From NCBI GenBank assembly GCA_024399015.1, contig JAKSIC010000027.1:1-40705 (forward strand): a stretch of 40,705 nt of DNA, read 5' to 3'. Source of the stretch: Fibrobacter sp. (GTDB lineage Bacteria; Fibrobacterota; Fibrobacteria; Fibrobacterales; Fibrobacteraceae). Shown one piece after another: positions 1 through 40,705 of the stretch. Every line of letters starts with the position of its first letter. Position 1 is the stretch's first letter. The position numbers and the translations under genes are program-made. Under the pieces are notes generated by a model. That model was not told the origin of the DNA and did no database searches. It saw only the letters and a program-made list of their open reading frames with translations.

Positions 1-11
1 GCGAAAGTCAA

Positions 12-35
12 CAAAAAAGGGTGGCGAAGCCACCC
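12..35 (-). terminator. Terminator of the small exported protein gene
   Basis: Read on the minus strand, a 7-bp GC-rich stem (29-35 pairing with 19-25) closed by a three-base loop is followed by six T. It lies about 30 nt after the stop codon at 67. The GGC-gaa-GCC loop belongs to the very stable GNA triloop class. Confidence 0.8.
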
Positions 36-66
36 ACACATGTTGATGAAGAGCCCAAATTATCAA

Positions 67-402
67 TTATTTGTATTCTAGTTCCTGAAGAACGGCATCC
101 GTCTCTGCAGAATTAGGCGAGAGGGAATTTTTAAGCGTAGTACCGATTAATTCGATGCCCTTCTGAATAACCACATTCTTGGCGGTTTCCTGCAAGGTCG
201 GTTCCGCATTTATAACGCTAATGGAGTCGTCAAGAGCCTGAAGGTCTATGTCATTGGAATCGCGAATGACCACAAGAGGCTTGCTTTCATTTATTTTGAC
301 AGAATCCTCTACGGCCTTCTTAGGAAGGGCCAGCTGCGCAAAGGAAGCGCAGACAAAAACCATCACAAACACCCCAACAGTCTTGCACCAGTCTTTCATC
401 AT
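67..402 (-). CDS. Small exported protein of unknown function
   Basis: About 111 residues from the ATG at 402. The reading frame is open further upstream, but the extension would run through the -10 box and terminator of the next unit, so 402 (or the adjacent ATG at 399) is preferred. The N-terminus, MMKDWCKTVGVFVMVFVCASFAQ in outline, is a typical Sec signal peptide with likely cleavage after SFA. The mature part is short, acidic and Ser/Asp/Val rich, with no motif I recognise. A TATATT box ends 5 nt before the start, so the message may be nearly leaderless. The gene has its own terminator at 12-35 and sits downstream of, but separated by a terminator from, the CE4 esterase pair. Periplasmic or surface location is inferred from the signal peptide only. 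Confidence 0.6.
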   Translation of the reverse strand: MMKDWCKTVGVFVMVFVCASFAQLALPKKAVEDSVKINESKPLVVIRDSNDIDLQALDDSISVINAEPTLQETAKNVVIQKGIELIGTTLKNSLSPNSAETDAVLQELEYK

Positions 403-413
403 GGGGAAATATA
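403..413 (-). promoter_or_regulatory. -10 box directly before the gene at 402
   Basis: TATATT (413 to 408, minus strand) with 5 nt to the first ATG and 8 nt to the second. This spacing places the transcript start at or next to the start codon. Confidence 0.45.
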
Positions 414-445
414 GAAATCGTCCACCGCGCAAGCAGGCGCGCAAA

Positions 446-483
446 TAAAAATGCCCCCGGTAGACACGAAACTACTAGGGGGC
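446..483 (-). terminator. Terminator after the first CE4 esterase
   Basis: On the minus strand GCCCCC(TAGTAG) at 483-472 pairs with (CTAC)CGGGGGC ending at 453. An ATTTTTATTT tract follows. It lies about 40 nt after the stop of the gene at 525. Confidence 0.8.
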
Positions 484-524
484 GGTTTAACTAAAGAGAA
501 AGAGAGAAAATTAGATTATGAAAC

Positions 525-2300
525 TTATTTGCGGACTCGGATAGTCTGCATAGTCTTGCCGACTTCGCCATAGCGCATGATATAGACACCGGCACCAAGA
601 CCTGCATTCACACGGCTCCACATATCACGTGCAGTTCCGATTGCAGTATAAGCAGACTTGAGCAAATGACCATTCACATCGAATACGCTGCACTTGACAA
701 CACCGGGGTTCACGTTAAGAACGATGGAGTTTGCAATAGCCAAGGTGCCAGAGCTGGAAGAACCCGGGACAACAGCGGTAGAGCTAGAAGATCCTGCAGG
801 GATGACTGCATCAGTAGAAAGCTTGATCCAATCCACATTCAGATTGTCATCGTTAATAGTCAGACGGAGGGTCTGCTTACCTGCGGCGAGGGTGATTTCA
901 TCGCCTGCGCTTTCAGAATAAGTGTCCCAATCCCCCAAATTCTTTACTGCGACATCAACGCTGCTGGAGCCAACGGCAACCGTCACTGAACCAGCGGCAT
1001 TGTTACCTGTTGCACCGTTTACAGAAACCTTGTACTTACCTGCGGCCTTCACGTCCAAGGTATATTCAAAGTAGTCGCCAGAAGTGGTGTAACCCACAGC
1101 GTAACCGGTACCAGCCTTGACGATGCCTGCATTATCGGTACGATAATCCGGAGCTTCGTTTTCGGGGTTGGAATGGTAGAAGGCGTCTACATCATAGTTT
1201 TCAGCCTCCACAGTACCAGGAACCGCGATTGCACCCTTGAAGGGGGTAGATGCGGATGCGCTGGAAGAGGGTTCGGTAGAAGCGCTGGAACCCGGAGTAA
1301 CAGCAGCACCATCGGAAGAAAGAACAATGTCACCGCCGTTGGGAACCGCATCAAAGTAGATGTAACCATCCTTGATGGAAGCAGCAAGAGCCTTGCCGCC
1401 CTGGGTGGCGGAAACCTTAGTCCAGCTGCTCTTGACACGGATAGACAGAGGGTAATTGTACTTGGAAATGTTATCTGCAATGCTATGTGTCAAAGTGTAA
1501 GTTATGCTGGATCCGGAAGAGGACTTTTCGGTGATCTTGGAAGCATTACGTTCCTTGATGTACATGGCAACAAAACCCATGGGAGCGACCCAGATCTTGG
1601 AATCGTTCTGCTTAGCCCACTGGAGAGCGCCGTCCATAGCACTGATGTCGGTGGGAGAATAAGTAGCATTACCATTGTTCTTACCGGAGAAGCCATGAGT
1701 CAGGAAAGCCACCCAACCGCCCTTGGAAATGGCAGACTGCATCTGATTCGTGTACCCACTGGTAGTATTGATTCCATTTTCAGAGCCGGTCATGAGTGCG
1801 GGAACCTTAGCCCAGTTGCTGGGGCCGTTCTTGTCCATAACATCGGGAACGCCCTGCCAGGAACCATTACAGATACGACCTACAATATAATTCTGCTTTA
1901 CGGCAGATTCATTAGGGACATTGCAATTGGGATATGCTACGGTAATAATACCGTATTCCTGAGTAATCTTACCCGCGATATTTGTCTTGGAAGAAGCTTC
2001 TTCACCAGACATATTATTGCCATGAGTATTACTGTGGCTTGCAATTTCGTGACCGTTCTTGGCCATGTTCTGGAAACCGCTCCAATTGGGATTCCAGTTG
2101 TACACTAGGTTGAAGGTACCCTTGTAACCATACTTGTCAAACATGGGGGCAGCATCAGTCACCTGGCTGGGAGCGCCGTCGTCAAAAGTAAAGCTAACGG
2201 CAGCCTGACGGAAGCCAGCCCATGTTGCAATTTCCTGAGAAACAGCAGCAGTTGCACCCAAAGCAATTACGGCTGCACCAATGATATATTTCCTATTCAT
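525..2300 (-). CDS. Secreted CE4 polysaccharide deacetylase/esterase with CBM6 and C-terminal sorting tail
   Basis: About 591 residues from ATG 2300; a GTG two codons upstream at 2306 is a possible alternative. A signal peptide covers residues 1-21. The NodB/CE4 domain follows: TFDDG at 38-42 (catalytic and metal Asp), HxxxH within HEIASHSNTH (His89, His93, metal ligands) and a later THG. Next come Ser-rich linkers and a CBM6-type module (about 355-495, starting VEAENYD and ending NLNVDWIKL). A second Ser linker precedes a C-terminal tail of about 65 residues with the pattern FDVNGHLLK...GAGVYIMR...TIRVRK. Such architecture fits removal of acetyl groups from xylan or another plant polysaccharide at the cell surface; the substrate is inferred, not shown. 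It is a paralogue of the next gene, with the same domain order, and the two are separated by a terminator and about 240 bp. Confidence 0.85.
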   Translation of the reverse strand: MNRKYIIGAAVIALGATAAVSQEIATWAGFRQAAVSFTFDDGAPSQVTDAAPMFDKYGYKGTFNLVYNWNPNWSGFQNMAKNGHEIASHSNTHGNNMSGEEASSKTNIAGKITQEYGIITVAYPNCNVPNESAVKQNYIVGRICNGSWQGVPDVMDKNGPSNWAKVPALMTGSENGINTTSGYTNQMQSAISKGGWVAFLTHGFSGKNNGNATYSPTDISAMDGALQWAKQNDSKIWVAPMGFVAMYIKERNASKITEKSSSGSSITYTLTHSIADNISKYNYPLSIRVKSSWTKVSATQGGKALAASIKDGYIYFDAVPNGGDIVLSSDGAAVTPGSSASTEPSSSASASTPFKGAIAVPGTVEAENYDVDAFYHSNPENEAPDYRTDNAGIVKAGTGYAVGYTTSGDYFEYTLDVKAAGKYKVSVNGATGNNAAGSVTVAVGSSSVDVAVKNLGDWDTYSESAGDEITLAAGKQTLRLTINDDNLNVDWIKLSTDAVIPAGSSSSTAVVPGSSSSGTLAIANSIVLNVNPGVVKCSVFDVNGHLLKSAYTAIGTARDMWSRVNAGLGAGVYIMRYGEVGKTMQTIRVRK

Positions 2301-2491
2301 AATCACACACCCGGCCCTTTTTCCTCGGGCAGAGTTCTCCTTAGACTAGGAAATAGGTTTTTTAGTCCAACCTGGAACACAATCCAAGAGACAATCCGTT
2401 GTACAGCATTACAACAGAAGGCGAATTTTGCGTAATTTCGGCATTTCCACAATTTTTCTTTACATTGAAAATTACAACAGCCTTATAAAAG

Positions 2492-2521
2492 AAAAGTTCC
2501 CCAAGAGAAGTCCCGGGGAAC
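2492..2521 (-). terminator. Terminator after the second CE4 esterase
   Basis: On the minus strand GTTCCCC (2521-2515) pairs with GGGGAAC (2502-2496) and is followed by TTTTCTTTT. It separates the two paralogous esterase genes into distinct transcription units. Confidence 0.8.
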
Positions 2522-2545
2522 ATTTTCGTAGAGAGAGAAGAAACT

Positions 2546-4255
2546 TTACTTTCGCACAGGAATGGTTTGCATGGACATACTTGAACCAAAACGCATCATG
2601 TACACGCCTGCGGAGAGGTTGCCGTTTACCTGGTTCCAGACATCCTTGGAGGAACTGGCAGGTACATTGGCAGACTTAACGAGATTGCCGTTCATGTCGA
2701 AAATTTGGCACTTGACCATACCCGTTCCATATTCCAAACGAAGGGTGTTTGCAATAGCTGCGGAAACCTCAGAGCTGGAGGAAGTCGGAACAACCGTTCC
2801 CGAGGAACTTGAAGATTCAGGAACAGGCACCACATTGGCTCTGGCAAGCTTCATCCAGTCCACGTTCAAATTGTCGTTATTGATGGTAAGGCGCAGCGTC
2901 TGCTTACCTGCGGCCAAATCCAATTCGGCATCGCCGTCGGTCACAGAATAAGTATTCCAGTCACCCTGGGCGACCACCGCAACTTTCACTTTCTGCGTTC
3001 CCACAGAAACGGTAACGGAACCGTCGGCGGCGTTACCGGTGGCCCCGTTGATGGAGACCTTGTACTTGCCGGCAGTCTTTACATCCAGGGTATATTCGAA
3101 ATAGTCGCCCGCAGTGGTATAGCCAAGGGCGAGCCCTGCGCCTGCCTTCACGATGCCCGCGTCGTCGGAGCGGTAGCCCGTGGTATCGCTTCCGCTATTG
3201 GCATGTTCAAAGGCATAGGTATCGTAGTTCTCACCTTCGATGGTCCCCGGAATTTCGATAGCGCCCTTGAAGGGTTTTACTTCGGGAGGTTCGCCGGTAA
3301 CGTTCAGTTCCAAGGCCATGAAGTCGATGGTATAGGTGCCGTCGGAATTGGGAGCGATGACCTTGCCCTTCTGGGAAACGGTACGGCCGGACACATTCTG
3401 GATGTTCACGCGGAGGGGCACAGACTTGGGCATGGCGGAATGGGGAGAAGTCCAGGTCACCTTGAAACCGTCGGAAGTTGTGGTTGCGGAAGCCTTGTCA
3501 ATAGCGAAGTGGGCGCGGTAGTATGCAGCCACCACACCGAAGGGTGCAATCCATAACTTTTGGTTCTTGGCCTCATCCATGATGGCCTTGATATCGTTTG
3601 TAGAAATACCGTAGGTATCGTTGACGCCCACACCGTGATTCAGCTGCACCGTCCAGGCTTTCTGACTCTTGGCGGTACCCATGTTGTTCTTGGCGTTACC
3701 TGTGTTGGAACCACCCTGGGTGTAGCAGTTGGAACTGATGTCCATCCAGTTAGGTTCCGAACTCCAGCCATAGTACTTGGCGCCTGCACAGTTACGGTTT
3801 GCAATGTGATCCTTGCTGATGGCGTTGGCCACGTTGTTATTGCTGGCGCAATACGGTGTTGCAAAAGTATAGACTTCTGATGCGCCCTTCTGCAACAGGC
3901 TGCTTTTCCAGCCGGAGGTTTCGGCGGTAAGATCTACACTACCGGTCATATTCTTGTGGCTCTTGGAATGATTGCCGATTTCGTGACCGTTCTTGGCCAT
4001 ATTCAAGTAACCACTCATATCGCCACCGCCAGCGCCCATGGCGCCCGTAATAAAGAAAGTGACCTTCACGTCCGAATTGGAATTGAGGTAGCCGCTCAAC
4101 GCATCCAGCTGGTTATAGCCATCGTCAAAAGTAAAGGAAACTGCGCCGTCGTAGCCATTCCAGGGAACCGTGGTAATGGGGCCAGCCCAGGCAGAAATTG
4201 AACAAGCGGTCGCCATGGCAACGGCCGCAAAACATCTAGCACTAGATTTTTTCAT
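2546..4255 (-). CDS. Secreted CE4 polysaccharide deacetylase/esterase with CBM6 (paralogue)
   Basis: 569 residues. A signal peptide (about 1-24, ending SAWA) is followed by a NodB/CE4 domain. It shows FTFDDG at 41-46, GHEIGNHSKSH with His96 and His100 as metal ligands, and a later NHG. A CBM6-type module follows (IEGENYD ... NLNVDWMKL, about 335-465), then a Ser-rich linker and the C-terminal tail FDMNGNLVK...AGVYMMRF...TIPVRK. The start is fixed by a good Shine-Dalgarno, GGAGG about 9 nt before ATG. The CBM6 modules of this gene and its neighbour are much more alike than their catalytic domains, which fits duplication with divergence or module exchange. Carbohydrate deacetylation outside the cell is well supported as a family role; xylan is the likeliest substrate in a plant-wall degrader but this is inference. 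Confidence 0.87.
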   Translation of the reverse strand: MKKSSARCFAAVAMATACSISAWAGPITTVPWNGYDGAVSFTFDDGYNQLDALSGYLNSNSDVKVTFFITGAMGAGGGDMSGYLNMAKNGHEIGNHSKSHKNMTGSVDLTAETSGWKSSLLQKGASEVYTFATPYCASNNNVANAISKDHIANRNCAGAKYYGWSSEPNWMDISSNCYTQGGSNTGNAKNNMGTAKSQKAWTVQLNHGVGVNDTYGISTNDIKAIMDEAKNQKLWIAPFGVVAAYYRAHFAIDKASATTTSDGFKVTWTSPHSAMPKSVPLRVNIQNVSGRTVSQKGKVIAPNSDGTYTIDFMALELNVTGEPPEVKPFKGAIEIPGTIEGENYDTYAFEHANSGSDTTGYRSDDAGIVKAGAGLALGYTTAGDYFEYTLDVKTAGKYKVSINGATGNAADGSVTVSVGTQKVKVAVVAQGDWNTYSVTDGDAELDLAAGKQTLRLTINNDNLNVDWMKLARANVVPVPESSSSSGTVVPTSSSSEVSAAIANTLRLEYGTGMVKCQIFDMNGNLVKSANVPASSSKDVWNQVNGNLSAGVYMMRFGSSMSMQTIPVRK

Positions 4256-4320
4256 GAATCAATCCTCCCTTTTCCTGATCCAATCTATATACTTATACAC
4301 CAGCATAAAATATACGAACA

Positions 4321-4347
4321 AAAGAAGCGTTGTCCAGTAACAACGCC
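4321..4347 (-). terminator. Terminator after the SIR2-like gene
   Basis: A perfect 7-bp stem GCGTTGT/ACAACGC (4328-4334 with 4341-4347) is followed on the minus strand by TTCTTTTG. It lies 25 nt after the stop at 4372. Confidence 0.7.
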
Positions 4348-4371
4348 ACTTAAAATTTTCAAACACAATAT

Positions 4372-5388
4372 TTAGAGCGCCTTTTCCAGGAAATTCTTGG
4401 CGTCGCAGGATTCCAGCACCTCTGGGCCCAGCAAATTTTCCAATCGAACCAAATCCGGATGGCCTTTTCGTTCAAAAACCACCACTTTTTTAAAGCGATC
4501 ACGATGACTTAACAGAAATTCAAGGTTATTCACGTCGGATTTCGGGAAACCATAACCGACAAAATAAATTTCCTCAGCATTTTTCAGGTAATAATCCGCC
4601 TTACTCCACAAAACGTTGAATAAACTCCCTCGAAGGAAGCTTTCCTTGGCATGGGCCATGGGGATATAAATGGGAGTGTCCTCGCAATAGATGGGGAAAC
4701 TGCGGTCTTCCGGCTCCACCTGGCAAACATTCTTCAAGTCAAGTTCGTCCACCACGCCCTTGACGGGGAACCAGTTGAGAGATCCGTGAAGTTTTATCAG
4801 GTCCACCGTATGCAGCAACTTTTCACGACAGGCGGAACGGTCCGCGCGATCAATACGGACACCGTAGTCCACGGAAATAGTTTCACGAAGTTCCGGGTCC
4901 CGGACAATGGCAGACTCGATCAAGGTATCGTAATTGAAGGAAAGCAGAAGAGTATCGCGGCGGCCTTCAGAAGGGCAGTTCACGCAGGATTTCAAGAACT
5001 CACGAAGAACCACAGCGTTCTCTGTAGAGAGCGCTTCGTCATGGCGAATCATGCTGGCAATAAAACGCAGCAATTCAAAACGCAGACTTGCGTGGTAAAG
5101 TCGTTCTCGTTCTCCCGGGAAAATTCTTGCGGATAAAATAGAAGTGGCCAACGTCTCAATGCTCAAGTACTCACTCTGGCCATTGCACAAGTCAAGAAAG
5201 CGCTTGCAATAATCGCGGAAGTGCGGAAATTCCTCGGGAATACCAAAGGGAATCAATTCATTCAAGTCACGAAGCGTTGGCATCTGGGGCAAGAAGGACT
5301 TGCTGAAGCCAGAGCCCAAAACATAGATACGGCGGTAACCATTAGGCGGCACTGCCCTAGAAGAATCAACATTTTCCATATCAGCCAT
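4372..5388 (-). CDS. Stand-alone SIR2-like domain protein
   Basis: 338 residues. The features of the SIR2-like family (SIR2_2 type, related to NAD-consuming sirtuins) are visible in order. They are a glycine-rich NAD-binding start GSGFSKS at 25-31, SFNYDT at 150-155, KLHGSLNW at 199-206 with the histidine in the position of the sirtuin catalytic His (His201), and VGYGFPKSD at 277-285. No zinc-binding Cys quartet typical of deacetylase sirtuins is seen, so an NADase or nucleotide-binding role is more plausible than protein deacetylation. Proteins of this family serve in several anti-phage systems, usually beside partner genes. Here both neighbours are unrelated (a lipoprotein upstream, an esterase downstream) and the gene has its own terminator, so a defence role is only a possibility. 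A TACATT box ends 6 nt before the ATG. Confidence 0.8.
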   Translation of the reverse strand: MADMENVDSSRAVPPNGYRRIYVLGSGFSKSFLPQMPTLRDLNELIPFGIPEEFPHFRDYCKRFLDLCNGQSEYLSIETLATSILSARIFPGERERLYHASLRFELLRFIASMIRHDEALSTENAVVLREFLKSCVNCPSEGRRDTLLLSFNYDTLIESAIVRDPELRETISVDYGVRIDRADRSACREKLLHTVDLIKLHGSLNWFPVKGVVDELDLKNVCQVEPEDRSFPIYCEDTPIYIPMAHAKESFLRGSLFNVLWSKADYYLKNAEEIYFVGYGFPKSDVNNLEFLLSHRDRFKKVVVFERKGHPDLVRLENLLGPEVLESCDAKNFLEKAL

Positions 5389-5404
5389 ATACTGAATGTA
5401 TATA
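5389..5404 (-). promoter_or_regulatory. -10 box directly before the SIR2-like gene
   Basis: TATATACATT on the minus strand leaves 6 nt before the ATG at 5388. It abuts the T-tract of the upstream terminator, so one gene's terminator runs into the next gene's promoter. Confidence 0.5.
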
Positions 5405-5440
5405 AAAAAAGACCCTGCGGATAAGGCAGGATCTTTTTTT
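5404..5440 (-). terminator. Terminator after the lipoprotein gene
   Basis: The stem GACCCTGC/GCAGGATC (5411-5418 with 5426-5433, one wobble on each strand) has seven T on both sides. It would work in either direction; the minus-strand lipoprotein gene at 5486 is the natural user. Confidence 0.8.
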
Positions 5441-5485
5441 GAAATTCTGTGACAAGAATTACTTTATCAAGAATTGTAGTTCCAA

Positions 5486-5962
5486 TTACTTGGCGCGCTT
5501 CTTGAAGAGGTCTTCAATGTTGGAGAAGTTGTAGGACCACGGTGCAGTCTTGCTTTCCAAGGAAGCAAAGTCATCGTCATAAATCACGAAAATGTCGCTA
5601 CCTTCAACAGCGGTGAAGTATTCATAGTCACCGTCGTCATCGCTAAAGCGGCCTTCGTAGACGAAATCTTCTTCGTAGTTCGGATCTTCGTCACCCGGGA
5701 GGTAAGTGATAATGGTGACGATAGAATTTCTGTTGAGAGCTCCCTTTACGCGAACGTAGGAACCTGCAGCCAAGTCTTCACAAGTAGATGCAACTGCGTC
5801 ATCTGCACAGTAGGAAGTGTAGAAGTACTTGTAGTCGATGGAATAGGTCGGAGCCGGAGGAGGAACTTCCGGATCATCGTCTTCAACGACAGTAATGGTG
5901 CAAGCGCTAAAGCTAAAAGCTACAGCCAAAGCAGCAAGAAGCTTAAGAAAATATTTACTCAT
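5486..5962 (-). CDS. Predicted lipoprotein of unknown function
   Basis: 158 residues. The N-terminus is a lipoprotein signal peptide with a lipobox ending FSAC at Cys21, followed by an acidic, Pro-rich spacer (VVEDDDPEVPPPAP). The rest is acidic and aromatic (many Asp, Glu, Tyr, Phe), with two further Cys that could form a disulphide. I recognise no domain. The start is fixed by a Shine-Dalgarno (AAGGAG, 7 nt from the ATG). It is monocistronic, with a terminator at 5404-5440. Membrane anchoring is well supported; function is unknown. Confidence 0.75.
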   Translation of the reverse strand: MSKYFLKLLAALAVAFSFSACTITVVEDDDPEVPPPAPTYSIDYKYFYTSYCADDAVASTCEDLAAGSYVRVKGALNRNSIVTIITYLPGDEDPNYEEDFVYEGRFSDDDGDYEYFTAVEGSDIFVIYDDDFASLESKTAPWSYNFSNIEDLFKKRAK

Positions 5963-6022
5963 TTATTTCTCCTTTTTTAGGTTTTCCAGTAATATAAACT
6001 TTAAAAAAACAGATGTCAACGC

Positions 6023-6685
6023 TTAGAAAATCAGGTTACCATCTTCTAGGCCGGTTATGGGAACAATTCGTTCTTCACCAGCCTGTCCAACCACAAAAGC
6101 GATACCACTAAGGAAGTTCATCCATACCCCAGGGGTAAAGCTGAACTTGCAGAAATGGGCCAGACAGGGAATAATCCACGCATCGTGGGATGCAAAAACG
6201 TTGAACTGGGCAGTACCCTTTTCAAGCAACATCTTGCGCATTTCCTCGGCACGTTCATCCAACGGATGATAGGCCGGATGATCCTTGCCGTTAAGCCATT
6301 CGCAAATGCTGGGATAGAACTTCTCGTTAAGGACCGCGTGGTACTCGTCAAAATCGCGAACGAAAAAATCTCCCAGAGGATTAAGGACTTGAACATCCGC
6401 AGGTTTGGGACCACCAACAGATTCACGGCCTAGACCAATACGTTGAGCAGTCTCGATACAACGGCCCACAGGGCTGGAAAAATAGACCGCATCACCTACT
6501 GTAGGAAAGAGCGTTCCTAAGTGGAAGGCCTGTTCTCTTCCTTTATCTGTAAGGCCCACATGAGCCCCACCGTCAGAATCCTGCGGAGTGATATGGCGGC
6601 GCTCGCCATGACGCACCAGAAGGTACACGCGATCCGTAGGTTTAATGGTCTTGAAAAAATCTTCTGCTCGAAGGTACTGGTTCAT
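6023..6685 (-). CDS. Histidine phosphatase superfamily protein
   Basis: 220 residues, no signal peptide, probably cytoplasmic. The phosphoglycerate-mutase-like signature LLVRHGERR is at 23-31, where His26 is the expected phospho-acceptor. It is followed by LTDKGREQA and SSPVGRCIETAQ (the second conserved Arg region), and by FASHDAW with the second catalytic His at about 165. The family includes phosphatases for small metabolites, sugars and proteins, and sequence alone does not give the substrate. The gene starts 6 nt after the stop of a PAP2 phosphatase gene, so the three phosphatases may be co-transcribed, although a TATTCT box 8 nt before the ATG could give a separate transcript. Confidence 0.85.
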   Translation of the reverse strand: MNQYLRAEDFFKTIKPTDRVYLLVRHGERRHITPQDSDGGAHVGLTDKGREQAFHLGTLFPTVGDAVYFSSPVGRCIETAQRIGLGRESVGGPKPADVQVLNPLGDFFVRDFDEYHAVLNEKFYPSICEWLNGKDHPAYHPLDERAEEMRKMLLEKGTAQFNVFASHDAWIIPCLAHFCKFSFTPGVWMNFLSGIAFVVGQAGEERIVPITGLEDGNLIF

Positions 6686-6691
6686 AGAGCA

Positions 6692-7264
6692 CTAGAATAC
6701 GAGCATGGGCAAGCGTTCTGCGAGAATTCCAGAAACAGGAATCCAAGTAAAATGGGCGACGGTGAAGCAAAGGATTCCGAAAATAATTCCAAAGATCACA
6801 TCGGAAAGCCAGTGCAAACCAAAGGCCACGCGCAAAAGGCCCCAGGACAGAGGGAACAGCAGCAAAAACCAGCAGTAGTAGGGCATGGCCATCATGACGG
6901 TAGTAGCCACAGCCAAGTTGTTCATGGTGTGTCCCGAGGGAAAACTGTAAAGGTCCATCAGCGGCAGTTCCTGCTTCACAGACGGGAGCACCGAGAAAGG
7001 ACGAGGTCGCTTTACATTCAGTTTGATCAGTTCGTAAAGAGCAACCACAATGGCAAAGGCAAGGCATGCATTCAAGACGATAGGTACCGTTGCCTGCCAC
7101 CCCAAGTGTGCCAGAAGAACCAGGGCCACCACAATCCAAAAATAGCCATCGCCAAGGCGGACATAGCAACGCAGAAAACGCTTAGTCTTTTCGGAGAAGC
7201 GCCCATAGGCGCCAGTCCAACTATGCGATACACGTTCATCTATGTTCTGAATCTTCTTCAGCAT
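6692..7264 (-). CDS. PAP2-family membrane phosphatase (copy 1)
   Basis: 190 residues with about five membrane segments. The three PAP2 motifs are present: KLNVKRPRP (Lys81, Arg88-Pro89), PSGH at 109-112 with the catalytic-site His, and RVAFGLHWLSD (Arg145, nucleophile His151, Asp155). The family dephosphorylates lipid phosphates and pyrophosphates at the membrane, for example undecaprenyl pyrophosphate or phosphatidic acid; the substrate here is not determinable. It is a close relative of the next gene upstream, the two forming a tandem duplication. A TACATT box sits exactly 7 nt before the ATG, suggesting a leaderless transcript. Confidence 0.9.
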   Translation of the reverse strand: MLKKIQNIDERVSHSWTGAYGRFSEKTKRFLRCYVRLGDGYFWIVVALVLLAHLGWQATVPIVLNACLAFAIVVALYELIKLNVKRPRPFSVLPSVKQELPLMDLYSFPSGHTMNNLAVATTVMMAMPYYCWFLLLFPLSWGLLRVAFGLHWLSDVIFGIIFGILCFTVAHFTWIPVSGILAERLPMLVF

Positions 7265-7277
7265 AGGTTTAAATGTA
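7265..7277 (-). promoter_or_regulatory. -10 box 7 nt before PAP2 copy 1
   Basis: TACATT at 7277-7272 (minus strand), then 7 nt, then ATG at 7264. Predicts transcription starting at the start codon. Confidence 0.5.
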
Positions 7278-7297
7278 GCTTTTTATTAAAAGCGCCT

Positions 7298-7870
7298 TTA
7301 CGCAACGAAAGGAATCTGCGGAAAATATCCTGAAAGAATAGACGAAACAGGAATCCAGATAAGACTACCTATGATAAAGCTCACAATGCCCAGCAAAAAA
7401 CCGCAGACAATATCTGTCAACCAATGCACACCGTAATACACTCGCAAAAGTCCCCATGTCAGAGGCAGCAAAAGCATAAGCCAACCATAGCTGGGCACGC
7501 TGTAAAAAACTGCGGAAGCAACAGCCAGATTGTTCATGGTGTGGCCAGAAGGAAAACTGTACTTATCCAGGGGAGGGACCTCCGCCTTGATTTTGGGATT
7601 CTTGGCAAAGGGACGCAAGCGCTTGGTACTGAGCTTTACGATTTCATAAATCCCAAGAGCAGCCACCAAGGCGCAAAGGGCGCGACCAAGAATGGGCCAG
7701 AAAGCAGTCCAGCCAATATTAAAGACAAGCACCGCAATGAAAATTGCCCAGGCATAGCCATCACCAAGGCGGACATAAAACTTCAAAAAGCGATTAACGT
7801 TTTTTGAAAAATGGCGGTTGGTCCAATACAGCGAAACTTTCTCGTCAAAATCCTGAATTCTTTTTAACAT
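7298..7870 (-). CDS. PAP2-family membrane phosphatase (copy 2)
   Basis: 190 residues from the ATG at 7870. A 17-residue upstream extension in frame is rejected because the TAGATT box lies inside it and because starting at MLKRIQDFDEKV aligns this protein with its neighbour from the first residue. PAP2 motifs: KLSTKRLRP (Lys79, Arg86-Pro87), PSGH at 107-110, and RVYYGVHWLTD with the nucleophilic His and the Asp. About five membrane segments. The tandem pair plus the histidine phosphatase suggest a small set of dephosphorylation genes, perhaps for envelope lipid carriers; this is inference. Confidence 0.88.
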   Translation of the reverse strand: MLKRIQDFDEKVSLYWTNRHFSKNVNRFLKFYVRLGDGYAWAIFIAVLVFNIGWTAFWPILGRALCALVAALGIYEIVKLSTKRLRPFAKNPKIKAEVPPLDKYSFPSGHTMNNLAVASAVFYSVPSYGWLMLLLPLTWGLLRVYYGVHWLTDIVCGFLLGIVSFIIGSLIWIPVSSILSGYFPQIPFVA

Positions 7871-7883
7871 CGAAAAGAATCTA
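7871..7883 (-). promoter_or_regulatory. -10 box 7 nt before PAP2 copy 2
   Basis: TAGATT at 7883-7878 (minus strand), 7 nt before the ATG at 7870. It decides the start codon over the upstream in-frame start. Confidence 0.5.
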
Positions 7884-7956
7884 GAAATTTCTATGCGGGT
7901 TTTTCCTAAATTTTTTTCCATAATTACATTAGCACCTTGAAAACCCAGAGGAAAAA

Positions 7957-9129
7957 ATGCGTGTACTCGTTCTTAACTGCGGCAGCTCTTCTGTAAAGTT
8001 TGCTGTCATTGATACTGTTACCAAGGAAGCTCTTTCCAGCGGTCTCGTTGAAAACATTGGCGTTGATGGCCACTTCAAGGGCAAGGGCCCGGTAGACAAG
8101 CAGGACTACAATTTCGACTGCCCCACCCATGCTGAAGCTGTTGCTGCTGTGCAGAAGTATCTGGGCGACCAGAAACTCATCGACGGCATCGAAGCTATCG
8201 GCCACCGCGTTGTGCACGGCGGTAAGTACATCAAGAGCGAAAAGGTGACCCAGGAAGTTATCGACTACATCCGTAGCATTACCTTGTTCGCCCCGCTCCA
8301 CGAACCGGCTCACGCAACCGGCATGGAATGCGCCATGAAGTTCTTCCCCACCCTGCCGCAGGTTGCAGTGTTTGACACCGCCTTCCATCAGACTATGCCC
8401 CGCAAGGCATTCCTCTACGGCATTCCCTACAAGTTCTACGAAGACGATGCTATCCGCCGCTACGGTTTCCACGGCACCAGCCATCGCTTCGTGACCGCCG
8501 AAGCTGCCGCTATTCTCGGCAAGAAGCCGGAAGACTGCTGCTTCATTACCGCTCACCTCGGTAACGGTTCCAGCTGCTCCGCCATTCTTAACGGCAAGTG
8601 CGCCGACACCACCATGGGTTTCACCCCGCTGGATGGTCTCATCATGGGTACCCGTTCCGGCTCCATCGATCCCGCAATCCTCTTCTTCATCAGCAAGAAG
8701 TATGGTTACGATATCGATCGTCTCGACAAGATGGTGAACAAGGAATCCGGCCTTCTCGGCCTCTCCGGTCTTTCTAACGACATGCGCACATTGAGCCAGG
8801 CTGCAAGCGAAGGCCACGTTGGCGCACAGATCGCTATTGAAACCTTCTGCTACAAGCTGGCTCGCGAAATCGGCGGCATCGCCATGGCTCTGCCCCGCAT
8901 CGACGCTCTCGTCTTCACCGGTGGCATTGGCGAAAACAGTTTCCTGGTCCGCAAGACCGTGATGGAAAACCTCAAGCTCCTCGGCTACGAAATCGATGAC
9001 GATCGCAACATGAAGAGCGGCAAGGAATCCGGCCACATCATCTCCAAGGACGGCACCCCCACCGCTATGGTTGTTGCCACCAACGAAGAACTGCTCATCG
9101 CTCTCGATACCGAAGCAATGGCAAAGTAA
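7957..9129 (+). CDS. ackA: Acetate kinase
   Basis: 390 residues, full length for the family. It makes ATP and acetate from acetyl phosphate and ADP in the cytoplasm, the last step of acetate formation in fermentation. Motifs in order: LNCGSSSVKF at 5-14 (phosphate/Mg binding), GHRVVHGG, FDTAFHQTMP, GFHGTSH, HLGNGSS (adenosine/phosphate), GLIMGTRSGSIDP and TGGIGENS. The start has a Shine-Dalgarno, AGAGGA, 6 nt before ATG. Phosphotransacetylase is not adjacent, so pta must lie elsewhere. Codon use is strongly biased (CTC, AAG, GGC, ATC), as expected for a highly expressed gene. A strong terminator follows at 9182. Confidence 0.97.
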   Translation: MRVLVLNCGSSSVKFAVIDTVTKEALSSGLVENIGVDGHFKGKGPVDKQDYNFDCPTHAEAVAAVQKYLGDQKLIDGIEAIGHRVVHGGKYIKSEKVTQEVIDYIRSITLFAPLHEPAHATGMECAMKFFPTLPQVAVFDTAFHQTMPRKAFLYGIPYKFYEDDAIRRYGFHGTSHRFVTAEAAAILGKKPEDCCFITAHLGNGSSCSAILNGKCADTTMGFTPLDGLIMGTRSGSIDPAILFFISKKYGYDIDRLDKMVNKESGLLGLSGLSNDMRTLSQAASEGHVGAQIAIETFCYKLAREIGGIAMALPRIDALVFTGGIGENSFLVRKTVMENLKLLGYEIDDDRNMKSGKESGHIISKDGTPTAMVVATNEELLIALDTEAMAK

Positions 9130-9181
9130 TTTGTGGTGCGGCTCAATCAGCCGTCGAACAAACTTCAGAAGATATAAGAAA

Positions 9182-9210
9182 GGCTCCGCAATGCGGAGCC
9201 CTTTCTTGTT
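9182..9210 (+). terminator. Terminator of ackA
   Basis: The perfect 8-bp stem GGCTCCGC/GCGGAGCC with a three-base loop is followed by CTTTCTTGTTT. A weaker TGCTGC/GCAGCA hairpin at 9213-9228 lies between it and the stop of the convergent gene. Confidence 0.88.
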
Positions 9211-9244
9211 TATGCTGCCGAAGCAGCACCTATTTTCTTAGAGG

Positions 9245-11938
9245 TTAGCGAATGGTCCAGGTCTGCTTATTGACGCGGAGGATCTTGCGACCCTGAACCT
9301 GAGCGGCGGCGTTGCGTACGTCCATTTCGCTGACCGGCAGCTTTGCCTTCCACATCACACGGCCCTGCATATCGAAGATAGCAGCCATACCGCGGTTGGC
9401 GAGGATTGCATTCTGCCAAGAAGCCTTCGGAGCAGCAATTACCGGCTTGATTGCATTCGGAGCTTCGCCGAACTTGACAATCACGTTACTGTTCACAGCA
9501 AGACCACTAGGATCTTCGGCCTTGACCACGATACCGATCAAAGTTTCCATGCCGTACTTGTAATTCTGGGCGGCGGTAACATACAAGGTGTCACCCTTGA
9601 TTTCGGTATCGATCAAGACGTTTGTTCTTGCAATGGAGTAAGCCAAGGTATCACCATCCGGATCACGGACATACTTGGTAAGATCCACCTTGAATGTGAA
9701 TGCAGAATCAGTCGGCACATAAACCGTATCACCAGTCAAGATGACAGGCTTGTCGTTGACGCAGGAAATGGAGGCCGGAATCTTGAGATCGGTGGTTGCA
9801 CCGTTCTTGTCCTTGGCGGTTACGATAACTTCGGCATCACCGCAAGCATCCTTCACAGACTTGATAGAGACAACGCCACTTGCAATGGTCGGAGCCAAGA
9901 GGCTGTCATCGCTACGAACCGTGAAGGTCAAAGCGGTTGCAGCATCCTGGTCATCAGTGAACCAGGACTGCAATTCCGCCTTGGTATACTTCACGATGGT
10001 AGAGAAGTCTTCCCTAAGAGCAGACAGACGGTTACCCACAGTATCAAGAACTCCTTCCTTGATTTCCGGAGCGTGGTTTCTGTAGACAACGTTAATGGAC
10101 ACAACAGCCATATCGGTGGTATCGCCATCACCATAGGCAATTACGTAACCAAAGGCGTCTTCACCTTCATAACCTTCACTGGACTTGTAGGTAAAGGAAC
10201 CGTCAGCGGCCAAGGTCACTTCACCGCTGCTAGCAGGAACAGCCAGAACAGCAGTTGCCTTGATGCTATCCGGATTTGCATCGTTTGCAAGAACGCCGTT
10301 CTTGACAGCAACCTTGAACAAGGAATCCTGAGGAATGGTGTAGGAATCATCCTTTGCAACCGGAGCATCAGCAACAGGATTGACCTTGACGTAGCAGACT
10401 ACAGAAGGAACGGTAATCTTGTGGTCACCGGCGGAGAAGGTTACCTTTGCAACGCCATTGGCATCCTTGATTGCAGAAATTTCAATTCCATAGAAAGCGT
10501 CTGTTGCAGAGTAGCTTGCTTCCACGATTCCAGAAGCCTTAGCTGCAAAAACGATATCGTCTTCACCATCAGGATCGGTAACGGTAATGTTTTCAACCGG
10601 GATGAATACAGAGAACTTTTCGAAGTCTTCGTCTACGGTAAGAGTATCACCGAAGTTGTGTTCGTCACCAGCTTCGTCAACGAAGGTCTTTGCAACGACA
10701 GTTACCTTGGGAGCATCATTCACCGGAGTAACATTAATTGTTGCAGTACCAACATTACTTACGCGAGTCGGTTTATCAGTTTCATAGAAACGGTAGGTGA
10801 AGCTATCCTTGCCGTAGAAATCCTTTTCAGGAACATAGGTGAACATACCGGTAGAAGTATTCACAGTGAATTCGCCGTGTTCCGGTTCACTCACGATTTC
10901 AAGAGTGATATCATCACCGTCCGCATCGGAACCCATGTACTTCAGATTGTTCATCTTGGCGGTAAGGCCGTTCTTGTAGGAAGAATCTTCAGCAACTTCA
11001 AATTCAAAATCCTTGGCTACCGGGAGGTTTTCGGTGTCAACAGTATTGATTGTGAAGCTGAAGGTTGCGGTCTTCTTGGTGGGATCGGTTGCGGTCAGGG
11101 TAACAGTTGCAGGGCCCTTAGGATTCGAGGCAGTTGCAAACTTGATAGTGCTATTCTGATTGTATGCGGCGGAATCAACCAATACAACAGACTTAGTCTC
11201 GCTGACAATTTTCACGGTGATAACCAAATCATCACCATCAGCATCCTCAAAGACTTCCTTCATATCCATGGTGTGGATCTTGCCTTCATCAAGAGACAAT
11301 TCGCCACCATTGTAGCCCTTGAAACCTGCGGTCACGTTCGGAGCGTTGGTCACGCATTCGTCAGCCAAGGTAAAGCTATGGAGGATAACAGCATTAGTTT
11401 CGGTCTTGGCGGTATTGGCGTGGGTATTCTTATAGCTGAACTGAACACCAGTCTGGGAACTGACAGCCCATGGCTTTGCAGTGGTAGACTTCCAACCCTG
11501 GGTCAAATCTGCAAAAGCAACAAAGACCTTCTTGGGCTTTGCTGCGGCATCAAGTTCATAACCGTAGAAGTTGTCATCGGTAATGGTGGACTGCTTAAAG
11601 TCCATACGGAAAGGAGCTTCTGCTTCATAGACAAGGCATACGCCCTTGTGGGCTGCCAGGGTAATAGCTACATCCTTGTATGAGGCATTCTGCTGCCAGC
11701 CAAAACCAAAACCGGCACCAGCACTGGTTTTGCCCATGGGAGCCACGAAATCCAAAACCTTGGCTCCGTTCACATTGGTAGTATCAATAGACGCCCCGAC
11801 ATCACCATAATCAAATGTATAGAAGTATGCCGGTTCCTTGGTGACCTTTTCACCTTCGTCAGACCAAACAACAGCAGTTGCTGCAGATGCGGCACCGGTC
11901 AAAAGACCCAGAGCCAAAAGACAAACTTTTTTGTTCAT
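9245..11938 (-). CDS. Large secreted protein with cadherin/Ig-like repeats and C-terminal sorting tail
   Basis: 897 residues from the ATG at 11938, chosen over an in-frame start 8 codons upstream because GAGAGG lies 7 nt before it and the signal peptide (MNKKVCLLALGLLTGAASA in outline) then begins correctly. Residues about 20-195 form a domain I do not recognise. Residues about 200-800 hold repeated Ig/cadherin-like units marked by D.DGDD...I, ..VNDAP.. and YVPEKDFYGKDSFTY. This Asp-rich pattern is usual in calcium-binding adhesin-like repeats. The last 65 residues (IFDMQGRVMW ... GRKILRV ... TWTIR) resemble the tails of the two esterases and suggest a shared outer-membrane secretion or anchoring route. 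A surface adhesion or scaffold role is inferred. No enzyme motif is visible. Confidence 0.8.
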   Translation of the reverse strand: MNKKVCLLALGLLTGAASAATAVVWSDEGEKVTKEPAYFYTFDYGDVGASIDTTNVNGAKVLDFVAPMGKTSAGAGFGFGWQQNASYKDVAITLAAHKGVCLVYEAEAPFRMDFKQSTITDDNFYGYELDAAAKPKKVFVAFADLTQGWKSTTAKPWAVSSQTGVQFSYKNTHANTAKTETNAVILHSFTLADECVTNAPNVTAGFKGYNGGELSLDEGKIHTMDMKEVFEDADGDDLVITVKIVSETKSVVLVDSAAYNQNSTIKFATASNPKGPATVTLTATDPTKKTATFSFTINTVDTENLPVAKDFEFEVAEDSSYKNGLTAKMNNLKYMGSDADGDDITLEIVSEPEHGEFTVNTSTGMFTYVPEKDFYGKDSFTYRFYETDKPTRVSNVGTATINVTPVNDAPKVTVVAKTFVDEAGDEHNFGDTLTVDEDFEKFSVFIPVENITVTDPDGEDDIVFAAKASGIVEASYSATDAFYGIEISAIKDANGVAKVTFSAGDHKITVPSVVCYVKVNPVADAPVAKDDSYTIPQDSLFKVAVKNGVLANDANPDSIKATAVLAVPASSGEVTLAADGSFTYKSSEGYEGEDAFGYVIAYGDGDTTDMAVVSINVVYRNHAPEIKEGVLDTVGNRLSALREDFSTIVKYTKAELQSWFTDDQDAATALTFTVRSDDSLLAPTIASGVVSIKSVKDACGDAEVIVTAKDKNGATTDLKIPASISCVNDKPVILTGDTVYVPTDSAFTFKVDLTKYVRDPDGDTLAYSIARTNVLIDTEIKGDTLYVTAAQNYKYGMETLIGIVVKAEDPSGLAVNSNVIVKFGEAPNAIKPVIAAPKASWQNAILANRGMAAIFDMQGRVMWKAKLPVSEMDVRNAAAQVQGRKILRVNKQTWTIR

Positions 11939-11979
11939 GTTAACCTCTCGATTCCAATACACCTTAATCTATATAAATA

Positions 11980-12017
11980 ATAAGAAAAACGTACCCCCTA
12001 CCACAAGGGCGGGGGTA
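11980..12017 (-). terminator. Terminator after the Uup-type ABC-F gene
   Basis: On the minus strand the stem TACCCCC (12017-12011) / GGGGGTA (11998-11992) is followed by CGTTTTTCTTATTATTT. It lies about 55 nt after the stop at 12073 and just upstream of the next gene. Confidence 0.65.
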
Positions 12018-12072
12018 TTGGTTAGAGAACAAAGTATCAAAAAAGGGGGCTAAAAAGGGGTAAATTTTTTGT

Positions 12073-13947
12073 CTAACCCAAACTATCCAAAACTTCGAAA
12101 CGTTCGTAGGCCTTTTCCAGTTCAGCTTCGCGGTCGGAAATTTCCTTTTGGAGTTCCACGATGCGGGCGGCGTTGGTGCAGACTTCAGGTTTGCAGAGTT
12201 CTTCCTGGCGCTCGGCGATTTCGGATTCCAGCTTCTCGATTTTTTCGGGAAGGGCGGCGTATTCGCGTTCTTCGTTGTAGCTGCGTTTTTTCTTCTTGGC
12301 AGGTTCTGTTGCGGAGGTTGCGGAAGATGTTGCAGAGGAAGCGCCGGAACTGGCGACAGCACGGGCAGCTTCCTTTTCTGCGGCAAGGCGGGCGGCGTTG
12401 GCGGCTTCCTTGTCACGCATTTTCTTATTGGCTTCGTAATCGGAATAACCACCAACGGCTTCAAAGATGTTTCCGTCTTCCTCGATGGCGTAAATTCCCG
12501 TAGCCACAGAATCCAGGAAGGCACGGTCATGGCTCACCGTCAAAACAGTACCCTTGTATTCGGCCAGAAGCTCTGCCAAAAGATCCAAGGTTTCCATATC
12601 CAAGTCGTTGGTAGGTTCATCGAGAACAAGCACGTTGCTGGGATGGCTGAAGAGGCAAGCCAAGAGCAAGCGGTTGCGTTCACCACCGGAAAGGGCGCTG
12701 ATGGGGCCACGGGCACGATCGGCCGAAAACAGGAAGTCTTGCAGATAACTTAACACATGACGCTTGACGCCATTCAAGGTAATGTAGGCCTGACCGTCAC
12801 CGATGTTTTCAATGAGGGACTTGTCTTCACGAAGGCTTGTACGCATCTGGTCGAAGTAGGCAATTTCAAGATTCGTGCCCAACTTGACTTCGCCTGCGTC
12901 GGGCTGCAATTCCCCAAGAATCAGTTTGAGCAAAGTGGTCTTGCCGGAACCGTTAGGGCCTACGATACCGATGCGGTCGCCGCGGGAAACCTCGGTACTG
13001 AAATCGCTAATGAGGGGAGCGCCATCGTAGGAGTAGGAAACGTTCTTGAGGCGGGCCACCATGCGGCCGGAGCGTTCCGCCTCGGTAATCTGCATGGAGA
13101 CGTTTCCTGTGCGCACGCGGCGTTCGGCACGTTCCTGACGCATCTTGATGAGAGCACGGACGCGGCCCTCGTTACGGGTGCGGCGAGCCTGGATACCCTT
13201 ACGGATCCAAACTTCTTCTTCGGCGAGGCGCTTGTCGAACAAGGCATTTGCCTTTTCTTCTTCAGCTAGAGCCTGATCGCGGAACTGGACAAACTTGTCG
13301 TAGGGAAAATCCCAGCTACGGACGCGGCCACGGTCCAGTTCAAAAATTCTTGTAGCGGTGCGACGTACGAAAGCACGGTCATGGCTTACAAACATCACGG
13401 CACAATTCAATCGGGTAACGATACCTTCCAGCCACTGGATGGCGGGAATATCAAGATGGTTCGTCGGTTCATCCAGCAAAAGCAAATCCGGATCTTCCGC
13501 CACGGCGCGGGCAAAAAGCACACGACGCTTCTGACCACCGCTGAGGCTATCATACATTGCATCCGCATCAATGCCCGTCTTGCCGAGAATTGCTTCTGCC
13601 GCAGCATCGTGATGCCCTTCGCTATCAGAACCGTCCTTGGCTCCAGTCCATCCGGCGGAACTACCTGCCGCCACCTTCCCCATCACAATATCGCGCACCG
13701 TGCCATCGATGTGGGCGGGAATTTCCTGGATCATGCGGCTTACGCGAAGCCCAGTCTTCTTGACGACATCGCCGGAGTTGTACTCCATCTCGCCAGTAAG
13801 AACCTTAAGCAAAGTCGACTTGCCTTCGCCATTTCGGCCCACCAGGCAAATACGGTCACCCGCTTCAATGTCAAAGGAAACACCATCCAAGAGCGGAGCA
13901 GAACCGCCGAGGCGCAAAAGAATATTCTGTGCGGAAAGTATGGGCAT
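12073..13947 (-). CDS. uup: ABC-F ATPase, Uup type
   Basis: 624 residues, two ABC ATPase domains without membrane segments. Domain 1 has Walker A GRNGEGKST (about 37-45), signature LSGGQKRR and Walker B LLLLDEPTNHLD. A linker rich in Arg/Glu follows. Domain 2 has GPNGSGKTT, LSGGERNR and LVLDEPTNDLD. A C-terminal coiled coil of about 70 residues (EKIEKLESEIAERQEEL, then a second heptad stretch) marks the Uup subgroup, which acts on ribosomes and on branched DNA intermediates. An Ala/Ser-rich linker precedes the coiled coil. The start is the ATG at 13947, with a TATTTTTG box 6 nt upstream. It is divergent from the barrel gene at 13999, with only 51 bp between the start codons. Confidence 0.9.
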   Translation of the reverse strand: MPILSAQNILLRLGGSAPLLDGVSFDIEAGDRICLVGRNGEGKSTLLKVLTGEMEYNSGDVVKKTGLRVSRMIQEIPAHIDGTVRDIVMGKVAAGSSAGWTGAKDGSDSEGHHDAAAEAILGKTGIDADAMYDSLSGGQKRRVLFARAVAEDPDLLLLDEPTNHLDIPAIQWLEGIVTRLNCAVMFVSHDRAFVRRTATRIFELDRGRVRSWDFPYDKFVQFRDQALAEEEKANALFDKRLAEEEVWIRKGIQARRTRNEGRVRALIKMRQERAERRVRTGNVSMQITEAERSGRMVARLKNVSYSYDGAPLISDFSTEVSRGDRIGIVGPNGSGKTTLLKLILGELQPDAGEVKLGTNLEIAYFDQMRTSLREDKSLIENIGDGQAYITLNGVKRHVLSYLQDFLFSADRARGPISALSGGERNRLLLACLFSHPSNVLVLDEPTNDLDMETLDLLAELLAEYKGTVLTVSHDRAFLDSVATGIYAIEEDGNIFEAVGGYSDYEANKKMRDKEAANAARLAAEKEAARAVASSGASSATSSATSATEPAKKKKRSYNEEREYAALPEKIEKLESEIAERQEELCKPEVCTNAARIVELQKEISDREAELEKAYERFEVLDSLG

Positions 13948-13959
13948 AGCACAAAAATA
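13948..13959 (-). promoter_or_regulatory. -10 box 6 nt before uup
   Basis: TATTTTTG on the minus strand from 13959, 6 nt (counted from the hexamer) before ATG 13947. Part of a 51-bp divergent promoter region. Confidence 0.45.
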
Positions 13960-13984
13960 GCTTTTTTAGAAAAGCACGAGATAT

Positions 13985-13998
13985 TATATTTCAAAACA
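13985..13998 (+). promoter_or_regulatory. -10 box 8 nt before the Omp85-like gene
   Basis: TATATT at 13985-13990, then 8 nt, then ATG at 13999. Predicts a leader of at most one or two nucleotides. Confidence 0.45.
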
Positions 13999-15090
13999 AT
14001 GAAACTGGTAAAATTTTTAGCTGCAAGTTTGATGTTCGCGGCCCCTCTGTTTGCCGAGGCGGACTCCACTAGCGTATCAGCTAAGGATACCACAAAGCAT
14101 TTCCAGCGTTTCACCGCACTGCCTGTACTCGGCTATTCCGAAGAAACCCAGCTGCAGTTTGGCGCCATGGGCATCATCTTCTTCAAGCCCGAAGTCGAAG
14201 GCGGCAAGGTTCCCGAAATAGACATCACCGCCTACGGTTCTACACGCGGCCAATTCCAGTTCATTCTGGAACCCATCTATTACCTGTATCACGATAAGAT
14301 TTCTGGCTCCGCCGCATTCCGCTACCAGAACTGGGTAGCCAGCTACTTCGGCAAAGGCAACAATCCAGACTTCGACAAGTCCGTCATTTTCGACCGCGAA
14401 AAAATCCTGCTGGAATCTACCATTGAATCTAGCATCGGCCTTCCGAAACAGCTGAAGTACGGCGCAGTAATTCACATTGAAAACTCCGACATCAGTTTCC
14501 GCGAAAGTGACGCGCTGGAACTTCCCGACGATCATTCCGGATGGAGAAACGGCGTCGGTTACCAAGCCTCCTTCGACTCCCGCGATAACACCAACTGGAG
14601 CAGGCACGGATTTTTGGTGCAGTGGCAGCAGATGTTCTACAGCGACAAGCTGGGCGACTTCTCCTTCGACATCGAGAAGTTCGACGTCCGCGGATTCACG
14701 GATCTCCACTTTTGGAACATCACCATGGCAACAGCAGTTCTTTGGCAACGAGCTAACGGTGACGTACCTTTCGACATGCTTGCGGGCCCCGATGGAATCA
14801 AGCGTTTCCGAGGTGTGGAAAGCCTCTTCTTTAACGACAAACAATCCTTGATCGTTCAAGCGGAACTGAGGAAATTCCTGGGCTGGCGCCTGGCGGGCAC
14901 CATCTTCTTTGAAGGCGGTAAAGCCGGAGACCATTTCAGCGAACTCATGAGAAACAAGTGGCACCAGGCCATAGGCTTCGGTGGGCAGTTGGCCCTGAAT
15001 CTTAAGGAACAACTATACGCCCGCGGCGAATTTTCCCTGGTAGATTACAAACATCTAGGACTGACAGTCTACGTCCGACACGCTTTCTAA
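13999..15090 (+). CDS. Omp85/BamA-like outer-membrane beta-barrel protein
   Basis: 363 residues from the ATG at 13999. A longer open frame upstream lies inside the divergent uup gene and is not coding. A signal peptide (1-19, ending LFA) is followed by alternating amphipathic strands and ends in Phe, the usual last residue of outer-membrane barrels. The regions YQASFDSRDNTNWSRHG, RGFTDLHFW and IKRFRGVESLFFNDKQSLIVQAELR correspond to the surface-antigen (Omp85 barrel) family, including an RFRG motif like the conserved barrel-lumen V/I-R-G-F/Y signature. No POTRA domains are present, so it is a barrel-only member rather than BamA itself. Function is unassigned: outer-membrane transport or assembly is the family role. 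Confidence 0.8.
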   Translation: MKLVKFLAASLMFAAPLFAEADSTSVSAKDTTKHFQRFTALPVLGYSEETQLQFGAMGIIFFKPEVEGGKVPEIDITAYGSTRGQFQFILEPIYYLYHDKISGSAAFRYQNWVASYFGKGNNPDFDKSVIFDREKILLESTIESSIGLPKQLKYGAVIHIENSDISFRESDALELPDDHSGWRNGVGYQASFDSRDNTNWSRHGFLVQWQQMFYSDKLGDFSFDIEKFDVRGFTDLHFWNITMATAVLWQRANGDVPFDMLAGPDGIKRFRGVESLFFNDKQSLIVQAELRKFLGWRLAGTIFFEGGKAGDHFSELMRNKWHQAIGFGGQLALNLKEQLYARGEFSLVDYKHLGLTVYVRHAF

Positions 15091-15149
15091 GACGTGTGGG
15101 GACTCGCCCCTCCCGACAGGACAACATCCAAAGCCCTCACTCCAGCAAT

Positions 15150-15190
15150 AAAAAAAAGCAAGCGCGGGCCAGAGACCCACGCTTGCCTTT
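15150..15190. terminator. Bidirectional terminator between the Omp85-like gene and nuoA
   Basis: The stem GCAAGCG/CGCTTGC (15158-15164 with 15180-15186) is extended by GGG/CCC. A run of eight T follows on the minus strand and CTTTT on the plus strand. It serves the convergent genes ending at 15090 and 15213. Confidence 0.85.
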
Positions 15191-15212
15191 TGAGATAGAA
15201 TAAATTCTAGAA

Positions 15213-15605
15213 CTAGTCCTGAATCTTGGTCCAGTTCAGCACGCCCTTCTTCATGAGGTAGCAGTAACCGGCTTCAAGAATCACGAGGAAGCCCAACAGG
15301 ACATAGAGGAGTTCCCAACCGCCGACCAGGAACTGAATGGTCCAGGGGTAGAGGAAGGCGACTTCGAGGTCGAATACCAAGAAGAGCATTGCAACCATGT
15401 AGTACTTAACCGGGTAACGTTCATTGGAAGTACCGGAAACATGTGCAATACCGCATTCGTAGGAAGTACCCTTGATAGAGGTATCCTTAATCTTGCCCGG
15501 GTGGAGGATCCAGTTAGCGAGGAGCAAGATAGTGGGGACGCAAAGAGCCAAAACGACCAAAATGGTCATTGCAAAAGTAGTGTCGAAAATTTCAACGTTT
15601 GTCAT
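15213..15605 (-). CDS. nuoA: NADH-quinone oxidoreductase subunit A
   Basis: 130 residues from the ATG at 15605; a TTG three codons upstream is the only alternative. Three membrane segments (about 10-32, 68-90, 96-118) and the NuoA signature are clear: SYECG in the first loop, then RYPVKYYMVAMLFLVFDLEVAFLYPW. NuoA is a small membrane-arm subunit of respiratory complex I that helps form the quinone-proximal region. It usually heads a nuoA-N operon. Here it stands alone, flanked by unrelated genes and closed by a terminator, so the remaining subunits must lie elsewhere. A TATCTT box 10 nt before the ATG gives a very short leader. Confidence 0.93.
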   Translation of the reverse strand: MTNVEIFDTTFAMTILVVLALCVPTILLLANWILHPGKIKDTSIKGTSYECGIAHVSGTSNERYPVKYYMVAMLFLVFDLEVAFLYPWTIQFLVGGWELLYVLLGFLVILEAGYCYLMKKGVLNWTKIQD

Positions 15606-15621
15606 AGTGGGCAAAAAGATA
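15606..15621 (-). promoter_or_regulatory. -10 box before nuoA
   Basis: TATCTTTTTG on the minus strand from 15621; 10 nt separate the hexamer from ATG 15605. The divergent promoter at 15661 faces away 40 bp further on. Confidence 0.4.
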
Positions 15622-15660
15622 GTAAAAAACTTTTTTCTGGTTATGTGAAGATTTGTAAAC

Positions 15661-15673
15661 TATATTTGAATCC
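15661..15673 (+). promoter_or_regulatory. -10 box 7 nt before the paralogous-domain lipoprotein
   Basis: TATATTTG at 15661-15668; the hexamer ends 7 nt before ATG 15674. Confidence 0.5.
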
Positions 15674-16495
15674 ATGAAAAAGACCACTACATTATTGGGA
15701 ATATTGGGTGTGGTAGGGATGTTTTGCGCCTGTTCTTCCGATACAGTCTCTGCACCGGATTACAACCAGCCGCAAGATACACCAAGCTCTTCTAACTCCG
15801 CTGCAAACAGCAATACCTCCGGCAATGGCCCTGTCGTAAAGGACTCCATTGTGCACGAAACGGTCTACCTGTCCTCTTCGGGCAAGCATATCGTTCCGTA
15901 TTCTAGCAACAGCGAAGCATTCTGCTGGGACGACAAGGATTGCAAGGCTGCAACCCCGACATCTAGCTCCGCCATGGCAAGCATCGAAATCAACATGTCT
16001 TCCGAGGCACAAAACCCTCCGACTGTTAACGGAACTACCATGACCGACAACCGCGACGGCAAGAGCTACAAGCTCGAAAACGTTGGCGGCAGACTCTGGA
16101 TGGCAGAAAACCTGAACTTCCAAACCAAGTCCGGCTATTTCTGCAAGACCGCAAGCAGCGAAGACATGTGCGCCACCTACGGCGGCTTCTATACCTACTC
16201 CGGTGCACAGCGTGCCTGCCCCAGTGGATGGCGTTTGCCGACCCAGGCAGAAGTCACTGCACTTGACGCAGCTGTCAAGCACGAATGGTGGCAGGTTGGC
16301 GGCCGCTTCAAGTTGTCCGACGACGTCGCAACTGATTACGGTCTGGAAGACGAACAGGGCTACATCTGGATTCAGGCAGACGGGGAATATTCCTCCTTCC
16401 GCATAAAGAACTACAACGAAGACAGTCCTCACGAATTCCAGTCTGGTTCCACCGGCGAACGCGCCTATAACGTCCGCTGCATTTCCGACCAGTAA
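15674..16495 (+). CDS. Lipoprotein with Fibrobacter succinogenes major paralogous domain
   Basis: 273 residues. A lipoprotein signal peptide ends at Cys20 (GMFCAC), followed by a Ser/Asn-rich low-complexity spacer to about residue 110. The C-terminal part carries the hallmark of the Fibrobacter succinogenes major paralogous domain (TIGR02145 type). It shows DNRDGKSYKLENVGGRLWMAENL, then ACPSGWRLPTQAEV, and a final YNVRCISD, with paired Cys residues. The domain is strongly expanded in Fibrobacter and has no established function; related folds (FGE/sulfatase-modifying-like, C-type-lectin-like) suggest binding. The gene is divergent from nuoA and has its own terminator at 16521. It is one of the best taxonomic markers in the window. 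Confidence 0.9.
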   Translation: MKKTTTLLGILGVVGMFCACSSDTVSAPDYNQPQDTPSSSNSAANSNTSGNGPVVKDSIVHETVYLSSSGKHIVPYSSNSEAFCWDDKDCKAATPTSSSAMASIEINMSSEAQNPPTVNGTTMTDNRDGKSYKLENVGGRLWMAENLNFQTKSGYFCKTASSEDMCATYGGFYTYSGAQRACPSGWRLPTQAEVTALDAAVKHEWWQVGGRFKLSDDVATDYGLEDEQGYIWIQADGEYSSFRIKNYNEDSPHEFQSGSTGERAYNVRCISDQ

Positions 16496-16520
16496 TCGCG
16501 TAACAAACTTTAACCGAAAG

Positions 16521-16546
16521 CCTCCACGCCAAGGGAGGTTTTCTTT
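16521..16546 (+). terminator. Terminator after the paralogous-domain lipoprotein
   Basis: Stem CCTCC/GGAGG (16521-16525 with 16534-16538) followed by TTTTCTTTT, 26 nt after the stop codon. Confidence 0.75.
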
Positions 16547-16550
16547 TATG

Positions 16551-16580
16551 CAAGAAACCCCGCCGCAAAGCGACGAGGTT
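16551..16580 (-). terminator. Terminator of the zapB-zapA-like operon
   Basis: On the minus strand an 11-bp stem (16580-16570 with 16566-16556) with two G-U pairs is followed by TCTTG. On the plus strand the same positions would be C-A mismatches, so the structure is specific to the minus-strand transcript. Confidence 0.65.
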
Positions 16581-16613
16581 CCTTTAATTTCATGGGGTTT
16601 GTAATTTGGCTTG

Positions 16614-16934
16614 TTACAGCTTGTCGAACTCGGTGCGGCTCATACCTTCGTCCAGGAGAAGAGAAAGATTCTTAAGGTCCTGTTCCATGGTATCGTAGTA
16701 CACCTTTGCACGGCGCAACTGCTTACGCAACTCGAAAATCTCGGATGTAAGTTCGACAGCCAGCAAAGCCAATCGCTTACGGTTTTCCATCTGGAACTTT
16801 GCCGAGCGATCAAATCGCTGGTCGATGAATTCGCTAATTTCCTTCAACTCCGCATCGGGCAAGTCCGTGCGGATCTGAATGCTTTCTTGAGCGACAACTA
16901 CGCTTACAGATCTGAGAGAATCGTTATCAGCCAT
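16614..16934 (-). CDS. zapA: ZapA-like cell division protein
   Basis: 106 residues, no signal peptide. The N-terminal half (SVSVVVAQESIQIRTDLPDAELKEISEFIDQRF) matches the ZapA head-domain layout. The following helix (ENRKRLALLAVELTSEIFELRKQL) corresponds to the ZapA R..ALLAAL.I..EL signature, and the C-terminus is a coiled coil. ZapA binds FtsZ filaments and bundles them at midcell. The start overlaps the stop of the upstream gene by 8 nt (ATGGCTGA), and AGGAAG precedes it within that gene, indicating translational coupling. The upstream partner begins like ZapB/DUF904, which supports the assignment. Family membership is moderately sure; sequence identity to characterised ZapA is low. Confidence 0.72.
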   Translation of the reverse strand: MADNDSLRSVSVVVAQESIQIRTDLPDAELKEISEFIDQRFDRSAKFQMENRKRLALLAVELTSEIFELRKQLRRAKVYYDTMEQDLKNLSLLLDEGMSRTEFDKL

Positions 16935-17919
16935 TCTTACTTCCTACGCCGAATGGATCTTCATCCAACAGCCAGTTCAACCTAAAAAAACTTGTCTGCG
17001 AGCCCTCCTTATTGCTCGCAGTGTTTTCCTTATTCTTTTCGTTTGCCGGATGAACTTCGATAGTGGGAAGTTCTTCTTCAGCAGGTTCCTGGGCTACTTC
17101 TTCGGCAGGTTCTTCCACAGATTCTTCAATCATTTCTTCTGCAACGTCTTCCTGTTCAATGGGGAGATCGGTGCCAAGTTCATTTTCAATGGTGGAAACC
17201 AGCTGCTGGAACTTTTCCTGGGCTTCGTCGATTTCATCGGCCTGAGCCTGGAGCAATTCATCCTTTTCAGCAATGATAGCGTTAAGTTCTTCAATCTTCT
17301 GATTGTTGCCATTGACCTGTTCGGTCAAGTTTGCAATGGTCACCAACTTGTCGTTGATCTGCTGGTTCAAGGATTCAACCTGACCGTTCATGCTATCAAG
17401 TTGGGAAGTGAATTCCTGGAACTTGCCGTCGTCATCCTGGATGCGGGCTTCACATTCCTGAATCTTCTTTTCGCAAGCATCGAGCTTTGCAGCGTCTTCC
17501 TGAATGCGAGCCTGATATTCCTGAAGGCGATTTGCGCTTTCCTGGAGGAGACCTGCGCTCTGCTGAAGCTTGTTGTCTTTTTCCTGGACCTTGCAGTTCA
17601 GAAGTTCGATCTGAGCCTTGAGATCATCAACAGCCTTGTTCCTTTCGGACATCTTTTCGTTAAGACCGGCAATTTCGATATCCTTGACATTCAAGGACTG
17701 GGTCTGGGCAATAGCTTCGTTTTCACGGGCGTTGAGAGCGGCCTTATAGTCAACGATGCTTGCGTTTGCCTTTTCCAGCAACATGGCCTTGTCCTGGAAG
17801 GAAGCCTGGGATGCAGACAACTGCTGCTTAAGTTTCAAATTTTCTTCTTTAAGGGCGCGAACTGTTCCCAAAACTCCTTCGATTTTTTGGGAAAGTACAT
17901 TTACCTTTTCAAAATTCAT
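16927..17919 (-). CDS. Long coiled-coil protein with ZapB-like N-terminus
   Basis: 330 residues. The first about 35 residues (FEKVNVLSQKIEGVLGTVRALKEENLKLKQ in outline) match the pattern of ZapB/DUF904 proteins. Those proteins are usually only about 80 residues. Here a near-continuous coiled coil runs to about residue 240, with repeated LQE...L..CE.KIQE.EARIQ units, followed by a Glu-rich acidic stretch (about 245-290) and a C-terminal tail with FFRLNWLLDEDPFG. No signal peptide or membrane segment. It is co-transcribed with and overlaps the ZapA-like gene, so a role in the divisome is the best inference. The Shine-Dalgarno is CGGAG 6 nt before ATG. Another reading is a general structural coiled-coil protein. 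Confidence 0.65.
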   Translation of the reverse strand: MNFEKVNVLSQKIEGVLGTVRALKEENLKLKQQLSASQASFQDKAMLLEKANASIVDYKAALNARENEAIAQTQSLNVKDIEIAGLNEKMSERNKAVDDLKAQIELLNCKVQEKDNKLQQSAGLLQESANRLQEYQARIQEDAAKLDACEKKIQECEARIQDDDGKFQEFTSQLDSMNGQVESLNQQINDKLVTIANLTEQVNGNNQKIEELNAIIAEKDELLQAQADEIDEAQEKFQQLVSTIENELGTDLPIEQEDVAEEMIEESVEEPAEEVAQEPAEEELPTIEVHPANEKNKENTASNKEGSQTSFFRLNWLLDEDPFGVGSKNG

Positions 17920-18018
17920 CTTTGCTCCGTAAGTTGAATATCAATGGATAATTTACTTCTACAAAATAATTAAAAAATTAGCAGGGCAACGATAAAAAAT
18001 TTTTAAATTCAGCCTATT

Positions 18019-19920
18019 ATGATTTCCGTCAATGAACACATCCAGAGGCGACTCTCGGAGCTTCCCGACCACCCCGGCGTCTACATCATGAAAAACGCTG
18101 CGGGCAAGATCATCTATATCGGGAAAGCCAAGGTTCTGAAGAACCGCGTGCGTAGCTACTTTGACGGAAGCGAACATAACGGCCACCGCGCTGCAACCCT
18201 GATGTTGCCTTATATTCGCGACATCGAGTGGATCATTACCGAGACGGAAGAAGAGGCTCTGATTTTGGAAGCCAACCTTATCCGTAAGCACACGCCCAAG
18301 TACAATGTGCTCCTGAAAGATGATAAGCATTTTCCGTACTTGGCATTTTCGGTGCGAGACCCGTTCCCGAGACTTTTTATCACTAGGTCCGTTCGCAAGG
18401 ATAATTGCCAGTACTACGGTCCCTACATGGGCACCCGAACTACAGACAAGCTAATCGACCTGGCCGCCCGACTTTTCGGCATCCGCGAATGCACCATGGA
18501 CTTGCCGGCACGTTCACCCCAGCGCCCATGCTTGAACTACCATATCGGTCGTTGCAAGGCTCCCTGCGCAGGGCTTATCAGCCGCGAGGACTACTACAAG
18601 GACGTGATGCAGGCAAGGCTCCTCCTAGAAGGCAAGCGAGATGACCTTATTGGCATTTGGCAAAAGGAAATGGAAGAGGCCGCCGCCAACCTGGATTTTG
18701 AAACCGCCGCCAAAAAACGCGACGCCATCCAGGCTCTGCAATCCACAGGGGTCCACGCCAAGACGGACACTTCCGATCCCAACTTGTCCCTGGACATCGT
18801 GACCCTCCGCCGCAACGGAACCCTGGCCGCCGCCGTGATTCTGGAATACCGCGAAGGTGTGCTGACAGGTCGCAGGCACTACCGCCTGGAATGCGAATTG
18901 GAGGATGACGAAACCGAAATCTTCCGCCAGATGATTCTGAACTGGTACATGGATCAGGACTTTGTCCCGAAGGAAATTGCCACCGACATCCCGCTGCCCG
19001 AAGACGCAGAATCCTTGCAAGCGGCGCTTACAGAAAAAGCCGGACGCAAGGTATTCTTCAACATTCCCCAACGTGGTGAAAAGTTGGGCTTCCTGAAATT
19101 GGCAGGCGCCAACGCCGACATGATCCTGGTGGAAATGCGTGCGGAAGTCCAGAAGTACAGCGAAATCGACCAGAGCGTTTTCGAACTGCAGAAGGTTCTC
19201 GGCCTAAAGAAGACTCCCTTCCGCATCGAGTGCGTGGATATTTCACACCTCAGCGGCACCAACACCGTGGCAAGCCTCGTGGCCTTCAAGAACGGAAAGC
19301 CAGACAAGGCCAACTATCGCAAGTTCATCATCAAGACCGTGGAAGGAGTGGACGACTTCGCCAGCATGCGCGAAGTCATGACCCGCCGTATCCGCCGCCT
19401 GGAAGAAGAAGGCACCCCTATGCCGGACCTTTGGGTTTGCGACGGTGGTAAAGGCCAGGTGGACGCCACCATGCAGATTCTAAAAGAGCTGGGTCACGAC
19501 AAGGACCTCCCCCTCATCGGTCTCGCCAAGCGCCTGGAAGAAATTGTGTTCCCCGACGAACGCAAAAGCATTGTGCTGCACCGTACCAGCCCCGCCCTGA
19601 AATTGCTGCAGAACGCCCGTGACGAAGCCCACCGCTTCGCCATTACCTACCAGCGCAGCAAGCGCAAGAAAGACCTGGAAGTGGAATGGCTCAAGCAACC
19701 CGGCGTAGGTCACGAAACCCGCATCAAAGTTCTCAGCAAGTACAAGAGCGCCGAAGCCTTCATGGCAGCCCCCTTGGATGACATCGAAATCCTCCTGGGA
19801 AAGGTTCGCGGCAACAAGCTCCGCGAACAGGTGGCTCAGTACTGCGCCGACTTCATCACCCCCTTTAAGGACGAGCCCGACGAAATCAGAGAAGACTGGG
19901 AAAACAACGAAAACCCGTAA
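18019..19920 (+). CDS. uvrC: UvrABC excision nuclease subunit C
   Basis: 633 residues, full length. UvrC makes both incisions around a DNA lesion during nucleotide excision repair. The GIY-YIG nuclease domain is N-terminal (GVYIMKNAAGKIIYIGKAKVLKNRV in outline, about 20-45). It is followed by the Cys-rich region, the UVR/UvrB-binding domain (about 205-240, EEAAANLDFETAAKKRDAI), and the RNase-H-like C-terminal nuclease domain beginning ECVDISHLSGT with its conserved Asp. Tandem helix-hairpin-helix motifs lie near the end (QPGVGHETRIKVL...). A TAAATT box lies 9 nt before the ATG and no Shine-Dalgarno is visible. The gene is divergent from the coiled-coil gene, 99 bp apart. Confidence 0.96.
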   Translation: MISVNEHIQRRLSELPDHPGVYIMKNAAGKIIYIGKAKVLKNRVRSYFDGSEHNGHRAATLMLPYIRDIEWIITETEEEALILEANLIRKHTPKYNVLLKDDKHFPYLAFSVRDPFPRLFITRSVRKDNCQYYGPYMGTRTTDKLIDLAARLFGIRECTMDLPARSPQRPCLNYHIGRCKAPCAGLISREDYYKDVMQARLLLEGKRDDLIGIWQKEMEEAAANLDFETAAKKRDAIQALQSTGVHAKTDTSDPNLSLDIVTLRRNGTLAAAVILEYREGVLTGRRHYRLECELEDDETEIFRQMILNWYMDQDFVPKEIATDIPLPEDAESLQAALTEKAGRKVFFNIPQRGEKLGFLKLAGANADMILVEMRAEVQKYSEIDQSVFELQKVLGLKKTPFRIECVDISHLSGTNTVASLVAFKNGKPDKANYRKFIIKTVEGVDDFASMREVMTRRIRRLEEEGTPMPDLWVCDGGKGQVDATMQILKELGHDKDLPLIGLAKRLEEIVFPDERKSIVLHRTSPALKLLQNARDEAHRFAITYQRSKRKKDLEVEWLKQPGVGHETRIKVLSKYKSAEAFMAAPLDDIEILLGKVRGNKLREQVAQYCADFITPFKDEPDEIREDWENNENP

Positions 19921-20006
19921 ATTTCGTCAAAACCCGCAAAAAAGATACAGATAACACAGTCCGGACTTCATTACAATTTGGATTACAAATATTTTCATTC
20001 CGCTGC

Positions 20007-20035
20007 TTGTCTGGCGACGCCTTATTAGGTATATT
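20007..20035 (+). promoter_or_regulatory. Strong sigma-70-like promoter of the non-coding RNA
   Basis: -35 TTGTCT (20007-20012), a 17-bp spacer and -10 TATATT (20030-20035). The predicted start is at about 20042, immediately before the closing stem of the RNA. It is the only promoter in the window where I see a good -35 at ideal spacing. Confidence 0.7.
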
Positions 20036-20041
20036 AAGTCT

Positions 20042-20284
20042 AGGCATCCCACGGATCAACGCCCGATCTAACAGTATTATTAAAGCTCGTTGCTCTTGTG
20101 ATACAGTTTAGGCGCGCCATCGGCCAAGCGGCTTCGGGCCAGCTCCGATTATAGTACGCAGCGCGAAAAACGAATTTCCGAGGCACTGCTATCTTTTTAT
20201 AAAAAGTAGCTTCGAGTGTTTTGCCGTGAACGGATGCCACACCTTTAAAAAAAGAGGTAGCGATTTACGTCGCTACCTTTTTTC
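20042..20284 (+). ncRNA. Structured non-coding RNA, family not identified
   Basis: About 200 nt of structured RNA plus a terminator. The ends pair: GGCATCC at 20043-20049 with GGATGCC at 20232-20238, continued by CACGG 20050-20054 with CCGTG 20224-20228 across a 3-nt bulge, giving a 12-bp closing stem. Inside are three hairpins. The first is CTAA.C.GTAT (from 20070) with ATAC.G.TTAG. The second is a GC-rich arm around 20112-20166, with CGCGC/GCGCG and a CGG...CCG core. The third is CACT..GCTA..TTTT with AAAA..TAGC..AGTG, around 20183-20218. The start fits the promoter at 20007-20035 and the end fits the terminator at 20256. Size, single-copy stand-alone position and strong promoter recall housekeeping RNAs such as 6S. 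The expected 6S central-bubble hairpin, the tmRNA tRNA-like ends and the RNase P conserved regions are not evident. A lineage-specific regulatory RNA is equally possible. Confidence 0.72.
20251..20284. terminator. Bidirectional terminator of the ncRNA and the YhhN-like gene
   Basis: The perfect 7-bp stem GGTAGCG/CGCTACC (20256-20262 with 20271-20277) has TTTTTT on the plus side and TCTTTTTTT on the minus side. It ends the RNA on the plus strand and the convergent membrane-protein gene on the minus strand. Confidence 0.9.
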
Positions 20285-20305
20285 GTTTTACCGGAACGAT
20301 ATGGA

Positions 20306-21064
20306 TTAATCTTCGCAGCAGCTCTTGATCAGGAGAATCTGGGCGGGCACGTAAACCGGCCAGACCAGGCCATCGGCGATGGCGGAAATCAGTTCCATGA
20401 CGGAGTGATCGTCGCTAGTTGCAAGGGCAAAACCCACCAGGGCGTCACCCACGAAGAACACAATCATACCGATCTTCATGAGCTTAGCCTTGTGCTGGGA
20501 GAAGTAGCCCACGGCACCGGCCTTGCATGCGGCAATCAGGGAGCAGATGAGGAAGGCGGCATAACCACCGATCACGAAAAGCATCTGGGGGAGCAAACCT
20601 GCGAAATGGGCAATGGCGAGCACCACAAGAACAACAATCGGCACGAACAGAATCTTGGGGAAGTGAGCGTCAGTATCACTTGTTCGAGTATGTCTGTAAG
20701 TCAAAGCAGACTGGAAGAACATAAAGCAGGTGATGCCAAGGATTGCCGGAGGAACAGGGATATCCGTCACAAACATGCCCAACAGTCTGAAGCAGACGTC
20801 GGCCAGCATGGAGCAGGTAAACGCAATCTTCAGCCACTTGCCATCGCGGGGGCAGCAAGCAAAACGGCTAGCATAGAAAGCAAGAACAGTCAGCAAGAAA
20901 GAGCTCAAGAACTTGGTGTAGTTCTGATAAGTGTGAGCGTCCTGCAAGCAGCTCTCTACAGCACCGCAATGAAAGAGGTCAACCCAGTCCTTAATGAAAT
21001 AGGTGGTAAAGACGATTGCAATCGCGATCAACAAAAATCTGGATACGTTATTTTTCATGAGCAT
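20306..21064 (-). CDS. YhhN-family (lysoplasmalogenase-like) membrane protein
   Basis: 252 residues with about eight hydrophobic segments. The start is ATG 21064; a second ATG two codons later is possible. The pattern of the YhhN/TMEM86 family is seen as CSMLADVCFRLLGMF, GITCFMFFQSALTYR, and near the end VFFVGDALVGFALA ... VYVPAQILLIKS. These correspond to the conserved 'GD', 'H/F..Y' and C-terminal 'Y..AQ.LI' positions. Eukaryotic and some bacterial members hydrolyse the vinyl-ether bond of lysoplasmalogens. Fibrobacter membranes are reported to contain plasmalogens, so that activity is plausible but not shown. A Cys-rich C-terminus (SCCED) is unusual. A TAAATT box lies 6 nt before the ATG. 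Confidence 0.65.
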   Translation of the reverse strand: MLMKNNVSRFLLIAIAIVFTTYFIKDWVDLFHCGAVESCLQDAHTYQNYTKFLSSFLLTVLAFYASRFACCPRDGKWLKIAFTCSMLADVCFRLLGMFVTDIPVPPAILGITCFMFFQSALTYRHTRTSDTDAHFPKILFVPIVVLVVLAIAHFAGLLPQMLFVIGGYAAFLICSLIAACKAGAVGYFSQHKAKLMKIGMIVFFVGDALVGFALATSDDHSVMELISAIADGLVWPVYVPAQILLIKSCCED

Positions 21065-21076
21065 GGGCGCAATTTA
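21065..21076 (-). promoter_or_regulatory. -10 box 6 nt before the YhhN-like gene
   Basis: TAAATT (21076-21071, minus strand), then GCGCCC, then ATG. A very similar block (TAAATT, T, GCGCCC) precedes the BASS-family gene at 25912. Confidence 0.45.
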
Positions 21077-21193
21077 GCAAATCAGCCCCTCAAGATTACA
21101 ATTTTCTTATATAAAACCTTGTTTACATTTTTTCGTTAAGACAAAAATTTTACAAAGTAGCGAAAACGCTTTGTATTGTCATACAAAAGTCAT

Positions 21194-21209
21194 ATCTTGT
21201 ATACAAGAT
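21194..21209. promoter_or_regulatory. 16-bp perfect palindrome, possible operator
   Basis: ATCTTGTATACAAGAT is its own reverse complement. It lies in the 188-bp gap between a BASS transporter stop (21253) and the YhhN-like start (21064), about 130 bp upstream of the latter. The core TTGT-AT-ACAA resembles sites of GntR-family repressors, but no regulator gene is nearby. A separate weak hairpin, ACAAAG...CTTTGT at 21153-21175, may terminate the transporter transcript. Confidence 0.4.
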
Positions 21210-21252
21210 TGAGAAAAAATTACACAAGAATGTGTGAGGATTAGTGCAGAGG

Positions 21253-22251
21253 TTAATTCTGCGAACGACGTTTGTCACGCCAAACAAACAAACTTGCCAA
21301 GACCGTTCCGCTAATGGAATGGTAGGCGCAGCTGATGGCGCAGGGTACAACACAAAGGGCAGCATTCGGATTCGCCGCAAGATTCTCGGGTGTGGCAAAG
21401 AAGGCTGCGGCAAGGACAGTAGCCATGCCCGCGTTCTGAACGCCCACCTCAATTGCAATGGTACGTTTCTTGGCGGTATTAAACTTGAGCACTCGACCTA
21501 CGCTGTAACCCAGCACATAGCCCAGGGCATTGTGGCAGAAAACTACGGCCAGCACCAGGAGCAAAAGGGATATACCATTGTTCAGCAAGTGGGGGCGCAC
21601 CGTCACGATAACACTACCCACAATAAGGCCTAAACCGATTACACTGACGGAAGGCATATTGGACTGGATTTCCTTGAAAGTCTGACGGTGGCCTAGGAAA
21701 TAGTTGCAGAGAAAACCTACGGCAACAGGGCCGATGGTTACATAAAGAATCTGGAGGAACATCCCTACCGCATTCACATTGATGCTGGTGTCGGCCAGCC
21801 ATAAAACCAGCAGCGGAGTCATGATGGGAGCGAGAAGCGTACTCACCGTGGTCATGCCTACGGAGAACGCCACATCACCTTTCGCAAGGTAACTCATGAC
21901 GTTACTGGAGACGCCGCCGGGGCAGCAGCCCACCAGAATGATACCTACAGCGAGATACGGATCCAGTCCGAAAACTTTCGTAAGGCACAGGGCAACCAGC
22001 GGCATGATGGTGTACTGAGCCAAGGCGCCAGCGCAAATGTCCAGCGGGCGCTTCGCCAAGTTCTTGAAATCTTCAATGCGAAGGGTCAAGCCCATGGACA
22101 GCATGATGATACCGAGAATCACGGAAGAAACGTTGCCGTGAACCCAGGCAAAAGTTGCGGGAGCAAAGAATGCAACCACCGCGCAGGCGATTACAAAAAG
22201 AGAGGTATAGGTGGAAAGAAAACGGGTCACCGCCCTGATCATCTTAAGCAT
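21253..22251 (-). CDS. BASS-family sodium-dependent transporter (copy 1)
   Basis: 332 residues from the ATG at 22251. The 12-residue upstream extension is rejected because a TATATTTG box sits inside it, 7 nt before this ATG. About nine to ten membrane segments. Bile acid:sodium symporter family motifs are clear: the broken-helix region VGCCPGGVSSNVMSYLAKGDVAFS and the second crossover IEVGVQNAGMATVLA, which together form the sodium sites in structurally known members. Bacterial members move organic anions such as pantoate or keto acids, so the bile-acid name says little about the substrate here. Confidence 0.9.
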   Translation of the reverse strand: MLKMIRAVTRFLSTYTSLFVIACAVVAFFAPATFAWVHGNVSSVILGIIMLSMGLTLRIEDFKNLAKRPLDICAGALAQYTIMPLVALCLTKVFGLDPYLAVGIILVGCCPGGVSSNVMSYLAKGDVAFSVGMTTVSTLLAPIMTPLLVLWLADTSINVNAVGMFLQILYVTIGPVAVGFLCNYFLGHRQTFKEIQSNMPSVSVIGLGLIVGSVIVTVRPHLLNNGISLLLLVLAVVFCHNALGYVLGYSVGRVLKFNTAKKRTIAIEVGVQNAGMATVLAAAFFATPENLAANPNAALCVVPCAISCAYHSISGTVLASLFVWRDKRRSQN

Positions 22252-22264
22252 GTATACAAATATA
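22252..22264 (-). promoter_or_regulatory. -10 box 7 nt before BASS transporter 1
   Basis: TATATTTG on the minus strand from 22264; the hexamer ends 7 nt before ATG 22251 and decides the start. Confidence 0.5.
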
Positions 22265-22313
22265 GAAGAATAAGATGAGGGTGGCAAACCTTGATGGCAT
22301 AAACAAAGCCGGT

Positions 22314-23024
22314 TTAAATTTTTAGCGTGCGCAAGTAAGCCTTATGTTCATCGGAAACACGATAACTTTCGATGGACTTTTGGATTGCCTTGTTATGGGT
22401 CCACGGTTCCAACTTGCGGGATTCAATATAGGGAACCGCGGCGTCCCACTGCTTGGCAAGTGCGGTGGCAAAATACCAGGCCACTTCCATCTGCACATAA
22501 TACTTTTCCTTAAAGCGATCGATATCAACTGCGGCAACCCACTTTAAATACTTAGAATCAAAACGGTCATCAAGGAACTGATCCATCAGCATATTGATGG
22601 CGAAGCGCACCACATAGGGATGGTCCGACTTGAGCCAAATTGCGATGCACTTCAAGAAGCGCGGCGCATCACTCATCAACGTCTTGGGAGTCTTGCCATC
22701 GCAAACAGCCCAGTTGTCTATATAAGGCAAAAACTGTTCCGTGCGGCTGAGGCATTCCTCGTAATCCTTGATCATGGTCACCATCATCAAGTGAATCTGA
22801 TTTTCTTCAAAATACTTGTGAGGCAACTTGTCAAAAAACTTGAAAAGCTGCGCGGAATCGGATTGTGCCGACTTGAAGAATTCCTTGGCCAACCTGCGCA
22901 GAACAGGAACACGAACACCGATAATTGTATCCTTGGAAATATTCGGTACAAGGGCCGCATGAAAGTCCCTATACTTCAGGTCCTGATTTTCAAAAAGCTG
23001 TTTCACAAGTTCTGCGTGGGTCAT
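22314..23024 (-). CDS. AlkD-like DNA alkylation repair protein
   Basis: 236 residues, all-helical HEAT-like repeats. Family features: IGVRVPVLRRLAKEF near residue 40, IDNWAVCDG near 110 (the position of the AlkD catalytic-site Trp/Asp region), RFAINMLMDQF, VAWYFATALAKQWDAAVPYI and WTHNKAIQKSIES. AlkD proteins remove N3- and N7-alkylated bases from DNA. The subgroup seen here is widespread in gut anaerobes and its specificity is not certain. ATG 23024 has a TATATT box 6 nt upstream. It is divergent from the gene at 23094 with 69 bp between starts. Confidence 0.88.
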   Translation of the reverse strand: MTHAELVKQLFENQDLKYRDFHAALVPNISKDTIIGVRVPVLRRLAKEFFKSAQSDSAQLFKFFDKLPHKYFEENQIHLMMVTMIKDYEECLSRTEQFLPYIDNWAVCDGKTPKTLMSDAPRFLKCIAIWLKSDHPYVVRFAINMLMDQFLDDRFDSKYLKWVAAVDIDRFKEKYYVQMEVAWYFATALAKQWDAAVPYIESRKLEPWTHNKAIQKSIESYRVSDEHKAYLRTLKI

Positions 23025-23036
23025 GATGAAAATATA
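23025..23036 (-). promoter_or_regulatory. -10 box 6 nt before the AlkD-like gene
   Basis: TATATT (23036-23031, minus strand), 6 nt before ATG 23024. Confidence 0.45.
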
Positions 23037-23080
23037 TAAAGAATCATCAGGGCAAAATGAACTGACGTTTTGAAAAATCT

Positions 23081-23093
23081 TATCTTATAAGTT
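23081..23093 (+). promoter_or_regulatory. -10 box 7 nt before the exported paralogous-domain gene
   Basis: TATCTT at 23081-23086, 7 nt before ATG 23094, back to back with the AlkD-like promoter. Confidence 0.45.
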
Positions 23094-24044
23094 ATGAATA
23101 CGTTCAAGTTTTTTCTTTTCCAGGCAGCCTTGCTTTGCACTTTTGCAAGCAGCATTTCTGCATTTGAAATGCAGACCTACGAAGATTACCGCGACGGTAA
23201 AAAATACCCGGTTATCAAAATGAATGAACTTTCCGTATTCGCAAAGAATCTGGCCTTTGAACAAAAGGGTTCTTTCTGCTATGATGACAATCCCGCCAAC
23301 TGCGAAATGTACGGCAGATTGTACACATGGGATGACGCATTCAAGGCATGTCCCATGGGATGGAACGTCATGGCCGAAGAAGATTTCGATGCTCTTCAAA
23401 ATGACAAAGGCGCCATCACTAAATTCTACCCCATGGCAGGTGGGTTCAGAAACGCGAAGGGCAAGTACGAACTTCTAGACAAGCGCGCCGATATCTGGTT
23501 CCAGGATGAAGCCGACAAGGCAAAAGCCAAATACGTTTTCTATAGCGTAAAGAATTCATCCTACAGCAAGAATGCTTTTTCAAAAAACGCCGCCATGTCT
23601 ATACGTTGCGTCAACTACTTTGAAGAAAACGACTGCAATTACGAATGTGCTTGCGATAACGGCTACGATGCGTTAATCGCTCGCGAATATGAAAACAAAA
23701 ACCTTTTGGTTTGTTCCTATGTAAACGTCACAAGGTCAGGAACCGTAAACCCAGTCTGTCCCCGAAGCTACGTTATTTATGCTAGGTACTGGTTAAAATC
23801 TGGTTCCGGGAAAATGGAATGTCCGGAAACTCCTTATAGCGACGACATCAAGGGCCTTGATCCTGTTGAAGAAAAAATCCTGTTCAACAATTATCAAGAT
23901 ACGGACAATCTTGTTTTCACCTCAAAAGGTCTTTGCACATACGACGCAGAACCGGATGATGGTGAAATGCACTATAAAAAATGCTTGCCCTTTGGACAGG
24001 CAAGCAAGTTATCTCCCCTCGCAAAGAAGCTGCTAGAACTTTAA
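23094..24044 (+). CDS. Exported protein with a divergent Fibrobacter major paralogous domain
   Basis: 316 residues. A signal peptide (1-23, ending SISA) leads directly into a diverged copy of the Fibrobacter succinogenes major paralogous domain. It reads YRDGKKYPVIKMNELSVFAKNL (in place of the usual WMAENL), YGRLYTWDDAFKACPMGWNV and AMSIRCVN. A second, Cys-rich part (about residues 180-316, CNYECACDNGYD and later Cys) has no recognised domain and could be disulphide-bonded. Its last base is one nucleotide from the end of the convergent ADP-ribosylglycohydrolase gene. Location outside the cytoplasm is well supported, function unknown. Confidence 0.82.
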   Translation: MNTFKFFLFQAALLCTFASSISAFEMQTYEDYRDGKKYPVIKMNELSVFAKNLAFEQKGSFCYDDNPANCEMYGRLYTWDDAFKACPMGWNVMAEEDFDALQNDKGAITKFYPMAGGFRNAKGKYELLDKRADIWFQDEADKAKAKYVFYSVKNSSYSKNAFSKNAAMSIRCVNYFEENDCNYECACDNGYDALIAREYENKNLLVCSYVNVTRSGTVNPVCPRSYVIYARYWLKSGSGKMECPETPYSDDIKGLDPVEEKILFNNYQDTDNLVFTSKGLCTYDAEPDDGEMHYKKCLPFGQASKLSPLAKKLLEL

Positions 24045-24045
24045 G

Positions 24046-24873
24046 TTATTTAGCAGATTCCTTGACGGAGTTCTTTGTTTCCATAAACTTTTGGAACTTC
24101 ACAAGAACCTCCAACATGTCTTCGGGAAGGCGATTCACAGTTTCCTTCGCGATGTCTTCCGGAATGCCGTAGAAGGCTTCAGCCATACTGCAGGCAATGG
24201 CGGTAAGGGTATCGCTATCGCCACCGAGGGAAACGGCGGTGCGGGCCACATCCTCAAAATCCGTTCCTTCACGGAAGGCGCAGAACGCCTGTGGAACCGT
24301 CCCCTGGCAGGATTCGTTCATGTGGTATGTGGGTCGAATCTCGTCGCAGGTCATTGTGCTCAGAGGATAGCCATATTTTTCTTCCACATAGTCGCAAATT
24401 TCCTGCTTGCTCTTTCCAGTGCGGGCAAGGAAAATGGCGGCGGCCGTAGCCTGCGCCCCCTTGATTCCTTCCGGATGGTTATGGCTTACCCGGGCGGAAA
24501 TTTCCGCATACTTTTCAACGTCTTCCAAGGTGTCATAGATCCAGCCCACGGCGGAGACGCGCATGGCGGAACCGTTACCCCAGCTGTTGTAGGGCTTGGG
24601 ATTTGCAGTAAAAAGCCAGTTGTAGAAACGGCCGCCGTAACCCGCCCAGGGATGCGCAAGACCAAAGGACTGCATGCATTCCACCATCAGTTTTTCGGTG
24701 TCTTCTTCATTGCCGTAACCGCGCATTAATGCGTCGGCAACAGCAACAGTCATCACGCTGTCATCAGTGCAGCTGGATTTTTCAGAGAACAAAGGAAAGT
24801 CCTTTGCCTTGTAGTTGTATTCGTTGAATTCGTAGGGTGCGCCAATGGTATCGCCAGCAATTGCTCCAAGCAT
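24046..24873 (-). CDS. ADP-ribosylglycohydrolase family protein
   Basis: 275 residues, cytoplasmic. The ARH/DraG family removes ADP-ribose from proteins or nucleic acids using two metal ions. The metal-binding motifs are present: GAIAGDTIG at 3-11, CTDDSVMT at 35-42 and GGDSDTLTAIACSMAEAFYG near 217-234. SHNHPEG (about 130) is the usual central motif. The start follows a strong Shine-Dalgarno, AAAAGGAG. That Shine-Dalgarno lies in one arm of a 9-bp inverted repeat (24883-24891 and 24933-24941). No ADP-ribosyltransferase partner is adjacent. The stop is one nucleotide from the convergent gene's stop, with no terminator between. Confidence 0.92.
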   Translation of the reverse strand: MLGAIAGDTIGAPYEFNEYNYKAKDFPLFSEKSSCTDDSVMTVAVADALMRGYGNEEDTEKLMVECMQSFGLAHPWAGYGGRFYNWLFTANPKPYNSWGNGSAMRVSAVGWIYDTLEDVEKYAEISARVSHNHPEGIKGAQATAAAIFLARTGKSKQEICDYVEEKYGYPLSTMTCDEIRPTYHMNESCQGTVPQAFCAFREGTDFEDVARTAVSLGGDSDTLTAIACSMAEAFYGIPEDIAKETVNRLPEDMLEVLVKFQKFMETKNSVKESAK

Positions 24874-24882
24874 AAAAAAACT

Positions 24883-24941
24883 CCTTTTGAGGTTTCAACT
24901 ATTATATCGTTTCTAATCGAAAAATAGTCAGTCTCAAAAGG
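24883..24941 (-). promoter_or_regulatory. Inverted repeat over the promoter and Shine-Dalgarno of the ADP-ribosylglycohydrolase gene
   Basis: CCTTTTGAG (24941-24933 on the minus strand) pairs perfectly with CTCAAAAGG (24891-24883), which contains the Shine-Dalgarno. A TATAAT (24906-24901) lies in the 41-nt loop. If transcription starts further upstream, the hairpin would hide the ribosome site; if it starts from this TATAAT, the repeat could instead be an operator flanking the promoter. Confidence 0.4.
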
Positions 24942-25015
24942 AATTCGGTCGCCACGGAAGCGACAATATTTTTTGATTTCGGCAGCTGCACACAAGCATT
25001 CCGCCGACAGCGCTT

Positions 25016-25912
25016 TTAGTCTTTGGGTTTTACTTTCGCGCTCATGTAGGTGAGCACCAGGTTCTGCCACACCACATAGCAAGTGGGAGCGATGGCAGCC
25101 ACGGGACCTGCATAAAGGCTAGCAATCCAGATGACCAAGGTGGTGTTCTTCTGGCCCATGCTCTGGGAACTTTCAATGGGGTGCTTCTTGTCGCAGAACC
25201 AGCCCAGCACAAACTGCAAGATGCAAATGATCAAGGCCACGATAGCCAGCAGCGGAAGGGTGCCGCTGTTCCACAGGTCGGCAAAGCCCATTTCACGAAT
25301 GTCGCGGCTGGCCTTGGCAAGAATCACGAACACGGAGAAAGTCCAGATGAAGATGGTGTACTTGGAAAGCTTAGCCACCTTGTCGGCAAGTTCCGGATAG
25401 AAGGAACGTATACCAAGAGCGAGAGCCAGCGGGATGGAAATGATAGGCTGGATGGAATTGAAGATACGCAGGGCGATATCTGCAAAGCCCGCCTCCGATC
25501 CGGTCAAGTAGCCATATATAATAGGGATGCTGAAGCAAGCGATCAAGTGTCCACTCAGGAAAATCTTGAGGGCAAGCACGGGATTTCCGCCCAGCATTTT
25601 CGCCATGGCGGGCGCAGCGTTGGCCGGCGGACAAAGGCAGATGATGGCACCGCCCAGAAGAACTTCACGAGGCAGGCCGAAAACTTCCACAGAAGCCCAC
25701 AGGAGGGCTAGCAACAAGAGACTTGCAATAAAGGCTCGGACCTCAATCTTGAAGGTATAGCCGTGTTCCTGGGGCGGGACCTTGCCGATAAAGGTCAACA
25801 GCATCATGGTTCCGATCTGGAACGGCAAAGTCGGCGCAAGAACGCTGGCCTGGGGGAGCAAAATGCCAAGAATAATGGCAATCGGCATCAAAATGGCACG
25901 TAAGTTCTTCAT
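25016..25912 (-). CDS. BASS-family sodium-dependent transporter (copy 2)
   Basis: 298 residues with about nine to ten membrane segments. Features of the bile acid:sodium symporter family: CLCPPANAAPAMAKMLGGNPVLAL in the first crossover region and SQSMGQKNTTLVIWIASLY in the second. It is only distantly related to the transporter at 21253: the first crossover has CPPANAAP instead of CPGGVSS, so the two probably carry different substrates. The start ATG 25912 has TAAATT 10 nt upstream. It is divergent from ktrB (60 bp). Substrate unknown. Confidence 0.82.
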   Translation of the reverse strand: MKNLRAILMPIAIILGILLPQASVLAPTLPFQIGTMMLLTFIGKVPPQEHGYTFKIEVRAFIASLLLLALLWASVEVFGLPREVLLGGAIICLCPPANAAPAMAKMLGGNPVLALKIFLSGHLIACFSIPIIYGYLTGSEAGFADIALRIFNSIQPIISIPLALALGIRSFYPELADKVAKLSKYTIFIWTFSVFVILAKASRDIREMGFADLWNSGTLPLLAIVALIICILQFVLGWFCDKKHPIESSQSMGQKNTTLVIWIASLYAGPVAAIAPTCYVVWQNLVLTYMSAKVKPKD

Positions 25913-25928
25913 AACGGGCGCAAATTTA
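25913..25928 (-). promoter_or_regulatory. -10 box before BASS transporter 2
   Basis: TAAATT (25928-25923, minus strand), 10 nt before ATG 25912, giving at most a few nucleotides of leader. Confidence 0.35.
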
Positions 25929-25959
25929 GCTTATGTGGGGGTACACGGCAAGGTTTTTC

Positions 25960-25972
25960 TATCTTTGCCCTT
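25960..25972 (+). promoter_or_regulatory. -10 box 7 nt before ktrB
   Basis: TATCTTTG at 25960-25967; the hexamer ends 7 nt before ATG 25973. Confidence 0.5.
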
Positions 25973-27364
25973 ATGCTACACTCAAGATACGACGCGTTTT
26001 CCTACGTGGAAAATGCAGACGAAAAGAAGAAGAAACAGGGCAATCCCATTTTGCTGATCGTGTCGGGCTACCTGGCCCTGATCACCCTCGGCGCTATACT
26101 GCTTTCCCTCCCCTTCGCCCAGCGTGAACCTGTGGGCATTCTGGACGCATTCTTTACCGCAGGGTCTGCGGTTTGCGTTACAGGACTTTCCACTATCGAT
26201 ATTAGCAGCAGCTTCACCGGCTTTGGCAACTGGGTTCTTGTTTTCCTGATGCAGAGCGGCGGTCTTGGTATCATGACCATTTCTACGGTTATCATCCTCC
26301 TGGCCGGCATGCACCCGGGGTTCAACCATCAGTCCGCCCTCCTGGCCAACTACACCCAGGAAGGTAACGTGGATGCAGCCCGCATCCTCAAGGCTGTGAT
26401 TCCCTTTACCTTTATACTGGAAGCCATCGGCGCCGTGTGCTATTTCACCCAGTTCTCCGGAATGGGCCTCTACGACCGCATTTTCTGTAGCATTTTCCAG
26501 GCCATCAGCTCCTTCTGCAACGTGGGCTTCACCCTGTTCCCGGATTCCCTGGTGCAGTTCCAGCTGAACCCCGTCGTGAACATGACCACCTGCGTTCTGG
26601 CATTGGCCGGCGGTTTCGGCTTCCTGGCCATTACCGAAGTCCGCTACATGTTCGACTTCAAGAATAGAGCTCTCCGCAAGATTTCTCTCCATACCCGTAT
26701 CGCTATCGGCTTTACCCTGATTATCGTTCTGACCAGTATCGCTTTCTTCACCTTCAGCGAATGGGGCAACACCTTCTCCAACCTGAACTTTGGCGAAAAG
26801 CTGGAAACCAGCGCCTTCATGGCCTTCACCAGCCGTACTGCAGGTCTCAACTCCGTGAACGTTCCTGCCCTCAGCGTGGGTTCCCTGTTCTTCTTCATTA
26901 TTATTATGTTGATTGGCGCCAACCCGGGTAGCTGCGGCGGCGGTATCAAGACGACCACCACTGCAGTGATTTTCCTTCTAGGCTTCAACCGCCTCCTTGG
27001 TCGAAACAAGACCCAAGTCCACGGTCGAACCATCCCCGAAGATACCGTGGATAAGGCTGTCCGAATTTTCGTTATCGCCATCGTGGTGATTGTGCTCGCC
27101 ACCTTGATCCTCCTGCAGACCGAAGTGGCCAACGCCTCCATCGAACAGACCTCCTTCCTGACGGTCTTCTTTGAAGTGGTAAGCGCCTACAGTACCTGCG
27201 GGCTTTCCATGGGCCTCACCCCTGATTTGACAATTCCGGGCAAAATCATCATCTTTATGGTGATGTTTATTGGTCGAATGGGCCCCTTGTTCCTAGTTTC
27301 CGCCGTTACCAAGAAGCAGGAAGACGGCATGTGGTACGCCGAAGAAGACATTATGGTGGGTTAA
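25973..27364 (+). CDS. ktrB: Potassium uptake channel subunit, TrkH/KtrB family
   Basis: 463 residues, the length of KtrB rather than TrkH. The four selectivity-filter loops of the Trk/Ktr/HKT fold are visible: VCVTGLSTID, SFCNVGFTLF, SRTAGLNSVN and STCGLSMGLT. GANPGSCGGGIKTTT lies in the third repeat (the gate-loop region) and GRMGPL near the end. The protein moves K+ with Na+ or H+ coupling across the inner membrane and is gated by the RCK-domain subunit encoded next (27549). Its stop codon lies inside a perfect 10-bp palindrome (27356-27380). Confidence 0.95.
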   Translation: MLHSRYDAFSYVENADEKKKKQGNPILLIVSGYLALITLGAILLSLPFAQREPVGILDAFFTAGSAVCVTGLSTIDISSSFTGFGNWVLVFLMQSGGLGIMTISTVIILLAGMHPGFNHQSALLANYTQEGNVDAARILKAVIPFTFILEAIGAVCYFTQFSGMGLYDRIFCSIFQAISSFCNVGFTLFPDSLVQFQLNPVVNMTTCVLALAGGFGFLAITEVRYMFDFKNRALRKISLHTRIAIGFTLIIVLTSIAFFTFSEWGNTFSNLNFGEKLETSAFMAFTSRTAGLNSVNVPALSVGSLFFFIIIMLIGANPGSCGGGIKTTTTAVIFLLGFNRLLGRNKTQVHGRTIPEDTVDKAVRIFVIAIVVIVLATLILLQTEVANASIEQTSFLTVFFEVVSAYSTCGLSMGLTPDLTIPGKIIIFMVMFIGRMGPLFLVSAVTKKQEDGMWYAEEDIMVG

Positions 27365-27380
27365 GTTTCACTTAACCCAC
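27356..27380 (+). repeat. Perfect 10-bp palindrome spanning the ktrB stop codon
   Basis: GTGGGTTAAG, a 5-nt loop, CTTAACCCAC. The left arm holds the last codons and stop of ktrB. No T-tract follows; a TATGAA heptad repeat begins 4 nt after it. The same arrangement recurs after aroC. Confidence 0.75.
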
Positions 27381-27383
27381 AGG

Positions 27384-27495
27384 TATGAAGTATGAATTAT
27401 GAATTACGAGAAACAACTCCAGAATTCATGATTTTACCTCAAGCAAAGTGTCGCGGCGAAACTTTCCTGCGAACTTTCATACTTCATAAATCATA
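27384..27495. repeat. Heptad-repeat element, copy 1 (ktrB-ktrA gap)
   Basis: The left end (27384-27412) is four heptads of the type TATGAA(G/T), closing in TACGAGAA. The right end (27475-27495) carries the same heptads inverted, with a perfect 13-bp match between 27384-27396 and 27476-27488. The core is about 60 bp with no open frame. It occupies most of the 184-bp gap between ktrB and ktrA. Confidence 0.7.
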
Positions 27496-27535
27496 ACTAG
27501 TAACTGCAAAAATGGAAAAATGCTAAGCTTTTTTC

Positions 27536-27548
27536 TATTTTTGCTTAT
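27536..27548 (+). promoter_or_regulatory. -10 box 7 nt before ktrA
   Basis: TATTTTTG at 27536-27543; the hexamer ends 7 nt before ATG 27549, so ktrA can be transcribed apart from ktrB. Confidence 0.5.
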
Positions 27549-28205
27549 ATGGCATCTAAACAATTCGTAGTTATCGGCCTCGGCAATACCGGCTACTTCC
27601 TGGCACGTCACCTGACCGCCCTCGGTCACGATGTGATGGTGGTGGACCCCAGCCCCGAGAAGATCCAAGACATTTCTAACCAGGTGGCCCAGGCTGTCGT
27701 CGCTGACGGCACCCGTAAGAAGCAGCTCCAGGCCCTGCCCCTCGCAAAGGTGGACAGCGTTATCTGCTGTATCGGTGAAGACCTGCAGGCATCCCTCCTG
27801 ACCGTTCTCAACCTCCGCGAACTGGGCGTCAAGCACATTATCGCCAAGTCCAGTAGCCCCGCCCACACCACCATCCTGGAAAAGCTGGGCGTCGCAGATA
27901 TCTTCCACCCGGAACGCGACATGGCCATCTCCCTGGCCGAACGCTTGAACCGTCCTAACATGCTGGACTACCTGCCCTTCATGGAAGGTTTCTCCATCGT
28001 GGAACTGGCCTGCCCGGAAAGCTTCTGGGGCAAGACCCTGAAGGACTTGAACCTTACCCACAAGTACGGCATCCAGATTATCGCCATCCGCGACCCGTTG
28101 GAACCCACCCCCAAGATCGGTAACATCGCAGACTATCCCCTCAAGGAGAACGATGTGCTGTTCGTGATCGGTCCCAACGACGCATTGGACAAGTTCAAGG
28201 GCTAA
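27549..28205 (+). CDS. ktrA: Potassium uptake regulatory subunit, TrkA/KtrA family
   Basis: 218 residues: an N-terminal RCK/Rossmann nucleotide-binding domain (VIGLGNTGYFLA at 8-19, with the acidic residue after the second strand in VVDPSPEK) and a C-terminal RCK_C domain (about 140-218). It binds adenine nucleotides and gates KtrB from the cytoplasmic side, normally as an octameric ring. It lies directly after ktrB, separated by the heptad-repeat element. A bidirectional terminator follows at 28262. Confidence 0.94.
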   Translation: MASKQFVVIGLGNTGYFLARHLTALGHDVMVVDPSPEKIQDISNQVAQAVVADGTRKKQLQALPLAKVDSVICCIGEDLQASLLTVLNLRELGVKHIIAKSSSPAHTTILEKLGVADIFHPERDMAISLAERLNRPNMLDYLPFMEGFSIVELACPESFWGKTLKDLNLTHKYGIQIIAIRDPLEPTPKIGNIADYPLKENDVLFVIGPNDALDKFKG

Positions 28206-28253
28206 TCGTCCGCGGGTATCGCAAGAAACATATGGTGGCGCAAGCCCCGAAAA

Positions 28254-28285
28254 CAAAAAAGGCTCGGTTAAAACCGGGCTTTTTT
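28254..28285. terminator. Bidirectional terminator between ktrA and the exported protein gene
   Basis: Stem GCTCGGTT/AACCGGGC (28262-28269 with 28272-28279), T-tracts of six or more on each strand. Confidence 0.88.
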
Positions 28286-28321
28286 GATTTGAAACTTTCG
28301 TTTCGAGAGAGAAATTCTTGA

Positions 28322-28909
28322 TTAGAACACCGGACGGCTGGAGGCAGCCTTATCCTTGGACTTACCACCCTTGGCGGACTTTTCGGTAGCCAGGGTACGA
28401 TGGGTAACGGAACCTACTGCGAAGTAGCGGCCACCCTTCTGAACAAGAGCTGTGCAAACGTTAAGCACCTTAACGGCATACCACTGCTGGTAGATGTTCA
28501 GGACATTTTCCCTAAGGTTGGAGGTTTCGGAAATTGCCGGAGCACCGGAAGCCTTGCCATACTTGAGGGTAAACTGTTCGGACATGTAATCCACGGCTTC
28601 GAAGGACTTGCTAAGACGAGCCCTTTCTACACGGCCTGTACGGATTTCAAAGGAATAGAACTTGTCATTCTTGTTGAAAATGAAGTCCACCTGGACAGGC
28701 AGTTCTCCAAACATAAAGACGGGAATGACAACTCGTTCGCCTTCACCACGCTGACCATAGGGTTCGTAACCCAGTTTCATCACTTCTTCGATGACGGTTT
28801 CGCGGGAGGCGCCAAAGGGGATGCCGGCAAAATCATTGTAGCGCTGAGCACATACTTCTATAGATAGAAGCAGCGTCAAAATGGTTACAATGATGCTAAG
28901 TCTTTGCAC
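28322..28909 (-). CDS. Exported protein of unknown function
   Basis: 195 residues. A GTG start at 28909 is preceded by AGGAG at 7 nt. A signal peptide (1-21, ending VCA) is followed by FAGIPFGASRETVIEEVMKLGYEP. This opening is common in periplasmic proteins with a '..G..fG.s..ev...l' unit and an alternating beta/alpha pattern. The C-terminus is Lys/Ser/Ala rich and basic. No catalytic motif is seen. The gene is divergent from aroC and has a shared terminator with ktrA. Confidence 0.65.
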   Translation of the reverse strand: MQRLSIIVTILTLLLSIEVCAQRYNDFAGIPFGASRETVIEEVMKLGYEPYGQRGEGERVVIPVFMFGELPVQVDFIFNKNDKFYSFEIRTGRVERARLSKSFEAVDYMSEQFTLKYGKASGAPAISETSNLRENVLNIYQQWYAVKVLNVCTALVQKGGRYFAVGSVTHRTLATEKSAKGGKSKDKAASSRPVF

Positions 28910-29002
28910 AGTAATCTCCTAGTACCAATGTAAAAGATAGTAAACTTTTCTTATCTGGGAAGTCCTTATTGTATATTTTCATAGAAAAAAGCCGTAATTA
29001 GC

Positions 29003-29015
29003 TATATTTTTTTAC
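29003..29015 (+). promoter_or_regulatory. -10 box 7 nt before aroC
   Basis: TATATT at 29003-29008, 7 nt before ATG 29016. No Shine-Dalgarno is present in the preceding 30 nt. Confidence 0.55.
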
Positions 29016-30098
29016 ATGTCTAGCACTTTTGGTAAAATTTTTTCCGTTTCGACCTGGGGTGAATCCCATGGTCAGGCCGTAGGCTCCGTCCTGGACGGCT
29101 GCCCCGCAGGTCTCCCCCTCACCGAAGAAGAAGTTCAGGCAGAACTGAACCGCCGTCGCCCGGGTCAGAACAAAATGACCACCCCCCGCGATGAAAAGGA
29201 CCAGGTAAAGATCCTTTCTGGCGTTTTTGAGGGAAAAACCACGGGTACGCCCATTTCTTTCGCTGTTTTCAACGAAGACCAGCGTAGCCACGACTACTCT
29301 GAAATCCAAAAGTGGTACCGTCCGGGCCATGCAGACCTCTGCTACGACCTGAAGTACGGTTTTAGAGATTACCGCGGCGGTGGACGTAGTTCCGCACGCG
29401 AAACCATCGGCCGTGTGGCCGCAGGCGCCGTGGCCAAGAAGCTTTTGAAGCAGGTGGCAGGCACCGAGATCATGGCATGGGTCAACTCCATCGGCGAAGT
29501 GGACTGCGGTCCCCTGAACCTGAACGAACTGACTCTGGACCAGATCGAAGCCTCCCCCGTCCGTTGCCCGGATCCGGCTGCAAGCGCAAAGATGGAAGAA
29601 GTGGTCCTGAAGGCCCGCGAAAACATGGACAGCGTTGGCGGTACCGTCTGCCTTTTGGTGAAGAACCCTCCCGTGGCTCTCGGCGAACCGGTGTTCGACC
29701 GTCTGGACGCACTCCTTGCACAGGCAATGCTTTCCATTCCCGCAAGCAAGGGCTTTGAAATCGGAAGCGGTTTTGCCGCAGCCCGCATGCACGGAAGCGA
29801 ACATAACGACGAACTTTTCTTCGACGGCAACTCCTACCACACCAAGACCAACAACGCAGGCGGTTCCTTGGGCGGTATCAGTAACGGCGAACCCATCTAC
29901 TGCAAGGTAGCTTTCAAGCCCACCGCAACCATCAGCCAGGAACAGAAGACTGCTGGCCGTGGCGGCGAGAACGGAACACTGGCCGCACGCGGTCGTCATG
30001 ACCCCTGCGTAGCAGTCCGTGCCCCCGTGATCGTGGAAAGCATGGCAGCCCTGGTCCTCGCCGACCTGTTCCTGCAGCAGAAGCGTCATTGCCTGTAA
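29016..30098 (+). CDS. aroC: Chorismate synthase
   Basis: 360 residues, full length. It converts 5-enolpyruvylshikimate 3-phosphate to chorismate with reduced FMN, the last shared step to aromatic amino acids. Signatures: STWGESHGQAVGSVLDGCPAG at about 12-32, RPGHADLCYDLKYGFRDYRGGGRSSARETIGRVAAGA near 108-145, and GSGFAAARMHGSEHND near 250. Other shikimate-pathway genes are not adjacent. The stop codon lies inside a perfect 11-bp palindrome (30093-30117), directly followed by the second heptad-repeat element. Confidence 0.97.
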   Translation: MSSTFGKIFSVSTWGESHGQAVGSVLDGCPAGLPLTEEEVQAELNRRRPGQNKMTTPRDEKDQVKILSGVFEGKTTGTPISFAVFNEDQRSHDYSEIQKWYRPGHADLCYDLKYGFRDYRGGGRSSARETIGRVAAGAVAKKLLKQVAGTEIMAWVNSIGEVDCGPLNLNELTLDQIEASPVRCPDPAASAKMEEVVLKARENMDSVGGTVCLLVKNPPVALGEPVFDRLDALLAQAMLSIPASKGFEIGSGFAAARMHGSEHNDELFFDGNSYHTKTNNAGGSLGGISNGEPIYCKVAFKPTATISQEQKTAGRGGENGTLAARGRHDPCVAVRAPVIVESMAALVLADLFLQQKRHCL

Positions 30099-30117
30099 AG
30101 AGCGAAGCTCTTTACAG
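30093..30117 (+). repeat. Perfect 11-bp palindrome spanning the aroC stop codon
   Basis: CTGTAAAGAGC, loop gaa, GCTCTTTACAG. The left arm contains the last codon and stop of aroC. There is no T-tract; TATGAA heptads start 2 nt later, as after ktrB. It may stop or stabilise the aroC mRNA. Confidence 0.75.
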
Positions 30118-30118
30118 T

Positions 30119-30212
30119 TATGAATTATGAAGTACGAAGTACGAGAAGAAGCTAGGCGGCCATGCCGCGATTATAGACATTCTTCATCCTTCACATTCCA
30201 TTTTTCATTTCG
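30119..30212. repeat. Heptad-repeat element, copy 2 (aroC-lpxK junction)
   Basis: The left end 30119-30147 (TATGAAT, TATGAAG, TACGAAG, TACGAGAA) aligns base for base with copy 1 except for G/T or C/T changes inside heptads. The right end 30178-30212 holds inverted heptads (on the minus strand ATGAAAA, ATGGAAT, GTGAAGG, ATGAAGA). The core contains a GCGGC-cat-GCCGC hairpin. The element contains the only upstream ATG for lpxK. Confidence 0.65.
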
Positions 30213-31086
30213 TAAAATAGTTGCGGCCTATTACTGGGCGGCTTATTCATTGCATCACGCCTTGTGCCTCAGGCCAGGCGAGCCTCTCAAAAATTCCAAG
30301 CTAGTTGTTATCGGAAGCTACCGAACCGGCGGTGCCGGAAAAACCCCTTTCAGCCTCTGGCTTGCAAAAAATCTTCTGGCCCACGGGAAAACCGTGGCAG
30401 TCCTCTGCCATGAATATGCCTACGACGAAATTGCGTTCCTGAAGTCCGAGCTAAAAAACTTTAAGTACGCTTCAGTCATCGGAACAAGAAATCGTTACGC
30501 GACAGCACACCATCTGGACAAGGCCGAAGCCGCAGAATTCAAGGGAGCACCGGACTACATCATCTGCGATGACGGCTTTGAAGACAGTAGACTTCGCCCA
30601 TTCAAAATTTTCAGACTTGACTGGGAAAAGGAACCTACCGACATCAACGAACTGGTTCCTGCAGGAAAATTCCGCAGCCTTAAACAAGATCATAGAAGAG
30701 ACGAAGCCATCACCACGGCGGTCCGTTGCTATGGCACGTCTCCCGACGTAATCTTCCAAATCGACAGCATCAAAAATTCAGCAGGCGAGTTTCCAAAGTA
30801 CAGACAAAGTATCGCAGTCTGCGGTCTCGGCGACCCTGGCAGATTCATTCGTGACCTGGAACGTTCCGAATACCCGATACAAGAAACCGTTATTTGTCCC
30901 GATCACGACCGCAACTTTTCTCGAAAATTGCTTAAGGTCATTCAAAAAAATCTCCAAAAGAACATCTTCATCTCGGAGAAGGATTCTTATAGATTGCCCG
31001 CAGAATTACTGAGCAATCCACAGCTTTTCGTGGCAAAGCAAAAGATTTCCGTACTCAAGGACACCTATTTAAGGGCACTTTTATAG
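30127..31086 (+). CDS. lpxK: Tetraacyldisaccharide 4'-kinase (lipid A kinase)
   Basis: Up to 319 residues. LpxK phosphorylates the lipid A disaccharide at the inner membrane, giving lipid IVA. The P-loop GSYRTGGAGKTP lies near residue 64-75 and DDGFEDSRLRPFKIFRLD near 155 corresponds to the conserved LpxK DDGFQ..L..D block. A short N-terminal hydrophobic segment (IVAAYYWAAYSLHHALCL) is as expected. The first 29 codons of this frame, from ATG 30127, lie in the heptad-repeat element and resemble nothing in LpxK. A start at an unusual codon near 30214 or at an in-frame TTG is the alternative. The C-terminal part is somewhat divergent. The start is uncertain, the identity fairly sure. Confidence 0.83.
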   Translation: MKYEVREEARRPCRDYRHSSSFTFHFSFRKIVAAYYWAAYSLHHALCLRPGEPLKNSKLVVIGSYRTGGAGKTPFSLWLAKNLLAHGKTVAVLCHEYAYDEIAFLKSELKNFKYASVIGTRNRYATAHHLDKAEAAEFKGAPDYIICDDGFEDSRLRPFKIFRLDWEKEPTDINELVPAGKFRSLKQDHRRDEAITTAVRCYGTSPDVIFQIDSIKNSAGEFPKYRQSIAVCGLGDPGRFIRDLERSEYPIQETVICPDHDRNFSRKLLKVIQKNLQKNIFISEKDSYRLPAELLSNPQLFVAKQKISVLKDTYLRALL

Positions 31087-31147
31087 CTAATCGGGCATTC
31101 CCAATTCTTTCTTACTATATTTTTCTTACTTAAGAAGGAATGGGAAA

Positions 31148-32602
31148 ATGACGCTTACTAAAAGAATTTCTGAATTGCTGACCGCACTCTGCAATGGAAT
31201 TCCCGAAAGAGAATCTTGCATCCAGTTAGGTTTCTTGGCTACGGTTACCGGCGCCCCCATCTACATCTTCGGACGTTCAGGTTCCGGCAAGTCTCTCATT
31301 GCAAACCGCTTGGCAGCCTCCTTTAAAAGCGCACGCGTCTTGAACGTGGGGCGCCGTCAGCAGACTTTCCCCAGCAAGCTGAACGCATTTGATATTATCA
31401 TCTTCCAGAATTTCAACCCGCTGGACGAAACCGCCAAGGAAAACATCCACACCGCCATTCACGAACGCGAAGATGCAGCCTTGGTTTTGACTGGTGATCA
31501 GCGCCCTGAATCCGCACTGAGCCGAATTGAAATTACGGACCACATCGTCCTTTCCATTTGCCTTCCCGAAAGCCTTTCTCCCGCAGCCCTGTGCGGACTC
31601 CTGCAGGATCAAAGCAAGCTGGAAGAAGCCCACATTCCCATGGGCCTCGCACTTTCTCCGGAAGAATTGAAACAATGGAATGGCGAAATCAAGAAAGTGA
31701 CCCTTTCCGAGGAAACCTTGGCTATCATCGGCAAGCTGGCAGAAATTTGCGACCAGAACGACATCTACGTTCCCATCCGTAAGTGGATTGCCTTTACCAA
31801 CATGATGAAGGCCATCGCATTCTTCAACGGCAGAACAGAAACACGTTTCACCGACACCTTCTTCCTCGGTTCCCACGTCTGGGGCAGATCCAACGCAAAT
31901 ACTGCCGTTTCCGACAACTTCTGCAATATCATTCAGTCCATTCTTCTGAAGGATATGCCTGAAATTCTGGAAAAGCCCTACGATGCAAATGCTGCATACA
32001 ACAAGGTCAAGACCCTTCTGCACAGCAGCAACAACCTGTACGAAACCAAGATGTTCAACAACGAACCTTGCCTTTCCTACCGCATCACCATCGCAGGGGA
32101 ACCCGCACCGCTTTACGTTCCGCTTCGTTACATGGAAACCGACGAAGACTTCAATCCCTTTAACGAATTGAAGCAGGTCGAAACCCGCGTACGCTGTAAC
32201 TATCATGGAACTTCCAGCTGTACCATCTCCATTGACTCCAGCGTCAAGGGCGTTGGCCTCCGCAGTTCCATGCAGCGTAACAACGCCAACCCGGGCAAGT
32301 TCGAAGACTTCGCTACACTCCCCAGCTACATCCTCCGCGAAAATGATCCGGAAGTTGCAGCAAAGAAGCAGGCGCAGTTGGAAGAACTCAAGAAGGAAAC
32401 TGCAGCCCAGATGGAACGACAGACCAAGCTTCTGCTTGCTCTCCGCGATTTGTTCCGCGCCAATAAGGCTTACCGCGAAGACCTGTTCTGCAACACCGTC
32501 ATCTTTGACAACGTCCAGAACAGCCTCCGCAAGATCTTTGAATCCCTTACCGCCGTGGCAGGCAAGATCAAAGAAACGGCAGACCTTTTCGAAGCAAAAT
32601 AG
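31148..32602 (+). CDS. RavA-like MoxR-family AAA+ protein with degraded Walker B
   Basis: 484 residues. The N-terminal region follows RavA closely: a 'L..G..ER....I.L..LA...G.P...FG.SGSGKS LIANRL' pattern with Walker A GRSGSGKS at about 42-49. Walker B, normally a hydrophobic run ending in DE, reads AFDIIIFQNF: both acidic residues are replaced by Q and N. The sensor and arginine-finger stretch (TGDQRPESALSRIEITDHIV) also departs from the family's SNELP...DR. A mixed middle domain and a C-terminal helical/coiled region (VAAKKQAQLEELKKETAAQ onward) follow. MoxR proteins act as chaperone-like ATPases, usually beside a VWA-domain partner; none is present here. ATP hydrolysis is doubtful, nucleotide binding possible. 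AAGGA lies about 10 nt before the ATG. Confidence 0.75.
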   Translation: MTLTKRISELLTALCNGIPERESCIQLGFLATVTGAPIYIFGRSGSGKSLIANRLAASFKSARVLNVGRRQQTFPSKLNAFDIIIFQNFNPLDETAKENIHTAIHEREDAALVLTGDQRPESALSRIEITDHIVLSICLPESLSPAALCGLLQDQSKLEEAHIPMGLALSPEELKQWNGEIKKVTLSEETLAIIGKLAEICDQNDIYVPIRKWIAFTNMMKAIAFFNGRTETRFTDTFFLGSHVWGRSNANTAVSDNFCNIIQSILLKDMPEILEKPYDANAAYNKVKTLLHSSNNLYETKMFNNEPCLSYRITIAGEPAPLYVPLRYMETDEDFNPFNELKQVETRVRCNYHGTSSCTISIDSSVKGVGLRSSMQRNNANPGKFEDFATLPSYILRENDPEVAAKKQAQLEELKKETAAQMERQTKLLLALRDLFRANKAYREDLFCNTVIFDNVQNSLRKIFESLTAVAGKIKETADLFEAK

Positions 32603-32634
32603 ACTTGAGGGATTTCTCCCCTAGCTTCTAAATA

Positions 32635-32670
32635 AAAAATCCGTGCGTTTAATACCGCACGGACTTTTTT
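32635..32670. terminator. Bidirectional terminator between the RavA-like and GroES-like genes
   Basis: Stem CCGTGCG/CGCACGG (32641-32647 with 32656-32662), T-tract 32665-32670 on the plus strand and an ATTTTTTATTTAG tract on the minus strand. Confidence 0.85.
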
Positions 32671-32687
32671 GTTTTCCGAATTACATT

Positions 32688-33080
32688 TTAAAGATTGTCA
32701 AGTCCAGAAACGTCGTCCGGCACTTCAGGGCGTACCACCAGAAGAACCGCATTCTGGGAAATGATTACATAGCGTTCGCCGTTCACTTCCAGTTCCGTTC
32801 CACTGGCATGCAAGTAGAGAGCTTCATCCCCTTCCTTCACCTGGAGCGGCACATAGTTCACAGCCTCGGCATTATCGCCACGGAAAACCGCATCAGGATC
32901 CTGGTTTGCAGGAATCGGGTAGCCAGGGCCCACCTTCACGACAAGGCCTGTATGCACCGAGTCATGTTCCTTGACGCTAGGCGGCAAATAGAGACCGCTA
33001 CTGGTTTTATTAGCAGCTTCCAACGGCTTAATGAGAATTCGATCGCCAATGACAACAATATTCTTCAAAGGATTCAGCAT
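32688..33080 (-). CDS. GroES (Cpn10)-like protein
   Basis: 130 residues against about 95 for GroES. The Cpn10 core is visible: GDRILIKPLEAANKTSSGLYLPPS (the mobile-loop region, about 12-35), TGLVVKVGPGYP, VKEGDEALYLHASGTELEVNGERYVIISQNAVLLVV. An insertion of about 20 residues (PANQDPDAVFRGDNAEAVNYVP in outline) follows the VGPG turn, and an acidic C-terminal extension (PEVPDDVSGLDNL) is added. No groEL is adjacent, so this is probably a second, specialised co-chaperonin rather than the main GroES. A TATCTT box lies 7 nt before the ATG. The divergent gene starts 33 bp away. Confidence 0.82.
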   Translation of the reverse strand: MLNPLKNIVVIGDRILIKPLEAANKTSSGLYLPPSVKEHDSVHTGLVVKVGPGYPIPANQDPDAVFRGDNAEAVNYVPLQVKEGDEALYLHASGTELEVNGERYVIISQNAVLLVVRPEVPDDVSGLDNL

Positions 33081-33093
33081 ACAGGTAAAGATA
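33081..33093 (-). promoter_or_regulatory. -10 box 7 nt before the GroES-like gene
   Basis: TATCTT (33093-33088, minus strand), 7 nt before ATG 33080. Confidence 0.5.
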
Positions 33094-33101
33094 GAATTCT
33101 A

Positions 33102-33113
33102 TATATTACAAGT
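33102..33113 (+). promoter_or_regulatory. -10 box 6 nt before the SLT-like gene
   Basis: TATATT at 33102-33107, 6 nt before ATG 33114. Only 8 bp separate it from the opposing -10 box, so both cannot be occupied by polymerase at once. Confidence 0.5.
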
Positions 33114-34064
33114 ATGATTTTCGTTGCTCTGTGGACAGCAATATTGGTATTCCTTGCAGCCTATCTTTGGCGCAGCCCAAAGATTAAAAACTGGCTTAAG
33201 GTTCTGTGGCGCGCCAAACGTTGGAAGCGCTGGATTGTCGTGTCCGTAGTCATCCTCTCGGCCATTGCGATTGCCTACTGGAAACACCCGAAGGTCGAAG
33301 AGAAAGTCACTGATACAGCAGAGCTATTCTACAACTATTCCGCAAATGCCGTTCTTAAGCTTGACTCCATCCAGAAAATAAAATTGGAACCTGGTCTAGA
33401 CTTAAGTAAACCCAAGCCGGAAATTGCATATGTCCTTCCGCTTATCATCAACGCCTACAACGAAATCGTTACCAAGCCCACCATGCCCGTGCTTGTACAG
33501 CTCGATGATATGTTGATGATCGAACTGCGCGGATACAAGCAATTCAAAAATCGAGCCATCCTTTTGACCAAGCTTCTAAAAAAGAATCTCGGAAACCGAT
33601 ACAACATCTATATCGATGTAGGCGAAAACTCCGTTCATACTTTGCAGATTTCCTATACCGGCGAACCCTGGGACATTGAACAGCTTTGCGCCCTTCCCGT
33701 TCTGGAATACTCTCGCACATATCAAATTGATCCCGCCCTCTTAATGTCCATCATCCGTCATGTTTCCAACTTCAACTTTAATTTCAAGGGAACCAAGGAT
33801 AAACGCGGAATCCTTTTGCTGAAAGAGGGAGAAGGACTGGAACAAATTGAACTTGGCGCACAACGTTTAAGCAAACTGTTGCAAATAGGCATCAGCCGAG
33901 AAAATGCGGCAGCCACGTTCTACCCCGACTACGGCATCGGAGACAAACCTGAAAACTGGAAACAGTCTCCCTTGGCAAAAAGCTGGGTGGACCAAGTCTT
34001 GGCCGATGTTACCTTCTATCGCGAAAACGGCCTGCATATCAATTTTGCCAACAATGCAAAATAA
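33114..34064 (+). CDS. Membrane-anchored lytic-transglycosylase-like protein lacking the catalytic Glu
   Basis: 316 residues from ATG 33114. The frame is open 157 codons further upstream, but that part is antisense to the GroES-like gene and the -10 box lies just before this ATG. Two membrane segments (about 2-19 and 39-57) flank a basic loop. The C-terminal half resembles the SLT/lysozyme-like fold: YQIDPALLMSIIRHVSNFNFNFKGTKDKRGILLL, then GAQRLSKLL. In active enzymes the helix reads ..I...ES.F.P.A.S..GA.GLMQL; here the catalytic Glu position is Val and the GLMQL block is altered. A non-catalytic peptidoglycan-binding or scaffold role is suggested. A GTG-started ABC-F gene follows 34 bp later. 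Confidence 0.6.
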   Translation: MIFVALWTAILVFLAAYLWRSPKIKNWLKVLWRAKRWKRWIVVSVVILSAIAIAYWKHPKVEEKVTDTAELFYNYSANAVLKLDSIQKIKLEPGLDLSKPKPEIAYVLPLIINAYNEIVTKPTMPVLVQLDDMLMIELRGYKQFKNRAILLTKLLKKNLGNRYNIYIDVGENSVHTLQISYTGEPWDIEQLCALPVLEYSRTYQIDPALLMSIIRHVSNFNFNFKGTKDKRGILLLKEGEGLEQIELGAQRLSKLLQIGISRENAAATFYPDYGIGDKPENWKQSPLAKSWVDQVLADVTFYRENGLHINFANNAK

Positions 34065-34085
34065 ATTCGCCAGTTAGCTTTTTAC

Positions 34086-34098
34086 TAAATTTGGCGTC
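34086..34098 (+). promoter_or_regulatory. -10 box 7 nt before the second ABC-F gene
   Basis: TAAATT at 34086-34091, 7 nt before the GTG at 34099. The spacing supports the GTG as start. Confidence 0.45.
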
Positions 34099-35979
34099 GT
34101 GATTCAAGTACAGAACGTTTCCAAGTCTTTTGGCATGCAGGTTCTTCTGGACCAGGCAAGCTTTTTGGTGGGGGCCCATGAACGCGTGGGCCTCGTAGGC
34201 CGTAATGGTTGCGGCAAGTCTACTTTGTTCAAGATGATTCTTGGCCAGGAATGTCTGGATGGCGGTACCATCGACATTCCGAAAAAGTACACCATCGGTT
34301 ATTTGCAACAGCACATCAACTTCACTCACGCAACGGTGCACGAAGAAGCCTGCAGCGTGTTGAAGCCCAATGAAGACGGCTGGATTGAAGAACATAAGGT
34401 GGAAGCAATCCTTTTCGGTCTTGGTTTCGATGAAGAATCCATGAGCAAGGACCCCATGCTTCTTTCCGGCGGTTTCCAGATTCGTTTGAATTTGGCAAAG
34501 GTGTTGGCTTCTGAGCCAGACATGCTGTTGCTTGATGAACCGACCAACTACCTGGACATTGTGTCTATGCGTTGGCTCAGCCGTTTCTTGCGCAACTGGA
34601 AGGGCGAAGTTCTTCTCATTACCCATGACCATCATTTCATGGATGAAGTCTGCACCCACACCGTGGGCATTCATCGCCACAAGATTCGCAAGGTAAAGGG
34701 CACTGTAGAAAAACTCCGCGAAACCATTGCCGAAGAAGAAGAAGTGGCAATGCGCACCCAGGAAAACGAAGCCAAGAAAAAGGCTCAGCTGGATCAGCTC
34801 ATTGAACGTTTCCGTTACAAGGCAGCAAAGGCTGCCATGGTGCAATCCAAGATCAAGGCAGCGGCAAAACTCGCCACTGGCGAACGCCTCTCCCACGAAC
34901 GCAATCTTGACTTCAGCTTTACGGAAGCTCCGTTCCCCGGCAAGCGTATGCTTCAGGTTCACAATCTGACTTTCCAGTACGGTGATGGTCCGGAACTTTT
35001 CAGCGACTTGGAATTTGAAGTTTTCAAGGGCGACCGCATCGCAATCATCGGCCCCAACGGGCGCGGCAAAACCACATTGCTGAATTTGATTGCAAAAGAA
35101 CTTTCACCCACCACAGGTGAAATCTGTCACAACCCGAATCTGCAAATCAATTACTTCGGCCAGACAAACATCAACCGCCTCAATCTCGACAACAACGTCG
35201 AAGAAGAAATTGCAAGCGCCATCGCAGAAGTCTCTCAGAAGAGCCGCGCCCGTGGACTCGCCGGCCTCATGATGTTCAGTGGCGATAACGCCCTGAAGAA
35301 GATTAAGGTTCTCTCCGGTGGTGAACGTAGCCGTGTACTTCTCGGCAAGATTCTTGCAAGCCAGTGCAACATGCTGCTGCTGGATGAACCCACCAACCAC
35401 TTGGACATGGAATCTATCGAAAGTCTTATCGACGCTCTCGAGGACTACGAAGGTACCGCCATAGTGGTGACCCATGATGAAGAACTGCTTCACGCCTTTG
35501 CAAACCGTCTCGTGGTTTTCGATGGCGGCAAGTGCCGCATCTTTGAAGGCTCCTACGCCGACTTCCTCGAAAAGGTTGGCTGGGCTGCTGAAAAGAAACC
35601 CGGTGGAATGGACAGCGACAACGCTAAACTTTCCAACATTGACGTCACCAAGGACGCAGCATCCTCTGCAAACTCCGCACCTACCGCAAAGATGGACCGG
35701 AAGGCACGTGCCGACTACATTGCGGAACGCTCCAAGGTCATCAAGCCTCTGGAAAAAGCCATCGCTAAAATCGAAGAGGATATCGCCAAGGCAGAAGAAC
35801 TCTCCGGTGAACTGGAAGCAAAACTTGTGGCCGCCTCCGAAAGCGGTGACGGAGCAGCCATTACCGCTGTAGCCAAGGATATGGACGACAACAAGAAAAA
35901 GATCGACGATCTCTACACTCAATACGAGATGAAGAGTGCCGAACTTGATGCCGCCAAGGATAAGTACCCGCTGGACTAA
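34099..35979 (+). CDS. ABC-F ATPase (second copy)
   Basis: 626 residues, GTG start. Two ATPase domains: Walker A GRNGCGKST (about 34-42), signature LSGGFQIRLNLAK, Walker B MLLLDEPTNYLD; a charged helical linker (EEEEVAMRTQENEAKKKAQL, about 210-260); then GPNGRGKTT, LSGGERSRVLLGK and MLLLDEPTNHLD. The C-terminus has a Ser/Ala linker and a coiled coil (KPLEKAIAKIEEDIAKAEEL). It is closest in layout to the YheS/Uup-type translation-associated ABC-F proteins. The first signature LSGGF instead of LSGGQ is notable. Role: probably rescue or tuning of ribosomes; drug resistance is possible but unsupported. Confidence 0.9.
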   Translation: MIQVQNVSKSFGMQVLLDQASFLVGAHERVGLVGRNGCGKSTLFKMILGQECLDGGTIDIPKKYTIGYLQQHINFTHATVHEEACSVLKPNEDGWIEEHKVEAILFGLGFDEESMSKDPMLLSGGFQIRLNLAKVLASEPDMLLLDEPTNYLDIVSMRWLSRFLRNWKGEVLLITHDHHFMDEVCTHTVGIHRHKIRKVKGTVEKLRETIAEEEEVAMRTQENEAKKKAQLDQLIERFRYKAAKAAMVQSKIKAAAKLATGERLSHERNLDFSFTEAPFPGKRMLQVHNLTFQYGDGPELFSDLEFEVFKGDRIAIIGPNGRGKTTLLNLIAKELSPTTGEICHNPNLQINYFGQTNINRLNLDNNVEEEIASAIAEVSQKSRARGLAGLMMFSGDNALKKIKVLSGGERSRVLLGKILASQCNMLLLDEPTNHLDMESIESLIDALEDYEGTAIVVTHDEELLHAFANRLVVFDGGKCRIFEGSYADFLEKVGWAAEKKPGGMDSDNAKLSNIDVTKDAASSANSAPTAKMDRKARADYIAERSKVIKPLEKAIAKIEEDIAKAEELSGELEAKLVAASESGDGAAITAVAKDMDDNKKKIDDLYTQYEMKSAELDAAKDKYPLD

Positions 35980-36002
35980 AATCCTTGCGGGCTCCAATCC
36001 TT

Positions 36003-36036
36003 ACAAAAAAGGCGCGGAACAAATCCGCGCTCTTTT
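36003..36036. terminator. Bidirectional terminator between the ABC-F and fibro-slime genes
   Basis: Stem GCGCGGA/TCCGCGC (36012-36018 with 36024-36030) with TCTTTTTT on the plus strand and CTTTTTTG on the minus strand, between two convergent genes. Confidence 0.88.
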
Positions 36037-39000
36037 TTATTTACCTCGTTTAATACCGAAGGAATAGGTATCGTAACTATCGCCGACAACGTTCTTGCCC
36101 GAGCGAATCTTTACCTTGACCTTAGTGACATAGGCTCCGGTTCCAACAACACGTCCCTTTTCACTACGACCATCCCAACCAAAGAAGATATTGCCAGGAT
36201 TATCGTAGCAATTGGACTTTTCAGGATCGGCAGGATTATAGAACACCGTTGAATCATTGCACCTGATAGTTCCCTTGCCCTTATTTACAAAACCGCCAAG
36301 ATGGGTAAAGTAGTAATTTTCCCAATCGATTCGTACAAGGGCCAAGGCGGAATCTCTGTTAGCTCCGGAAGGAAGATTCATAATCTTTTCCATAGCGACT
36401 TCACCGATATTGAAATTCAGTAATGCGCCCGGCTTTCCAAGACTATCTACAATATCCTTGACAGACTTGTTCACAGGAACAGAAACTGGTACAACATTCT
36501 TTCCATTAGACGGGATCGATTCATTGCCAATTCTCACAAGGCCAGGCACCTTGATTTCCGTCCTCTGCTTACCGCTGATACGAACCTTAGGATTATCGAA
36601 ATGAGGAGAGTTTCCACTTAGATCTCTCAAATCTCCAGGAACAAGCCTAATTGAATCGCCAAGCACAGGCAACAAGCCATAAGTTGAGCGACGGAAAGAA
36701 ACCTTGATTACGTTTCCATTAGAATTCGATTGAGCCACAACGAAAAGCAACGAGTCAGAAATATCCACCGAGTCCCTGAAGATCTTAAACGCAGCGGCTG
36801 CATCCGTAATTCTAGTAGAAGTACCTTCACTCAAGTTTACGGTCAGGTTGCTCACTTCTTCAGAAATCGGATCAATGGTTGCACTCAAAATGACTGGGCC
36901 CACATGATCCTCAATAGCAGCGCTCATTCCGAGTTTCACGGAGTCACCAGAATCCTCATCCAAGTACGTGTAGTGATACTTCAGTGATCCATTGTAGACT
37001 TCGTCTGCAACACCAGTGAACACGCTCTTCATCAAGTTGCCTTCGCCCCTGATAATCAGCATTGAATCATTAAAGACCAAGGGCGCAATGTTCTCCTTAC
37101 CAGCCGTAGTGTGGAATGTTGATTCTCCAAAACTCCATGCTAAAGTATCAGGCACATTTTCACCGAAAGGCTTGCTGAAAGGAATTGCAAGGCTGTCAGG
37201 AATTCCGTCTCCATTGACGTCAAACATTTTTGCATGGGAAACAAAGGGAACAGGAGGTTCCTTGAAGTGAATGTTATTCCATTCAATTTCATTGCTGACA
37301 AAACCGCTGGAAACCTTAAACGAAGCATTCACCATGGCAGCTTCGCCCACCACATAGAAAGAAGCATAGCCCGTTGAATCAGTTGTCACAGAAGAAACCT
37401 TCTGTCCCTTGGCATCCAAGAAACTCAAAGAATCGCTGGTTTCAAAATTCAAGGGAACAATGCAATCGCCACAGACAGAACCCACATAGAGAACCGCGAT
37501 TTTCAAAGGTCTGCCTTCAGGATACGTCACGTGAGCGAGCAAGGTGTCGTTCTTAGGATCAGCACCAAGCTTCTGGCCACGCAAATTCAATCCCGTGGGG
37601 TCAAGAATCTTCAACGTATCGGCAGGATTAAACACGTCTACAAAAGCGATATCCGGAAGAGGATACTCGGGAACGACAAAGGAAATCATCTGGTACTGAG
37701 ACAGATCCGAGGCCAGGTAGCAAACCAAGGTATAGTTGCCGGAAGGCAAGGATCTGGATCGAACAATTGCGCTCGTATCAATGGTAAAACCAGCCATGTC
37801 TTCACTGATATTGATGCCGCCATAATTCAAGCCCGGCTCAAGGGAAATACCTTCTGCGGGCAAATTTCCACCTACAAGCTGGAACACAGACTGGGCAGCC
37901 TTCTTTTCAACCTTGGAAACGCTAGTCACGTCACAACTCAAGGATTCGTCAACCAAGAGCTGCATTAAGTTGTACGAAATCGTACCGTCGGTTGTGGGAA
38001 CGGCTTCTGTGTAGAAAGTCTTCTGCGTACGCAAATTGATGGACGTGCGCATCTTGAAGTTGGAACCCGTCGCATTACGCTCCGAGAAGAAAATATGGAA
38101 CGGATATTCAACGCCTTCCTTAAGCTTCAGCTTCGGATCGTTCTGACCGATGGTATCCAAGTCCACAAATCCTTCCAAAGGACCATGGCAGCCGCCAATG
38201 TCCACCACCAAATGGTTATTGATAAAGACCCACACGTCATCATCACCACGGAACTCGAAGTACTGTCCCTTCACGTACTGGAACTGGGCGGAAATCTTCA
38301 TGGCGAAACTGTAATTGTGCTTCTTGCCGCCAGCAGTCAGTTGGTCAGCCCAGTCGAACTTGGGATTCTTCACAGTCTTTGCAGAATCCAGATATTCCAA
38401 GTCATCGATAGGGAAGAATCCACCATCCTCGTGCGCTTCGGAAATATCAGCAAGCCAGAAACCTTCATCGTCCAACGTCAAGTCGATATCACGACAAACG
38501 CCATTGGTGTACATATTTCCATTCTTGTCCTGGGCAACTTCAACAGGGACAAACCACTTTTCAATTTCACGGGCGGCGGAGCACTGGCTCCAAGGGTACT
38601 TCAAGGAATCCACGCGAGCAGGAAGGCCATTCACAAGCGTATCTTCCACCATGCCCGTAACCAAGCCTTGGCACTTCTGTGTGGAATCCAATTTACCCGC
38701 AGAATCCAAATAGAAAATCTTGGTATAATCATTGCCATCGTAGATGCCACCGAAGTCCACATCCTGGGCCTTGTCCCAATTCTGGGAATAGGAAGGCTCG
38801 CCGGCAGGTCTAACACCTTCACCGGCCCAGTCCACCACCAAGGCTGAAATTTTCATGGTGGGGCAAATACCTAAACGACCTGGATAGGACTTGCTAAAAC
38901 GGGGAGCACTGGCGGATGTCGGATAAGGATATACCCAGACCGTATCATGAAGCGCCACCATGGAATCCAGGTTGATCGGGTCACCTTCATTAAGACCTGC

Positions 39001-40278
39001 GGCAGTGTAATGTTCAAAACCAAAAGCTTCCCTGAACTTGACATCCCAGGAATCCATGTGCTTGAAGGACAAGGCCTGATACCAACCACAGGTATCCTTG
39101 GAAATGGGCCCCATCTTCAAAGTATCACTCTCCGTAAGCATAACGGGAGCCATGTTATCCCACGGGCTCATAAGACGGATTACCTTGGGTTCCAGCGGAG
39201 CATAAAGAATCTCGTAATTTTCCTTATCCTTTGTATAGAACCAGACTTCATAAATTCCCTTGGGGAAAATCTTTGAAAGGGACGGCCTATTAGGACTACG
39301 CCAGGTACCAGCAGGAATCTTAAAGAATCTCTTGGATCCGTTCTGGTCAGACTTGATATCCAAGGTTGCACCTTTCCACTGCTGATCATTCACCTTTTCA
39401 ACAGGGAACGTATGAGACCACCAGAAAGCATATTCACCAGTGCTATCCATCTTTATGGACTGTCCGACATTGTCGGCATCCAGATAAATGGCGCTATCCC
39501 TGATGGTGGTATTTGTTCGCCAAGGATGATAGACATGCAATGTTCTCGAGGAATCAAAGCACTCGCCCAAGGTACCAATTTTTGTATCAATGGTCGGAAC
39601 TTCAGTGGTTCCATCCACAAATATCGTATCTGCAAGGGACAAATAACTGAACAAGTCCATTACATCATTTTTAGGAACGGACAAGTAGGAGGCGTTGTAG
39701 CGAACAAAGTAGGCAGACTGCATCGGGTTTGCCTTCATCATTGCAGGAGAAATTGCGCCAGCGAACCAACCACACGTGGTTTCGTCATCCTGGGCGAAGT
39801 ACATCAGTGCCGTATCTGCGCCGAATACAATCTGAGGCAAAGCCTTGTTCCCCCAAGGACTCTTGAACCACACCACCTTGGATCCAGGAGGAGTCAAGCT
39901 GATTGTATGAGAATTTGCATCCGTGTAGATCCAGAGTTCGTCGTCGGAGGCGAACAATGTCGTCATGGAAAACTTGACCTCGGATGCGCCTTCGCTCCAG
40001 GCCACGCTAGTTGCGCAACTGCCATTCGGGCAACCGCGAACTCCGAAATCCTGCCAGCTGAAATCAGAAACAACCTTGTCCCAGGTGTAGCTGAACCAGC
40101 CATCCCCTTCAGCGGTCATCTTGTATTCAGGTGACGTGCCATAACCCGTAGCACCCCCAAGTACATACAAATCATAGCTGCCGTCGCGCCATGGCGACTG
40201 AATATGAACGGTAAGTTTTGCCTGAGCAAAAACAGAAAAAAGCAAAATAAAGAGAATCGCCCAAACATTGTGTCGCAT
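36037..40278 (-). CDS. Giant secreted fibro-slime domain protein
   Basis: 1413 residues from ATG 40278, fixed by AAAGGAG 8 nt upstream (a GTG two codons earlier is less likely). A signal peptide (about 1-20, ending FAQA) leads into four N-terminal units opening with (S/H)PW: VHIQSPWRDG (~25), VVWFKSPWGN (~136), LHVYHPWRTN (~249) and VIRLMSPWDN (~366). Two of these contain a later TCGW(F/Y). The fibro-slime domain lies at about 590-770: FRGDDDVWVFINNHLVVDIGG, then KLKEGVEYPFHIFFSERNATGSNFKM, a PA14-like core. A DVNGDGIPD loop (~1020) looks like a calcium site. The C-terminus (FFGWDGRSEKGRVVGTGAYVTKVKV) resembles the FlgD-like/gliding-type sorting ends. Fibro-slime proteins are linked to cell-surface material and adhesion to cellulose in Fibrobacter; the role here is inferred from that family. 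Confidence 0.87.
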   Translation of the reverse strand: MRHNVWAILFILLFSVFAQAKLTVHIQSPWRDGSYDLYVLGGATGYGTSPEYKMTAEGDGWFSYTWDKVVSDFSWQDFGVRGCPNGSCATSVAWSEGASEVKFSMTTLFASDDELWIYTDANSHTISLTPPGSKVVWFKSPWGNKALPQIVFGADTALMYFAQDDETTCGWFAGAISPAMMKANPMQSAYFVRYNASYLSVPKNDVMDLFSYLSLADTIFVDGTTEVPTIDTKIGTLGECFDSSRTLHVYHPWRTNTTIRDSAIYLDADNVGQSIKMDSTGEYAFWWSHTFPVEKVNDQQWKGATLDIKSDQNGSKRFFKIPAGTWRSPNRPSLSKIFPKGIYEVWFYTKDKENYEILYAPLEPKVIRLMSPWDNMAPVMLTESDTLKMGPISKDTCGWYQALSFKHMDSWDVKFREAFGFEHYTAAGLNEGDPINLDSMVALHDTVWVYPYPTSASAPRFSKSYPGRLGICPTMKISALVVDWAGEGVRPAGEPSYSQNWDKAQDVDFGGIYDGNDYTKIFYLDSAGKLDSTQKCQGLVTGMVEDTLVNGLPARVDSLKYPWSQCSAAREIEKWFVPVEVAQDKNGNMYTNGVCRDIDLTLDDEGFWLADISEAHEDGGFFPIDDLEYLDSAKTVKNPKFDWADQLTAGGKKHNYSFAMKISAQFQYVKGQYFEFRGDDDVWVFINNHLVVDIGGCHGPLEGFVDLDTIGQNDPKLKLKEGVEYPFHIFFSERNATGSNFKMRTSINLRTQKTFYTEAVPTTDGTISYNLMQLLVDESLSCDVTSVSKVEKKAAQSVFQLVGGNLPAEGISLEPGLNYGGINISEDMAGFTIDTSAIVRSRSLPSGNYTLVCYLASDLSQYQMISFVVPEYPLPDIAFVDVFNPADTLKILDPTGLNLRGQKLGADPKNDTLLAHVTYPEGRPLKIAVLYVGSVCGDCIVPLNFETSDSLSFLDAKGQKVSSVTTDSTGYASFYVVGEAAMVNASFKVSSGFVSNEIEWNNIHFKEPPVPFVSHAKMFDVNGDGIPDSLAIPFSKPFGENVPDTLAWSFGESTFHTTAGKENIAPLVFNDSMLIIRGEGNLMKSVFTGVADEVYNGSLKYHYTYLDEDSGDSVKLGMSAAIEDHVGPVILSATIDPISEEVSNLTVNLSEGTSTRITDAAAAFKIFRDSVDISDSLLFVVAQSNSNGNVIKVSFRRSTYGLLPVLGDSIRLVPGDLRDLSGNSPHFDNPKVRISGKQRTEIKVPGLVRIGNESIPSNGKNVVPVSVPVNKSVKDIVDSLGKPGALLNFNIGEVAMEKIMNLPSGANRDSALALVRIDWENYYFTHLGGFVNKGKGTIRCNDSTVFYNPADPEKSNCYDNPGNIFFGWDGRSEKGRVVGTGAYVTKVKVKIRSGKNVVGDSYDTYSFGIKRGK

Positions 40279-40324
40279 AAACACAACTCCTTTAATACAA
40301 ACATCCCAATATGAAAATATCTTC

Positions 40325-40345
40325 TTTATTCCAACAAGGAATAAA
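40325..40345. promoter_or_regulatory. Inverted repeat upstream of the fibro-slime gene
   Basis: TTTATTCC, aacaa, GGAATAAA: an 8-bp perfect inverted repeat about 45 bp upstream of the start codon, close to where a promoter is expected. It could be an operator or a 5'-leader hairpin. Candidate -10 boxes TATTTT and CATATT lie between it and the Shine-Dalgarno. Confidence 0.35.
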
Positions 40346-40393
40346 AAACTGTCTATAAAAGAAAGTTGTGTTGTGATAACTACAAGGCAACAT

Positions 40394-40607
40394 GCCCGAA
40401 GGATGGCCTAGGGATGCGAGGTCCTCGCCCTATGTTTTGTACCAGGAACAAGTCCCTGACAAAACATGGGGATGACATCCTTCGGCGAACGGCTGGCGAA
40501 GCCAGCCTCCTGCGCCAGGGCGCAGAGCCTCAGTAGCGCGAGCCGCCGTAGTGTACCGGGTGTACATGAGGCGGCGAGCAACGAAGTATCGCGAAGCCCA
40601 TGGGGAA
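40394..40607. repeat. Array of hairpins next to the rRNA operon
   Basis: This 214-bp stretch has no credible gene but is almost wholly self-complementary. A 10-bp outer stem CCGAAGGATG/CATCCTTCGG (40396-40405 with 40476-40485) encloses two hairpins: GCGAGG/CCTCGC (40416-40428) and ATGTTTTGT/ACAAAACAT with CAGG/CCTG (40432-40467). Then follow GGCTGGC-gaa-GCCAGCC (40491-40507), CTGCGC/GCGCAG (40510-40525) and GCCGCC/GGCGGC with an inner GTAC/GTAC (40542-40575). It may be an interspersed palindromic repeat or part of a structured RNA. Confidence 0.6.
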
Positions 40608-40612
40608 AATAC

Positions 40613-40648
40613 AAAAAAGCCCCCCGAGAGGTTTACCTCAAGGGGGGC
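40613..40648 (-). terminator. Terminator of the rRNA operon
   Basis: On the minus strand GCCCCCC (40648-40642) with GGGGGGC (40625-40619), an inner GAGG/CCTC pairing and six T. It lies a few nucleotides after the 5S rRNA 3' end. Confidence 0.9.
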
Positions 40649-40651
40649 GTG

Positions 40652-40705
40652 AATCCAGCAGCGACCTACTCTCCCGGGCCCGTAGGCCAGGTACCATCGG
40701 CGATA
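40652..40705 (-). rRNA. rrf: 5S ribosomal RNA, 3' half (runs off the right edge)
   Basis: Read on the minus strand, the window edge begins inside 5S rRNA. GATGGTACC...GGGAGAGTAGGTCGCTGC is the conserved 3' portion (loop E/helix IV region and the 3' strand of the closing helix). About 54 nt are present, and the 5' half plus presumably 23S and 16S lie beyond the window. The exact 3' end is accurate to within a few bases. Confidence 0.9.

Follow-up and report, generated by a model that had tools for sequence, protein, structure and literature searches.

Palindromic repeats in bacteria are, as a rule, constant sequences dispersed behind genes. The BOX elements of pneumococcus are interchangeable modules in intergenic DNA, and the attC sites of integrons are long imperfect hairpins with fixed mismatches that lie directly after a stop codon in the orientation of the gene. 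In PMC3733652, REPs are reported as extragenic, palindromic, and mosaic, often touching stop codons.

The window (the whole stretch of 40,705 nucleotides analyzed here) is a contig of Fibrobacter sp. Judged by its sequence, the segment 40390–40614 (minus strand) is a recombinant copy combining two Fibrobacter modules, A and B. The order on the minus strand is the end of a 5S rRNA gene at the contig edge, a terminator, the hairpin array, and the gene of a PA14-domain protein. The window edge is the contig edge, and the 5S portion inside it is about the last 53 bp (40653–40705, minus strand), which match the Rfam 5S_rRNA model (positions 63–120) with 20 bits, under the gathering score of 38. In two contigs of relatives (L266 and L267), the same sequence is preceded by more of the 5S. 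The hairpin of the rRNA operon terminator (inverted repeat I2; 40619–40648, minus strand) is followed by a T run, and this arrangement is repeated in L263 and L266–L269. On the other side of the array, an ORF of 1415 codons (36037–40284, minus strand; Pfam PA14, 1.1e-9) encodes a protein that we take to be fibro-slime-like, with an orthologue at the same place in the genome of a relative (G009, locus L263). Rfam gave no match at the gathering score in the window, and its sub-threshold matches other than 5S were taken as chance.

The preliminary description placed the array beside an rRNA operon, which is right, and all of the stems that it named are present. One stem of 10 bp is perfect (40396–40405/40476–40485), another is paired at 12 of 13 positions (40428–40440/40459–40471), and a third is GGCTGGC-gaa-GCCAGCC (40491–40497/40501–40507). 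The others are at 40510–40516/40519–40525, 40416–40421/40423–40428, and 40542–40547/40570–40575. The RNA fold of 40390–40612 had z scores of −3.65 (minus strand) and −4.69 (plus strand), and none of 200 shuffles was equally stable on either strand. The 10-bp stem, which spans 40396–40485 and joins the last arm of B to the linker of A, was found in this copy alone. It is absent from the other 24 of the 25 module A copies compared, where the complement between the flanks is at most 8 nt; it was therefore rejected as a feature or guide of the family.

A BLAST search of the 223-bp segment against its own genome returned the window copy alone at E ≤ 0.001 and two weak 30-bit matches at E ≤ 1, and two sequence patterns searched in that genome found nothing beyond the window copy. 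Against 60 genomes, including its own, there were strong partial matches within the genus. They fall into three blocks of the query (27–148, 147–207 or to the end, and 1–32), and reading of the matched loci resolved these into the two modules A and B, the third block being the last arm of the B element. The suggestion of a palindromic repeat family therefore holds for the modules across the genus and not for the segment as a whole, which is single copy in its own genome. Since conservation is strong, the segment is not the single-copy sequence devoid of conservation and transcription that had been named as the counter-case.

Module B is an imperfect rod hairpin of approximately 115 nt with conserved mismatches. 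In an alignment of 19 copies (A1), 92.8% of 627 cells are paired, 23 of 33 pairs are changed on both sides, and 99 cells carry double changes. The covariation score was 0.427, compared with 0.145 after shuffling, and none of 500 shuffles scored as high; sliding the partner by 1–3 columns reduced pairing to 31–45%. The covariance model of this module (R1) matched 78 of 80 genomes of the genus (46 candidates scored per genome), and 90 of 167 genomes in 7 of 40 genera across the phylum (22 candidates per genome). The copy counts are lower bounds: the own genome has at least nine B copies at E ≤ 1, with 150 of 376 candidates scored, and 150 candidates per genome were also scored in six congeners. 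Among class relatives outside the family, R1 matched 12 times in G050 and 5 times in G039; B-like rods may therefore extend beyond the family. A tandem pair of B elements lies behind gspF/pilC in the own genome (L032, 1453–1654).

Rfam searches gave nothing in 12 loci and only tRNAs in 8 further loci. A phage or plasmid origin was rejected, as searches of phages and plasmids gave no match; the B core motif does occur in two viral contigs, and these fail R1 (best score, 14.2 bits). A literature search, conducted largely without subscription papers, found no description of such palindromes in Fibrobacter. The genus-wide family of gene-end palindromes is real and, as far as that search reaches, undescribed. 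Its anatomy and distribution are firm, whereas the copying mechanism and any effect on mRNA, discussed below, are proposals.

Like the REP/BIME sequences (GTAG and CGTC families), B is palindromic, mosaic, and extragenic, and it often touches stop codons. However, its unit is ~115 nt instead of 20–40, its arms are locus-specific, and few copies per genome were found (at least nine at E ≤ 1 in the own genome), unlike the short units and high copy number of REP/RAYT systems. B shares with attC a long imperfect hairpin with fixed mismatches directly past the stop codon, in gene orientation. However, B follows housekeeping genes, whereas attC follows cassettes, and B has no conserved AAC..GTT boxes; at columns 16–18/94–96, the third position is C-G in 5 of 19 and 22 of 76 copies. 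An identity with attC was rejected because the boxes are absent. BOX elements are likewise modular; by description rather than by sequence, B is set apart from them by its anchor at gene ends and its locus-specific arms.

The positions of B copies were analyzed in a sample taken without choice, which comprised 9 matches in the own genome (E ≤ 1) and 40 in six well-assembled congeners (E ≤ 0.001). All but one of these 49 copies directly follow an open frame of at least 150 codons on the same strand; only the copy in the window departs from this, as it lies behind 5S. The stop codon ends within −20 to +10 of the element start, at or in the first arm, in 44 of the 49; a mirror control at the other element end gave 14 of 49, none of them tight. 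The copies used to train R1 lie mostly at stop codons, which could favor such matches among weak ones. Ten copies found by BLAST, with R1 not used, also lie at stop codons (L003, L010, L011, L013, L014, L018, L021, L024, L026, and L028). The host genes include gspF/pilC, ilvC, pgk, purB, glnS, argF, lysA, and the genes for a GH94 enzyme, PFK, and PGM.

The arms were compared in 74 of 76 R1 matches, from which L012, L019, L020, and other near-duplicates had been left out. Among these 74 elements, 24 tail groups were distinguished, including a group of five elements for which no open frame was found. The first arm is often composed of the last codons of the gene and its stop codon, and the far arm tends toward complementarity with the last codons of its own gene. 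The mean complementarity between first and last arms was 9.0 for cognate pairs. It was 5.9 (sd 1.4) over 5034 non-cognate pairs with arms from other genes, and 7.4 when the last arm came from the same gene of another species. In 42 of the 74 copies, the own arm scored above 95% or more of the foreign arms, and in 16 above 99% or more; therefore, the cognate-arm effect is clear in the mean and not in every copy.

Module A is a structured domain of approximately 115 nt with a three-way junction. In the window (40422–40536, minus strand), it consists of the hairpins 40510–40525 and 40491–40507, a conserved linker, and a long third hairpin (40428–40471), and its covariance model (R2) scored 137.9 bits at 40408–40544. 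R2 matched 47 of the 80 genus genomes. A is inserted at a fixed position of B (..CG^CCTYG..); by reading, the copies in the window, L003, L024, and L027 have CG or TTTG of B on one side and CCTYG of B on the other. Within the named genome collection, the A core pattern occurs in 17 records, all of them Fibrobacter MAGs. In an alignment of 13 copies (A3), 99.2% of the cells are paired and 17 pairs have double changes; none of 500 shuffles reached these counts, except in the category of further pair types, where all 500 did. An internal GA/GA step (tandem G-A) is invariant in 54 of 54 aligned copies, including distant ones, and the neighboring helix varies with its pairing maintained. Alignment A6 was built from 53 chosen sources, and row L030 was set aside from A. 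The counts of G-U and A-C in A were 16 and 8 among 27 distinct main copies (p 0.15) and 4 and 6 in distant copies, with no clear preference. A thus has both covarying helices and a conserved unpaired motif, as a structured RNA does, and it is probably structured as RNA when transcribed. The suggestion of a structured RNA in the preliminary description holds in part: A has the compensatory changes and the invariant tandem G-A, but in B, G-U shows no preference over A-C.

Distant relatives of A occur at the end of gpmI (1561–1697 in L104; also L105–L116, L121, and L122), and beyond them 14 of 15 loci hold the gpmI tail a second time. This second tail (EAWDDSMLIxK-stop) encodes nearly the same peptide, and the differences are mostly synonymous. 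The flanks near the gpmI elements in L106, L109, and L104 contain other short palindromes (CCCTGAGCTTGTCGAAGGG, GATCCCGGATCAAGTCCGGGATGAC) that look like further repeat families. Another A-like subfamily adjoins a tRNA 3' end (L117, 1458–1594; also L118, L119, and L123), and in loci of this type the tRNA end and its terminator seem to recur in inverted orientation.

The window copy is assembled from pieces with different relatives. The first half of its module B (40537–40614, minus strand) comprises the outer left arm (40597–40614), the conserved TTCGCGATAC..CGTTGCTCGCC, and the central GTAC-core hairpin with arms 40542–40547/40570–40575. The last arm (CCTCGCATCCCTAGGCCATCCTTCGGGCATG; 40390–40421, minus strand) belongs to a B type that differs from that of the first half. 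Positions 40536–40612 are identical at 77 of 77 sites to G024:C78, a different rRNA flank in a relative, and positions 40391–40421 are identical at 31 of 31 sites to the last arm at the orthologous locus L263 (G009:C56:132–162). L263 has the 5S end, the terminator, an uninterrupted B-type element, and the same PA14 gene. Because the two identities point to two different relatives, the window copy is regarded as recombinant. The hybrid fits R1 poorly, with 59.4 bits (40498–40614) compared with 111.9 for L269. B-type matches were found at six rRNA flanks in G009, G024, and G035 (L263, L264, and L266–L269; E 6e-32 to 0.087, that of L264 being weak), and the same search gave no B-type match in L265. 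The two rRNA flanks of G009 (L263 and L268) have an identical terminator, and their divergence begins at the start of the B element, which is expected if rRNA operons are homogenized up to that point.

A second locus was read in depth. The GspF/PilC gene was found in 79 of 80 genomes, and 58 of the 79 3' flanks match R1 (E ≤ 0.01); the remaining flanks are empty, bear remnants, or hold a rod missed by R1 (L207, by eye). Several unlike arm types occur at this gene alone, and some intact elements are followed by the far half of an element of another type, with its start at the apex GTAC. A regular expression gave 41 candidates for such half-hairpin remnants, many of them false, and inspection by eye retained 13 sites in 12 loci. 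This reading suggests that the gene-proximal half may have been replaced repeatedly. The idea of a recombination hot spot is borne out in part, by these remnants and because the window copy is a hybrid.

We favor, with a probability of roughly 0.6, the reading that the segment belongs to a family of palindromic 3'-end elements and arose by recombination, the arms of such elements being renewed at the DNA level and the elements replaced piecemeal. B is fixed to the 3' boundary of a transcription unit. Its first arm begins at the stop codon or slightly ahead of it, or directly behind an rRNA terminator, and its last arm is complementary to the sequence of that very locus. A is a compact domain within B at one fixed point. 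The anchoring, the locus-specific arms, and the hybrid make-up are observed; what follows is proposed. No enzyme that would move the element was found. The arms may be kept or made complementary by fold-back copying (template switching) or by recombination at the palindrome, and piecemeal replacement would leave the far half behind. For the window copy, the half nearer the rRNA genes would derive from an element beside a different rRNA operon, with the older far arm retained. The simplest account of the hybrid, as far as three draft genomes indicate, would be inter-operon gene conversion that stopped inside the element. In the transcript, the rod might cap the 3' end and shield it against nucleases, a step that we hold less firmly.

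A plain mobile palindromic repeat of the REP/BIME or MITE kind, spread by a transposase, for which the position after stop codons is a mere insertion preference, seems unlikely. The modular mosaic, the nested modules, the tandem copies in L032, and the presence or absence of the element at one gene would all agree with it, as would the overlap with stop codons reported for REPs in PMC3733652. However, the Y1 transposase (PF01797) was found in 27 of 80 genomes and not in the own genome, compared with B in 78 of 80, and a REP driven by RAYT was rejected because most genomes lack this transposase. An insert with fixed ends also leaves unexplained why the arms are complementary to the last codons of each host gene. 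For a MITE, terminal repeats, a target duplication, and an empty site are expected; loci without B exist, and their flanks are too diverged to fix the exact insertion point. Moreover, the same genes bear B in many species; this persistence could mean function rather than turnover, which weighs against the favored reading as well.

Function is central to the notion of a conserved regulatory or stabilizing RNA of the 3'UTR, in which selection acting on each base of the mRNA would account for all of the complementarity. The fixed strand and place, the metabolic and biosynthetic host genes, the compensatory changes, and the invariant tandem G-A of module A fit such an RNA. An RNA helix would tolerate G-U pairs. 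However, in the B pairs, with one constant T-G pair left out, G-T occupied 40 cells and A-C 67 (76 copies), and after clustering at 80% the counts were 39 and 58 (p 0.067). That G-U is not commoner than A-C speaks for pairing set at the DNA level; the counts do not favor selection acting on the sense RNA, and they would fit DNA-level copying or plain chance. The half-hairpin remnants and the hybrid copy also indicate DNA events, and the window copy sits past an rRNA terminator. We regard such a 3'UTR RNA as quite improbable.

A bolder form of renewal at the DNA level is that B is a self-renewing gene-end element. Its far arm would be rewritten from the last codons of the host gene, either through fold-back copying or through guide-like pairing, which would at the same time select the site of insertion. 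It could thereby colonize the stop codon of almost any gene, with A as its RNA-like part. The relatives of A at gpmI, which lie between the gene end and the second tail, would give the impression that units bringing in a new gene end are inserted at that point. We consider this extension quite doubtful. A family of intrinsic terminators, each a hairpin plus U-tract at the end of a transcription unit, is very improbable and was rejected, because despite the gene-end position and the T-rich sequence after some right arms, the longest T run at the B 3' end about equals that in the control (3.26 and 3.20, 76 copies), and ordinary terminators adjoin B.

Returning to the favored reading, the pieces of the window copy suggest that these palindromes may have been swapped and rebuilt repeatedly. 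Copies that tend to match the last codons of their own gene, are anchored at stop codons across the genus, and leave visible remnants offer a naturally preserved history of palindrome formation, breakage, and repair. Fibrobacter is an important cellulose degrader of the rumen, and the family offers a testable candidate for the control of mRNA 3' ends in this organism.
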